This document shows, piece by piece, positions 1-64,000 of a stretch of 64,000 nucleotides of DNA. The stretch's first letter is position 1, and each line of letters opens with the position of its first letter. Made by a program: the position numbers and the translations under genes. The notes beneath the pieces are model-generated. The model made no database searches, was not told the origin of the DNA, and saw only the letters and a program-made list of their open reading frames with translations. The stretch comes from Candidatus Palibaumannia cicadellinicola (lineage in GTDB: Bacteria; Pseudomonadota; Gammaproteobacteria; Enterobacterales; Enterobacteriaceae): assembly GCF_001269425.1 (NCBI RefSeq), contig NZ_CP011787.1, positions 558,001 through 622,000 on the forward strand, given 5' to 3'.

Positions 1-1443
1 CAAAAAAACAATATTTTTGTAAAGTGTTACAGTTTCATCTTTACTTAATGTCATACGTATTGGAATTAGTAGCGAATGAGATATAATATTATCTTTTTCA
101 GGCGTTAATTGACGCTCAGTGATATAAATATTAGCGAATTTTAGTGATAGTAATGATAATCCGTGAGCTGCTTCTAAAAGAGCATAGCAAGGATAGTATA
201 CAGTCAATAATCGACCAAAACTATTTTTATAATCACTACTAATATTTGCTGCTGTATTAATATTTTTTTCTTTTGTACAAATATTATTTTTATGTTGTTT
301 ATTATAAATAATTACTCTAGTAGAGTTACTAACTAATTCATTAGCTTTATCTGGTTCTGTTACTGCTTGTAATTTATTGCTACATAATGGGATTGGAATA
401 TAATTAGTAGTATCTAGGTATGGTTTTATTTTTTTTTGCAACACAGTTACTACAGCCTGATAAATAACATGGTGCACTAACCGCTCATTGTGAAATCTTA
501 CATCTTTTTTAGCAGGATGAACATTAATATCAATTTGGTTAGGGTTCATCGTAATAAACATAACAAAAGCTGGAGACCTAATTCCATTTAACTGTTCTTG
601 GTAAGCCTGGCTGATAGCATGGTTTATCAGCTTATTCCGTATCACACGTTGATTCACATAACTATATTTAATAATAGGAAAATATTCATTTTTTTCTGGT
701 TTATCGGAATCTTCAGTCCATCCAGATACAGTTATATCGCTATACTGCCAGCATAATACTAGTGCTCGTTTAACGAATCTAATTCCACAAATACTACTAA
801 GCCTTCGCAAATACTGACTATTATCTCTAACCGCTCGATATAGTTGAACGTTTTTGTTATTATGCTGAACAATAAATGTTACATCGAATCTTGCTAGTGC
901 TATTATCCGAATTACTTCTTCAATATTCTTAAACTCAGTTTTATCGGTACGCATAAACTTACGCCTAGCTGGGGTATTATAAAATAAATCTTGAACTTCC
1001 ACTGTAGTACCTACTGGATGTGCTGCTGGCTTAATACTAATGGATGCTATATTGTCTTTATAAGCCTCCGCTGATGCCTGCCAAGCTTCATTTTGTTCAG
1101 TTATGCGTGAAGTTATAGTAATGCGAGCAACAGAACTAATACTAGCTAAGGCTTCCCCGCGAAATCCCATACTGGTAATAGACTCTAAATCTTCTATAGT
1201 AGATATTTTGCTAGTTGCATGGCGCGCAAGAGCTAGTATTAGTTCATTTTTACTAATTCCGCTTCCATTGTCACGGATACGTATAGTTTTCATTCCTCCA
1301 TTTTCGATATTAATATCAATATGTGTAGCACCAGCATCTAGGCTATTTTCGACCAATTCCTTGACTACCGATGCAGGGCGTTCTACAATTTCTCCTGCTG
1401 ATATTTGGTTAACTAATTGTTTTGATAGTATAATAATAGGCAT
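1..1443 (-). CDS. mutL: DNA mismatch repair protein MutL (partial, C-terminus outside window)
   Basis: The ATPase that links MutS mismatch recognition to strand incision and unwinding. I translated the minus strand by hand from an ATG at 1443-1441; the frame is open to base 1, giving 481 codons of a protein that is 615 residues in E. coli. The GHKL ATPase motifs are all present: E29 and N33 in ENSLDAGA, D58 in DNGSGI, and GFRGEA at 93-98. The DINVHPAKKDVRF segment of the transducer domain follows, and the last residues in the window match the C-terminal dimerisation region. It lies downstream of amiB, as in E. coli tsaE-amiB-mutL. The ATG lies 90 bases after the amiB stop, so it may share that transcript. 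The identification is firm; whether the unseen end is intact cannot be told. Confidence 0.95.
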   Translation of the reverse strand, partial: MPIIILSKQLVNQISAGEIVERPASVVKELVENSLDAGATHIDINIENGGMKTIRIRDNGSGISKNELILALARHATSKISTIEDLESITSMGFRGEALASISSVARITITSRITEQNEAWQASAEAYKDNIASISIKPAAHPVGTTVEVQDLFYNTPARRKFMRTDKTEFKNIEEVIRIIALARFDVTFIVQHNNKNVQLYRAVRDNSQYLRRLSSICGIRFVKRALVLCWQYSDITVSGWTEDSDKPEKNEYFPIIKYSYVNQRVIRNKLINHAISQAYQEQLNGIRSPAFVMFITMNPNQIDINVHPAKKDVRFHNERLVHHVIYQAVVTVLQKKIKPYLDTTNYIPIPLCSNKLQAVTEPDKANELVSNSTRVIIYNKQHKNNICTKEKNINTAANISSDYKNSFGRLLTVYYPCYALLEAAHGLSLLSLKFANIYITERQLTPEKDNIISHSLLIPIRMTLSKDETVTLYKNIVFL

Positions 1444-1533
1444 AGTATATAGTTAATTTTCTGTTATAAATATTATTTTTAACTTAACTTTACTTTGTTT
1501 TATAACATCTTTAATCTAGTATAGTAGTATTTT

Positions 1534-2760
1534 CTATGTAGTATGTGCTATAAAATATGCACGTAATCCAAGATGCAAAGCATTAGCTATTTTTTTTTGA
1601 TAAGAACTACTACCTAGTAGTAGTTCTTCTCTAATATTACTGATGAAACCAGTTTCAACTAATAATGATGGAATATCAGGAGAACGTAGTACTCCTAAGT
1701 TAGCATATTGAGGCTTAGTTTTATGTAAAGATCCAACAATTTTTAATTTTCCTAGTACTTTTACTGCAATTTCATATCCTACCCGTTGTGAATGATCAAA
1801 CTGCAAGTCTAATACTAATTTACTGAAGTATGGATCACCTATACTGTTAGTGAGTAATTTACTTGCACAACCTATTAATTTATATTGTTTATCGTATTGT
1901 TCCAGCCAATTGTATATTTCGCTATGAGCACGTCTGTTGGATAATATCCATACTGAAGCGCCACAGGCACGTCTGTTTGACGCAGCAGCATCAGTATGTA
2001 TAGATACCAATACACTTGCTCCATGTTTGCGTGCTACTTCTGATCTATCAATGACTGACATAAAATAATCTCTGTTACGAGTAAGTACAGGCTTAAACAT
2101 AGGATCAGCGTTTAACATAATTTTAAGCTTACGAGCTATAGCTATTGTAACATTTTTTTCTTTTAGCCCTTTATTGCCTGTAGCACCTGGATCTTGACCA
2201 CCATGTCCAGCATCAATTGCAACAACTATTGGTATAGTTATTGGTAGAGTACTTACTGCTGCTGCTTGACATAATTTATGTAGCGATGTTGAATGTAACA
2301 ACTTATTTAGTGTAGCAGCAGTAGTAGTAGCAGAAGATATAAAAACATTATTTTTTTTATTAATATTAATATTAGTCGTATTAGTATGTGTTTGCCCTCT
2401 AATTATAATGACTAAATTATAATTTTTACCAAATTTACGTAAACTAACTTGCTGTATTGTAACGTTAGTATATAATGAGCATTGAATATCAAAAACAATA
2501 CGAATACTTGTATTATTTTTTTGTGTACTAGTACGAATGCTTTTAATTAGATTATATCTATTAAATTTTAGAATAATTTTTTTTTTTAAAGATATAGGTA
2601 TACTTTGGCTAATATCTAATACGATCCGTTCTGGATTATCTATAAAAAAACAATTATATACTGGTGATTGATTAAATCTAATGGTGATTATTGATTTAAT
2701 TACTTTATTCTTTACTATAAGAGTCTTTAAATTTGCAGTAGCAGAATTGCTAATAATCAA
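1534..2760 (-). CDS. amiB: N-acetylmuramoyl-L-alanine amidase AmiB (signal peptide out of frame)
   Basis: Periplasmic zinc amidase that cleaves septal murein during daughter-cell separation. An AMIN-like region (about residues 8-125) precedes an Amidase_3 domain from about 180, with AIDAGHGGQDPGATG (181-195), VSIHTDAA (253-260; the usual motif is SIHADAA) and LLVETGFISN near the C-terminus. E. coli AmiB is 445 residues; this frame gives 408 from a TTG at 2760. The TTG start leaves no secretion signal. Upstream, an ATG at 2803-2801 begins a typical signal peptide, but it is one base out of frame across a T7A6 tract (2777-2789 on plus). Deleting one base there joins a hydrophobic leader ending in S-A-T-A to the mature protein. 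I therefore think the real gene starts at 2803 and is frameshifted or rescued by slippage. Confidence 0.9.
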   Translation of the reverse strand: MIISNSATANLKTLIVKNKVIKSIITIRFNQSPVYNCFFIDNPERIVLDISQSIPISLKKKIILKFNRYNLIKSIRTSTQKNNTSIRIVFDIQCSLYTNVTIQQVSLRKFGKNYNLVIIIRGQTHTNTTNININKKNNVFISSATTTAATLNKLLHSTSLHKLCQAAAVSTLPITIPIVVAIDAGHGGQDPGATGNKGLKEKNVTIAIARKLKIMLNADPMFKPVLTRNRDYFMSVIDRSEVARKHGASVLVSIHTDAAASNRRACGASVWILSNRRAHSEIYNWLEQYDKQYKLIGCASKLLTNSIGDPYFSKLVLDLQFDHSQRVGYEIAVKVLGKLKIVGSLHKTKPQYANLGVLRSPDIPSLLVETGFISNIREELLLGSSSYQKKIANALHLGLRAYFIAHTT

Positions 2761-2831
2761 TATTATTAATAAAGTGTTTTTTAAAAAAATAATAAAAATT
2801 CATAGAATTTAGTTATAAGACTAACTAATTA

Positions 2832-3299
2832 CTATATAGATAAAGCGAATAGTAACTTTTTACCAATAGCGCTGAAAGCTTGTGCTTCTGCCAGACGCAT
2901 GATTCCAGGATACTTATATTTTAATGTAATAGATAGGTCCATAGTTGGTAACAGACCTTCACAAGACTGTGGCCACTCTATCAAAAATAAATATCTATTA
3001 TAAAAATAGTCCTGTATCCCCATATACTCTAATTCCTCAGTATTAGATAAACGGTATAAATCAAAATGATAAACATTCCAACGCGCTAATAAATATGATT
3101 CGACTAAAGTATAAGTAGGGCTTTTTACTTTTCCAGGAAAACCTAAAGCTTGTATAACACCACGACAAAATGTTGTTTTACCTGTACCAATATCGCCATA
3201 AATATTAATTACACAAGATTCTTGACATGATGCTGCTAATTTAGCACCGAAAGTGACTGTTGCAGTTTCATCTATTAAAGGTATTAATACTTTTTCCAT
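2832..3299 (-). CDS. tsaE: tRNA threonylcarbamoyladenosine biosynthesis ATPase TsaE
   Basis: Cytoplasmic P-loop ATPase that works with TsaD (34567-35592) and TsaB in making t6A37 in ANN-decoding tRNAs. It has 155 residues against 153 in E. coli, starting at ATG 3299. The Walker A motif GDIGTGKT is at 35-42, followed by the family motif SPTYTLVE near 59-66 and IEWPQ near 108-112. It sits 22 bases downstream of orn and upstream of amiB on the same strand. E. coli has nnr (yjeF) between orn and tsaE; that gene is absent here. Nothing looks damaged. Confidence is high because of the full-length match and synteny. Confidence 0.96.
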   Translation of the reverse strand: MEKVLIPLIDETATVTFGAKLAASCQESCVINIYGDIGTGKTTFCRGVIQALGFPGKVKSPTYTLVESYLLARWNVYHFDLYRLSNTEELEYMGIQDYFYNRYLFLIEWPQSCEGLLPTMDLSITLKYKYPGIMRLAEAQAFSAIGKKLLFALSI

Positions 3300-3321
3300 A
3301 TTATATATAATACATAATCCC

Positions 3322-3879
3322 TTATGGCTGCTGCTCTATCATTATAAAATGTTTACGATAATAGGCTAATTCTGCTACTGATTCTAAAATATCATCTAGA
3401 GCTTTATGACTATTTTTTTTCTTTATTCCTACTAAAATGTCTGGTCTCCATCGTCGTGCAAGCTCTTTTAAGGTACTTACATCTATATACCTGTAATGAA
3501 AATAAGCTTCTAGCGCTGGCATATAACGGTATAGGAAGCGCCGATCTTGACCAATACTATTACCACAAATTGGCGATGTATCAGCTGGTACCCATTGTTG
3601 TAAAAACATTAGTGTTTGTTCTACTGCTTGGTTTTCATTATACTTACTGTGACGAACTCTATCTACTAACCCGCTAGTAGTATGAGTACGCATGTTCCAT
3701 TTATCCATTAACATTAGTTGTGCTTCTGACTGATGTACGGCTAACACAGGTCCTTCAGCTATTACGTTAAGATAAGAATCAGTAATTAGTGTAGCTATCT
3801 CAATAATACGATGATATTCAGGATCTAGACCAGTCATTTCTAGATCAATCCATATTAGGTTATGGTTATTTACCGGCAT
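3322..3879 (-). CDS. orn: Oligoribonuclease
   Basis: A 3'-to-5' exoribonuclease of the DEDDh family that degrades RNA dinucleotides and short oligomers, the last step of mRNA turnover. It has 185 residues, ATG at 3879, against 181 in E. coli. All five catalytic residues are visible: D12 and E14 in [12 protein letters not shown]112 in [10 protein letters not shown], then H158 and D163 in HKALDD. It complements PNPase (44765-46888), which leaves short fragments. It heads the minus-strand run orn-tsaE-amiB-mutL and is divergent from psd. The E. coli neighbours rsgA and the glyVXY tRNAs are missing from the intergenic region at 3880-4118. Confidence 0.97.
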
Positions 3880-4118
3880 AATAATTAATTATGTTGTGCA
3901 ACAATAAAGAATATATTTAATAATATATATCTATATTATAGATTATATATATGTCAATTATTTTAATATCTATATGCTGCTATGTATTAACTAAATACTA
4001 ATCACATGTATTGAATAAAGTTTTATAATAAAACTAAATTTATTGAATTAAAGTAACATTACTTTATTTAATTAAGATAAGATAAATTGTATTGTTTTCA
4101 TGAGTTAAGAGGTTACCT

Positions 4119-5003
4119 GTGCTAAACAGGATAAAAATCTTGTTAGATTATATGCAATATATACTTAAATTATGGTTAACCCAACTAATAGGATGGGGTG
4201 CTGAGCGCAATGGAGGCTGGTTAACTATAATAGTCATTAAAATATTCGTACTGTACTATAAAGTAAATATGCAAGAAGCACTAGAACCTAATATAGCTAA
4301 TTATCCTACATTTAACTCTTTTTTTAGAAGATCACTAAAGAAATCAGCCAGACCAATAGATACTAATTCCTCGGTAATCGTACTACCAGTTGATGGTATA
4401 ATCTCACAATTAGGTACAATAAACGGAGAGTTTATCTTTCAAGCTAAAGGACACTACTATAGCTTAACAGCGCTACTAGCTGGCTATGATAATCTCATAG
4501 AGAAGTTCCGCAACGGACAGTTTGTCACAACTTATCTATCTCCTGGTGATTATCATAAGATCCATATGCCTTGTAATGGTGTATTACGTCAAATGATATA
4601 TGTTCCAGGTGATTTATTATCAGTTAATCCTGTTAACACTAAAAAAATTAATAATTTATTTGCCCGTAACGAACGGGTAATTTGTTTATTTGATACTGAT
4701 TTTGGTTCAATAGCGCAAATTAGTATAGGCGCTACTATTGTTGGTAGTATTACTACAGTATGGTCAGGTACAGTTACACCACCAAGAGAAGGTGTAATAA
4801 AATGCTTTTACTATCCAAAAAAAATAGTAAAAGATGCAATAATTTTATTTAAAGGGCAAGAAATAGGTAGCTTTCAGCTTGGTTCTACTGTAATAAATTT
4901 GTTCTCTTACGGTAGAGTAAAATTAAGTGATCACTTACATACAGGTTATTTTACCCGTGTTGGAAAACCACTTGCATATGGCTTAAGATGTAATTCAGCA
5001 TAA
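4119..5003 (+). CDS. psd: Phosphatidylserine decarboxylase proenzyme
   Basis: Inner-membrane pyruvoyl enzyme that converts phosphatidylserine to phosphatidylethanolamine. It has 294 residues from a GTG start at 4119, preceded by AAGAGG at 4107-4112. The catalytic triad of the type I family is present: D92 in [10 protein letters not shown]149 in [11 protein letters not shown], and S256 of LGST, where self-cleavage creates the pyruvoyl group. E. coli Psd is 322 residues; the difference is loss of its acidic, non-conserved C-terminal tail. mscM follows 16 bases downstream on the same strand, the E. coli order, so the two are probably co-transcribed. Retention suggests the symbiont makes its own phosphatidylethanolamine. 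Confidence 0.97.
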
Positions 5004-5019
5004 AAAGAGAATTTGTGCT

Positions 5020-8000
5020 TTGCACTTTATAATTATTTTTTTACTAGGCTTACTAGTTACAACCCAAGGATTAAACGCTAACATACATAATGATCATGGT
5101 ATAAAAAAAAATTTAATACAAAAAGAGCTAGATGATAAAAGTACTGCTAATCATCATGCGATAATATATTCTATACAGTTAGCGTTAAACGCTGTTGCTG
5201 AGAGCAAAGCATCTATTTTAAAAATTAAAGAATACCAGAAGGTAATTGAAGATTTTCAATTTCTTAAACTTAAGATAAGTGCTAAACAACAAAAAATTGT
5301 TGCAAATCAAACTAAAATAAAACTCTATAAGAATAGTTCTACTATAGAACTAAACAAGCAATTGTTGCAGTTAAACAGACAATTCATGGATATAACTAGA
5401 CAACTACAACATGAGCAAGAAATCACACGCACAATCAGCGATTCTCTAAGTTTCTTACCGCAGCAACAGACTAAAGCACGTAAAGCACTGAATGATATAG
5501 AGCAACAACTTCAACAACATTTACTTATACAATGTACACCACTAGAGCAATCACAAGCAACTGCATTACAGGCAGAACAAATAGCACTACGGCTTAAAGT
5601 ATATGAATTAGATTTGACGCAACTTAGTGCTAATAAGAGGCAAGAACTTTCACGCTTACGCGCAGAAATATTAAAACAACGTCAATATAGTATGGATACT
5701 CAATTACAATTATTACGTAATTATTTAAATATTTTATATCAGAATGAAGCTGAACAAGCGTTTAAACATAACGAAATGATAGCAGAACAAGGTATAACAC
5801 TACCTAAATCGATAAGTAATCTATTAAAAACTAATCGAAAATTTTATATTGCTCTTAATAAACAAGCTAAACGCATGGATATTATCGCTTCGCAGCAACG
5901 TAATGCAGTATTAAAAACTCAAAAAATACGAAAAGTTCTTACAAATTTAATTGAACATGAACAGTGGCTAAATGAATCACCAATACTCGGAGAAACACTA
6001 CGTAATCAGATTTCTAATCTTACAGATTTTACTAATAAAAAACCAAAGCCGCTGCCGCTAGATCGTGAAATTGCGCAGCGGCGAGTTAAGCGCTTACAGT
6101 ATGAAGATTTAATTAATAAGCTACCACATTTAATAACAAGTACACAAGATGACGGGTCGCCGCTTAAACCAGCACAAAAGCTAATTTTATCAGCGCAATT
6201 GATAACTCAGCGTAACTTACTTAATGCATTATTAACAGGAAGCGATACAGAAATACTAGAACTAACTAAACTTAAGGTATCTTTTAATCAGTTAGAAGAC
6301 GCAATAAGAGAACTTAATGAATCTGCTCATAGCTATCTATTTTGGGTAGCAGACGTAACACCGGTTAACTTTGCTTATCCTTTACTGATTTTTAAAGATA
6401 TAAAGCAACTTATTAATTTAGATACATATCACCAATTTATATGTTCAATAAAAATGATGTGTAGCAAAAATACAACTTTTATTCCGCTTGTAGGATCTAT
6501 TATATTAATAGTATTAAGCATTAGTTCCCGTAAAACTTATTATAAGTTTTTAGTAACATCTAGTAATAAAGTAGGTAAAGTTAATCAAGATCATTTTATA
6601 TTAACGCTACGTACTGTGTTATGGTCATTACTCATAGCCTTACCGCTACCACTGTTTTGGGCAACGATTGGTTACGGATTACGTCATGCTTGGCCTTATC
6701 CAGCTGCGGTAGCGTTCGGTGAAGGTATTAGTGCTACTGTGTTAATACTCTGGATATTGATCGTTAGCACATATTTTGCTAACAATCAAGGACTTTTTAT
6801 TGTTCACTTTGGTTGGCCTGCCCTACAAGTAAAACGTGCACAGCGCTATTATACATTTTTTATTAGTATGATTATCCCTTTAATTATTATATTGATTGCA
6901 TTGGATACTTATCATCATCGGGAGTTTGCAAGCAATCTAGGTCGACTATGTTTTATCTTATTATGTATCTGTTTAGCGCTAGTTAAGGTAAATTTAAAAA
7001 AGGCTGGATTACCGTTGCATCTTGATAAACATAAACATAGTTCTAGCGAAAATATGGTTAATAGATTACTATGGAATATTATCATATCTGCACCAATATT
7101 TGCTGCTATAGCCTCCTGCCTAGGTCATTTAGCAACGGCCCAATCACTATTAGCTAAGCTAGAAAAATCAGTTGCTATATGGTTATTATTACTTATTATT
7201 TACTATATAATTAGACGCTGGATGTTTATTCAGCGCCGTCGTATTGCATTTGAACGTGCTAAACAGCGACGTGCCGAAATTTTAGCTCAGCGGGCACGTA
7301 ATGACGATAATTTATCTCAATCTCAATTAAATGAAGTGGCAGCAGAAGTAGATGACAAGGTATTAGATCTAGATACCATGAGTACTCAGTCGCTGCAATT
7401 AGTAAGATCTATTATAACCCTAATAGCTCTGATATCTATTATCTTACTTTGGTCGGATATTTACTCAGCATTTAGTTTTTTAGAAAAAATACAACTTTGG
7501 GATGTAACTTATCCTATTAATGGCGTAGAAACTATTCATCCTATTACTTTAGGCGCAGTATTAGTTGCTATTATAGTTTCTATGATTACTACTCAGCTAG
7601 TGCGTAACCTACCAGCACTACTTGAGTTAGCATTATTACAACATTTAAATCTTACCCCTGGCACTGGTTATGCTATTACTACATTAACTAAATATAGTCT
7701 AATGTTTTTGGGAGGATTAATTGCATTTTCTTTTATTGGCATAGATTGGTCTAAATTGCAATGGTTAGTTGCTGCTTTAGGTGTAGGTTTAGGATTTGGC
7801 TTACAAGAAATTTTTGCTAACTTTATATCTGGCCTTATTATTTTATTCGAAAAACCAATTAGAATCGGTGATACAGTTACCATCAGTAATCTTACGGGTA
7901 ATATTACCCGTATTAATACACGTGCTACAACTATAACTGACTGGGATAGAAAAGAAATAATAATGCCTAATAAATCATTTATTACTGAACAATTTGTAAA

Positions 8001-8343
8001 CTGGTCATTATCAGATACTGTAACTCGTGTTGTGTTACATATTCCCGCTCCGCCTAGAGCACATATTGAACAAATTACTCATATTTTAGTACAAGCAGCA
8101 CAAAACTGTCAATTAGTATTAGAAATGCCAGTTCCTGAAGCTTTTCTAGTTAATGTACAGCATGGGGTACCTATTTTTGAGTTAAGAATGTATGTAGCTG
8201 AAATGGGACATCGTATGCCGTTACGCCATCAGGTACATATGCATATTATAAATGGATACCGAGAGAATGATATAGAACTACCATTGACACCTATGATTCA
8301 GTGGTTTCAATCAAAATTTAATATTAATGAAGCAGCGTATTGA
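5020..8343 (+). CDS. mscM: Large mechanosensitive channel MscM (YjeP family)
   Basis: An inner-membrane MscS-family channel that opens on membrane tension and releases solutes during osmotic downshock. The 1107-residue length equals that of E. coli MscM as I recall it. A hydrophobic N-terminus (about 1-20) acts as signal sequence. Next comes a long Gln/Lys-rich coiled-coil periplasmic region (about 25-450), then several membrane segments (about 480-880). The C-terminal MscS pore and beta domain carries GLGFGLQEIFANFISG near 924-939 and EKPIRIGD. The start is TTG at 5020, supported by AAAGAGA at 5004-5010; no ATG or GTG lies in frame between the upstream stop and this point. It lies downstream of psd as in E. 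coli. Keeping an intact 3.3-kb channel gene in a reduced genome implies real selection. Confidence 0.95.
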   Translation: MHFIIIFLLGLLVTTQGLNANIHNDHGIKKNLIQKELDDKSTANHHAIIYSIQLALNAVAESKASILKIKEYQKVIEDFQFLKLKISAKQQKIVANQTKIKLYKNSSTIELNKQLLQLNRQFMDITRQLQHEQEITRTISDSLSFLPQQQTKARKALNDIEQQLQQHLLIQCTPLEQSQATALQAEQIALRLKVYELDLTQLSANKRQELSRLRAEILKQRQYSMDTQLQLLRNYLNILYQNEAEQAFKHNEMIAEQGITLPKSISNLLKTNRKFYIALNKQAKRMDIIASQQRNAVLKTQKIRKVLTNLIEHEQWLNESPILGETLRNQISNLTDFTNKKPKPLPLDREIAQRRVKRLQYEDLINKLPHLITSTQDDGSPLKPAQKLILSAQLITQRNLLNALLTGSDTEILELTKLKVSFNQLEDAIRELNESAHSYLFWVADVTPVNFAYPLLIFKDIKQLINLDTYHQFICSIKMMCSKNTTFIPLVGSIILIVLSISSRKTYYKFLVTSSNKVGKVNQDHFILTLRTVLWSLLIALPLPLFWATIGYGLRHAWPYPAAVAFGEGISATVLILWILIVSTYFANNQGLFIVHFGWPALQVKRAQRYYTFFISMIIPLIIILIALDTYHHREFASNLGRLCFILLCICLALVKVNLKKAGLPLHLDKHKHSSSENMVNRLLWNIIISAPIFAAIASCLGHLATAQSLLAKLEKSVAIWLLLLIIYYIIRRWMFIQRRRIAFERAKQRRAEILAQRARNDDNLSQSQLNEVAAEVDDKVLDLDTMSTQSLQLVRSIITLIALISIILLWSDIYSAFSFLEKIQLWDVTYPINGVETIHPITLGAVLVAIIVSMITTQLVRNLPALLELALLQHLNLTPGTGYAITTLTKYSLMFLGGLIAFSFIGIDWSKLQWLVAALGVGLGFGLQEIFANFISGLIILFEKPIRIGDTVTISNLTGNITRINTRATTITDWDRKEIIMPNKSFITEQFVNWSLSDTVTRVVLHIPAPPRAHIEQITHILVQAAQNCQLVLEMPVPEAFLVNVQHGVPIFELRMYVAEMGHRMPLRHQVHMHIINGYRENDIELPLTPMIQWFQSKFNINEAAY

Positions 8344-8374
8344 ATTAATTATATAGTTAGTGTAAGCAAGCTTA

Positions 8375-9382
8375 TTAGGCACATGTAACAGAAAAAGCTA
8401 TTACCTCTCTTATATTTTTTACTTTTAATGCAAACATTAGTAAACGGTCAACTCCTAATGCAACACCAGAGCATGTAGGTAAACCATATTCTAATGCAGC
8501 TAAGAGTTGATAATCTATAGGTCTTTTCTTTAGATTAATAGCTGTTCGTTTATTATTTTCTTGCTTCAATCTATCACGTTGCTTATCAGCATCAGTAAGT
8601 TCAAGGAACCCGTTTGCTAGTTCTATGCCTTGAAAATATACTTCAAACCTATCAGATACTCTGTTATCTTTATAGTTAATTTCTGCCATTAATGCCTGAG
8701 AAGCCGGAAAATGATAGACAAAAATTAGCTTATCACTACTCATCTTAGGTACTATTACCATATTAAATAACAGTTGTAGCTGTATATCCAGATCATCATT
8801 AGGCGATACTACATCACATAAATTAAACTTAACTACATATTTATACAATTTTTCCTGATCTATAGATAATGGATCTATCCCAATATATTGGCTAAATATC
8901 TCTTTATAAGAGATAATCTCTACACAAGAGTAATCAATAAACATTTTTAATAAATCATTTACTTCATTCATAATTTGATACATATCATAATCTAGTCTAT
9001 ACCATTCTAATATAGTAAATTCAGGATTGTGATAACTACCAAATTCTTTATTACGAAAGCTTCGACATATCTGAAAGATTGGACCACTACCAGCAGCAAG
9101 TAGACGTTTCATATGGTATTCTGGACTGGTTATCAGATACATTGGTATTATTGATGGTAGGGGTAGGCTATCGCCTTGTTCTGTTATAGTGTTTGGACTG
9201 ATAAAATCAGTCTTAAAAGGACAAAGATGAATTTCAGGTATAGTAGCCTTACTCATTGAGGGGGTATCTACTTCTAGTAAACCTAGATCATTGAAAAACA
9301 TTCTAATTTTACTTAAAATTTGTGCTCTTTTGAATAAATTAAGAATTGAAGCACTGGGTTGCCAGCTAACTAATGAATTCAT
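8375..9382 (-). CDS. epmA: EF-P--(R)-beta-lysine ligase EpmA
   Basis: A lysyl-tRNA-synthetase paralogue without an anticodon domain that attaches (R)-beta-lysine to K34 of EF-P. It has 335 residues, ATG at 9382, against 325 in E. coli. Class II synthetase motifs are visible: TSPEYHMKR at 85-93, CRSFRNKEFGSYHNPEFT from 106 with EWY at 126-128, GIELANGF near 255, and the C-terminal GVALGVDRLLMFAL. Its substrate EF-P is encoded 54 bases upstream on the same strand and the beta-lysine maker EpmB is divergent, so the whole pathway is clustered. The gene ends 31 bases from mscM, which converges on it. Confidence 0.96.
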   Translation of the reverse strand: MNSLVSWQPSASILNLFKRAQILSKIRMFFNDLGLLEVDTPSMSKATIPEIHLCPFKTDFISPNTITEQGDSLPLPSIIPMYLITSPEYHMKRLLAAGSGPIFQICRSFRNKEFGSYHNPEFTILEWYRLDYDMYQIMNEVNDLLKMFIDYSCVEIISYKEIFSQYIGIDPLSIDQEKLYKYVVKFNLCDVVSPNDDLDIQLQLLFNMVIVPKMSSDKLIFVYHFPASQALMAEINYKDNRVSDRFEVYFQGIELANGFLELTDADKQRDRLKQENNKRTAINLKKRPIDYQLLAALEYGLPTCSGVALGVDRLLMFALKVKNIREVIAFSVTCA

Positions 9383-9436
9383 TACGTTATCTCAATTTTA
9401 TCTATATAAGGCAAATAATTAGTAATATTTGACTTA

Positions 9437-10003
9437 CTATTTAACTCTGGATACATACTCCCCAGAACGAGTATCTACTTTAATTAGATCGCCGTTCTGA
9501 ATAAATAAAGGTACTTTTATTACTGCGCCTGTAGCGAGAATAGCTGGTTTATAGCTAGTATTAGCTGTTTCACCTTTGATACTAATATCGGTATTAATAA
9601 TTTTTAGTTCAATGAAATTAGGTAGAGTTACGGAAATTGGTTGGTCATTCCATATAGTAAGCAAACAAGCTGCTTGTGTAACCAACCATTTAGCATTTTT
9701 ACCTACAGTTTTTTTATTTACAGCAATTTGCTCAAAGTTTGTATTATTGATAAAATACCATAATTCTCCTTCATTATATAAATAATTTAGGTTAACATCT
9801 ATGACATCAGCAACTTCAACTAAATCACCTGACTTAAATATTTTATCTAGCAATTGACCAGAAATTAGTTTACGCAAACGTACTCTGTTAAATGCCTGCC
9901 CTTTACCCGGTTTAATAAACTCATTATTAATAATGGCACATGGTTCGCCATCTAGTATAATTTTAATACCAGAACGAAATTCATTCGTACTATAATACGT
10001 CAT
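9437..10003 (-). CDS. efp: Elongation factor P
   Basis: Translation factor that binds between the P and E sites and rescues ribosomes stalled at polyproline. It has 188 residues, the same as E. coli, starting at ATG 10003. The modification site K34 lies in KPGKGQAF (31-38) and the C-terminal [13 protein letters not shown] is complete. Three OB-like domains are expected and nothing is truncated. It sits between epmA (downstream, same strand) and epmB (divergent, 61 bases from ATG to ATG), so both enzymes that modify K34 are adjacent. I did not find an epmC (hydroxylase) gene in this window; hydroxylation is not essential for function. Confidence 0.97.
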
Positions 10004-10064
10004 TATATTATTATTAATTATTCCATTAAATTAGTTCTAACTAAAAAATCGTAAATTGTCTTTT

Positions 10065-11090
10065 ATGAATAAATTATTTCTTGCTAAAGAAGAATGGTTA
10101 AATCAACTTTCTGATGTTATTACCAATCCTATAGAATTATTACAGCAGTTACGTCTTGATAAGCATGCTCAGTTATGTGCAGGTGCCAAAACTAGGCAAT
10201 TGTTTAAGTTTCGCGTTCCTAGATCTTTTGCTAATAGAATGGTACCAGAAGATCCTGATGATCCTTTGCTCCGCCAAGTATTTACTAATATAGAAGAGTT
10301 TAAGCAACTACCAGAGTTTAGCACAGATCCACTAAATGAACAAAATAATACTATTCCTAATTTAATACATAAATACAAAAATCGTGCTTTACTGCTAGTA
10401 AAAAGTTGTTGTGCGGTAAATTGTCGTTATTGCTTTCGTCGTCATTTTCCCTATAAAAATAACCATGTAAATAAAGCTAATTTGTATCTAGCTATCAAAT
10501 ATATAAGGCAACATACTGAATTAAATGAAATTATTTTATCTGGTGGTGATCCACTAATGGCTAAAGATCACGAACTTTATGAATTGATCAATTTACTAGA
10601 TGATATTAGTCATTTGACTACCCTTCGTATTCATAGTCGTTTACCAGTAGTAATTCCAGCACGAATAACAGACAGACTTTGTCAGCAGCTTGCAAGTTAT
10701 CGCCTAAAAATTGTACTTGTCACTCATATAAATCATGCAAGAGAAATAAATTCAGAATTATGTGAAAGTATGGCAAAACTACGTGCCAAGCAGATTATTT
10801 TACTTAATCAGAGTGTACTGTTACGCGGAATAAATGATAATGCTGATATTTTAGCTATATTAAGCGAAGCTTTATTCTCCGCAGGGATACTACCCTACTA
10901 TTTACATATGTTGGACTATGTGCAAGGTGCCGCTCATTTTAGAGTTAATGAACAAAGTGCTATAAATATTATGCAGAAACTATTGGGCAAAGTATCAGGT
11001 TATCTTGTTCCTAGATTAGTTAAAGAAATTCAAGGATTACCTAGTAAGATTTTACTAGATTTGAGATTAAATCATCAAAATAATTATTAA
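10065..11090 (+). CDS. epmB: EF-P post-translational modification enzyme EpmB (lysine 2,3-aminomutase)
   Basis: Radical SAM, PLP-dependent aminomutase that converts lysine to (R)-beta-lysine, which EpmA then ligates to EF-P. The 4Fe-4S/SAM motif CAVNCRYC is at 116-123 in a 341-residue protein (E. coli 342). SGGDPLMAKDHE and the late LNQSVLLRGINDN also match the family. I chose the ATG at 10065; a TTG at 10056 would add three residues and neither has a clear ribosome-binding site. It is divergent from efp and convergent with groEL, with a hairpin at 11099-11132 just past the stop. Its dependence on SAM and iron-sulfur clusters makes its retention notable. Confidence 0.95.
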   Translation: MNKLFLAKEEWLNQLSDVITNPIELLQQLRLDKHAQLCAGAKTRQLFKFRVPRSFANRMVPEDPDDPLLRQVFTNIEEFKQLPEFSTDPLNEQNNTIPNLIHKYKNRALLLVKSCCAVNCRYCFRRHFPYKNNHVNKANLYLAIKYIRQHTELNEIILSGGDPLMAKDHELYELINLLDDISHLTTLRIHSRLPVVIPARITDRLCQQLASYRLKIVLVTHINHAREINSELCESMAKLRAKQIILLNQSVLLRGINDNADILAILSEALFSAGILPYYLHMLDYVQGAAHFRVNEQSAINIMQKLLGKVSGYLVPRLVKEIQGLPSKILLDLRLNHQNNY

Positions 11091-11098
11091 TTAATTAA

Positions 11099-11132
11099 AA
11101 CCCCCAGCCAATATTTACTTTGACTAGGGGTT
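11099..11132 (-). terminator. Intrinsic terminator downstream of groEL
   Basis: The plus strand reads AACCCCCAG, a 16-base loop, then CTAGGGGTT, a nine-pair stem with one mismatch. Read on the minus strand the stem is followed by TTTTAATTAA, so it should end the groES-groEL transcript. On the plus strand the T tract after the stem is weak, so any use by epmB is doubtful. Confidence 0.7.
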
Positions 11133-11226
11133 GAATACTATTCATTAATGTATTTATTAATTTGAGCTTATGATGATGATATTTAAATATTTAATATAGA
11201 TAACTAAACTAACCTAACTAACTACC

Positions 11227-12909
<1,683 letters not shown>

Positions 12910-12919
12910 TTAAGCTAAA

Positions 12920-13213
12920 TTACTTTTCAACAATTGCTAAAATGTCACTTTCAGACATGATTAATACCTCATCATTATCTATTTTTTCTACCTTAACACC
13001 ATATCCGTCATTAAAAATAATTGTATCACCAACTTTAACGTCTAGTCCCCTAACTTGACCATTGTCCAGGATACGGCCACGACCTACTGCTAGTACTTCT
13101 CCGCGGGTAGATTTGCCAGCTGCAGATCCTGTTAGCATGATGCCGCCAGCTGATTTTGATTCAATTTCTTTACGTTTTACGATAACGCGATCATGTAATG
13201 GACGAATTTTCAT
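12920..13213 (-). CDS. groS: Co-chaperonin GroES
   Basis: Seven-subunit lid of the GroEL chamber. It has 97 residues, as in E. coli, with the mobile loop [13 protein letters not shown] that binds GroEL and the roof segment following it. The ATG at 13213 is preceded by AAGGGGAG, an unusually strong ribosome-binding site for this genome. It is the first gene of the groES-groEL pair, behind a sigma-32 type promoter at 13309-13335, which leaves a leader of about 90 bases. Confidence 0.99.
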
Positions 13214-13308
13214 TGATAGCTCCCCTTAAAGAAAATTTCGGTCGGTTGTTTGTTGTGTTGGATAACTATTAGGCATATTTTTTATTTATGCCCCCTTCAT
13301 ACATTAAT

Positions 13309-13335
13309 GATTGGGGCGTTCAAGTAAGCTTCAAG
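13309..13335 (-). promoter_or_regulatory. Sigma-32 (heat shock) type promoter of groES-groEL
   Basis: On the minus strand CTTGAAG (13335-13329) and CCCCAATC (13316-13309) are separated by 12 bases. This resembles the E. coli groE promoter, where CTTGAAG precedes CCCCAT, and fits the sigma-32 consensus. No competing sigma-70 pair is obvious nearby. Whether rpoH is kept in this genome cannot be seen from the window. Confidence 0.75.
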
Positions 13336-13474
13336 GGTAATAAAATAATTTTTTCTGTAATTCATTAATTGTTAGTAAAAAAATAATATTTTTTAAATAA
13401 AGAGAACTTCATAATATAATTATTTTATTTTAAAGCTTAAATTGCAGTTAATTTTCATAAATTAAGGAAACTAT

Positions 13475-14896
13475 ATGGCTAATAATTCAATCCGTATAGA
13501 AGAAGACTTACTTGGTACCCGTGAAGTGCCTGCCGCTGCTTATTATGGTATTCATACCTTACGAGCAAGCGAAAATTTTTCTATTAGTACTGTACGTATT
13601 AGCGATATCCCTGAATTAGTACGTAGTATGGTTATTGTAAAAAAAGCAGCTGCTATTGCTAATAAGGAATTAAAAACTCTACCTAATGCTATTGCAGATA
13701 TCATTACTAGTGCTTGTGATGAGATGCTAGTTAAAGGCCGCTGTATGGATCAGTTTCCAGTTGATGTCTTCCAGGGTGGTGCCGGGACTTCAATTAATAT
13801 GAACATTAATGAAGTATTAGCAAATATAGGATTAGAATTAATGGGACATAACAAAGGAGAGTATCAATTTCTTAGTCCTAATGATCACATTAATTTGTCT
13901 CAGTCTACCAACGACTCATATCCAACTGGTTTAAGATTAGCAGTATATAATGCTATTCAGCAACTAATAGTAGGCATAAATTATCTTAGTACTGGTTTTG
14001 AACAAAAAGCCAAGGCATTTGCTGATACACTAAAGATGGGACGTACCCAATTACAAGATGCTGTGCCAATGACTTTAGGTCAAGAGTTTCATGCGTTTAA
14101 TGTTCTTCTAAAGGAAGAGAAGAAAAATCTTCTTCGTAGTTCTGAACTACTGTTAGAAGTAAATTTAGGTGCTACTGCTATTGGTACTAGTATTAATACC
14201 CCATATGGTTATCAAGCTATTGTTGTAGAAAAATTAGCCAATATAAGTGGTTTACCATTTTTACCAGCGGAAGATTTAATAGAAGCAACTTCAGACTGTG
14301 GCGCCTATGTTATGGTACATAGTGCGCTAAAACGTCTTGCAGTAAAATTATCTAAAATTTGTAACGATTTACGTTTGCTTTCTTCCGGTCCTAGAACTGG
14401 ACTAAATGAAATTAATCTCCCACAAATGCAGGCTGGTTCATCGATTATGCCTGCTAAAGTTAATCCAGTTATTCCTGAGGTAGTTAATCAAGTTTGCTTT
14501 AAGGTTATTGGTAATGATACTTGTATTACCATGGCAGCAGAGGCAGGTCAATTGCAACTAAATGTTATGGAACCAGTTATTAGCCAAGCTATGTTCGAAT
14601 CTATTTATCTTCTAACTAATGCTTGCTATAATTTACAGAATAAGTGTATTGTAGGCATTAGTGCTAATCATTCAATATGTAAACAATATGTTTTTAACTC
14701 TATTGGTCTAATAACCTATCTTAATCCTTTTATTGGACATAAAAACTGCGATAAAGTAGGTAAAATTTGTTCAGAAACAGGTAAGAGCGTACGAAACGTA
14801 GTGTTGGAACTAGGTCTTTTAAATGAAGTACAATTAGATGATCTTTTTTCGTTAAATAATTTAATATATCCTATATATAAGGGACAACTTTATTAA
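13475..14896 (+). CDS. aspA: Aspartate ammonia-lyase (aspartase)
   Basis: Cytoplasmic tetrameric lyase that converts L-aspartate to fumarate and ammonia. It has 473 residues (E. coli 478) from ATG 13475, preceded by AAGGAAA. The fumarase/aspartase superfamily signature [10 protein letters not shown] is at 321-330, and TNDSYPTG (145-152) and [10 protein letters not shown] (189-198) form the rest of the active site. The C-terminus is a few residues short. It is divergent from groES, matching the E. coli aspA-groS neighbourhood with fxsA and yjeH removed. It could feed host-derived aspartate into the TCA intermediates. An alternative of fumarase C is unlikely because the sequence follows E. coli AspA throughout. 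Confidence 0.95.
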
Positions 14897-14942
14897 ATTT
14901 GAAAGTTAATAAAATATTTACTTAACTTAATCAAGTGTATGA

Positions 14943-14948
14943 TATAAT
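14943..14948 (+). promoter_or_regulatory. Candidate -10 element for the tRNA-Phe / 4.5S RNA transcript
   Basis: TATAAT at 14943-14948 lies 31 bases before the mature tRNA-Phe 5' end. A convincing -35 at the right distance is not seen; ACTTAA or TTTACT are the nearest. Read as the probable start region for tRNA-Phe and the RNA gene after it. Confidence 0.45.
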
Positions 14949-14979
14949 CTAATTATAGTTTTTTTTATACAACCTTTTT

Positions 14980-15052
14980 GCCCGGATAGCTCAGTAGGTA
15001 GAGCAGGGGACTGAAAATCCCCGTGTCGGTGGTTCAATTCCGCCTCCGGGCA
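14980..15052 (+). tRNA. pheU: tRNA-Phe (GAA)
   Basis: A 73-base cloverleaf with acceptor arms GCCCGGA and TCCGGGC, D arm GCTCAGTAGGTAGAGC, anticodon loop CTGAAAA (anticodon GAA) and T loop TTCAATT. Nearly identical to E. coli tRNA-Phe outside the T stem. The CCA end is not encoded (A73 is followed by CAT). The neighbourhood matches E. coli, where pheU lies near dcuA-aspA. Confidence 0.97.
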
Positions 15053-15068
15053 CATTCCTAGTTAATAA

Positions 15069-15182
15069 GGAAGTCCATATTAGTGCTCCTGCATAATACT
15101 TACTTGTAAAATCGATCAGGTCCGGAAGGAAGCAGTCGTAGCAGGTTATTTGTGTGCCAGGATGTTGTTAATTGGACTTCCG
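15069..15182 (+). ncRNA. ffs: 4.5S RNA (signal recognition particle RNA)
   Basis: RNA core of the signal recognition particle, partner of Ffh. The outer helix is GGAAGTCCA (15069-15077) with TGGACTTCC (15173-15181). The conserved apical domain is easily read: CAGGTCCGGAAGGAAGCAG then GCAGG, and TGTGTGCCAGGATG matches the E. coli 3' half. The length of about 114 bases equals that of E. coli. It starts only 16 bases after tRNA-Phe, so both are probably cut from one precursor. Confidence 0.95.
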
Positions 15183-15241
15183 CCTTTCTTTAGCCTTTAT
15201 ATACATAAAAAAACTATATTGTTAGTTTATACTTGTTTTTA

Positions 15242-15844
15242 CTATAGTTTAGTAAAATTTTTAGCAAGATATTTAGTCACCCCTTCAGGTGAAGGGATCA
15301 TACCATCCTGATCTTTTTCCCACTGAGCTGGGCAAACTTCTCCATATTCTTCGTGAAATTGTAAAGCATCCACCATACGTATCATTTCATCGATATTTCT
15401 GCCAAGTGGTAAATCATTAACTACTTGGTGACGTACAATACCATGGTTATCTATCAAAAATGAACCTCTTAAGGCAACACCTAAATCAGGATGTTCAATT
15501 CCATATGATTTTATAATTTCACGTTTTATGTCAGCAACCATAGGGTACTGTACTTTACTAATACCACCTTGGTTAATTGTCATAGATCGCCAAGCATTAT
15601 GCACATATTCAGAATCGCATGAAATACCAATTATTTTAACACCTCTTTTATGAAAAGAAAAATAACGCTTGTCGAATGCTATTAACTCAGACGGACAAAC
15701 AAAGGTAAAATCCATAGGCCAAAAGAAAACAACAGCCATATGACTTTTAATGTAGTTTTTTAGGTTAAAGTTATTTACTATTTCACCATTTCCTAGTACG
15801 GCGGCTGCCGTAAAGTCAGGTGCTGGACGAGTAACTAATACCAT
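15242..15844 (-). CDS. 2-Cys peroxiredoxin (AhpC/TSA family)
   Basis: Thiol peroxidase that reduces hydrogen peroxide and organic peroxides. It has 200 residues, ATG at 15844. The peroxidatic cysteine is C50 in FTFVCPSE and the resolving cysteine C171 in EVCPAQW, so it is a typical two-cysteine enzyme. The C-terminal extension after C171 is complete. It resembles the Prx1/TSA type found in Buchnera and other enterics (often called ahpC or tsaA) more than E. coli AhpC, so I give no symbol. No dedicated reductase (AhpF) is in the window; thioredoxin is the likely donor. It converges on the 4.5S RNA gene. Confidence 0.9.
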   Translation of the reverse strand: MVLVTRPAPDFTAAAVLGNGEIVNNFNLKNYIKSHMAVVFFWPMDFTFVCPSELIAFDKRYFSFHKRGVKIIGISCDSEYVHNAWRSMTINQGGISKVQYPMVADIKREIIKSYGIEHPDLGVALRGSFLIDNHGIVRHQVVNDLPLGRNIDEMIRMVDALQFHEEYGEVCPAQWEKDQDGMIPSPEGVTKYLAKNFTKL

Positions 15845-16559
15845 AATATTTTTTCCTATTTTATCTAGATAAAGCCTAAATATAAATTTATTGTAAAGTA
15901 ATACACTACAATAATAAAGCTAAACGCTATAATTTATTAGGTAAATATATTGTTATTAACTAGATTAACTTTTAACATATTTATTATCTACTTACTGTAC
16001 TTGCAGATTATGATTGTATTGCTATTTATCTGCAGCCAGAACAAACAAAGTAGTGCCTGCCTGCATTTTTTTATTATCGCTTTATGGTCCTAGCGGTAGG
16101 TAGCTGGAGGATAAAGTATTATTCCCGCTAGGATATTTGGGAGCAACATTAAATACCATACGATAAACTACTTTAGTTTATTAAAGTAAGTAAGCCAGAA
16201 GATGTAGTTTAAGGGTTGTTTCGTTGGATAATCGATATTATTTATTATCCCTAATAGGGATGCGCGTCATTTTTTTATATTTTTTATCAATTTGGTAATG
16301 AAAATACGTAATGTTACATCGCTATATGTTTAGTGTTACTATTATACATATTTTCATTATAGTAAAGCTTATTGGCATCATTTTGATAAAAATCACTAAA
16401 TATTTTGTGATAGTATTATATTCACAATGTACTACGACGTTATTATCAGCGTTTTATGGCTTGGTGACGTAGTCATGCTGCTATAGATACAGGTACATGA
16501 AGAAATGTTATTTAATAATTTTCTAAAAAAATTTTTTTTAAACTAAAAATGAGGTAATC
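15845..16559. other. 715-base gap without a gene, containing inverted repeats
   Basis: No open frame or recognisable protein remnant was found in this stretch between the peroxiredoxin and yajC. In E. coli queA-tgt precede yajC, but I could not match either. It holds TCCTAGCGG (16088-16096) paired with CCGCTAGGA (16135-16143), ATCCCT (16247-16252) paired with AGGGAT (16256-16261), GGATAAT (16226-16232) against ATTATCC (16244-16250), and TTGTGA/TTCACAA at 16405-16427. The promoter of yajC-secDF and of the peroxiredoxin must also lie here. Either decayed gene or structured RNA. Confidence 0.5.
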
Positions 16560-16898
16560 ATGGATATATTTTTTTTTATTACTGATGCTATAGCAAGTAC
16601 TAGCGATTATTCAAGAGGAAGTTCTTACTCTATGATAATTATGCTGGTATTTTTCTTTTTAATTTTTTATTTAATGGTATTACGTCCGCAACAAAAACGC
16701 GCCAAAGTCCATAATGAATTAATAAATTCTATCTCTAAAGGAGATGAAGTACTTACTAACGGGGGGTTAATAGGTAAAGTAGTTAAAATCACTGCAACTG
16801 GTTATCTATCAGTAGCACTAAATGAAACAAATGAAGTATTGATTAAACGTGACTTTATAGCTTCGGTATTACCAAAAGGTACAATTAAAGCATTATAA
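16560..16898 (+). CDS. yajC: Sec translocon accessory subunit YajC
   Basis: Small inner-membrane partner of SecD and SecF. It has 112 residues (E. coli 110) with one membrane helix at about 22-41, then the conserved LRPQQKRAKVHNELINSI and KGDEVLTNGG segments in the cytoplasmic part. The ATG at 16560 follows GAGGT. secD begins 12 bases after the stop, so yajC-secD-secF form one operon as in E. coli. Confidence 0.96.
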   Translation: MDIFFFITDAIASTSDYSRGSSYSMIIMLVFFFLIFYLMVLRPQQKRAKVHNELINSISKGDEVLTNGGLIGKVVKITATGYLSVALNETNEVLIKRDFIASVLPKGTIKAL

Positions 16899-16910
16899 GG
16901 TAAGAATAGT

Positions 16911-18764
16911 ATGAAAAATATTGTGTTAAATAGCTATCCTTTATGGAAGTATATAATACTAGTATTTATTTTAATATTTGGCTTACTATATGCACTGCCA
17001 AATTTTTTTGGTGAAGATTTTGCTATACAAATCACAGGTACTAGTGGTACTACTATTAGTAAATTAACACTAAGATATATTAACAATTTACTTCAAAAAC
17101 AACATATTACTAATAAGTCTATTACATTAATTAATGATACTATTTTAGTAAAATTTAATAATCAAAATATACAGTTATCAGCCTATGAAACATTATTAAA
17201 TACACTAGGTAATAATTATGTCGTTGCACTTCATTTAGCACCAGCTACGCCATTATTTTTAGCGAAAATAGGTTCTAAGCCTATGAAATTAGGTTTAGAT
17301 TTACGTGGTGGCGTCCATTTTTTAATTGACGTAGATATTAATACAATTCTTAGTAATGTACAACAAAAAAATATTAGCATGATGCTGGAAGAGTTGCGTG
17401 CGAAAAATATTCCTTATATTTCAGTGCATAAAATAGATAATTACGGGAGCGAGATTTGTTTTTTGAATGCATCTATACGTGAACAAGCACTTTATTTGAT
17501 TAGGTCAATTAACCATACTAATCTATTAATAAAACGTAGTGGTAAATATAATATCAGCGCTAATTTATCTGATACTAATATACGTGAAGTACGTAACTCT
17601 GCAGTACAACAGAACATGACTATTATACGGAATCGTGTCAATCAATTAGGTATAGCTGAGTCACTAGTACAGCGTAATGGATCTAATAGAATTATAGTAG
17701 AATTACCTGGTATTCAGGATCCAGCACGTGCTAAGGAAATTATAGGCGCTACTGCTATGCTAGAGTTTAGGCTAGTAAATAATAATACCGTATATAATCC
17801 TAACGAAGCTAGTAAGCGATTTCCAGAAAATTTAGAAGTTAAATTTACTCGTCATGGTCATCCGGTAGTATTATATAAACCTATAATTATGACAGGTAAT
17901 CATATTATAAATGCTACTTGCAGTAAGGATGATTATAATAACCCGCAGGTTAATATTTTTTTAGACCATGCTGGTGGAAATATTATGTCTAAATTTACTA
18001 AGAATAATATCGGGAAGCTAATAGCTACACTATTAATTGAATATAAAGATCATGGTAAAAACAACACTAACTTAGTTAAGCAAGAAGAAGTAATTAACAT
18101 TGCGACTATCCAGTCACGTATTAGTAATATGTTTTGCATTACTGGTATTAGTAATATGAAAGAAGCACGTCATCTTGCATTATTACTACGTACTGGTGCA
18201 TTGAGTGCACCAATAAAAATTGTTGAGGAGTGTACTATTGGACCTACTCTTGGTAGACTAAATATCACTCAGGGTTTAGTAGCATGTATCTGGGGACTAA
18301 TAGCTTCTATACTATTTATGGTCATATGGTACCGTAAGTTTGGTCTTATTGCTGCTACAGCACTTATTGCTAATTGTATTCTTATTATGGGAGTTATGTC
18401 ATTATTACCAGGTGCTACTCTAACAATGCCGGGTATCGCTGGTATAGTACTAACTCTAGCAGTTGCAGTAGATGCTAACGTACTAATTTATGAACGCATA
18501 AAAGAGGAGCTCCTTAACGGGAGAAAGGTACAACATGCTATTCATCAAGGTTATCATTGTGCTTTTTCTAGTATATTAGACGCTAATATGACAACTCTTA
18601 TTACTACTATAATTCTCTATGAATTTGGGACTGGTCCTATTAAAGGTTTTGCAATAACTACTGCTATTGGTATAGCCACTTCAATGTTTACAGCTATTAT
18701 AGGCACTCGTGCTATAGTTAATTTACTATATGGTAGTAAGTCTATATCTAAACTATCTATTTAG
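16911..18764 (+). CDS. secD: Protein translocase subunit SecD
   Basis: RND-like inner-membrane protein that, with SecF, uses the proton gradient to pull proteins out of the SecYEG channel on the periplasmic side. It has 617 residues (E. coli 615). A first membrane helix at about 13-30 is followed by the large periplasmic domain, with LGLDLRGGVHFLIDVD near 125-140, then the five-helix C-terminal membrane domain with LTLAVAVDANVLIYERIKEE. Full-length and undamaged. SecF follows after 8 bases. Confidence 0.98.
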   Translation: MKNIVLNSYPLWKYIILVFILIFGLLYALPNFFGEDFAIQITGTSGTTISKLTLRYINNLLQKQHITNKSITLINDTILVKFNNQNIQLSAYETLLNTLGNNYVVALHLAPATPLFLAKIGSKPMKLGLDLRGGVHFLIDVDINTILSNVQQKNISMMLEELRAKNIPYISVHKIDNYGSEICFLNASIREQALYLIRSINHTNLLIKRSGKYNISANLSDTNIREVRNSAVQQNMTIIRNRVNQLGIAESLVQRNGSNRIIVELPGIQDPARAKEIIGATAMLEFRLVNNNTVYNPNEASKRFPENLEVKFTRHGHPVVLYKPIIMTGNHIINATCSKDDYNNPQVNIFLDHAGGNIMSKFTKNNIGKLIATLLIEYKDHGKNNTNLVKQEEVINIATIQSRISNMFCITGISNMKEARHLALLLRTGALSAPIKIVEECTIGPTLGRLNITQGLVACIWGLIASILFMVIWYRKFGLIAATALIANCILIMGVMSLLPGATLTMPGIAGIVLTLAVAVDANVLIYERIKEELLNGRKVQHAIHQGYHCAFSSILDANMTTLITTIILYEFGTGPIKGFAITTAIGIATSMFTAIIGTRAIVNLLYGSKSISKLSI

Positions 18765-18772
18765 ATAATATT

Positions 18773-19726
18773 ATGATTATGCAAAACAGTATAGAAGAAT
18801 TAACTTATGGCCATAAAATATACAATTTTATGCGTTGGTCATATATTGCTTTCATGTTATCTATAATAACATTTATAGCTTCTATTACTGTTATATTTTT
18901 ATGTGGTTTTAATTTAGGATTAGATTTTACTGGTGGTACAGTGATTGAATTAAAGTTAGAAAAAACTACAGATATCAATAAAATACGAGAAGCAATACAA
19001 CATGCAGTATTTAGAGATCCTATAGTCCAATACATTGGTAATAATAAAAATATAATTGTACGCATTCCTCCAGTAGAAGAAAATACTGAAAAAAAACTTG
19101 GTAATAAAGTACTTAGGGTAATAGATAAAGTTACTAACCAGAAAGCTACTTTAACAAGATTAGAGTATATTGGACCTAACGTTAGCTATGATATATTGTC
19201 AGCAGGTATTATCTCACTACTGTTAGCTATAATTTGTATTTTTATCTACGTAGTTGTTCGTTTTGAGTGGAGATTGGCAACTGGTACTGTAATAGCTTTA
19301 ATCCATGATGTTGTTATTACCCTAGGTTTGCTATCATTATTCCATCTGGAAATAGAACTAACCATTATAGCTGCTCTAATTTCTGTTATTGGTTATTCAC
19401 TCAATGATAGCATCGTAGTTTCTGATAGAATCCGTGAAAATTTTCGTAAAATTAGTAGTATTAATACTAATGCTTATGAAATTTTTAATATTTCGCTTAC
19501 TCAAACACTCAGTAGAACAATGATTACTTCAGCTATTACTATGATGGTAGTACTAATATTACTTATTTTTGGTGGATCAATGCTACGTGTTTTTTCTATT
19601 ACTTTGTTAACTGGTGTTTTTATCGGGACAATTTCATCAATATATGTTGCTTCTGCGCTTGCTCTGAAGCTTGGTATGAAACGCGAACATATTATGCAAC
19701 AACAAATAAATAAAGAAAGCATATAA
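18773..19726 (+). CDS. secF: Protein translocase subunit SecF
   Basis: Partner of SecD in proton-driven protein export. It has 317 residues (E. coli 323). The motif GFNLGLDFTGGTVIEL lies near 44-59 after the first membrane helix, and the C-terminal membrane domain has SVIGYSLNDSIVVSDRIREN. The start at ATG 18773 is 8 bases after secD; a second ATG two codons on is an equal alternative. Last gene of the yajC operon; ribD begins 146 bases later. Confidence 0.97.
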   Translation: MIMQNSIEELTYGHKIYNFMRWSYIAFMLSIITFIASITVIFLCGFNLGLDFTGGTVIELKLEKTTDINKIREAIQHAVFRDPIVQYIGNNKNIIVRIPPVEENTEKKLGNKVLRVIDKVTNQKATLTRLEYIGPNVSYDILSAGIISLLLAIICIFIYVVVRFEWRLATGTVIALIHDVVITLGLLSLFHLEIELTIIAALISVIGYSLNDSIVVSDRIRENFRKISSINTNAYEIFNISLTQTLSRTMITSAITMMVVLILLIFGGSMLRVFSITLLTGVFIGTISSIYVASALALKLGMKREHIMQQQINKESI

Positions 19727-19872
19727 AATATATATATTTATATTGATATCTTTTTAACGAAACTAAATACTTAGTGTTCATTATCACAGATAATTTGAAT
19801 TTAAGTTATTTAACATTAAAAAAATATAATATGAGTATATTCATTACATAGTTCTTATAGGCTTATTCAATC

Positions 19873-21006
19873 ATGATAGATGATGAATTTTACTTAGCAT
19901 TAGCATTTAAGTTAGCTAGTCGTGGACGTTTTACTACAGCACCTAATCCTAATGTAGGCTGTGTTATTATACGCGATCAAGTAATAGTTGGTCAAGGTTA
20001 CCATGTACGAGCTGGTGAACCTCATGCAGAAGTGCATGCACTACGCATGGCTGGTCAAGCTGCTAGGGGCGCTACTGCTTATATCACACTAGAACCTTGC
20101 AGTTACTATGGACGTACCCCACCATGTACAGAAGCCTTAATAGAAGCAGGGATAGTACGAGTAGTTACTGCTATGTTAGATCCTAATCCAAAAGTTAATG
20201 GTCGTGGCATTTATCGTCTACAACAAGCTAACATAGAAGTACGCTATAATCTTATGCTACGAGAAGCCGAGATTATTAATAAAGGTTTTTTAAAAAGAAT
20301 GCGTACTGGTTTTCCTTGGATTATAGTAAAACTAGCGGCTTCTTTGGATGGACGTACAGCAATGGCATCAGGAGATAGTCGTTGGATTACTTCTGATCAA
20401 GCACGTCAAGATGTACAGCGCTTTCGTGCTGAAAGCGACGTTATTCTTTCTACTTCAGCTACTATATTAGCTGATAATCCATTACTGAATGTGCGATGGT
20501 TATCTCTTCCAGATGAAGTTAAGTGCTTATACGAAAACGAAGAAAAGTCACTACGACAACCAATAAGGGTAATTATCGATAGCGCAAATAGGGTCAATCC
20601 CTCACACCGTGTAGTACAATGTGAGGGAAAAACCTTGTTAGCACGGATAAAACATGACAAAAACATCCAATGGCCGGCATTAGTTGAGCAATTACAGTTA
20701 CCATCATGTAATAAGAATGGTATCGTATATATTGATCTCATTGCGCTTATGATGCAATTAGCAAGCAGACAAATTAATATTGTATGGGTAGAGGCTGGAG
20801 CTAGTATGGTTGGAGCGTTATTATCTTCAAGTCTAGTTGATGAATTAATTATTTATATTTCACCAAAACTACTAGGTTCAGCTGCTAGACCATTATGCTT
20901 ATTACCAGAACTTGAACATCTAAGTGATGCGCGATGTTTTGATATAATTGATATACATAAAATTGGCCCTGATATACGCCTAAGTTTAAAACCAATATTG
21001 AAATGA
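19873..21006 (+). CDS. ribD: Bifunctional riboflavin biosynthesis deaminase/reductase RibD
   Basis: Catalyses two consecutive steps of riboflavin synthesis: deamination of the pyrimidine intermediate and NADPH reduction of its ribosyl chain. It has 377 residues (E. coli 367). The N-terminal zinc deaminase domain has HAE at 51-53 and PCSYYGRTPPC at 75-85; the reductase domain starts near 150 with KLAASLDGRTA and contains ILADNPLLNVR. Starts at ATG 19873. The E. coli neighbour nrdR is absent. It heads ribD-ribH-nusB on the plus strand. RibB is at 38893; ribA and riboflavin synthase are not in this window. Confidence 0.97.
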   Translation: MIDDEFYLALAFKLASRGRFTTAPNPNVGCVIIRDQVIVGQGYHVRAGEPHAEVHALRMAGQAARGATAYITLEPCSYYGRTPPCTEALIEAGIVRVVTAMLDPNPKVNGRGIYRLQQANIEVRYNLMLREAEIINKGFLKRMRTGFPWIIVKLAASLDGRTAMASGDSRWITSDQARQDVQRFRAESDVILSTSATILADNPLLNVRWLSLPDEVKCLYENEEKSLRQPIRVIIDSANRVNPSHRVVQCEGKTLLARIKHDKNIQWPALVEQLQLPSCNKNGIVYIDLIALMMQLASRQINIVWVEAGASMVGALLSSSLVDELIIYISPKLLGSAARPLCLLPELEHLSDARCFDIIDIHKIGPDIRLSLKPILK

Positions 21007-21039
21007 ATAAACTAAACTGTAAGGATAAGGATAATAATT

Positions 21040-21507
21040 ATGAAAGTAATTAAAGGTATGATTACTGCTCCTAATGCGCACATTGCAATAGCAATTGCTA
21101 GCTTTAACCAATTTGTCAATGATAGCCTACTTAATGGTGCAATAGATATTTTGATTCGCATTGGTCAGGTTAAAGACGAAAATATTACTGTAGTATGGGT
21201 ACCAGGAGCCTATGAGTTACCGCTAGTTGTAAGTAATTTGGCAAAAAGTAATAAATACAATGCCGTAGTTGCTTTAGGTACTATTATACGTGGAGGTACC
21301 GCACATTTTGATTTTATTGCTAGAGAGTGTAGTTCTGGTCTATCCAAAGTAGCTATTAATAGTTCTATACCTGTAACATTTGGCGTTCTTACAACTGAAA
21401 GTCTTGAGCAAGCCATACAACGTGCCGGTGGAAAAGCTGGTAATAAGGGCGCAGAAGCAGCATTAGCTACTTTAGAAATGATTAATGTATTACAAGCTAT
21501 TAAATAA
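21040..21507 (+). CDS. ribH: 6,7-dimethyl-8-ribityllumazine synthase
   Basis: Penultimate riboflavin enzyme: joins the RibD pathway product (after dephosphorylation) to the 3,4-dihydroxy-2-butanone 4-phosphate made by RibB. It has 155 residues (E. coli 156, where it is also called ribE). The motifs VPGAYELP and [13 protein letters not shown], which includes the catalytic histidine, are intact, as are the GVLTTES and AGNKGAEAA segments that form the phosphate site. 33 bases downstream of ribD and 13 bases upstream of nusB. Confidence 0.97.
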
Positions 21508-21520
21508 TAAATACTGAGTA

Positions 21521-21955
21521 ATGAAGGATAATTATTTGAAACGAACTAATCGTCGCCGTACTAGAGAATGTGCTGTTCAGGCACTGTACTCATGGCAGTT
21601 ATCTCATAACGATATTTTAGATATAGAAGTACAATTCCTAGCAGAACAAAATACTCAAGGTATTGATTTAGCTTATTTTCACGAGCTATATTATGGTACT
21701 GCGATAAAAGCTAAAGTACTAGATCAGCTTATGGCGCCATATTTATTACGTCCATTAGATCAATTAGGACATATAGAACGTGCTGTTTTGCGAATTGCAT
21801 TATATGAACTTAGTAACAGTAAAGACGTACCATATAGAGTTGCAATTAATGAAGCCATAGAGCTAGCAAAAACTTTTGGTGCAGAAGATAGTTATAAGTT
21901 TATTAATGGTGTTCTAGAAAATACTGCTCCTAAGATTCGTCCAGACAAAAAATAA
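21521..21955 (+). CDS. nusB: Transcription antitermination factor NusB
   Basis: Binds boxA RNA with S10 (NusE) and takes part in rRNA antitermination. It has 144 residues (E. coli 139), starting at ATG 21521. The arginine-rich N-terminus [18 protein letters not shown] matches closely, as does [18 protein letters not shown] near the C-terminus. It follows ribH with a 13-base gap, the widespread ribH-nusB arrangement. The next E. coli gene, thiL, is gone; 155 bases separate nusB from pgpA. Confidence 0.97.
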
Positions 21956-22110
21956 CTTACTGATAATAGCTATTTGTAGTTAAATAATTTGATATCAAAT
22001 TGCATTTTGTGAATTTTAACTAATTAATCTTTATTTTCACCATATGCGTAATAATCATCCAATACAGTATAATTTATTCTGGTTATTATCATTTTCAATA
22101 AACACTTACT

Positions 22111-22608
22111 ATGACTAATTACGCAAAAAATCGTTTGAAACTATTTAATCCATTGCACTTACTTGCTACTGGATTTGGTAGCGGAATGTTTTATTGGATG
22201 CCTGGTACAGCTGGATCACTAGTAGCAATTCCATTATGGTGGATATTAATATCTTTATTTCATTGGTCATGCAATGTACTAATATTAATATTCAGTATTA
22301 TATTAGGTATTTATGTTTGTCATAAGACAGCATGCCATATTGGGGTGCATGATCATAGTTGTATTGTCTTGGATGAATTGGTAGGCATGTGGATAACGTT
22401 AATTATGTTACCTAACAATAACATTATTTGGATAATTATTGGATTTATATTATTTCGTTATTTAGATATTTGTAAACCTGGGCCAATTATATGGTGTCAT
22501 CGTAAAATTAAAGGAGGAATAGGTATAATTATCGACGATGTTATCGCTGGGATAATAGCTGCAATTATCATAAGAATGATATATTCTTTAGGGAGTTTTT
22601 TTAGATAA
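22111..22608 (+). CDS. pgpA: Phosphatidylglycerophosphatase A
   Basis: Inner-membrane phosphatase that makes phosphatidylglycerol from its phosphate. It has 165 residues (E. coli 172), ATG at 22111. GFGSG and PGTAGSLVAIP near the N-terminus, GVHDHSCIVLDELVGMW in the middle and GIGIIIDDVIAGI near the end are the family motifs, with the acidic residues of the active site present. About four membrane segments. Together with psd and plsC this gives three phospholipid genes in the window. Follows nusB after the lost thiL. Confidence 0.95.
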   Translation: MTNYAKNRLKLFNPLHLLATGFGSGMFYWMPGTAGSLVAIPLWWILISLFHWSCNVLILIFSIILGIYVCHKTACHIGVHDHSCIVLDELVGMWITLIMLPNNNIIWIIIGFILFRYLDICKPGPIIWCHRKIKGGIGIIIDDVIAGIIAAIIIRMIYSLGSFFR

Positions 22609-23611
22609 CAACTATAATAGATTTATATTTAAAATAGTTCAAATGATGATATAAAAAAAATGCCTAATTATAGGCAATCAGCATGAAAGTAATATTACAA
22701 TACTATTTTAGTATATTTGTACTAACTGATGTGTCAATAATTAGTGAATACTTACATATCATATAAAAGTACTAACTAATTATCAACTTTAGGTAAGTAA
22801 TGGAAAAAAAATATTATTTTAATAACTTAATTTAAAATATTAAATTACTCAATATATGCAAGCATTGCATTAAGCACTAATATTCAACTTATATACATAG
22901 ATTATATATATTCTAAAGTATACAATTTGCAAAAATAGCTTCGCTAATATAGACGCTAAGTTTTATAAAAGTAAATTAATAATTTCAAAAAATAGCTACC
23001 TTATGGTAATCACCATAGATAGAAATACTGCTGTAATACTTATAAAAATACTTTGTTTTTTATAAAAACAACCTTTAATTAATAAGTATTGTCATAATAT
23101 GAAAACTAGTATCAGCTTGCAGTGCAGTAGAGTAGTTTAACTATTATAAAAATAATTATTTATTCTTATTTATTCCATCCCTGTAAAGTGGCCATAAATA
23201 TTTGCTGTATCCTAAATAATTTTACTAAAGCTAAATTAAATAATACTACTATGCTGATTATTTATCCTATTTTTCGCTATATCGACTACTACCTTGGGTA
23301 AAAATATCATTTTTAGTAATTTGGGTTTAATTTATTAGTGATACTAATTAATAATTGTTAACGACGATGACCTAATTAGGATGTCAATAGCACTAAGGAA
23401 GCAACTTGTTATTAAACTTATAGATATACATACATATACTTACTTATAGTAGTAAGTAGTTCATTCTAGTTCCCTAGATACTAGGACTAGGAGACTAAAG
23501 TAATAGTAGTATAAATTACTAAAATTTTTTATTTATAAGCTGCTATTAATAGATTTTTGGATCTATTAGAATTTTATTTTTAATATAATAAACAATAAGT
23601 AAATATTAAAT
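22609..23611. other. 1.0-kb gap without a gene
   Basis: AT-rich stretch between pgpA and ppa, which converge. I found no protein remnant that I could name; in E. coli yajO, dxs and ispA follow pgpA. It contains an intrinsic terminator facing the minus strand (22653-22676), about 935 bases past the ppa stop, and an imperfect hairpin built on CTAGTTCCCTAG and CTAGGACTAG at 23466-23490. Probably a decayed gene region. Confidence 0.5.
22653..22676 (-). terminator. Orphan intrinsic terminator on the minus strand
   Basis: TGCCTA (22661-22666), loop ATTA, TAGGCA (22671-22676) form a six-pair stem; on the minus strand the stem is followed by eight T (22660-22653). The plus strand has no T tract after it, so it does not serve pgpA. 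The nearest minus-strand gene upstream, ppa, ends 935 bases away, so either ppa has a long 3' end or a gene or small RNA has been lost or missed. Confidence 0.6.
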
Positions 23612-24169
23612 TTATATAGTATTAGTAAAATTAATTTTTTTGTTCTGAGCTCGTTTAAAAGATAAAATAATCTGATCTTTAGCATATTGAGCATTTTTCC
23701 AACAGTCTACTTTAACCCATTTACCAGATTCTAGATCTTTATAGTGCTCGAAAAAATGAATAATCTGCATACGTAGTAGCTGCGGTAAATCATCAATATT
23801 TATTATATTTTCATATTCTTTAGATAACTTTGAATGTGGAACTGCAATCAACTTAACATCTTCACCAGATTCGTCTGTCATTTTTAGCATTCCAATTGGA
23901 CGACAACGTATTACTGAACCTATCTGTAGCGGATATGGTGTTGGCACAAGAACATCTATAGGATCACCATCTAATGATAGAGTATAGTTAATGTAACCGT
24001 AGTTACAAGGATAAAACATTGTAGTTGACATAAAACGATCAATAAAGACAACTCCTGTTTCTTTGTCTACTTCATATTTTACCGGAATTGCAGTATTTGC
24101 TGTAATTTCTATAATTACATAAATATCATCTGGTATATTTTTTCCTGCTGGAACTAAATTTAAGCTCAT
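23612..24169 (-). CDS. ppa: Inorganic pyrophosphatase
   Basis: Soluble family I enzyme that hydrolyses pyrophosphate released by biosynthesis, pulling those reactions forward. It has 185 residues (E. coli 176), ATG at 24169. The substrate and metal site residues are in the region [13 protein letters not shown] (KYEVDKETG), YPCNYGYI and DGDPIDVLV, plus [11 protein letters not shown] near the end. The C-terminus is about nine residues longer and lysine-rich. Single gene; proS lies 106 bases upstream on the same strand. In E. coli the two genes are far apart, so this is a junction between rearranged blocks. Confidence 0.97.
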
Positions 24170-24275
24170 ATTAATTTCCTATTTACTAACATATTAAATT
24201 ATATAAATATTTTACTGAAAAAGTAATATACTGGCTAAGTATTAATATGTAATTATTAAAATTATAAATATTCAG

Positions 24276-26009
24276 TTAACGCATTCCTATAGTGATTTTA
24301 TCAGTGATAAAATCAACAATAGTACTTAATTTAATTATCTGTATTTCCCCGCTCCTCCTATTTTTATATTCAATCTCTTCATTATCAAGAAGACGATCAC
24401 TAATGATTATAATATGTGGTACACCAATTAGTTCCATATCAGCGAACATTACTCCTAGGCGCTCTTTTCTATCGTCTAATAATACATCGATATTGCTAGT
24501 ACTGAGCTTGTGATAAATTGTTTCAGCGGTATTTTTAATACGTAAAGAGTTATGTAAATTAATAGGTAAAAGAACAACATTAAAAGGTGCTATTACTTCT
24601 GGCCATACAATACCTTTATTATCATGGTACTGTTCTATAGTCGCAGCAATCAATCGTGTAATACCGATACCATAGCAGCCCATCGTAACGATGGTGTTAC
24701 AGCTATTTTTATCTTGAACCATAGCTCTCATAGCTCTAGAATATTTCTTTCCTAGCTGGAAGATATGTCCAACTTCAATTCCGCGTTTAATATTTATAGT
24801 TCCATGTCCATCTGGACTTAGATCGCCATTAACAACTTGTCTTAGATCTGCAACTTCTGGCAAAGCTACATCTCTTTCCCAGTTGACTCCAAAAAAATGT
24901 TTCCCTTGAATATTTGATCCAGTAACAAAGTTACTCATTAACGCAACACTACGATCAATTACTATTGGTAAAGGAAAATTTATAGGTCCTAGTGAAAATA
25001 TACTAACATTAAGATTGAGAATATTTCTGATATAATCTTCGGTAGCAAAAATAATAGGTTTTGCTACTTGGGGTAATTTCTCGACCTTAGTTTCATTGAT
25101 AACATGATCACCTCGCAACATTAGCGCAACCAGTGGTTGTTTAACATCTTCTTTTGCATGTACAAAAATCATTTTAACTGTTTTTTCTACCGGTAATTTG
25201 TATTTTTTAACTAAATCAGCAATAGTAAAGACATCATACGTATCTACTAGATGCATCTTTTCACTAGGTTTATCACGTTTAGTCGATGGTATTACTGCTT
25301 CTACCATTTCAATATTAGCTGCATAATTAGAAGTCGTAGAAAATACTATTTGTTCCTCACCGGTACCAACTAGTACATGAAATTCATGTGATATATGACC
25401 ACCTATAGAACCTGTATTAGCTTGTACTGCACAAAAATTTAGACCCATACGAGTAAAAATATTATTGTAAGTACTATACATTTGATTATAAGTCGCCTGT
25501 AGCGACTCTTGACTAGTATGAAAAGAGTAAGCATCTTTCATAACAAATTCACGCGAACGCATTACTCCAAATCTTGGTCTAACTTCGTCACGGAATTTTG
25601 TTTGAATCTGGAAAAAATTAAGTGGTAGTTGTTTATAAGAACTTACTTCATTACGAATAAGATCTGTAATAACTTCTTCATGGGTAGGACCTAGCAGAAA
25701 TTTACGTTTGCTTCTATCAGTAAAACGTAGTAATTCCTGACCATATTGGTTCCATCGTCCGCTTTCTTGCCAAAAATCTGCTGGTTGTACTATCGGCATA
25801 GATACTTCTATAGCCCCAGTATTATTCATTTCTTCTCGTACTATGCTTTCTACCTTACGTAGAATTCTTAAACCTATAGGCAACCAAGTATAAATTCCAG
25901 ATGCTAATTGACGAATCATTCCTGCACGTAGCATCAGTTTGTGGCTGATAACTTCTGCATCTCCTGGTATATTTTTCATAGTAGCAAGTAAATATTTGCT
26001 AGTACGCAT
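24276..26009 (-). CDS. proS: Prolyl-tRNA synthetase (bacterial type, with editing domain)
   Basis: Class II synthetase charging tRNA-Pro. It has 577 residues (E. coli 572), starting at ATG 26009. Motif 2 appears as [26 protein letters not shown] sequence ([17 protein letters not shown]), and motif 3 as [10 protein letters not shown] near 444-453. Between motifs 2 and 3 lies the full insertion domain (about 220-400) that deacylates Ala-tRNA-Pro, so editing is likely retained. The C-terminal anticodon-binding domain is complete ([20 protein letters not shown]). Lies between ppa and tRNA-Leu, all on the minus strand. Confidence 0.98.
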
Positions 26010-26161
26010 ATTTCTCCAAATGTACGCAATATTAGCCTAAATAATTTATTATATCCCTGCCTGTAGTACCTATAAATATAAAATATATAGATATTAGCTA
26101 TTCAATATAAAAAATTAAATTAGATTATGCATACATACATAAATATAAAAAATTTTTTTTA

Positions 26162-26243
26162 TGCCGAAGACCGGAATCGAACCGGTATACCAAAAGGTGG
26201 TTGATTTTGAATCAACTGCGTCTACCAATTTCGCCACTTCGGC
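26162..26243 (-). tRNA. leuX: tRNA-Leu (CAA)
   Basis: Minus-strand cloverleaf with acceptor arms GCCGAAG and CTTCGGC and anticodon loop TTCAAAA (anticodon CAA, reading UUG). The sequence follows E. coli leuX apart from the long variable arm, which is shortened. CCA is not encoded (A73 is followed by T). A six-pair hairpin GTCTAC/GTAGAC (26261-26278) precedes it, perhaps in the precursor. Confidence 0.96.
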
Positions 26244-26377
26244 TATTTGTTTTTGTTTATGTCTACTAACATGTAGACTATAAGCTAATTATAAATTATT
26301 GTTCTAATGAACATTTAGTATTTTTTTAACAATTAAATTAAAATTAATTTATTTAATTATTATATTAATCTATATTA

Positions 26378-27259
26378 TCATAAAGTTTTTAACCAACCTA
26401 ATTTAAGACTTAAAGTATTAAAATAATTGTAATTATTAGGATGAATTAAATATAAGTAATCATTACTACGCTGAATAATAATTTCTTCTCCATACTTAAT
26501 TGGAACAGCTATCTGACTATCACAACTAATTTTTACATCAGGTTTCAAGTTAGTACATTTACATTTGAGTCGTATTTTGCTATTACCATTAATAACTAAC
26601 GGGCGAGAAGAAAGAGTATGCGGAAACATAGGTACTAATAATATACTATCGACAGTAGGTATAATAATAGGACCACCGGCAGAAAGAGAGTAAGCAGTGG
26701 AGCCAGTAGGAGTAGATATAATTATCCCATCAGCACGTTGAGAAAATGCAAAATAATCATCAATATAAACATCAAATTCAATTATATTTGATATATTACC
26801 AGAATGTAAAACAACTTCATTAATAGCTGTAATAGGTTTTCCACATATATTTTTATGGCAAATACGCACATCTAGCAAAAATCGTTTTTCACTACTATAA
26901 TTACCTAATAGAATATCAGATAATTGTTTTAATGCTGAGTCGTCATCTATATCAGTTAGAAAACCTACATTACCACGATTAATGCCAATAACTTTTATCT
27001 CGTAGCGGGATAATATACGTGCAGCACCCAGCATATTTCCATCACCACCTATAATAATAGCAAGATCAGCCTGTTTGCCAATATCTGCTATATTACCAGT
27101 AATAGCATCGTATAATGCTAAATTATTAGCAAGTTTAACTTCTACAATAACTTTAATACCCTTTCTTATTAACCAATAGTACAGTTGTTTATGGGTAGTG
27201 AGTGCATTTTTATGACGGGGATGCCCAATAATCCCGATTGTATTAAATTTTACAGTCAT
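26378..27259 (-). CDS. nadK: NAD kinase
   Basis: Phosphorylates NAD to NADP using ATP. It has 293 residues (E. coli 292), ATG at 27259. The catalytic GGDGNML motif is at 71-77, with [10 protein letters not shown] following and the NAD-binding [19 protein letters not shown] near 175-193. Divergent from grpE, the same arrangement as E. coli nadK-grpE, where recN follows nadK; recN is not present here. Together with nadB it shows NAD(P) synthesis capacity. Intact. Confidence 0.97.
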
Positions 27260-27314
27260 GTTATTGCTTAAATTAGCATTTTTTACATTTTGCCAGTTTG
27301 ATTATATTTAGTCT

Positions 27315-27340
27315 CTTGAATACTAACTATTCATCCCCAT
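27315..27340 (+). promoter_or_regulatory. Sigma-32 (heat shock) type promoter of grpE
   Basis: CTTGAAT (27315-27321) and CCCCAT (27335-27340, continuing AATAA) are separated by 13 bases, matching the sigma-32 consensus. The start of transcription would fall about 35 bases before the grpE ATG. Together with the groES promoter it suggests heat-shock control has survived. Confidence 0.75.
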
Positions 27341-27381
27341 AATAACCGAACTAGCAAAAGGCTAAAGCGCGGAGACAACGC

Positions 27382-27996
27382 ATGATAAGTCAAGAAAACA
27401 ATACACCTGACGAACAAATGCTACAAAACAGCGAAAAAATGCAAGATCAGCTAACTGCGGCTGAAGCAGAAACTACTACCACTACTACAGTTATAGATAC
27501 TAAAAATGAGATTAATGAGCGTATTGAAGCTATACAGCATGAACTATTACAGATGCAGCAACGTGAAAGAGATAACCTTCTCCGCGCTAAGGCAGAAATT
27601 GAAAACATGCGCCGCCGCAGCGAAATAGAATTAGAAAAAGCTTATAAGTTTTCTATAGAACGTTTTGCAACTGAATTACTACCAGTTATTGATAATTTAG
27701 AACGTGCATTATATATGTCAGATAAATCTAATAGCTATATTGCTTCCACAGTTGAAGGAATTGAGCTTACTTTGAAATCTCTACTAGACACAGTAAGTAA
27801 ATTCGGTATCGAAGTAGTTAGTAAAACAAATGTTCCATTTAACCCAGATATCCATCAAGCAATGACAATACAAGAATCTGAAAATTATCCACCTAATTAT
27901 GTTATGATAGTAATGCAGAAAGGTTATATACTTCATGGACGTCTCATTAGACCAGCTATGGTGACAGTATCTAAAGCTGCTGCTAATAATCCATAA
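27382..27996 (+). CDS. grpE: Nucleotide exchange factor GrpE
   Basis: Homodimeric exchange factor that releases ADP from DnaK. It has 204 residues (E. coli 197), ATG at 27382, preceded by CGGAG. A low-complexity, Thr-rich N-terminus (about 1-45) leads to a long dimerising coiled coil (about 45-100) with [16 protein letters not shown], then the C-terminal beta domain with [19 protein letters not shown]. The N-terminal segment is slightly expanded. Divergent from nadK. dnaK and dnaJ are outside this window. Confidence 0.97.
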
Positions 27997-28667
27997 AATT
28001 AATGATATATTATCATAATATAGTAATTAATGATAGCATAACATAATAGCTGGTTATTAGTTTTTTATCACAATCTATTGACGATTGAAATAGCAAAAAC
28101 AGCGAAACTCTGATCAATGAAATATTAGTAATGTTATTGCTCTTATTTTAGCCTATTATAAAATTATTATTTGTGTTTTGCATTTTTATCCCATAAAAAT
28201 AATGAATTTATTAGTAATTAGTAGTAAATACATTGCAACCTAAGTTGAAATTATAATTTTCTGGATATGATGAAATCATTAACACTATATTTAGTACAGG
28301 TGTTAGTACATGTTTTGGTAACATAAATCCAGGTAGATCATAAAAAATAATATTTTTGTACATATTAATTAGTTAGGGCTGAATATTGGTATGTTCTGTT
28401 CAAAAGTTTTAACAGAACATTATAACTAATGAGCCGGCTTAGTAGTACTCAGCCATAAGAATAATATTGCCCTAAACTAAAATTAAAAAGTTAACTGCGC
28501 TAAGTTAAGTTAGTATATTAAATTCTTTAAATACATATTTGTTTTTGGGGGTAAATAGTAATACCTGCTACACATTATTTATCAAAAAAATAAATTATCT
28601 TAATAGTTTTTAACAACTGACTTTTTATAATAAATAGTATTTAGTATTTAAATTTACTTATTTCAAA
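27997..28667. other. 671-base gap without a gene, with a 30-base near-palindrome
   Basis: Between the convergent genes grpE and nadB. No open frame or nameable remnant. ATGTTCTGTT (28391-28400) and AACAGAACAT (28411-28420) flank a ten-base centre that itself folds (AAAAG/TTTT), giving an almost perfect palindrome. There is no T tract on either side, so a standard terminator is unlikely. Confidence 0.5.
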
Positions 28668-30281
28668 TTATGGTTTTAAAATAGTTGGTCGTGAATAATG
28701 TTGCTGCATAGTAGGATAGTCTAACGTATAGTGTAGACCTCTGCTCTCTTTGCGTAGTAGTGCACTTTTAACTATAAGCCTAGCAATATGAAGTAAATTA
28801 CGTATTTCTAGCAAATTATTAGAGATAATAACATTATCATAATAATATTCAATTTCGCTAGTAAGTAAATTAATGCTATTTAGTGCACTATCTAGTAGTG
28901 TACTGTTACGTACAATACCAACATTATTCCACATAATTAGCCGTAGTTTTTGCAAATTATGCTTTAATAATTTAGTGTCAATTTCACTAACATTATTATA
29001 ATTATGCCAAGGCGGTAACTTATGAACTTTTCTTACTATAGTTGGCAGCTTATTAGATATAATGTCTAAAGAAGCAGACCAGCCATATACTATACACTCT
29101 AATAGAGAATTAGATGCTAGTCTATTAGCACCATGTAATCCAGTATAGCTAACTTCACCAATAGCATATAACCCATCAATATCTGTACGCCCATATTGAT
29201 CTACTATAACCCCCCCGCAGGTATAGTGTGCAGCAGGAACTATAGGAATTTTTTGGCTAGTTAAATCAAGATTAATTTTTAGTAACTTACTATATATATT
29301 AGGAAATTTATTAATAATCACCTGCTTAGGTTTATAACTAATATCTAAATACATGCACTTAGCTTCTAAACGTTTCATTTCATAATTAATTGCGCGCGCT
29401 ATAATATCCCTAGGCGCTAGTTCTGCGCGTAAGTCAAAATCAGGCATAAAACGACTACCATCAGGTCGATACAGATAGGCGCCTTCTCCACGTAGCGCTT
29501 CAGTGAGGAGAAAATTTGGTGCATTGGGATTAAATAAAGAAGTTGGGTGAAACTGATTAAACTCAAGATTTGCTACCCTGCATCCAGCTCTCCAGGCAAT
29601 GGCTATACCATCACCAGATGATATATCTGGGTTAGTCGTATATTGATATACATTAGATGCTCCCCCTGTGGCTAGCACAACTGCGGCATGTGCATAGCAT
29701 CGTTCTACTTGTTTTTTTGATGAGTTCCAAATATAAGTACCAATAACCCGTTTAATCCCGCATAACCCGATAGTATTAGATGTAACTAAATCTACTGCAT
29801 TACATTGTTCTAATATTCTAATATTAGAATGTTTTCTTACTTTATTAATAAGAATAGTTGCTATAGCTTTACCAGTAGTATCAGCAGAATGTAATACTCT
29901 ACGGTGACTATGGCCTCCTTCTAGATTGAGATGATAACTGTTATTAGATGATTTATTGTCATTAACTAAATCAAATAGTACACCTTGCTGAACTAACCAA
30001 TCTACGCATTTTCTAGCATTACCAATGATAAATTCTACGGCCTTATCGTCGCATAGACCTGCGCCTGTTCTTACAGTATCATCTATATGATCATTAATGC
30101 TATCAGTATCAGCAAAAACGGCGGCTATGCCCCCCTGTGCGTACCAAGTTGAGCAATTATGTAATTGATTTTTACTAATTACTATTACATTACAGTGTTC
30201 AGCTAGACGAAGCGCTAGTGATAAACCAGCAGCACCACTACCTATAATTAGTACATCAGTAACATATTCTAATGATTTCAT
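28668..30281 (-). CDS. nadB: L-aspartate oxidase
   Basis: FAD enzyme that oxidises L-aspartate to iminoaspartate, the first step of de novo NAD synthesis. From ATG 30281 it has 537 residues (E. coli 540). The FAD dinucleotide-binding motif [17 protein letters not shown] is at about 10-26; [37 protein letters not shown] and the C-terminal helical domain with [14 protein letters not shown] are intact. The frame is open upstream to 30356 but that extension would run into the tRNA gene at 30326-30398, so the internal ATG matching E. coli is correct. It consumes aspartate, as does AspA. NadA and NadC are not in the window. Confidence 0.97.
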
Positions 30282-30325
30282 TATTGTGAATCGGATTAAA
30301 TCTAGATTAGATGATAGTATTAGTG

Positions 30326-30398
30326 TGGCCCCTGCTGGATTTGAACCAGCGACCAAACGATTATGAGTCGACTGCTCTAACCACTGAGCTAAGGGGCC
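30326..30398 (-). tRNA. ileX: tRNA-Ile2 (CAU, lysidine type)
   Basis: Minus-strand cloverleaf with acceptor arms GGCCCCT and AGGGGCC and anticodon loop CTCATAA. The body is nearly identical to E. coli tRNA-Ile2 rather than to either methionine tRNA; C34 must be changed to lysidine by TilS to read AUA. CCA is not encoded. In E. coli ileX also lies next to rpoD, which supports the call. Confidence 0.93.
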
Positions 30399-30411
30399 AC
30401 ACTAATAGTGA

Positions 30412-30440
30412 ATTATAAATAGTGACGATCAACTGGTCTA
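30412..30440 (-). promoter_or_regulatory. Sigma-70 promoter of tRNA-Ile2
   Basis: On the minus strand TAGACC (30440-30435), 17 bases, then TATAAT (30417-30412). Transcription would start near 30405, just before the mature tRNA 5' end at 30398. Confidence 0.6.
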
Positions 30441-30464
30441 TAGTTTTTTTTAAAATGATAAATT

Positions 30465-32348
30465 TTAATCGTCTAAAAAGCTACGCAACACTTCTGAACG
30501 ACTTGGATGACGTAATTTACGTAATGCCTTTGCTTCAATTTGTCGTATTCTTTCACGGGTAACGTCAAATTGTTTACCAACTTCTTCTAATGTATGATCA
30601 GAATTCATATCAATACCAAAACGCATGCGTAATACCTTAGCTTCACGAGCTGTCAGACCAGCTAGTACGTTATGGGTAGCCGAACGTAAGCTTTCAGATG
30701 TAGCTGATTCTAGAGGAAGCTCTATATTTGTATCTTCAATAAAATCACCTAGATGTGAATCTTCATCATCACCGATAGGTGTTTCCATAGAAAGAGGTTC
30801 TTTAGCTATTTTTAGTACCTTACGAATTTTTTCTTCTGGCATAAGCATACGTTCTGCTAGTTCTTCTGGTGTTGGTTCTCGTCCAATTTCTTGTAACATT
30901 AGCCGAGAAACACGGTTCAGCTTATTAATAGTTTCAATCATATGTACAGGAATACGAATAGTACGGGCTTGATCTGCAATAGATCTAGTAATAGCTTGAC
31001 GAATCCACCAAGTGGCATAAGTAGAGAATTTGTAGCCACGGCGATATTCAAATTTATCTACTGCCTTCATCAGACCAATATTACCTTCCTGAATCAAATC
31101 AAGAAACTGTAAACCTCGGTTAGTATATTTTTTTGCTATAGAAATAACTAAACGTAAGTTTGCTTCTACCATCTCTTTTTTAGCACGACGAGCTTTAGCT
31201 TCACCGATTGACATACGTCTATTAATTTCCTTTACGTGTTCAATACTTAGCCCAGTTTCTTCTTCTATTTTACGTAATTGTTTTATACTACTACGCACCA
31301 TTTCATTTACTTTATGTAATTTTTCAGACCATGGTGTATTCATTGTTAGTGCAGTTTGTAACCAAATTTCACTAGCTTCATTACCTAAAAATAACTTAAC
31401 GAAGTATTTTTTTGGCATGTGACTAATTTCTACACATAACTTCATAATTAAACGTTCTTGAGTACGCACTCGATCCATCATCATACGCATATTTTTTACT
31501 AAATAGTCGAACTGTTTTGGTACTAAATGGAACTGCTTAAATATATAAGATAGTTTACTAATTTCTTCTATTGCTTTAGTATTACTACGTCCCTTAGTAT
31601 TAATGATATGTTTTGTTATTTCATATTGTTCACGTAATTCAATAAATTTTTGGTTAGCTAATTCTGGATCTATGCTACTATCACTATCTTCATTAGCATG
31701 ATCGTGATGATCTATGTCTTCTATGTCTTCTTCTTCTTCTTCTTCTTCTTCTTCTTCGTTATCAGTTAGTTCTGATGGCAGTTCTGGAATATGACTAGTA
31801 TTCGCCATCATATCAATTTCTTCAATATTATTATTATCGAAAAAATCGATAATAATATCTGATATACGTATTTCACCGTATGCAATTCTGTCGTACTGTT
31901 TAAGCAGATAAGCAATAGCCTCAGGATACTCTGCAACAGAGCATTGCACTTGATTAATTCCATCTTCTATACGTTTAGCAATATCAATTTCGCCTTCGCG
32001 AGTAAGTAGCTCCACAGTACCCATTTCACGCATATACATGCGTACTGGATCTGTAGTACGACCAATTTCTGACTCTACGCTAGACAATACCTGGGCAGCT
32101 GCTTCTACAGCATCGTCATCATCTGTAGTATCTGAGGTAGTTTCAGCTAAAAGTAGATCATCAGCATATGGTGCTTCTTCCATAACTTGGATGCCCATGT
32201 CATTCATCATCTGGATGATATCTTCTATCTGATCGGAGTCAACAATATCTTCAGGTAGGTGATCGTTAACCTCAGCAAAAGTTAAATAACCTTGCTCCTT
32301 GCCACGAGTTACAAGTAACTTAAGCTGTGAATGCTTGTTTTGTTCCAT
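30465..32348 (-). CDS. rpoD: RNA polymerase sigma-70 factor RpoD
   Basis: Primary sigma factor. I take the ATG at 32348, which gives 627 residues (E. coli 613) beginning [20 protein letters not shown] like E. coli; an ATG ten codons upstream is a less likely start. Regions 1.1, 1.2 ([11 protein letters not shown]), 2 ([20 protein letters not shown] and [10 protein letters not shown]), 3 and 4 (the -35 helix-turn-helix in [20 protein letters not shown]) are all complete. The non-conserved region carries ten consecutive glutamates encoded by a pure GAA repeat (31728-31757). Third gene of the rpsU-dnaG-rpoD operon. Confidence 0.98.
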
Positions 32349-32418
32349 AAAAGGTATCCAAACCATAGAAATATGCAATTTTAGTTAAAATAAGTGGTAT
32401 AACGTAATATCAATTAAT

Positions 32419-34170
32419 TTATCTTTTTTTAGATAATATCTGATTAAGTGACCACAGTTCTTTTCTCTCTTCAGTAGAAATACCATGTGTTCGTTCAAGT
32501 GCGATAAGTTTTTCCTGACGTTCTTCAAGTATTGAGTCATAGAGACGCTTTAAAGCATCAAGAAAAGTTCTTTTGATCATATTTTCTATGATCATGTGGT
32601 TCCATTGAGCTAAATTTTTCAGTTGTGAGTAATATTTATTATGACGATTAAGTTCTAATAATTGGCCGGTAGTTAACTCTGGCTGTAATTTGCAAATTTT
32701 TACTAATTTAATAAAAAGTTGTACTCCAGTTTGTTTAGTCTGATAAAGACTATTAGTTATCGTAACTAAGGTCGAAAGCCATGGCTTTTGTACTAATAAT
32801 CCTATCAATATACGCATATTAGTCAGTTTTGGTTGCTGTAGTAATATATATTTTTTTTGCTTTCTATTATAATTATATTGCAACATTTTTTCTAGTTTAC
32901 TATCGTCAATTAGCCCAATTTTATGACATAATTGTTGTCTAAGAAACAAGCGAAGTATTCGACCTGGTATTTTACTTATTAGTGGTAGTGCTAATGCGCT
33001 TAGTTTAGCACGACCGTCTATATTACTGAGATCAACTTTTTTAATTAAAGTATCAAACAAAAATTTAGACATTGGTTGCGCCTGTTCAATATATTGTTCG
33101 AAAGCATTTTTACCAATTTTACGTACTAGCGTATCAGGATCTTCTCCATCAGACAAAAATATAAAACTTAATTGACGACCATCCATCAGATAGGGAATAG
33201 CATGTTTTAATGTTCTCCAAGCTGCTTCTCGTCCTGCATTATCTCCATCATAACAACAAATTATTTGATCTGTATTACGATATAATAACTGAATATGTTC
33301 TGTAGTTGTGTTTGTTCCAAGGGAAGCTACCGCATAATTAATACCAAATTGTGTTAATGTAACTACATCCATATAGCCTTCTACAACTAGTAACCTAGAT
33401 AATACAGTATTTTTCTGTTTAGCTTCATATAAACCGTATAACTGGCGACTTTTATGAAAAATATCAGTTTCTGGCGAGTTAAGATACTTAGGTTGTCCTT
33501 CTACGATAAGACGACCACCAAAGGCTAATATACGACCACGCTGATCACGAATAGGGAACATAACTCTATTACGGAAACGATCATAGATATCACCATTATT
33601 ATTTTTAATAACCATACCAGCAGCTTTCAGTAAAGCTATTTCTTTGTCTGAACAACCAAAGTATTTTATAACGTTATCCCAGCCTGGCGGTGCAAAGCCA
33701 ATAGCAAAATTATTTATTACTATCTTACTCAAACCACGTTGTTTTAAAAAATTTTTAACTAAAAAATCTTTTTTTATTAGTATGTGTTGATAAAACTTAC
33801 TAAGTTTATTCATCATATAAAAAATATTTTGGCGAGAATAATTTGTATTGTTATTTGAGTATAAATATGTTTCGTAGGGTATATCTAAGCCACACATAGT
33901 AGCTAATTCTTCAATCGTTTCTATAAATTCTAAACGATCATAATTCATCATAAAATCAATAGCATTTCCATTGGAACCGCAACTAAAACAGTGATAAAAT
34001 TGTTTTTCACTACTAACATTAAATGAAGGTATTTTATCGTTATGAAACGGACAGCAAGCCATAAAATACTTGCCTTGCTTCTTCAACTTAACTCTTGCAT
34101 CAATTAATTTAACAATATCAGTATTTGATAATACTATATTGATAAATGAACGTGGAATTCTTCTTACCAT
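32419..34170 (-). CDS. dnaG: DNA primase DnaG
   Basis: Makes RNA primers for replication. It has 583 residues (E. coli 581), ATG at 34170. The N-terminal CHC2 zinc finger is C40, H43, C61 and C64 (CPFHNDKIPSF and CFSCG). The TOPRIM catalytic core shows VVEGYMDVVTL and CYDGDNAGREAAWR. The C-terminal helicase-binding domain (about 435-583) is complete but diverged. Middle gene of the macromolecular synthesis operon rpsU-dnaG-rpoD, with about 70 bases on each side. Confidence 0.98.
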   Translation of the reverse strand: MVRRIPRSFINIVLSNTDIVKLIDARVKLKKQGKYFMACCPFHNDKIPSFNVSSEKQFYHCFSCGSNGNAIDFMMNYDRLEFIETIEELATMCGLDIPYETYLYSNNNTNYSRQNIFYMMNKLSKFYQHILIKKDFLVKNFLKQRGLSKIVINNFAIGFAPPGWDNVIKYFGCSDKEIALLKAAGMVIKNNNGDIYDRFRNRVMFPIRDQRGRILAFGGRLIVEGQPKYLNSPETDIFHKSRQLYGLYEAKQKNTVLSRLLVVEGYMDVVTLTQFGINYAVASLGTNTTTEHIQLLYRNTDQIICCYDGDNAGREAAWRTLKHAIPYLMDGRQLSFIFLSDGEDPDTLVRKIGKNAFEQYIEQAQPMSKFLFDTLIKKVDLSNIDGRAKLSALALPLISKIPGRILRLFLRQQLCHKIGLIDDSKLEKMLQYNYNRKQKKYILLQQPKLTNMRILIGLLVQKPWLSTLVTITNSLYQTKQTGVQLFIKLVKICKLQPELTTGQLLELNRHNKYYSQLKNLAQWNHMIIENMIKRTFLDALKRLYDSILEERQEKLIALERTHGISTEERKELWSLNQILSKKR

Positions 34171-34242
34171 ACCTATGGTATTTACTCTGAAAAAATAATA
34201 TATATTATTAGTAGCTATTAATGAGTTTTTATATTAAAAAAA

Positions 34243-34494
<252 letters not shown>

Positions 34495-34566
34495 TTATTT
34501 TTTTGTACTTATAAGCTATTATATAAATATAGTAAAATGGTATTTTAATGATTTTAAAAATATATT

Positions 34567-35592
34567 ATGCGAGTATTAGGTATTGAGACATCCTGTGATG
34601 AAACAGGCGTAGCAATTTATGATAATGAGCAAGGATTACTAGCTAATAAAATTTATAGTCAGGTCAAGCAACATGCATATTATGGGGGTGTTGTTCCTGA
34701 ACTTGCATCACGTGATCATCAGAGTAAAATAGTACCGCTTATCCAGTCGGCACTATCTGAAGCTGGGCTGAAAATGAAAGATATCAATGGAGTGGCGTAT
34801 ACTGCTGGACCTGGACTAATTAGTGCGCTAATGGTAGGTGCGACTTTAGGCTGTGCTTTAGCTTATGCATGTAATATACCAAATATTGCTGTAAACCATT
34901 TGGAGGGACATTTACTTACACCTATGATAGATGCAGAACCAGAACATTATCCAAAGTTTCCTTTTGTTGCTTTATTAGTATCAGGCGCGCATACTCAACT
35001 AATAGCAGTATCTGGTATTGGTCAATATCAATTGCTTGGTGAATCTATCGATGATGCCGCCGGTGAGGTATTTGACAAAACAGCTAAGTTACTAGGTATA
35101 GATTATCCTGGGGGATTAATTTTATCAAAAATAGCACAAAAAGGTATTGTCGGACGTTATAAGTTTCCGCGACCGATGACAAACTGTCCTGGTCTTAATT
35201 TTAGTTTTTCTGGATTAAAGACATTTGCTGCTAATACTATAAATAATTTAGCAACCAGAGATGCACAAACATATGCAGATATTGCACGAGCTTTTGAAGA
35301 TGCTGTAGTAGATACACTAACTATCAAATGTCGTCGTGCGCTAGATAACACTGGTTTAACAAGACTAGTCATTGCAGGGGGAGTAAGTGCTAACACCACA
35401 CTGCGTGTACGTCTTAAAGCAATGATTGAGCAAAGAGGAGATGAGATTTTTTACGCACGCAAAGATTTATGTACTGATAATGGTGCTATGATAGCATACG
35501 TTGGTATGGTACGTTTATTATCCTATCAATATAGAACATTAACAATTACCGTACGACCCCGCTGGTCACTAGAAGATTTAACAGCAGTATAA
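34567..35592 (+). CDS. tsaD: tRNA N6-threonylcarbamoyltransferase TsaD
   Basis: Transfers the threonylcarbamoyl group to A37 of ANN-reading tRNAs together with TsaB and TsaE (2832-3299). It has 341 residues (E. coli 337). The ASKHA fold begins with [10 protein letters not shown]; metal ligands H111 and H115 are in NHLEGH, and [10 protein letters not shown] holds the C-terminal metal ligand. The usual SGGHTQ reads SGAHTQ, a mild change. Divergent from rpsU. tsaB and tsaC are not in this window. Confidence 0.97.
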
Positions 35593-35724
35593 AATAATTA
35601 ATTTTACTTGTTAAGTATTTGACTGTTTTTAATAAAAGCTCAGTAGTAATTGACCGCATAATAAAATAAAACAATATGTTTATGCTAACATTTGTCGCAA
35701 ACAATTAAATAGTATTAATTAACA

Positions 35725-36081
35725 GTGGATATTTTATTAATTAAAAAATTAACAGTGATGGCATTCATTGGTATTTATGAATGGGAACAACAACGTTTGC
35801 AAAAGTTAGTTTTAGACTTGGAATTAGGCTGTGATAATAAGCTAGCTGCATGTAGCGATGATATATCAGATAGTATTAACTATGTTGATATTAGCGAAGC
35901 AGTATTATCGTTAGTTAGCGGGAATTATTTTGCTTTAATAGAACGAGTAGCTGAAGAAATCGCAAATATGCTTCTTAATAAATTTTCTCTTCCCTGGGTG
36001 CGCATTAAAGTTACAAAACCTAGCGCGTTACCACAAGCAGTAAGCGTAGGTATTATCATACAGCGTAGTCGAAAAAAATAA
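35725..36081 (+). CDS. folB: Dihydroneopterin aldolase FolB
   Basis: Splits dihydroneopterin to 6-hydroxymethyl-dihydropterin and glycolaldehyde in folate synthesis, two steps before FolP (55383-56219). It has 118 residues (E. coli 122) from a GTG start at 35725. Y53 in NYVDIS and the catalytic K98 in RIKVTKPSALP are present, and E21 follows IYEW. Its stop codon abuts the uppP start with no gap, so translation is coupled. Next to tsaD and uppP as in E. coli, with plsY (ygiH) between tsaD and folB lost. Confidence 0.95.
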   Translation: MDILLIKKLTVMAFIGIYEWEQQRLQKLVLDLELGCDNKLAACSDDISDSINYVDISEAVLSLVSGNYFALIERVAEEIANMLLNKFSLPWVRIKVTKPSALPQAVSVGIIIQRSRKK

Positions 36082-36942
36082 ATGATATGTTGTATGTGCG
36101 ATATTAATGATATTAACTTGTTATTTATTGCATTAATTCTTGGCGTAGTAGAAGGATTAACAGAATTTGTACCGATATCTTCTACTGGACATATGATTTT
36201 AGTAAGTCAATTACTAGGATTTCATTACTATAATATTAAGACATTTGAAATTATTATCCAATTAGGTCCTGTTGTAGCGGTAATTTGTATTTTATGGCGT
36301 AGAGTATTAGGTATAATTGGGCTTAATCTGGATAAGATTTCAAATCATAATATCAATATCAATAGTAATAAGAAATTAAATATCAATCATATTACTCTAG
36401 GTATAATACCATCTATGGTATTAGGACTTATTTGTCATAAACAAATAAAAAATTTTTTTGAACCTAAATATGTAATTTCAGCTTTACTTTTAGGTTCAAT
36501 ATGGCTACTAGCTGGTCAATTGCTGCTAAATTATCGAAAAAATAGTAGTAGCGTTACTGTCTTTATCGATGACATTAGCTATCTACAAGCATTTTTGATA
36601 GGATGTTTTCAATGTTTTGCTTTATGGCCAGGATTTTCTCGTTCTGGTGCTACAATTAGCGGCGGTATATTAGTTGGAGTTAGCCGTACTGTTGCGTTTG
36701 AGTTTTCTTTTATTTTATCTGTACCGATAAAATTAGGAGCTACAATTTTAGATTTATATAAAAACTTACCTTTTATATTTTTGCATGATTTACCAATTTT
36801 TACTATTGGTATTAGTACTTCTTTTTTTATTTCTTTTGTAATAATTAAATATTTATTTAAAATAATTCAATGTATATCTTTAGTGCCTTTTATTATATAT
36901 CGTTTTGTACTTGTTATAATTTTGTATTATTTTATTTATTAA
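36082..36942 (+). CDS. uppP: Undecaprenyl-diphosphatase UppP (BacA)
   Basis: Membrane phosphatase that recycles undecaprenyl pyrophosphate to the lipid carrier used in murein synthesis. It has 286 residues (E. coli 273). The two active-site segments are intact: EGLTEFVPISSTGHM near the N-terminus and WPGFSRSGATISGGI near 190. About eight membrane helices. The ATG at 36082 directly follows the folB stop; ATG at 36094 would give a length nearer to E. coli. Supports the view that the cell still builds some peptidoglycan, along with GlmM and AmiB. Confidence 0.96.
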   Translation: MICCMCDINDINLLFIALILGVVEGLTEFVPISSTGHMILVSQLLGFHYYNIKTFEIIIQLGPVVAVICILWRRVLGIIGLNLDKISNHNININSNKKLNINHITLGIIPSMVLGLICHKQIKNFFEPKYVISALLLGSIWLLAGQLLLNYRKNSSSVTVFIDDISYLQAFLIGCFQCFALWPGFSRSGATISGGILVGVSRTVAFEFSFILSVPIKLGATILDLYKNLPFIFLHDLPIFTIGISTSFFISFVIIKYLFKIIQCISLVPFIIYRFVLVIILYYFIY

Positions 36943-37000
36943 TAATATTTTTATTAATATTTATATGAGTTGTTATTACCCTTATTAATATATAAGTATT

Positions 37001-38203
37001 TTACTGAATAATTAATTTTTTCCATTTTTCTATTGCAAAATAACGTAATTGACGTAGTTTGTCTCCAATATCATGTCCATTTAAGTCTCTGTAATCGCTT
37101 ATATTACTATATTTAATATTAGCTACTACTTTATATGCTTCACGTAAAAATTCAATCTGATAATATAGTTGATCATTATTAGTCGCATTACAGCGTGCGT
37201 CTGCTTCACTAATAATTATTAGGTGCTCTAAACGTTCTGGACGACGCCAAACATCAATAGCATAAAATAAATTAATTAATTGCTTAGGTGTTAGTGTTGT
37301 TGCTTGAGAGAGTAAATGATTATAGTTAATAACTAATTTTGCTAAATTTTTTAGTGAATTAGGTACTCTAAGACGCTTACAGAAAGATTCTACTAATTGA
37401 CATCCATATAATGGATACTCATTATTATAATTACCAGTAAATTCATTCAATTGTTTACCAAAAGAATTGCAAAGATAGGCAAAGCGTACTGTAAGTTTAT
37501 CTGATAAACGCGCAACTATTGCTAAATTCATAATATAATTACTATTAAATTTTTCTTGATCAGAAAACAGTTGATCTATTTCTGGAAAAAGTTTCTCTAG
37601 AGCCCCACAATCACGTAGAACCTTAAAATAAATTTGTGGATCATGTGTTAATAGTGCTTTTTCTGTCTCTTTCCATACTCTTTCAGGCGAAAGTAGTAAT
37701 AACTCATTCGTCATATGTTGCATCATAACTAACGTATCAGGTACGATACTAAAATTAAGATGAGCAAGCTTTGCTGCGAATCTAGCTACTCTTAGTACCC
37801 TTAGTGGATCCTCATAGAATGCTTCTGATACATGGCGCAGTAAGCGTTCTTTGATATCTTTCTGTCCATGATAAGGATCTATTAATAATCCTTTTTTATC
37901 GCGTGCAATAGCATTTATCGTTAAATCACGGCGCTTAAGATCTTGTTCTAAAGTTATTTCAGGTGATACAGAATAAGTAAAGCCTGTATACCCACCTAGA
38001 CCTGACTTTTTTTCAGTACGTGCCAGTGCATATTCTTCACTACTTTTGGGATGTAAAAAAACAGGAAACAATTTTCCAACTTGTTGGTATCCTGCTATCA
38101 ACATATCTTGTGAAGTAGCACCAACTACAACCCAATCACGCTCTTTCACAGGAAGATGTAGTAAACTATCACGTACTGCACCACCAACAAGATATTTTTT
38201 CAC
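37001..38203 (-). CDS. cca: CCA-adding tRNA nucleotidyltransferase with a lost HD active site
   Basis: Adds or repairs the 3' CCA of tRNAs. It has 400 residues (E. coli 412). The nucleotidyltransferase head matches E. coli closely (LVGGAVRDSLL, RRDLTINAIARD, EDPLRVLRVARFAA), but the first catalytic carboxylate, D21 in E. coli, is E21 here (KERDW; codon GAG at 38143-38141) while D23 is kept. The C-terminal HD phosphohydrolase site is gone: the E. coli CHDLGKG reads CNSFGKQ, the histidine-rich stretch after it is replaced, EFHDL reads NYNHL, and about ten residues around HPEID are deleted. Both flanks align without a gap, so this is substitution, not a frameshift. Since most tRNAs in this window lack encoded CCA, nucleotide addition must still work. 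Confidence 0.93.
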   Translation of the reverse strand: MKKYLVGGAVRDSLLHLPVKERDWVVVGATSQDMLIAGYQQVGKLFPVFLHPKSSEEYALARTEKKSGLGGYTGFTYSVSPEITLEQDLKRRDLTINAIARDKKGLLIDPYHGQKDIKERLLRHVSEAFYEDPLRVLRVARFAAKLAHLNFSIVPDTLVMMQHMTNELLLLSPERVWKETEKALLTHDPQIYFKVLRDCGALEKLFPEIDQLFSDQEKFNSNYIMNLAIVARLSDKLTVRFAYLCNSFGKQLNEFTGNYNNEYPLYGCQLVESFCKRLRVPNSLKNLAKLVINYNHLLSQATTLTPKQLINLFYAIDVWRRPERLEHLIIISEADARCNATNNDQLYYQIEFLREAYKVVANIKYSNISDYRDLNGHDIGDKLRQLRYFAIEKWKKLIIQ

Positions 38204-38380
38204 TTAGTTCTCCCTAAGTATCATCAATCGCATTAGCGACAATATTTATGGGTTAATAGATAGATTATGGATTATCTAATTTAATCTATTTTAATCTATG
38301 CTTATGGTCATAAGAATTCTTCTAATTACTATAATTATAGTAAACATAATATATATATAAGTGATTTTATTAATATATTT

Positions 38381-38629
38381 TTACTTTTTAAGTAACAATT
38401 CTAATTCTTTTAAGCGCAATTCTAATTTGCTTAATTCTTCACGAGTTCTTAGTAATACTTCAGTTTGTACGTCAAATTTATCATAACTAACTAAATTCAT
38501 GCGACTAAACTGATTTTGTAACTGATTACGTATTTTTTGTTCGATATTATCTCCTAGTTTACGAATACTTTTTGGTAAAACTGTATTAACTTTTATAATC
38601 ATTTCTTCAATTTTTTTTTTATTTATCAT
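38381..38629 (-). CDS. ubiK: Ubiquinone biosynthesis accessory factor UbiK (YqiC)
   Basis: Small BMFP-family protein that helps aerobic ubiquinone synthesis, binding UbiJ and lipids. It has 82 residues (E. coli 96); the C-terminal proline-rich tail is missing. An amphipathic N-terminus precedes the DVQTEVLLRTREELSKLELRLKELE coiled-coil region. The start region contains a run of ten A (38611-38620, T on plus) encoding lysines right after the start codon, a slippage-prone tract, but the frame is intact as given. Divergent from ribB as in E. coli. IspB, at the window end, makes the ubiquinone side chain. Confidence 0.92.
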   Translation of the reverse strand: MINKKKIEEMIIKVNTVLPKSIRKLGDNIEQKIRNQLQNQFSRMNLVSYDKFDVQTEVLLRTREELSKLELRLKELELLLKK

Positions 38630-38892
38630 AGTACACTCTTAATAATATTTTATTATTTCACATAGTTCATCACTATTAATAATAGTAAATATTAAAAAAT
38701 AATATATGTTTAATAATTTAGTAAACATTTGTCTAATTATAGTATTAGTGTTATAATTTTTTTTGTAATAAAGTATAATACTTTTTGTAAAAGTATCTTT
38801 ATTATGCTTATACTTTTATATTTATAAATATCAGATAACCTATGTTTCTAGTTATATAGCTAGAATTATTATGAGGTGTATTTTATATTACC

Positions 38893-39531
38893 ATGAATAA
38901 AATTTTTTTTTCCCAACTAGTTGCACCTATAGAACGTGTCAAAATAGCTATTAGTGCTTTACGTCATGGTAGAGGAGTACTAGTACTTGATAATGAAGGT
39001 CGTGAAAATGAAGGAGATATGATTTTTGCTGCAGAAAAAATGACCATTGAGCAAATGGCACTCACAATTCGTTATGGTAGTGGTATTGTATGCCTTTGTA
39101 TTACTGAAGAATATCGTAAAAAACTAGATTTACCAATGATGGTAGAACACAATACTAGTAACTATAAAACAGCTTTTACCGTAACTATAGAAGCTGCTGA
39201 AGGAGTAACTACTGGTGTATCAGCTGCAGACAGATTAACTACTATTCGTACTGCAATTAAAGATGATGTCAGTCCTTCAGATTTAAATCGACCTGGGCAT
39301 ATTTTCCCATTACTTGCTGATTCAGGTGGTGTACTGAGTAGAGGAGGTCATACAGAAGCTGCAGTAGATTTGACATTACTTGCTGGTCTTAAGCCTGCTG
39401 GCGTAATATGTGAAGTTACTAATGAAGATGGTAGTATGGCACGTACTCCTGAAATTTTTGCTTTTAGCAATCAGCATAATATGCCAGTACTAACAATAGA
39501 TGATTTAGTAGCTTATCGTTTAGCTCAATAA
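38893..39531 (+). CDS. ribB: 3,4-dihydroxy-2-butanone 4-phosphate synthase
   Basis: Makes the four-carbon precursor of riboflavin from ribulose 5-phosphate; its product is used by RibH (21040-21507). It has 212 residues (E. coli 217), ATG at 38893. D33, R37 and E38 in [15 protein letters not shown] are kept, though the E. coli DDED reads [12 protein letters not shown] and [10 protein letters not shown], which hold the second metal ligand, are intact. No FMN riboswitch is recognisable in the 263 bases upstream, whereas E. coli ribB has one. Divergent from ubiK. Confidence 0.96.
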
Positions 39532-39574
39532 CAATATATAATATGTATTTTTCATATATTTATTAAATACTATA

Positions 39575-40303
39575 CTAGTATTTAGTCACTTCTGCGTTAA
39601 GTTCATCTATTTTAGATTTCATCATTTGACGACAATATATAGTTAATTGACTTATATGTTTTTTGCTATCACTATAGCTGTTAGTATCTATTGGTGGTAA
39701 AATTTCAATCAAAACAATACCGTTATACCACCGATTAAGCTTAATTTTATCGGTAATATTAGAAACGCAAATTGGTACAATAGGTACTCTAGCTGCAATA
39801 GCAGTATAAAAAGCCCCAGTTTTAAATGGTAGTAATCCTAGTCCTTGGTTACGTGTTCCTTCAGGAAAGAATAAAATAGATATGTTTGTATTTTTTATCT
39901 TATGTACAAGCTTATTTAGAAAATTATGGGCACTAATACTATTATTACGATTAATAAGTAAGTTACCTGTAAGCCAATAAAGCTGGCCAAATATTGGGAT
40001 CCACAATAGGCTTTTTTTACCTACTGTTACTGTAAATGGTTGTATGACATAAGCTAGAGTAATTATATCAAAAAAATTTTGATGATTAGCGATATAAATA
40101 CACTTGTGGGGTAATATAATATTTTTAGGAAGTATGACCTTAATTTTAATTCCAAATATAGGTGCTAAACTGCTAAACAAACGACCGAATGTAGCCACAT
40201 GCTTTGGATCACGTGGACTAAATAAACAATAAATTAAACCTAATACACAGATGCTAGCAAATAATATTATTACTAAAATAGTACGAGTTAAAGCTAGTAG
40301 CAT
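39575..40303 (-). CDS. plsC: 1-acyl-sn-glycerol-3-phosphate acyltransferase PlsC
   Basis: Inner-membrane enzyme that turns lysophosphatidic acid into phosphatidic acid. It has 242 residues (E. coli 245), ATG at 40303. A membrane helix at about 7-28 precedes the acyltransferase motifs NHQNFFD (73-79, the HX4D catalytic pair) and FPEGTR (146-151). Lies between ribB (convergent) and radA (same strand), a junction not found in E. coli. Confidence 0.96.
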   Translation of the reverse strand: MLLALTRTILVIILFASICVLGLIYCLFSPRDPKHVATFGRLFSSLAPIFGIKIKVILPKNIILPHKCIYIANHQNFFDIITLAYVIQPFTVTVGKKSLLWIPIFGQLYWLTGNLLINRNNSISAHNFLNKLVHKIKNTNISILFFPEGTRNQGLGLLPFKTGAFYTAIAARVPIVPICVSNITDKIKLNRWYNGIVLIEILPPIDTNSYSDSKKHISQLTIYCRQMMKSKIDELNAEVTKY

Positions 40304-40378
40304 ATTAACCTCATCATCTATTAATTCATTATTAGATAATATAGCTTAACCTGACTTACTTAACAGTACCTACTTAGG

Positions 40379-41785
40379 TTATAGCTTTTCTAATATCGCT
40401 AATGCATCAGTAATTTTTTTTACTCCAAAAATTTGCATTTTATCTTGTACTTCTTCAGGAAAATTAGCTTTCGGTAAAATAGCATAGCGAAAACCATGTT
40501 TAGCTGCTTCATTAATTCTTTCTTTACTACTTGGTACCGGGCGAATCTCACCAGCAAGTCCTACCTCACCAAATACTACTAAATCTCTTGGTAACGGACG
40601 ATCATGTAAGCTAGATACCATTGCTAACATTAGTGCTAAGTCTGCGCTGGTTTCTCTTACTTTTACTCCACCGACTACGTTAACAAAAATATCCTGATCT
40701 GACATCTTTAGCCCACAGTGTCTGTCTAATACGGCTAGTAATATTTCTAGTCTATTGTGTTCTAAACCTACCGTAATCCTACGGCGTGGATGGTCTATCA
40801 TTGAATTAGCTACTAATGCCTGAATTTCTACTAAAATTGGGCGCGTACCTTTCCATACTACCATCACACTACTTCCAGATGTAATTTCTTCTTCGCTACG
40901 ACTAATAAAAATAGCTGATGGGTTATTTACCTCGCGTAAACCATGAGCAGTCATATAAAAAATTCCTAGTTCATTGACAGCACCAAAACGATTTTTATAA
41001 CTACGTAATATTACTAAACGTGAATCTGAGTAGCAATCAAGCATAATAGAACAGTCAACACAGTGTTCAAGCATCTTAGGTCCAGCTAATAAACCATCTT
41101 TAGTGATATGCCCAATCATGATAACTGCTATACCTTCGTTTTTTGCAAAACGAGTAATAAAATTTGCTGATTCACGAACCTGAGAAATACTACCTGGTTG
41201 TGATGATACATCAGTCATATGCATTACCTGAATAGAATCTATGACCATTAATTTAGGTTGTTCTTCTAAAGCCGTGATACAAATTTGCTCAATATTAGTT
41301 TCTGGTAATATATTAAGCTCTTTGTTAGGTATGATTTGTAATCTATTAGCACGTATAGCTACTTGTTGTATAGATTCTTCGCCACTAACATATAAAGTAT
41401 TCATTTTTATTTTAGTAGCAATTTGACATAATGTTTGCAGTAATAAAGTACTTTTTCCTGAACCAGGGCTACCACCTAGTAAAATGACGCTACCTGGAAC
41501 CACGCCACCACCTAACACACGATCAAATTCTTTAAACCCTGTAGAAAATCTAGGTAATGGTTTTATACTAATATTCGTTAAATTTTGTACTTTAGTTTTG
41601 CTAATAACTTTTGTTGGATTATATCCACTAAAAAAACTGTATTTTGAATTAATTATAGTAGACTTACTATTGTTGCACTCTAGAATTGTATTCCAAGCCT
41701 GGCAATTAGTACATTGTCCTTGCCAATTAGAATATTCCAAACTACATTTATTACAGATAAAAATACTTTTGGCTATTTTAACCAC
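40379..41785 (-). CDS. radA: DNA repair protein RadA
   Basis: RecA-like ATPase that promotes branch migration and processing of recombination intermediates. It has 468 residues (E. coli 460) from a GTG at 41785, backed by GAGGTAATAT just upstream. The zinc finger is C11, C14, C25 and C28; Walker A is GGSPGSGKST near 100; the family motif KNRFG and the C-terminal Lon-protease-like domain (DLVVFGEVGLAGEIRPV) are complete. Retaining a recombination helper is less common in small symbiont genomes. The upstream intergenic region holds tandem dyads (41801-41839). Confidence 0.96.
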   Translation of the reverse strand: MVKIAKSIFICNKCSLEYSNWQGQCTNCQAWNTILECNNSKSTIINSKYSFFSGYNPTKVISKTKVQNLTNISIKPLPRFSTGFKEFDRVLGGGVVPGSVILLGGSPGSGKSTLLLQTLCQIATKIKMNTLYVSGEESIQQVAIRANRLQIIPNKELNILPETNIEQICITALEEQPKLMVIDSIQVMHMTDVSSQPGSISQVRESANFITRFAKNEGIAVIMIGHITKDGLLAGPKMLEHCVDCSIMLDCYSDSRLVILRSYKNRFGAVNELGIFYMTAHGLREVNNPSAIFISRSEEEITSGSSVMVVWKGTRPILVEIQALVANSMIDHPRRRITVGLEHNRLEILLAVLDRHCGLKMSDQDIFVNVVGGVKVRETSADLALMLAMVSSLHDRPLPRDLVVFGEVGLAGEIRPVPSSKERINEAAKHGFRYAILPKANFPEEVQDKMQIFGVKKITDALAILEKL

Positions 41786-41800
41786 ATATTACCTCGGTAA

Positions 41801-41846
41801 TAGCTAATGTAACATTCATAATATAGCTAATGTAACATTAATAATA
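41801..41846. repeat. Two tandem 23-base repeats, each with a dyad, upstream of radA
   Basis: TAGCTAATGTAACATT occurs at 41801-41816 and again at 41824-41839, a period of 23, and each is followed by ATAATA with one base difference. The core AATGTAACATT is a perfect dyad around a central A. The repeats begin 16 bases upstream of the radA GTG. They could be an operator pair or a recent slippage duplication. Confidence 0.6.
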
Positions 41847-41890
41847 TAGTGATGTTTATAACTAGTAGTTATATAGTAATATTAATTATA

Positions 41891-41910
41891 ATATGCTAAG
41901 TATAGCATAT
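41891..41910. repeat. Eight-pair hairpin between holD and radA
   Basis: ATATGCTA (41891-41898), loop AGTA, TAGCATAT (41903-41910). Perfect stem with no T tract on either strand, so not a classical terminator. It lies 80 bases past the holD stop. Confidence 0.4.
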
Positions 41911-41990
41911 ACTAACTTTACAATAGGTTTAGGTTCGTGTCATTAATGATGTTAATGTTAGTATTATAGGTATATATATATAAGTACTTA

Positions 41991-42422
41991 TCACTGCGTA
42001 TACTTAAAATATTTTTTAGCATTAATAATCTGACGCCATAGATTACGTTTAGCTGTAGCATCATTATTAAGAATTGATAATGGTGGAGTTAATAAAGAAA
42101 TACCATTGAGTTTTTTGCAAATTTCTGTAAAACCTAACCACCAACAATGGTAATGTGAGTTATTAGGTAACATCATTACTTGTTCTATAGTAATTAATAA
42201 TAAGTGCTCAGGCCTAAGTTCCATACTACGTGCAACATCAGTTAGTAGCGGATGATACGCATATGGTATTTGCTTATCTACTATTATAAGTAACTTTATT
42301 TTATTACCCCGTAAGCTAACTTCTAAGTTACTACTATTACTATGTATTAATAATTGATAATTTCGTAGCATCCATTGCATGATACCTAGTTGTTTTAATA
42401 ATAATTCACGTTTAATTGACAT
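41991..42422 (-). CDS. holD: DNA polymerase III psi subunit HolD
   Basis: Clamp-loader accessory that bridges the loader and single-strand binding protein through chi. From ATG 42422 it has 143 residues (E. coli 137). A TTG four codons upstream also opens the frame but the ATG fits E. coli. Similarity is clear in the N-terminus (LLKQLGIMQWMLR) and in LPNNSHYHCWWLG; the rest is diverged. Keeping psi is unusual in highly reduced genomes and it shows no damage. In the rimI-holD region of E. coli, rimI follows; it is absent here. Confidence 0.88.
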   Translation of the reverse strand: MSIKRELLLKQLGIMQWMLRNYQLLIHSNSSNLEVSLRGNKIKLLIIVDKQIPYAYHPLLTDVARSMELRPEHLLLITIEQVMMLPNNSHYHCWWLGFTEICKKLNGISLLTPPLSILNNDATAKRNLWRQIINAKKYFKYTQ

Positions 42423-42458
42423 AGTATCATTCAAAATTAGTTTTTTTATTAGCTAATA

Positions 42459-44246
42459 TTAGTGATTTGAATCATAATTGTCGTTATTTCTTTTAATACT
42501 TGAACTATGACGCACTAAACGACGTTCTCGTCCAACATTTCCACTTACTGCACGCCTAGAGTGCAAGTTACGACGCATACTACTACTATTATTACGTTCA
42601 ATACATCGAACCGGTGCTTCACCGAACAGTTGAATATTAATAGGTTTATTCATAATACGAGTACGAGTAAACGTAGATAACATATCACAAGTTATCCCTT
42701 TAGGTAACTCAATAGTAGAATGTGATGCAAATAACCTAATATTACCAATATAATTACTATTTATATCAACTTGATTAGCAATCGCCCCAACAATATGACG
42801 TACTTCTACACCATCATTACGACCAACTTCAATACGGTATAAATCCATTTCACTATAATCTATATTATTAGCGTACCTACGCCCATGTAAATAACTACGC
42901 TGCTTATTTTCTATAATATTATTATCTTGGGATATAATGAGTGGACGTTTACCTTGAGCCATTTTCAAAAGCACTGCAGCTATAGTTTCTAGATCTAAAT
43001 TTTCATCCTGCTGCAATCTAACTAACATTTTACGATAAAGATTAATCATATCTATGTTTGTTAGTTGATGTTTTAATTTTTCAGCAAATTTGGCTAGACG
43101 ACGAGTGCTAAGTAATTCAGCGGTAGGTAATTTAACTTCTGGAATAGTTAGTTTCATTAAACGTTCAATATTACGTAGTAATCTACGTTCTCTGTTTTCC
43201 ACAAATAGAAGTGCCCTACCAGCCCTACCTGCACGGCCAGTACGGCCTATACGATGTATATAAGACTCAGAGTCCATAGGAATATCATAATTAATCACTA
43301 GACTAATGCGATCAACATCTAAACCACGTGCGGCTACATCTGTAGCTATCAGTATATCTATACTACCTTTTTTAAGACGATTTAACGTTTGTTCTCTGAG
43401 CATCTGATTCATATCACCATTGAGCGCTGCGCTGTTATAACCATGTTTTTCCAGAGATTGCGATACTTCTAATGTGGCGTTTTTAGTCCTAACAAAAATT
43501 ATTGCAGCATCAAAATCTTCTGCTTCTAAAAAACGTACTAATGCTTCATTTTTACATCTGCCATGTACTGTCCAGTAGCTTTGATGAATATCTGGACGAT
43601 TACTAATACTCGATTTTATATTTACTTCTTTTGGATTATTCATAAAACGTCTGGTAATACGACGAATTACTTCTGGCATAGTAGCTGAGAATAGTGCAGT
43701 TTGATGTTTAGCCGGAATTTGCGCTAGTATATTTTCAACATCTTCGATAAAGCCCATTCTTAACATCTCATCTGCCTCATCTAATACTAGACTTTTAAGA
43801 TTAGATAGATCTAATGTGCCACGTTTTAGATGATCTAATAAACGACCTGGAGTACCTACTACTACCTGTGAACCTTGTTTTAAAAAACGTAACTGTACGT
43901 CATAGCGCTGGCCACCATATAAAGTAACTACTTTGACACTTTTTATATATTTCGCAAAATATGAGCATGCTTCTCCAACTTGAACTGCAAGTTCACGAGT
44001 AGGTACTATAACTAGGATCTGTGGTGCATTTAACTGAAGGTTAATATTATGTATAAATGGTAAGGCAAAGGCTGCAGTTTTACCACTTCCTGTTTGAGCA
44101 ATTCCTAACAAATCACGACCAGCTAATAAATATGGTATGCACTCAGCCTGAATAGGAGAGGGGGTTTCATAACCTAGCTCCGTAAGAGCATCAAGGATAA
44201 AAGTATTAAGTCCCATTTTAGCAAAAGAGATATTAACTACAGACAT
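42459..44246 (-). CDS. deaD: Cold-shock DEAD-box RNA helicase DeaD (CsdA)
   Basis: ATP-dependent RNA helicase active in 50S assembly and mRNA decay, partner of the degradosome in the cold. I use the ATG at 44246 (595 residues; E. coli 629), preceded by GAGG; two upstream in-frame ATGs at 44261 and 44285 are less likely. Q motif PSPIQ, Walker A AQTGSGKT (50-57), [14 protein letters not shown] and [11 protein letters not shown] are intact. The C-terminal RNA-binding RRM-like domain ([20 protein letters not shown]) remains, but the glycine-rich tail is shortened to a basic stretch. The E. coli neighbour nlpI between pnp and deaD is lost. Confidence 0.97.
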
Positions 44247-44764
44247 GTACACTTGCCTCATTGAGTTATGGTGGCCAGTATACATACATTGTAGTGAAAA
44301 TTATCATAAATTTTCATAAAAAGCGTTAACTGGCTTAAATTTAAAGATTATTACTAAATAAGTAATAATACTACTTCCTATTATCTTAGGATAAATAGTG
44401 ATAATATTAATTGAATTAATATTTATGCAGACAACATTATAGGCATTTTTAATATCTGTATAACGAATAGATATTCATTAGCTAATGTAATGTAAGGAAT
44501 GATTATTTTTATTACTAATAAAAAATTTATTATCAATTAATTGTACGCTATTAATTTTAAATTAAAACGTAGTAAAAATTACATTTAACATAAAAATAGT
44601 ATTATATACTATACATTTATATGATGAAAATAAAATTTTTATAAATAGGCATTAATATTTTTATTCTTAAATATATATTTAGTTATATACTAGAGATAAT
44701 AGACTAACAATACTTGTACTATATATAAGTACAAGTATTGTACTAATTATAATAGTAATGATTA
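44247..44764. other. 518-base gap between deaD and pnp
   Basis: This is where nlpI lies in E. coli. I found no open frame and no residual NlpI similarity. It should hold the deaD promoter and leader and the pnp 3' end. The only clear structure is the 13-pair hairpin at 44708-44740. Confidence 0.5.
44708..44740 (-). repeat. Perfect 13-pair hairpin downstream of pnp
   Basis: CAATACTTGTACT (44708-44720), loop ATATATA, AGTACAAGTATTG (44728-44740). It starts 24 bases past the pnp stop on the minus strand. No T tract follows on either strand, so it may be a decay-blocking or processing hairpin rather than an intrinsic terminator. Confidence 0.55.
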
Positions 44765-46888
44765 TTATATTTTAGCATTTTTTATGCTTAGACGAACACG
44801 TCCCTGACGATCTATTTCTAGTACCTTAACTGGTATGGTCTGATCTAATACTAGATAATCAGATATGTTCTCTACATGCTTATCAGCAATTTGAGAAATA
44901 TGTACTAAACCCTCTTTACCGCCCCCAATAGCTATAAATGCCCCGAAGTTAACAATACGAGTGACTTTACCATTATATATACGACCAACTTCTATTTCTG
45001 CTGTAATTTCTTTAATACGATTGATAGCATTACTTGCATTAGCACTATCAGTTGCTGCTACTTTCACAGTTCCATCATCTTCAATATCAATAATAGTGTT
45101 CGTTTCTTCCGTTAAAGCTCTTATTACAGATCCGCATTTACCTATTACGTCTTTTATTTTATCAGGATTAATCTTGATAGTATGAATACGTGGTGCGTAT
45201 TGAGAAATATTACTACGTGGCAAGCTAATTACTTGTTCCATCATGCTCAAAATATATATTCTAGCATTCTTTGCCTGGTTTAACGCTAATTGCATAATAT
45301 TACTAGTTATACCTTCTATTTTTATATCCATCTGTAATGCAGTAATACCATCTTTACTCCCAGCAACTTTAAAATCCATATCACCTATATGATCTTCTTG
45401 ACTAAGAATATCGGATAATACGACAAATTTATTGTCTTCTTTCACTAAACCCATAGCAACACCAGCAACTGCAGCTTTTATCGGTACTCCTGCATCCATT
45501 AAAGCTAGTGAAGCTCCACAAATTGAAGCCATAGAAGATGATCCATTAGATTCTGTAATCTCTGCAACAACACGTATAGTATACGGAAATTCATCTATGT
45601 TCGGCATTACTGCTAGCAAACCACGTTTTGCTAAACGCCCATGCCCTATTTCACGACGTTTTGGTGAACCACAAATCCCAATTTCACCTACGCAATATGG
45701 AGGAAAGTTATAGTGTAGTAAGAATCTGTCAGAACGTTCTCCAGTTAGATCATCAATATTTTGTGCATCACGCTCAGTGCCAAGGGTAACAGTAACTATA
45801 GCCTGAGTTTCGCCACGCATAAATAAAGCAGAACCATGAGTTCGTGGTAATATACTAGTACGCATATATAAACTACGAATCATATCTTTTTCACGACCGT
45901 CAATACGACACTCGCCACTTAGTATACGACTACGTATTATTTTTTTCTCTATATTACTTAGTATAGTTATTATTTTGTCTTCATCTATTATGATTTCATC
46001 TATAGTAGATGATAACGTTTTATTTTTGTTAGTCAATATACTGACTATGTCTGTTTTAATAGATTCAACATAGTTATAACGTTCTTGCTTGTCTGTTACA
46101 TGAATAATTTCATTTAGGCGTAATTCTGCTAGTTCCATAACTTGTGATGGAAATAATAATAAGCTATCTTTAATTTCTTGTGCTTGCAAAGGCCATGGTT
46201 GCTTCCCAGCTTTAGCAACAATATTATTAATGTTGCTGATAAGCGTTTGCTGTTGTTGATGGCCGAAAATTATAGCGCCTAGCATTTGTTCTTCGCTCAA
46301 TAACTTAGCTTCTGATTCGACCATTAGTACTGCTTTAGCGGTGCTTGCAACTACTAAATCAAGGCTACTTTCTAATAGTTCAACTATAGTTGGATTTAGT
46401 ATATATTTATTGTTAACGTAACCTATGCGTGCTGCACCGTACGGACCGTTAAACGGTATACCAGATAAACTTAAAGCTGCTGATGTACCAATCATTGCAA
46501 CAATATCTGGGCTAACCTGTGGGTTAAGAGATACTACTGTAGCTATAATTTGCACTTCATTAAAAAATTCTTTGGGAAATAAAGGACGTGTAGCACGATC
46601 AATAAGACGAGAAATAAATATTTCTCCTTCGCTAGGACGACCTTCACGTCTGAAAAATCCACCAGGGAAACGACCAGCAGCATAAGTTCTTTCTTGATAA
46701 TTTACTGAAAGTGGGAAGAATTTTTGCTGTCCTTGTTGTGCGTGCTTAACGCATACTACGGTAACTAGTACTACTGTATCATCAATATTTACCATAACTG
46801 CTGCATTGGCCTGACGTGCTACCATACCAGTTTCTATTATTACGGTATGCTTACCGTATTGAAAATTTTGAACAATAGGCTTAATCAA
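44765..46888 (-). CDS. pnp: Polyribonucleotide nucleotidyltransferase (PNPase)
   Basis: Phosphorolytic 3'-to-5' exoribonuclease of the degradosome. I set the start at TTG 46888, with AAGGA seven bases upstream; E. coli pnp also starts with TTG. This gives 707 residues (E. coli 711). Two RNase PH domains ([12 protein letters not shown] and [19 protein letters not shown] in the first and second), a KH domain ([19 protein letters not shown], where the GXXG loop reads GKCG instead of GKGG) and an S1 domain ([20 protein letters not shown]) are complete; the Ala/Pro-rich tail is missing. Downstream of rpsO as in E. coli. Confidence 0.97.
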
Positions 46889-46983
46889 AATTATATCCTT
46901 AATTTCAGGGTGTACAGCGTACTTTTTTTTGACCGCTGACCACAAATTACTTACTAACAACATTACATTAGTTGTTTATAACA

Positions 46984-47009
46984 AGAAGAAAAGGGCCTAA
47001 TTTGGCCCT
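46984..47009 (-). terminator. Intrinsic terminator between rpsO and pnp
   Basis: AGGGCC (46992-46997), loop TAATTT, GGCCCT (47004-47009). On the minus strand the stem is followed by TTTTCTTCTTG. E. coli has the rpsO t1 terminator at the same place, partly read through into pnp. Confidence 0.8.
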
Positions 47010-47056
47010 AATAAATATTTTTAGCTATTTATATTAAGTAATATATAGTATATGAA

Positions 47057-47326
47057 TTAACGACGTATACTAAGTCTTTCAATGAGTTGATTATAACTAA
47101 CTATATTTTTATCCTTAATATAGTCTAGCAGCTTACGACGTTTTGACACCATACGCAGTAGTCCCCGTCTACTATGGCAATCTTTTTTATTGTTCGCAAA
47201 ATGTACCTGTAAATTATTAATTTTATCTGTTAAAATAGCGATTTGAACTTCTGTAGAACCGCTATCTAGCGCACAACGGCCAAAATCAGAAATTATTTTT
47301 TCTTTTTTATTAATACTTAGAGACAT
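47057..47326 (-). CDS. rpsO: 30S ribosomal protein S15
   Basis: Primary 16S rRNA-binding protein that helps form the platform and the B4 bridge. It has 89 residues, as in E. coli (which counts the removed Met), ATG at 47326. [17 protein letters not shown] and [19 protein letters not shown] are conserved. The 125 bases to truB may contain its own leader; I could not recognise the autoregulatory pseudoknot by eye. Followed by an intrinsic terminator and pnp. Confidence 0.98.
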
Positions 47327-47451
47327 GATAAAACTCCAAATGTTAGCTAAAATAGCTTGATATTTATCTCTAATTTATCGTTAATATTCATTATATTTTA
47401 GTTATTTTACTAGTAGTAAGTTTAGATCGCAATATTTGACAGATAAATGAT

Positions 47452-48402
47452 TCAGCAATGATAAACATTAGAAATAAGACGCCTAGGCTTTAATAAACCT
47501 AGTGTAGTAATTTCACCAATACCAAAGAAACTTTTTATATTCCCATTAGCTATAAACATTCGTACTAAGCCTAATTGCAAACACTTATCAACTGCTATAG
47601 TATTACCTAATTGCAAAATATTAGCACTTGAAATAGGTAAGTGTATAGCTGGAAAAATAGATAAAGCTTTATCTATTGATAATAGTAAAGAATCTAATTT
47701 TGATAAATTATCAGGATATTTTTCCTGTAGCAAAGTGTCTTGCAGCGAAGTCAGTGTTACCATATTTTCTTCTTGATAGTTGGCTACTGCCAAACGACGT
47801 AATTGAGTAACATGTGCACCGCAACCTAGAAACTCTCCAATATCATCGATAATAGTACGAATATAGGTTCCTTTGGAACAGTGTACTTCTAATACAATAC
47901 TTGTCTTATCCCAAAAAATTAAATTTATATCATATATATTAATAGGCCTACATTTACGTATTACTTCTATCCCTTTACGTGCATATTCATACAGCGGACG
48001 ACCTTGGTACTTAATATTAGAAAACATTGGTGGAATCTGATGAGTTAATCCTTTAACTTTATTTAAAGTTGTCTGAAGTATGTCTTTATTTATCACAACT
48101 GTACGGGACATCATAATATGTCCTGTAGCATCATAGGTATTAGTTCGTTCCCCTAGTTTAGCAGTAACACGGTAACGTTTATTAGAATTTATAATATGTT
48201 GGGAAAACTTAGTTGCTTCTCCTAGGCAAATAGGTAACATACCAGTAGCTAGTGTATCTAGTACCCCAGTATGCCCAGCTCTATTTGCTCTGAACAAATA
48301 TTTAACTTTTTGTAATACATCATTTGATGATAAACCTTCGGGTTTATCTAGTAGTATAATGCCGTCAACATTACGACCGCGATAAATTGGACGACGGCCC
48401 AT
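47452..48402 (-). CDS. truB: tRNA pseudouridine-55 synthase TruB
   Basis: Makes pseudouridine 55 in the T loop of tRNAs and acts as a tRNA chaperone. It has 316 residues (E. coli 314). The catalytic aspartate lies in GHTGVLDTLATGMLP (E. coli has GALDPLATG); GTYIRTIIDDIG is intact. ATG at 48402. Lies 17 bases after rbfA, in the nusA-infB-rbfA-truB-rpsO-pnp order of E. coli. Confidence 0.97.
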   Translation of the reverse strand: MGRRPIYRGRNVDGIILLDKPEGLSSNDVLQKVKYLFRANRAGHTGVLDTLATGMLPICLGEATKFSQHIINSNKRYRVTAKLGERTNTYDATGHIMMSRTVVINKDILQTTLNKVKGLTHQIPPMFSNIKYQGRPLYEYARKGIEVIRKCRPINIYDINLIFWDKTSIVLEVHCSKGTYIRTIIDDIGEFLGCGAHVTQLRRLAVANYQEENMVTLTSLQDTLLQEKYPDNLSKLDSLLLSIDKALSIFPAIHLPISSANILQLGNTIAVDKCLQLGLVRMFIANGNIKSFFGIGEITTLGLLKPRRLISNVYHC

Positions 48403-48419
48403 ATTAATGTACCTTATTA

Positions 48420-48812
48420 TTACATTATGTATATAATTTTTTTTTGGTCTTTTTGTACTAAATTAGTAATTAACTGATGCATGTGTATACTTTTAACTAA
48501 ATATTCATCATAAGTAAAAGTAAGTGTAGGTATGATACGTAAATGCATTGATTTACTTAGTTTACTACGTATAAAGCCAGAAGCTGTGTTTAGTATACGT
48601 ATACCAGAATTTATATAATCAGAATTATTCTGATGGATAAAATTAAAAGTAACTAACACTATTGCTGATGTTAGGTCACTGGATAAATTTACTCCTGAAA
48701 TAGTAGCCATACTAATACGAGGATCTTTTATATGACGTTGTAAACTAATAGCTATTTGTTTTTGCATTTCCTGAGCGATACGCTGTGCACGACGACTATA
48801 CTCTTTCATCAT
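48420..48812 (-). CDS. rbfA: 30S ribosome-binding factor RbfA
   Basis: Cold-shock protein needed for late maturation of the 16S rRNA 5' end. It has 130 residues (E. coli 133) from ATG 48812; a second ATG directly follows. The KH-like fold is recognisable from RRAQRIAQEMQKQIA, IKDPRIS and ASGFIRSKLSKSMHLRIIPTLTF. The acidic C-terminal tail is shortened. Between infB and truB. Confidence 0.95.
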   Translation of the reverse strand: MMKEYSRRAQRIAQEMQKQIAISLQRHIKDPRISMATISGVNLSSDLTSAIVLVTFNFIHQNNSDYINSGIRILNTASGFIRSKLSKSMHLRIIPTLTFTYDEYLVKSIHMHQLITNLVQKDQKKIIYIM

Positions 48813-48916
48813 ATAAATATTAATAATAGTAGTTTATCAAAACTATATCACATTAATAACTAATAGTATGTCTGATAGTAAAAGTAAATTATCAAACACT
48901 AGTTTCTGTTATTAGT

Positions 48917-51550
48917 TTATGTGATTTGAATTAATTCAAATACTTCAATTACGTCGCCAGTACGAACATCAGTATAGTTTTTTACGCAAATACCACATTC
49001 CATACCATTACGTACTTCATTAACATCATCTTTAAAACGACGTAGTGAATCTAGCTCCCCTTCATAGATAACGATATTATCACGTAGTACTCTAATTTTT
49101 TTATTTCGCTTTACTATGCCTTCTGTTACCATACAACCAGCAATATCCCCAAATTTAGGTGACCGGAAAACGTTACGCACTTCGGCTAAACCAATGATTT
49201 TCTGTTTGTACTTAGGTACCAATATACCATTCATAGCCTGTTTTACTTCATTAAGTAAGTCATAAATTACTGAGTAATAACGAATATTAATATTTTCTGT
49301 GTCAATTACACGACGAGCAGATGCATTAGCACGAACGTTAAAACCTAGTAATATAGCATTCGAAGCAGCTGCAAGGTTAGCATCTGTTTCAGTAATTCCA
49401 CCAACACCATAACCTATGATATTAACCTTTACTTGTTCTGTTGCAAGTTTTGCTAGTGCATCATTGATGGCTTCTGCTGAACCTTGTACGTCTGTTTTAA
49501 GTACAATATTTAACTCGGATATTTTATCTTGAGTAAGATTATCAAAAACAGTGTCTAACTTAGCATTTTGCTTACGTGCTAATTTAATTTCTCTAAACTT
49601 GCCCTGACGATATAGTGCAACTTCACGTGCTTTCTTCTCATCACGTACTACAGTAACTTCATCACCAGCGATCGGAACACCGGATAAACCAAGAATTTCT
49701 ACTGGTATAGCTGGACCAGCTGAAGATATATTACTACCTTTTTCATCACGCATAGCACGCACACGACCATACTCTAGTCCACATAGCAATATATCACCAC
49801 AATTAAGTGTTCCTTCACGTACAAGAACTGTTGCTACTGGTCCACGACCTTTATCTAAGAAAGATTCTATAACTACACCACTGGCCATACAATTACTAAT
49901 TGCTTTTAAATCTAAAATTTCAGCCTGAAGTATAATTGCATCTAGTAAATTATCAATACCAGTACCATATTTAGCAGAAACATTTACGAACTGATTGTCA
50001 CCACCCCATTCTTCTGGTATTATCCCATACTTAGTAAGTGCATTTTTAATACTATCTGGATCAGCTTCTAGCTTATCAATTTTGTTGATAGCAATAACAA
50101 TAGGTACTTTTGCTGCATTAGCGTGCTGTATAGCTTCTATTGTCTGTGGCATAATTCCATGATCTGCAGCTACTACTAGTACTATAATATCAGTTGTTTT
50201 AGCACCACGAGCACGCATAGCTGTAAAAGCGTTATGTCCAGGGGTATCAATAAAAGTAATCATTCCTCTATCTGTTTTTACATGATAAGCACCTATATGT
50301 TGAGTAATACCACCAGCTTCACAAGCTGCTACTTTAGTTGAACGAATATAATCTAATAGCGAAGTTTTTCCATGGTCTACGTGACCCATTATAGTAACTA
50401 CTGGTGCACGTAGTTCTGAAGTCGCAGAACTACAAATAATATCACGGTCATTCATCAATGATTCTTCTATTTTATTGTCATTAAGTAGAATAACCTTATG
50501 CCCCATCTCTTCTGCGACAAGTTGTGCTGTTTCTTGATCTACAACTTGATTAATAGTAACCATGGCACCTAAATTAATCATTTTTTTAATAATTTCTGAA
50601 CCTTTTACTGCCATTTTATTAGCAAGTTCAGCAATAGTTATCATTTCGCCAATAACTACATCTCTGTTAATAACTTGCGAAGGTTTGTTAAATACTTGCA
50701 TTATAGTGCTGCTAGATTTACGTTTATTTTGACATTTAATATTACGTCCAATAGCACGAGCTTCTTCACGATTTGCTTTAAACTCAGATAAAATATTAGT
50801 TCTTTTTTGCTTATAATTTTTACTGACTCTGAAACGACGTTCATTCTTTATATCATTATCTTCTTCTGCTAAAATATCTTTTTGATAATTAATATTATCA
50901 TTAGTCATATCTTCAAATTCTTGCGTAGTAATCCAAGTATTAGTACTATTATTACTCTCAGCAAGTTTACGAGCTGCTTCTGCAATTTGGCGAGCTTTTT
51001 CTTCTAACTGACGATATGTTTCTTCTTCAGCTTTACGCTTAATAGTAGCTACTTCTGCTTCTAGGCTAGTATTTTTTATATAATTTTTCTTTTTTACCTT
51101 ATTAATAATAATATTATTAATAGTATTATTATTAACTAATTGAGTAATTGTTTTGCTTTTCTGTTTATTATTTTCTTTAATAACATTGGGTATTTGATAT
51201 TTACCTTCACTTGTTACTCTTTCGTTAGTATTATTTTTAGTTGGTTTCAAAAAATTATATTCTGGTTGTATATATATACGTTTCTTACGTACTTCTATTT
51301 GTACGTACTTACTTTTACCACTAGTACTAGGAATATTTAATGTGCTACGGGTTTTACGTTGTACAGTTAATTGATTTGGCACATTGCAAATATCATATTT
51401 GCTGCGGTACGCAAGTAATGTTTCTTGTTCCTGTTGAGTAACATCATCTACTACTGTTTTATTAATACCAATTTCAGCAAACTGCTGCACTAGTTTATCC
51501 ACAGTAATTTGCATTTCTACGGCAAGTGATTTTATCGTGACATTTGTCAT
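48917..51550 (-). CDS. infB: Translation initiation factor IF-2
   Basis: GTPase that places fMet-tRNA on the ribosome and promotes subunit joining. It has 877 residues (E. coli 890), ATG at 51550. A conserved N-terminal subdomain (about 1-50) leads into a low-complexity linker rich in Asn, Lys and Ile (about 100-330), biased in composition but with the charged helix [24 protein letters not shown] ([19 protein letters not shown]). The G domain starts near 385 with [20 protein letters not shown] and NKIDK, followed by complete C-terminal domains. 15 bases after nusA. Confidence 0.97.
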
Positions 51551-51565
51551 ACTATTTCTTCCATA

Positions 51566-53050
51566 CTACTTTTTTTGACTAAACCAGCAAATATTACGTG
51601 CTGCCATAATTAGTTCTCCTGCTTCCTGACTGCTTAATCCTTCAATATTTAATAAATCTTCGATACTTTGTTCTGCAAGATTTTCTAAAGTGCATATTCC
51701 AAGCTCAGCTAATTTAAAAGCCATGTTTCGCTTAAGTTTTGATAAACCTAATAAGTCTTCAGAGGGATGTCCTATTTTTTTATTATTTTGCATAGTCAAC
51801 TTACTAGTCAGTGCACACTGTGCTTTTTTCCTTAACTCTTCTACTGTTTTTTTATCTATACTATCAATAGTAAGTAATTCTTTAATAGGAACATAAGCAA
51901 GTTCTTCAATAGAAGAAAAACCTTCTTTAACAAGAATTTTTGCTAAATTTTCATTTATCTTAAGATTATTCATGAAAACATTGATAGCAGCATAATCTTC
52001 AGCTCGATATTTTTCTGTTAGATCAGAGGCAGTCATGACATTTAGCTCCCATCCACTAAGTTGTGAAGCTAACCTGACATTCTGTCCATTACGACCTATA
52101 GCTTGAGCTAGATTACTAGTTTCTACAGCAATATCCATAGTTTTTTTGTCTTCATCTACTACTATAGAAGTAACGTCAGCAGGAGCCATAGCATTAATAA
52201 CAAACTGAACCTGATTATCATCCCATAAAACAATATCTATACGTTCTCCGCCTAATTCGCTTGACACTGCTTGTACGCGAGCACCACGCATACCGACACA
52301 TGCGCCAACTGGATCTATCCTTTTATCATTAGTTTTTACTGCAATTTTCGCACGTAAGCCAGGATCTCTAGCTACAGACTTAATTTCAATTAATTCTTCG
52401 CCTATTTCTGGTACTTCAATACGAAATAATTCTATTAACATTTCGGGACGAGTACGACTGATAAAAAGTTGAACTCCCCGTGCTTCTGGACGTACGGCAT
52501 AAAGTACTCCGCGGATACGGTCACCTATGCGAAAATTTTCACGTGGTAACATATCTTCACGACTAATTACTGCTTCAGCAGTATTACCTAAATCAATAAT
52601 AAGACTATCTCTATTTAATTTTTTTACTAAGCCTGTTATGATCTCTCCTTTTTTACTACAGAACTGTTCTACTACCATTGCGCGCTCTGCTTCACGTACT
52701 TTTTGCACAATAACTTGTTTAGCTGTTTGTGTTGTGATTCTGTCAAATATTATAGATTCAATTTTATCTTCAATATAGCTACCTATTAGTGCTTTAGGGT
52801 CATACACTTTTGCTGCTTCTAGTGTTATTTCACGAGTTGGTTGAGTTACTTCTGCTACAATAAGCCACCGACGAAATGTCTCAAAATTACCAGATTTACG
52901 ATCAATATTAATACGCACTTCAATTTCTTGTTCGTATTTTTTTTTTGTTGCTGTAGCTAAAGCAGTTTCAAGAGTTTCGAAAAGCTTTTCTCTTGAAACA
53001 GATTTTTCGTTTGAAACTGCTTCAACAACGGCAAGAATTTCTTTATTCAT
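51566..53050 (-). CDS. nusA: Transcription termination/antitermination factor NusA
   Basis: Binds RNA polymerase and modulates pausing, termination and antitermination. From ATG 53050, with GAGGC upstream, it has 494 residues (E. coli 495). The N-terminal polymerase-binding domain ([20 protein letters not shown]) is followed by S1, two KH domains ([41 protein letters not shown]) and two C-terminal acidic repeats, so it is the full gammaproteobacterial form. rimP, which precedes nusA in E. coli, is missing; an intrinsic terminator at 53156-53181 lies between the upstream tRNA genes and nusA. Confidence 0.98.
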
Positions 53051-53155
53051 TCTAGTTGCCTCAGTAAAATGTAAAAAGTGGGGTACAAAAACTTTGGTGA
53101 AAAATGAATAATTCAATTATCCCGGTACTGATATCATTTTATCTGATTATTTATC

Positions 53156-53181
53156 AAGAAAAAGCCCCGAATAATCGGGGC
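53156..53181 (-). terminator. Intrinsic terminator between tRNA-fMet and nusA
   Basis: GCCCCGA (53164-53170), loop ATAA, TCGGGGC (53175-53181), a perfect seven-pair GC-rich stem. On the minus strand it is followed by TTTTTCTTG. It would end transcripts of the two upstream tRNA genes or attenuate read-through into nusA-infB. E. coli also has a terminator after metY. Confidence 0.8.
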
Positions 53182-53312
53182 GTTAAGTGACTGTACCTTT
53201 TACATTTCAAGGATTTACATTTCAAGGAAAAAATTTTTCTATAAAAAATTTTTAAAACCTTTCATATGACACCTAACGTTAATTGTTTAACATAAATTTA
53301 AAACGTAAGGGG

Positions 53313-53386
<74 letters not shown>

Positions 53387-53458
53387 TCATAAATTAATTT
53401 AATATACTTTATTTACTAGTAAAAATCAAATTTTAGATTAAATTAGCTTTCTTTGTGG

Positions 53459-53545
53459 TACCGAGGACGGGATTTGAACCCGTAAGCTGCTTAATTTAGC
53501 ACTACCACCTCAAAGTAGCGTGTCTACCAATTTCACCACCTCGGC
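53459..53545 (-). tRNA. leuU: tRNA-Leu (GAG)
   Basis: Minus-strand class II tRNA with acceptor arms GCCGAGG and CCTCGGT, anticodon loop TTTGAGG (anticodon GAG) and a long variable arm. Very close to E. coli leuU, which also lies next to secG. CCA is encoded here (53458-53456), the only tRNA in the window with it. Confidence 0.96.
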
Positions 53546-53589
53546 ACGAAACATTATATATATTTATATTCTTATAATAATGTAAGACT

Positions 53590-53936
53590 TTAATTTGGAA
53601 TATTATTCATAATTTTTTCTTTATTTTCAGAAACATTACTATCTGTATTTTTATTAATAGTAATTTTAGATAAATTATTTGAATTATTTTTTATATTTTT
53701 ATTTTTAATAGTATCACTACCTATGTGACCTAACATTATACTAAGCAAAAAAAAATCATTGCTACCAGTGCAGTCATTCTTGTCATAAAATTCCCGTAAC
53801 CACTAGAACCAAATAAAGTTCCAGAAGCGTTGCTACCGAAGGAATTATCAATATTACTACCTTGCTGTAGTATAATAAGAGCTACTAAGCTTACAGCTAC
53901 TATTAAAAACAAAATTAATAAAGTTTGGTACAACAT
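53590..53936 (-). CDS. secG: Protein-export subunit SecG, interrupted by a frameshift at a nine-base A/T run
   Basis: Inner-membrane subunit of SecYEG that eases SecA cycling. From ATG 53936 the frame gives MLYQTLLILFLIVAVSLVAL, then LQQGSNIDNSF, SGTLFGSSG and NFMTRMTALVAMIFF, but stops at 53736 after 66 residues, inside the second membrane helix. At the T9 run (53747-53755, A on plus) adding one base restores a frame reading IFFLLSIMLGHIGSD and on to a hydrophilic tail ending in NNIPN and a stop at 53592-53590. E. coli SecG has LFFIISLVLGNINS and ends DIPN, so the rest of the gene is preserved. Restored length is 115 residues (E. coli 110). Coordinates give the restored gene; the plain frame is 53736-53936. 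Confidence 0.9.
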
Positions 53937-54054
53937 AATATGGTAATATCCTGATTTATTTTTATTGCATTTTAATTTATACAATCTTCAATGTTACCAT
54001 TGTTATGGTAACAGAAACTAAAATTTAGTTAAATTACTTAATTAATTTTTATTA

Positions 54055-55386
54055 TCAATAGCATTTCTCTATAGTATCAGCTAAATAATATGCTAAATAT
54101 TTCACTTGAGCTTCATCATAACCTTCTACCAGAACTCTAATAATATTTTCTGTTCCTGATTTACGTAATAATACCCTACCACGATTAGCTAAAGTGCGTT
54201 CAACTTTTTTATACGCCTGGATCACTTGTACTGAATCTAGTTGATTAGTATTACCAATAAAACGTACATTTACTAATTTTTGGGGAAATAGTTTTATATC
54301 ATTACATAAATCATGCAGTGGAATATTTTGACTTACAATAGCTGACAACACTTGTAAACCAGCAATAATTCCATCGCTGGTAGTTGTATGATCAAGTAGA
54401 ATAACGTGCCCAGAATTTTCTGCCCCAATACACCAATTGTTAGCTTGCATGGTTTCTAAAACATAACGCTCTCCTACATTAGTACGTACAAAAGGAATAC
54501 CTAACTGTTTCAGAGAGTATTCAAGACCTATATTACTCATTTGTGTTCCAACAACACCACCAGTTAATTTCCCTTGTCGCATTTTATCACGTGCAACAAT
54601 ATATATAATTTTATCACCATCTACCTGATACCCTAAATGATCTACCATAATAATCCTATCACCATCGCCATCATAAGCAATGCCAATATTAGCATGCTCA
54701 GCTAGCACTATGCTTTGTAGTTTGCGTATATCAGTGGTACCACATTCTTTATTTATATTAATTCCGTTTGGGTTACAACCTATAGTTACTACTTTAGCAC
54801 CTAATTCACGTAATACGCTTGGTGCAATATGGTAAGTAGCTCCATTAGCACAATCAACTACTACTTTAAGACCATTTAGGTTAAGATTTACTGGAAAAGT
54901 ACTTTTGCAAAATTCTATATATTGTCCTTTTGCATCAATTATTCTGCTAGCTTGTCCAAGGTTTTCTGATGCTACGCAAATTAAATTGCTTTTTAATTGA
55001 GCTTCTATTGATTTTTCAACTGTATTTGGAAGCTTAGTACCTTCGCTAGAAAACAATTTAATACCATTATCGTAAAACTGATTATGTGAAGCAGAAATAA
55101 CAATACCTGCTGTACTAAATTTTCTAGTAAGATATGCAATAGCAGGCGTAGGCATTGGACCAGTCAATGAAGCAGATATACCAGCTGCAGCTAAACCAGC
55201 TTCCAAAACTGACTCTAGCATATAACCAGATATTCTGGTATCATGACCAATAATAATATTATTAGAACCGTAACTAGCTAATACTTTTCCAGCTGCCCAA
55301 CCTAATTTTAATATAAATTCAGGAGTAATTGGAGTATAACCTACTTTGCCACGGATTCCATCCGTACCGAAATATTGATTTTTCAT
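54055..55386 (-). CDS. glmM: Phosphoglucosamine mutase GlmM
   Basis: Interconverts glucosamine 6-phosphate and 1-phosphate on the way to UDP-GlcNAc. It has 443 residues (E. coli 445), ATG at 55386. The phosphorylated serine is S100 in VISASHN, the metal loop is DGDGDR in [12 protein letters not shown], and the phosphate-binding loop is RKSGTEN. Two usually invariant prolines are changed (SHNPF to SHNQF and SGTEP to SGTEN). It overlaps folP by four bases (ATGA), so translation is coupled. The pair folP-glmM follows ftsH as in E. coli. Confidence 0.96.
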
Positions 55387-56219
55387 AAAAAAATTTTTTC
55401 CTTGGCTAATAGTGTATTTTTTACTACAAGCAGTGCTTCTATAGTTTGCTTAACATCATGAACACGAATAATCTGTGCACCTTGCATTGCTGCAATAACA
55501 GCGCAGGCAATACTACCTGATAATCTATCCTCTGGCTGTAAGTTTCCTATCATAGATTTACGTGACATTCCTACTAGGATAGGGAGACCAAAACAATGAA
55601 AATCAGCTAGTCTTGCTAATAAGCAATAATTGTGCGCTAAATTTTTACCAAAACCAAACCCTGGATCTATAATTAATTTATTTTTTTTAATACCAGATAT
55701 TTCACAACTGGTAATTTTCTGTAAAAAATATTCTTTTATTTCTTTGATGATATTATTGTAATATGGTTTTTTCTGCATAGTTAATGGTTCACCCTGTCTA
55801 TGCATTAGGCACACTGGTAATTTACTTTTTACTGCTGCTTCTAGTGCGCCAGGTTTACTAAGTGAGCGGATATCGTTAATTAAATTTACTCCAGCAGCAG
55901 CGCTTTCTCGTATCACTAGAGCACTAGAAGTATTTACAGAAATTAAAATATCGAAACGTTGTACTAACGCAGTAACTACTGGAATGACCCGTTCTGCTTC
56001 CTCATTATCATCAATAACATCAGCTCCAGGACGAGTAGATTCTCCACCAACATCTATTATTTTTGCTCCTGCTTGTATCATACATGCTGAATGATCTATT
56101 GCATTAGCAATAGTATTATATTTACCACCATCATAAAATGAATCATTAGTTACATTCAAAATACCCATAACTTGAGTAAAAGATAAATCTAACGTTACTT
56201 TATTAGTCATCAGTTTCAT
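55383..56219 (-). CDS. folP: Dihydropteroate synthase FolP
   Basis: Joins p-aminobenzoate to hydroxymethyl-dihydropterin pyrophosphate in folate synthesis. It has 278 residues (E. coli 282), ATG at 56219. Most pterin-site segments are present ([57 protein letters not shown]). D96 of E. coli is N96 here (ISVNTSS in place of ISVDTSK) and VTPDSFSDGG reads [10 protein letters not shown]. These are rare changes in a conserved site and may lower activity. FolB is at 35725. 24 bases after ftsH and overlapping glmM. Confidence 0.94.
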
Positions 56220-56243
56220 TATTTATAAATATCAATGATAATG

Positions 56244-58193
56244 TTAAATAACATTACTATTATTAGATAGAATATGGTTCTCGATTAGGTCAATATTGCA
56301 TGGCATATAAATCCATGATTTTATCTTAGTAGTAGCTAAGGAGCTGCTGTTAATTTCACAATTATGATCATCCCAACCTGCTGGTTGACGTACGGAACAT
56401 TTACGTTCCATTAAATCATCAATTTGTGGGGCATCAATAGTTTCATATTTCATCAAAGCATCTTTCATAGCATGTAGAATATCAATATTTTCAGTCAAAA
56501 GTATTTTTGCGCGTAGGTAGTTACGATCAATGATTAACTTTATTTCTTGATCAATAATACGTGCTGTTTCATCTGACATATGTTTAGTTTTAGCAACTGA
56601 ACGTCCTAAAAATACTTCACTATCTTCTTCTGTATACAACAGTGGGCCTAATTTATCGGAAAATCCCCATTGAGTAACCATATTACGAGCAATAGAAGTA
56701 GCTACTTTAATATCGTTAGATGCTCCTGTAGATACTTTAGCTGGACCATATATTATTTCTTCTGCTATACGTCCACCGTATAAAGTAGAAATTTGGCTTT
56801 CTAGTTTTTGACGACTAGCGCTAATAGTATCTCCTTCAGGTAAGAAAAAAGTTATTCCTAGAGCACGACCACGTGGAATAATAGTAACTTTATGTACTGG
56901 ATCATGATCTGGTACTAATCTTCCAATAAGAGCATGGCCTGCTTCATGATATGCGGTAGACTCTTTCTGTACTTCAGTCATTACCATAGAACGTCGTTCT
57001 GCACCCATCATAATTTTGTCTTTAGCTTTTTCAAATTCTCCCATGGAGACTACATTTTTATGGTAACGAGCTGCAAACAGTGCTGCTTCATTTACTAAAT
57101 TAGCTAAATCTGCACCTGAAAAACCAGGTGTTCCACGAGCAATTACTGACACGTTTATATCTGAGGCTAGCGGAACACGGCGCATATGTACTTTAAGAAT
57201 ATTTTCACGCCCACGTACATCAGGTAGACCAACTATTACCTGACGGTCAAAACGTCCAGGACGTAATAAAGCAGGGTCTAAAACATCAGGTCTGTTGGTA
57301 GCAGCGATAATGCTAATACCTTCATTACCTTCAAAGCCATCCATTTCTACTAACATTTGGTTTAATGTTTGTTCACGTTCGTCGTGACCACCTCCTAGTC
57401 CTGTCCCCCGCTGACGACCTACGGCATCTATTTCATCAATAAAAATAATACATGGGGCTGCTTTTTTTGCTTGATCAAACATATCTCGCACGCGAGATGC
57501 ACCTACCCCTACAAACATTTCTACAAAATCAGAACCAGATATAGTAAAAAATGGTACTTTTGCCTCTCCAGCGATAGCTTTAGCTAGTAAAGTTTTACCA
57601 GTACCGGGTGGTCCCACCATTAACACTCCCTTAGGGATTTTTCCACCAAGTTTTTGAAAACGACTAGGTTCTCTTAGGTAATCTACTAACTCGCTTACTT
57701 CTTCCTTCGCTTCATCGCAACCAGCAACATCGGCAAAGGTAGTTGTTATTTTATCTTCTGTTAGCATCCTAGCTTTACTCTTTCCGAAGAAAATGACCCC
57801 TTTACCGCCACCCTGAATTTGCCGCATAAAAAAGATCCATACCCCAATTAGTAATAACATCGGAAACCAAGATATTAATATTGATGCTATCAAACTAGGT
57901 TCTTCCGGTTGTTTACCAATTACTTTAACGTTTTTTGTTAAAAGAATATCTAATAGTTTTGGATCATTGATAGGAATCAATGTCATATAACTATGACTAT
58001 CTTTTTTGGTCACAGTAATTTCACGACCATGAATATGTACTTCCCTAACTTGGTCTTGATTTAATTCGGACATAAAAGTAGTGTAATCTACTTTACGTAC
58101 ATTTGATTCGCTAGGCCCGAAGTTCTGGAATAAAGACATCAGCACTATTGCAATGACTAACCAAAGAATTAAGTTCTTAGCAATGTCACTCAA
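56244..58193 (-). CDS. ftsH: ATP-dependent zinc metalloprotease FtsH
   Basis: Membrane-anchored AAA protease that degrades unassembled membrane proteins and short-lived regulators such as sigma-32. It has 649 residues (E. coli 644-647). Two membrane helices (about 5-22 and 105-123) flank a small periplasmic domain; Walker A GPPGTGKT is at 194-201, the second region of homology follows, and the zinc site HEAGH is near 417. The start is TTG 58193, backed by AGGT upstream; the ATG used as an alternative start in E. coli (codon 4) is ATT here, so TTG is the only choice. 51 bases after rlmE. Confidence 0.98.
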
Positions 58194-58244
58194 GAGATTA
58201 ACCTCATATTAAAACAACTTTAACAATTTTTGCATAATAGAGTA

Positions 58245-58874
58245 TTATATTTTGCGCTCCTTCGCTACAAGGTATATTTCTCTAGAACTAGAACTGGAAG
58301 CATATGGTTTAAAAATTTTTACTTGATTAAATAAAGATAGTATTTTTAGCATCAAATCATCAAACCCCTCTCCATGAAATACTTTTACTATAAAACTTCC
58401 ACCTGGAATCAAAATATCTTGACACATTTGTAATGCTCGTTCTACTAAATAAATAGATTTTGGAATATCTACTGCTGGCAAACCACTAATATTAGGTGCA
58501 ATATCTGACAAAATTACTTGAACTTTTTTATTTCCAACAACACTTTTAATAGTGTTGAATACTTCATTATTGCAGAAGTCCCCCTGTACAAAATTGACCC
58601 CTAATAACGGATGCATCGGAAGAATATCACAGGCAATAATACGCCCTTTACTACCAATTTTAGTAGATACATATTGTGACCAACTACCAGGTGCTGCACC
58701 AAGATCTACTACAGTTATGCAAGAATATAATATTTTGTTAATTTTTTTGTATTTCATTAAGTTTAAACCAAGCACGAGAACGTAGTTTATTTTTTTTGCT
58801 TGTACAACGTATTGATCTTTAAAATGTGCTTGCAGCCAGATTTTTGAATTAGCTGACTTTTTTTTTACAACCAT
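58245..58874 (-). CDS. rlmE: 23S rRNA 2'-O-methyltransferase RlmE with two compensating frameshifts
   Basis: Methylates U2552 in the A loop of 23S rRNA, a late 50S assembly step. From ATG 58874 the frame has 209 residues, exactly as E. coli. Residues about 29-45 do not match the family: they read INYVLVLGLNLMKYKK. In the other frame the same DNA gives LRSRAWFKLNEIQ, matching E. coli GLRSRAWFKLDEIQ. One base more in the A8 run (58790-58797, T on plus) and one base less in the A7 run (58742-58748) restores the family sequence. The lost piece holds K38, the first of the KDKE catalytic residues; D, K and E are kept (LSDIAPN, FIVKVFHGEGF, SSREIYLV), as is DLGAAPGSWSQY. Upstream of ftsH as in E. 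coli. Confidence 0.93.
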   Translation of the reverse strand: MVVKKKSANSKIWLQAHFKDQYVVQAKKINYVLVLGLNLMKYKKINKILYSCITVVDLGAAPGSWSQYVSTKIGSKGRIIACDILPMHPLLGVNFVQGDFCNNEVFNTIKSVVGNKKVQVILSDIAPNISGLPAVDIPKSIYLVERALQMCQDILIPGGSFIVKVFHGEGFDDLMLKILSLFNQVKIFKPYASSSSSREIYLVAKERKI

Positions 58875-59029
58875 TTTTTTCAATAGATTACCATTAATAT
58901 ACTGTAAAAAGATTTTACCAATTATCAGTATTACTTACTTATATTGTTATCATATTGTTCTAGATGTACATAAGATGGCGATAACAGACTAAATTTTCAA
59001 TACCAATATATTAACATTAACAATATTCT

Positions 59030-59515
59030 TTATTCTGAAATATATTCTACTTTTAAAATATGATATTTAACTTCACCACCAGGTGTATTAATAATAACGA
59101 TATCACCCTCTTTATTACCTATTAGACCGCGAGCAATTGGTGAATTAATTGATATCATATTATGTTTAAAATCTGCCTCATCATCACCAACTATCCGATA
59201 GGTTTGTGGCTCTTTAATATTCAGGTTATTCACGCTTACCGTCGCACCGAAAATTACACGGTTACTAGGAGATATCTGATTGATATCAATAATTTGAGCA
59301 TTAGCAAGTTTAGCTTCTATTTCCTGAATACGTCCTTCGCAAAAACTTTGCTGTTCACGCGCAGAGTGATATTCTGCATTTTCTTTTAAATCGCCATATT
59401 CACGTGCTTCTGTAAGATCACGAATAATTTCAGCTCTGCGTATATTTTTTAAGTAATTTAGTTCTTTACGCAGCTTTTCAGCGCCGCGCCTAGTCATAGG
59501 AGTTTGATTCATCAT
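59030..59515 (-). CDS. greA: Transcription elongation factor GreA
   Basis: Rescues backtracked RNA polymerase by stimulating transcript cleavage. It has 161 residues (E. coli 158), with tandem ATGs at 59515 and 59512. The N-terminal coiled coil carries the acidic tip [20 protein letters not shown], and the FKBP-like C-terminal domain has [13 protein letters not shown] and TPGGEVKY. Divergent from the dacB pseudogene as in E. coli. yhbY, between greA and rlmE in E. coli, is missing. Confidence 0.97.
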
Positions 59516-59722
59516 AATTAATTATACCTTTACTTTAATTGTAACTCTACTGCTGTAGTAGCTGCTATACTAACGTAATACTATTTTATTGAAAGACTGA
59601 AATACTGTTGGAGTTTGTTGTTACGATTGATTTTATTCCTATAATTAAATTATAATGTACTAGTAACTAGTAGTATTACTATAAACACTGTACACAGTGT
59701 TTATTCATTCACTATAATAATT

Positions 59723-61120
59723 ATGCGTGTTTTAAAAATTATCAAATGCTGCTGTACCAGCTTTTTTATTATATATGCTCAAGCTGCTGTATCTGTGGTA
59801 AACTACACATAATATTTACCAAAAGGTACTAAACTTGCTTTAATTGTGCAAAAATTAGGGGCACAGCAGCCAACTATTGATTAAAATAGTAAGCAGCTAG
59901 CGCTACCAGCTAGTACTATTAAACTATTAACAGCGCTAGCAGCACTACTACAACTAGGACCAAACTATCGATTTAATACTATTTTTGAAGCAAATTTTCC
60001 AGTATCATAAGGAGTATTAAACAGTAATATTATTGCACGCTTTAGCGGTGATCCTACTTTTACTCGTAAACGACTACGTACTATGGTAGCAGCACTACGA
60101 AAACATGGTATAAAAATTATTACTGGTAACCTAATAATTGATACATCGGTATTTGCAATTAATGATAAAGCCCCTGGTTGGCTATGGAATGATTGAATCC
60201 AATGTTTCAGCACTGCTCCAGGAGCAGCTATCATCGATAGACACTGTGTTTCTATTTCTCTATACAGCGGTACTGTAGGTGAAAGAACTTTTATTAGTCT
60301 TTCTTCTTACTATCATGTAAAAATAAAAAAGTACGTACTATTAATAATGAAGCAAAAAATTACTGTGAGCTTGATATTATACCAGGTGAGCTAAATATTT
60401 TTACTTTTAACGGTTGTATTAATCAGCGTTAAGATCCTATCTTACTTAGTTTTGCGTTTTGCAGTACAAGATAGCGCGAGCTATGTTGGTTCGATTTTAA
60501 AGGAAGAACTAAAGCAGGCTAATATACAACTCAATGGTACTATTAAACTAAAAAATAAACCTCCTAATACTCATAAACCTTGTAAGGTTCTAGCGCAATC
60601 TTTTTCAGCCCCATTACATGATTTATTACATCTTATGTTCAAAACATCAGATAATTTGATTGCCGATACTATATTTCGTATTATTTTTCATTAATACGTT
60701 AAAGTACCTGGAAGCTGGCGTACTGGATCTGACGCAGTACGTAAAATATTACATCAAAAAGCTAGCATTGATCTCGATAATACAATTCAGGTTGATGGAT
60801 ATGGTTTATCACGCTTAAATTTAATTTCTCCATCTACTATGATGAAAGTTCTGCAATATATTGGTAATAATGATCAAAAACTAGATTTCATATCTATGTT
60901 ACATTTATCAGGTTATGATGGTACACTAATGTATCGTTATGGTCTACATTAAGCAGGAGTAGATGGTAAATTATCAGCTAAAACTGGATCTTTACAATGA
61001 GTTTATAATCTAGCTGGTTTTCTTACTACTTATAGTGGTAATCGTCTAGTCTTTGTCCAGTATATATCTAGCTATACAGCTTCGCTGCTACCAAATAAGC
61101 ATACTAATAAGTATATTTAA
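59723..61120 (+). pseudogene. dacB: dacB pseudogene (penicillin-binding protein 4)
   Basis: Remnant of the D-alanyl-D-alanine carboxypeptidase/endopeptidase. Similarity to E. coli DacB runs along the full length and in order: ALPASTIKLLTALAAL (S and K of SXXK kept), DKAPGWLWND, FAVQDSASYVGSILKEELKQA, SDNLIADTIFR, GSDAVRKIL, DGYGLSRLNLI and AKTGSLQ. It is interrupted by stops at 59882, 60008, 60194, 60692, 60950 and 60998, and by at least two frame changes, one between 60320 and 60350 and one near 60440-60460. The three active-site motifs survive, so decay is recent. An 80-codon open piece at 60452-60694 is only a fragment of it. Located between greA and obgE, as in E. coli. Confidence 0.95.
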
Positions 61121-61213
61121 TTAATTAATTTTTAATATAGGCTATATAAAGATTTATATAAAAATAACTAAATTAGTTTAATTACACACTTTAAGTATTA
61201 ATTTAAAAAATCT

Positions 61214-62597
<1,384 letters not shown>

Positions 62598-62624
62598 GAG
62601 TTTATTTTCTTTTGTTGAGTTAAG

Positions 62625-62936
62625 TTAAAAGCTTACACTGGTAACTTCAACGTCAGTAAACCACTGACGATGACCATGATGCTTGCGGAAGTGTTTGCGA
62701 CGACGAAACTTGACAATTTTTAATTTATCACTACGACCGTGATTAACTATTTTTGCAATAATTTTACCATTATTAACAATCGGACTACCGATATAAATAT
62801 GATTACCACTATTTATCATCATAATTTTATCAAATTCCACAGTATTACCAGTTGCAATGTTTAGCTTTTCAAGGCGGATAGTTTGACCTTCACTTACTCG
62901 GTATTGTTTACCACCACTTTGAAAAATGGCGTACAT
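62625..62936 (-). CDS. rplU: 50S ribosomal protein L21
   Basis: Large-subunit protein contacting 23S rRNA domain II. It has 103 residues, as in E. coli, starting at ATG 62936 ([20 protein letters not shown]); the basic segment [16 protein letters not shown] near the C-terminus is intact. First gene of rplU-rpmA(-obgE), divergent from ispB. An eight-pair hairpin lies in the leader (62961-62980). Confidence 0.98.
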
Positions 62937-62960
62937 AAAATACTCCTTTATAGTGCCCTA

Positions 62961-62980
62961 TTTGTTGTAATAACAACAAA
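62961..62980 (-). repeat. Hairpin in the rplU leader
   Basis: TTTGTTGT (62961-62968), loop AATA, ACAACAAA (62973-62980). It lies 24 bases upstream of the rplU ATG on the minus strand and could act on initiation of rplU-rpmA. No T tract. Confidence 0.4.
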
Positions 62981-63085
62981 ATATGATACGTAGTTATTTT
63001 TTAAAAACAAGTTTTTATTAGTAGTTTTTCAGTACAATTAGCTAAACAATCTATAAGTAAAAATTAATATAATGTTTCAAACAAA

Positions 63086-64000
63086 ATGAATTTTGAAAAA
63101 ATTAATGAACTCATTGCACTGGAAATGGCAAATGTTAATGCTGCTATTAATGATCAACTGTATTCAGAAATTATTCTTATAAAACAGTTAGTTAATTATA
63201 TTATTAGTTGTGGAGGTAAGCGCATCCGTCCAATGATTGTTTTGCTAACAGCTTTAGCATTGAATTATAAAGGCAACCAGCATGTCACTGTTGCTGCGCT
63301 AATAGAATTTATTCATACTGCTACATTACTTCACGATGATGTAGTCGATAAGTCTAATATGCGTCGTGGTAAAACTAGCGCCAATATAATATTTGGTAAT
63401 GCCGCAAGTATATTAGTAGGTGATTTTATTTATACTCGTGCTTTTCAGATGATAATAGCACTAAATTCACTAAGAGTGCTTAAATTAATGTCTGAAGCAG
63501 TAAACGTTATTGTAGAAGGTGAAATAATTCAATTAATAAATTGTAGAGATCCTAATATTACTACTGAAAGTTATATGAGAGTAATTTATAGTAAAACAGC
63601 ACGTTTATTTGAAGTAGCTTCACAATCTTCCGCTGTTCTAGCAGGTGCACTTCCAGATCAGGAAATTGAGTTACGTAATTACGGTCGTTATTTAGGGACA
63701 GCATTTCAGCTAATTGATGATGTATTAGATTATAGTAATAACTGTAATATTTTAGGAAAAAATTATGGTAATGATCTAAATGAAGGTAAACCTACCTTAC
63801 CTCTACTACATGCTATGCGTAATGGGACACCCATACAGTCATCATTTATTCGTCAAGTTATTATGCAACAAGTTAATAGTAGTAAATTAAATGTAAATGT
63901 AATGGATAAAGTACTAGAAACTATGCAACAGTGTGGTTCATTAGAATATACTAGACAATGCGCTGAAGAAGAAGTTGATAAAGCGATTACTTGTCTTACC
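63086..64000 (+). CDS. ispB: Octaprenyl diphosphate synthase IspB (partial, C-terminus outside window)
   Basis: Builds the long polyprenyl side chain of ubiquinone from FPP and IPP. From ATG 63086 the frame is open to base 64000, 305 codons of about 323. GGKRIRPM, the first aspartate-rich motif LLHDDVVDKSNMRRG, GDFIYTRAFQ and the second motif QLIDDVLDY are intact, followed by LNEGKPTLPLLHAM. Divergent from rplU, as in E. coli. Works with UbiK on respiratory quinone. The last residues lie outside the window. Confidence 0.97.
   Translation, partial: MNFEKINELIALEMANVNAAINDQLYSEIILIKQLVNYIISCGGKRIRPMIVLLTALALNYKGNQHVTVAALIEFIHTATLLHDDVVDKSNMRRGKTSANIIFGNAASILVGDFIYTRAFQMIIALNSLRVLKLMSEAVNVIVEGEIIQLINCRDPNITTESYMRVIYSKTARLFEVASQSSAVLAGALPDQEIELRNYGRYLGTAFQLIDDVLDYSNNCNILGKNYGNDLNEGKPTLPLLHAMRNGTPIQSSFIRQVIMQQVNSSKLNVNVMDKVLETMQQCGSLEYTRQCAEEEVDKAITCLT

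Follow-up and report, generated by a model that had tools for sequence, protein, structure and literature searches.

The rlmE locus

The window analysed here is a stretch of 64,000 nucleotides from Candidatus Palibaumannia cicadellinicola (NCBI RefSeq assembly GCF_001269425.1, contig NZ_CP011787.1, positions 558,001 to 622,000 of the forward strand), and positions are those of the window unless marked otherwise. Within it, rlmE runs from an ATG at 58874 to a stop at 58245, with the listed open reading frame (ORF) beginning at an upstream TTG (58883). The ORF has the right length for its product; about 17 of its codons, enclosed by two runs of adenines, are nonetheless misread out of frame (Table 1). 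Over this stretch the open frame as deposited gives INYVLVLGLNLMKYKKI, and the shifted frame over the same bases gives NKLRSRAWFKLNEIQKN. The corresponding segment of the proteins from two sister genomes, designated G001 and G003, reads KGLRSRAWFKLDEIQKK and KGLRSRAWFKLDQIQKS, respectively, and in both sisters rlmE occupies one single frame. The codon for the catalytic lysine K38 is found in the hidden frame only, and the deposited protein therefore lacks this residue.

Table 1. Features of the rlmE neighbourhood in window coordinates.
Feature	Position	Strand	Remarks
rlmE (ftsJ/rrmJ), 23S rRNA U2552 2'-O-methyltransferase	58245..58874	−	209 codons as deposited; NF008390 273.8 bits
Run 1, A8	58790..58797	−	One base less than the sisters' frame; RlmE frame left here
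Inter-run stretch, out of frame	58749..58789	−	Hidden frame = LRSRAWFKLNEIQ
Catalytic lysine K38 codon	58762..58764	−	Hidden frame only; role of K38 as described in PMC11221467
Run 2, A7	58742..58748	−	One extra base relative to the sisters' frame; RlmE frame regained here
dacB pseudogene, between obgE and greA	59720..61171	+	484 codons collinear in one frame, no net frameshift

Joining the frames at the two runs yields a protein that aligns without gaps with those of G001 and G003 (209 residues each), raising the number of identities from 124 to 135 with G001 (+11) and from 116 to 126 with G003 (+10). The original prediction, made from the letters of this DNA, had placed the runs at exactly these positions and lengths, had seen an RlmE-like reading with K38, which it assigned to a K-D-K-E tetrad, hidden behind an unlike open frame, and had located both switch points on the homopolymers; the runs, the hidden reading with K38 and the switch points are borne out by the sequence and its comparison with the two sisters, together with the gapless alignment at 209 residues.

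The deposited protein scores above the cut-off of 269 for the NCBIfam equivalog NF008390, and the sister proteins reach 343.2 and 332.7 bits. It falls below the cut-off of a second NCBIfam equivalog, TIGR00438 (217.6 bits against 300.15), which is also missed by the intact sister proteins (268.6 and 256.8 bits) and hence does not discriminate here.

The dacB pseudogene of the same neighbourhood contains 10 internal stops (8 TAA and 2 TGA), at positions where the sisters hold differing residues, and is identical to its G001 counterpart at 300 of 476 aligned residues. Many stops in a frame that has been kept make an odd combination, of which frame adjustment by the curators of the genome may be the cause.

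Genomes compared

The genome under study consists of a 632,672 bp chromosome and a 3,465 bp contig. The published genome of Baumannia cicadellinicola B-GSS, from the green sharpshooter Draeculacephala minerva, is described as a chromosome of 632,672 bp with a 3.5 kb plasmid (PMC4758232). The genus is represented by four genomes including this one. Two of the sisters, G001 (759,425 bp) and G003 (686,194 bp), carry rlmE; in the third, G002 (190 contigs), a match to rlmE is absent and matches to FtsH are weak and partial only, and this assembly is without the rlmE region. A protein scan of the contig collection (genome_contigs) found no relative.

Across the family, rlmE was found in 97 of the 99 genomes searched. 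One genome (G031) was left out, being 49% complete with its rlmE match in three pieces. In another (G051), the first match begins at residue 49; with the G003 protein as query, this gene reads in one frame from residue 26. Among the papers that literature searches on Baumannia and on RlmE listed, none was recognised as treating the rlmE gene of Baumannia.

Conservation of the hidden segment

Between the runs, one of the 39 bases of the hidden segment is different in G001, whereas 12,391 of the 28,017 fourfold sites in 256 shared genes (44%) differ between the same two genomes. Were all bases to differ as often as fourfold sites do, the probability of at most one difference in 39 would be 4.2e-9; in-frame 39-base windows of such similarity number 482 of 78,632. 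With so few differences despite this level of divergence, the segment is not an old untranslated relic, and an old loss by drift can be rejected, the flanking ORF being open as well. This is in keeping with the earlier argument that a hidden frame so strongly conserved makes loss the less favoured reading. The single change specific to this genome turns D into N when read in the hidden frame and leaves the open-frame peptide unchanged; the scrambled peptide is thus merely a shifted reading of the sister sequence.

These data bear directly on the idea that rlmE is a decaying pseudogene whose frame has stayed open by chance. The genome has lost many genes, according to its published description (PMC4758232), and the dacB pseudogene with its internal stops lies three genes from rlmE; on the other hand, the RlmE frame continues free of stops through around 190 of the 209 codons, and the hidden segment has hardly changed. 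Decay of this kind is hardly conceivable as an explanation.

Homopolymer shifts beyond rlmE

A shifted-frame comparison covered 314,600 of the 632,672 chromosome bases against syntenic stretches of both sisters. Reciprocal ORF pairs, 603 between this genome and G001 and 524 between this genome and G003, were scanned for segments matching better once the frame is shifted, and reference genes were also compared by tblastn in half-chromosome samples. In the scan, rlmE scored 77 against G001 and 74 against G003, a signal above chance. The other scores of at least 30 against G001 were 49 (smpB of this genome, at a homopolymer), 39 (a shift in G001 rplA seen from this genome), and 31 (a shift in G001 with no long run). 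Those against G003 were 79 (again smpB of this genome), 53 (an antisense ORF over a shift in a metallo-hydrolase gene of this genome), and 35 and 34 (both ORF starts). Several scores of at least 30 between G001 and G003 were not counted, as they belong to small ORFs read as ribosomal RNA or non-coding. An internal segment flanked on both sides by the right frame was seen in the scan for rlmE alone, and this is the sole internal homopolymer-bounded pair recognised across the compared stretches of the three genomes.

Three further single homopolymer shifts, all near the 3' ends of genes, were recognised in the half of the chromosome compared, and all three lie outside the window. In smpB, a shift at an A8 run (C1:545857-545898) removes the C-terminal tail held by both sisters, and is possibly another 454 error. 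In crp, a single shift lies at an A6 run close to the 3' end (near C1:524066), and in the metallo-hydrolase gene at a T8 run, likewise close to the 3' end (near C1:368648). These three genes were named from sequence by eye, without a family search. Their ORFs remain long, and such shifts could therefore be missed by a curator; shifts near gene ends could also be real tolerated mutations, which would have the same appearance. In G001, rplA is shifted relative to both this genome and G003 at an A6 run near the C-terminus (G001:C1:560907-560945).

The tblastn comparison used 330 reference genes for this genome (275 with a match) and gave three places, one of which, near C1:629153, was set aside because it has no run longer than five and looks like decay; the smpB shift is not among these three and came from the shifted-frame scan. 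It gave six places in G001 from 262 reference genes (260 with a match), where rplA is the only one on a run and the other five, read as starts of genes, adjacent ORFs or a run-less shift, were set aside. G003 gave four places from 280 reference genes (263 with a match), one of them near a T9 run; the remainder were read as gene ends or starts and likewise set aside. On these half-chromosome samples, the tally of homopolymer shifts is rlmE plus the three near gene ends in this genome, one (rplA) in G001, and one candidate (near the T9 run) in G003, a modest contrast between this genome and its sisters.

The rlmE run itself was surveyed more widely, in the 59 genome_contigs records that have eight or more adenines just before the conserved LRSRAWFK-type codons. 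An automatic frame check was passed by 53 of the records; inspection by eye placed three of the six that it flagged in frame, one of these (L123) having just a short upstream part. In the remaining three of the 59 the frame is lost at this run, namely in Enterobacteriaceae bacterium PSmelAO1 (A11), Tatumella morbirosei (A8), and the secondary endosymbiont of Ctenarytaina eucalypti (A10). Where the run comprises at least 10 adenines, rlmE is out of frame in two of six. On this survey, the adenine run before LRSRAWFK is a recurrent indel spot in assemblies.

Origin of the frame switch

According to its published description, the B-GSS genome was sequenced by 454 GS FLX at an average coverage of 8.7×, with gaps closed by PCR and Sanger sequencing; 68 out-of-frame genes were adjusted into frame by hand, homopolymer errors being blamed, and the Sanger checks that the description states concern gaps and larger indels only (PMC4758232). 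The method is thus an error-prone one, and both deviations in rlmE lie on homopolymers and are absent from both sisters that have the gene. It is very likely that the scrambled stretch is an artefact of sequence assembly, a homopolymer error in a 454 genome; as such it is very probably no real feature, and rlmE in the organism itself is most likely ordinary. The high confidence placed in this reading derives from the sequencing method, the sister genomes, and the conservation of the segment.

The history of the two runs can be reconstructed tentatively. At least one of the two neighbouring poly(A) runs would have been miscalled in the 8.7× assembly. The errors may have struck both runs, in opposite directions; the likelier route, in our view, is that one run was miscalled and the in-frame adjustment by the curators was misplaced onto the other. 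Both routes would leave an ORF of the right length with its short internal stretch out of frame. If run 1 deviated alone, a stop would follow at codon 53; of the other homopolymers ahead of that stop, run 2 is the longest, and a balancing adjustment there would produce the deposited sequence. A net-zero pair (−1, +1) is in frame overall and hence escapes a check for out-of-frame genes, and the pair in rlmE could itself come from frame adjustment.

A gene hit by two independent errors yet still open should turn up about 0.1 times per genome (0.092, 0.098, and 0.099 with run thresholds of 5, 6, and 7), as calculated from the 68 genes affected and the A/T runs of 272 genes in the sampled half of this genome. 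A plain Poisson count gives 4.2 genes with exactly two errors; it ignores stop codons and overstates the survivors. Two independent 454 errors are accordingly disfavoured as the sole route. Since chance pairs are so weak a source, while a misplaced adjustment had 68 opportunities, one miscall followed by a misplaced adjustment is preferred. It counts against the artefact that this likelier route depends on a misplaced adjustment that we infer.

Mutation or slippage as alternatives

A different origin would be a recent pair of real compensating indels, the first disabling rlmE and the second restoring its frame, to leave a scrambled RlmE that lacks K38 and probably has no methyltransferase activity. 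The ORF is otherwise open, and indels in poly(A) are described as common in such genomes (PMC3017870). The RlmE of this genome is also relatively diverged, ranking 17th lowest of 256 against G001 and 16th of 256 against G003 with the scrambled segment counted, while the pair formed by G001 and G003 ranks 76th of 256; such divergence tells against an ordinary rlmE and would fit relaxed constraint too. The few changes in the segment, although not those of an old relic, would be compatible with a real event late on the branch leading to this genome, within about its last 40% by a rough hand estimate. In Escherichia coli, however, the K38A form of RlmE is reported to be catalytically inert, to fail to rescue the deletion, and to inhibit growth when expressed (PMC11221467), which would make it odd to keep the rest of the protein. 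Moreover, no internal pair of such a kind was recognised in the compared stretches of G001 or G003, and the 454 method is a simpler source of the pair. Real compensating indels are therefore decidedly unlikely. Taking the DNA as deposited at face value, B-GSS would have recently fixed a compensating double frameshift that removes the catalytic RlmE lysine and spares the rest of the protein, and RlmE would persist either through a function in ribosome assembly that needs no catalysis or with a supplement from slippage at an adenine run that is repeatedly shifted in rlmE genes; this reading is quite improbable.

Slippage would act instead on expression: RNA polymerase or the ribosome would slip one base at run 1 and reverse the slip at run 2, yielding some full RlmE. 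Run 1 includes the in-frame sequence A AAA AAA, which belongs to a recognised type of slippery heptamer. Conservation of the hidden frame also fits, and another symbiont has a single rlmE shift at the same run (A10). In the aphid and ant symbionts Buchnera and Blochmannia, single poly(A) shifts on long runs are reported to be rescued by slippage in 12–50% of transcripts (PMC5009743, PMC3017870). For rlmE, by contrast, two opposite slips would be needed in one message, at a mere A8 and A7. In Buchnera RNA, homopolymers are reported to account for 151 of 157 insertions, against 16 of 57 deletions, with rates climbing exponentially with run length (PMC5574713). A shift kept in related lineages was not found, rlmE being unshifted in both sisters that have it and G002 being without the region. 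Double slippage is thus highly unlikely.

The original prediction had named slippage, a fixed compensating pair, and error as candidates. Error, strongly backed by the 454 coverage and the hand-adjusted genes, has far more support than the others; slippage has two opposite slips to account for and no positive evidence, and the compensating pair is less likely than error.

Implications for the deposited proteome

As a consequence of the probable artefact, the catalytic lysine of RlmE is probably only seemingly lost in the deposited B-GSS proteome, a modest problem of the record. Checks for an open frame are blind to net-zero error pairs, which shifted-frame comparison with sister genomes can detect. 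Should the sequence be real, it would represent a natural catalytic knock-out of RlmE in which the remainder of the protein is retained.

Comparison with known systems

The deposited gene resembles rlmE of other Enterobacterales in encoding 209 amino acids, in passing NF008390, in lying directly upstream of ftsH, and in carrying the AdoMet-site motif DLGAAPG in frame. It departs from them in that the K38 segment is out of frame as deposited and in an NF008390 score 60–70 bits under those of the sisters.

Compared with the slippage-corrected shifts of Buchnera and Blochmannia, the locus shares the setting of an AT-rich insect symbiont, a poly(A) shift, and a conserved hidden frame. Those shifts are, however, described as single, on longer runs, and in some cases common to several species (PMC3017870), whereas rlmE has two short runs with opposite signs and neither sister is shifted.

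The likeness to 454 homopolymer errors in finished genomes lies in both switch points falling exactly on adenine runs, and in a platform, a low coverage, and a set of hand-adjusted genes that are all stated for this genome. What sets rlmE apart from such errors is that its two deviations, 41 bases apart, are of opposite sign, so that the ORF looks intact.
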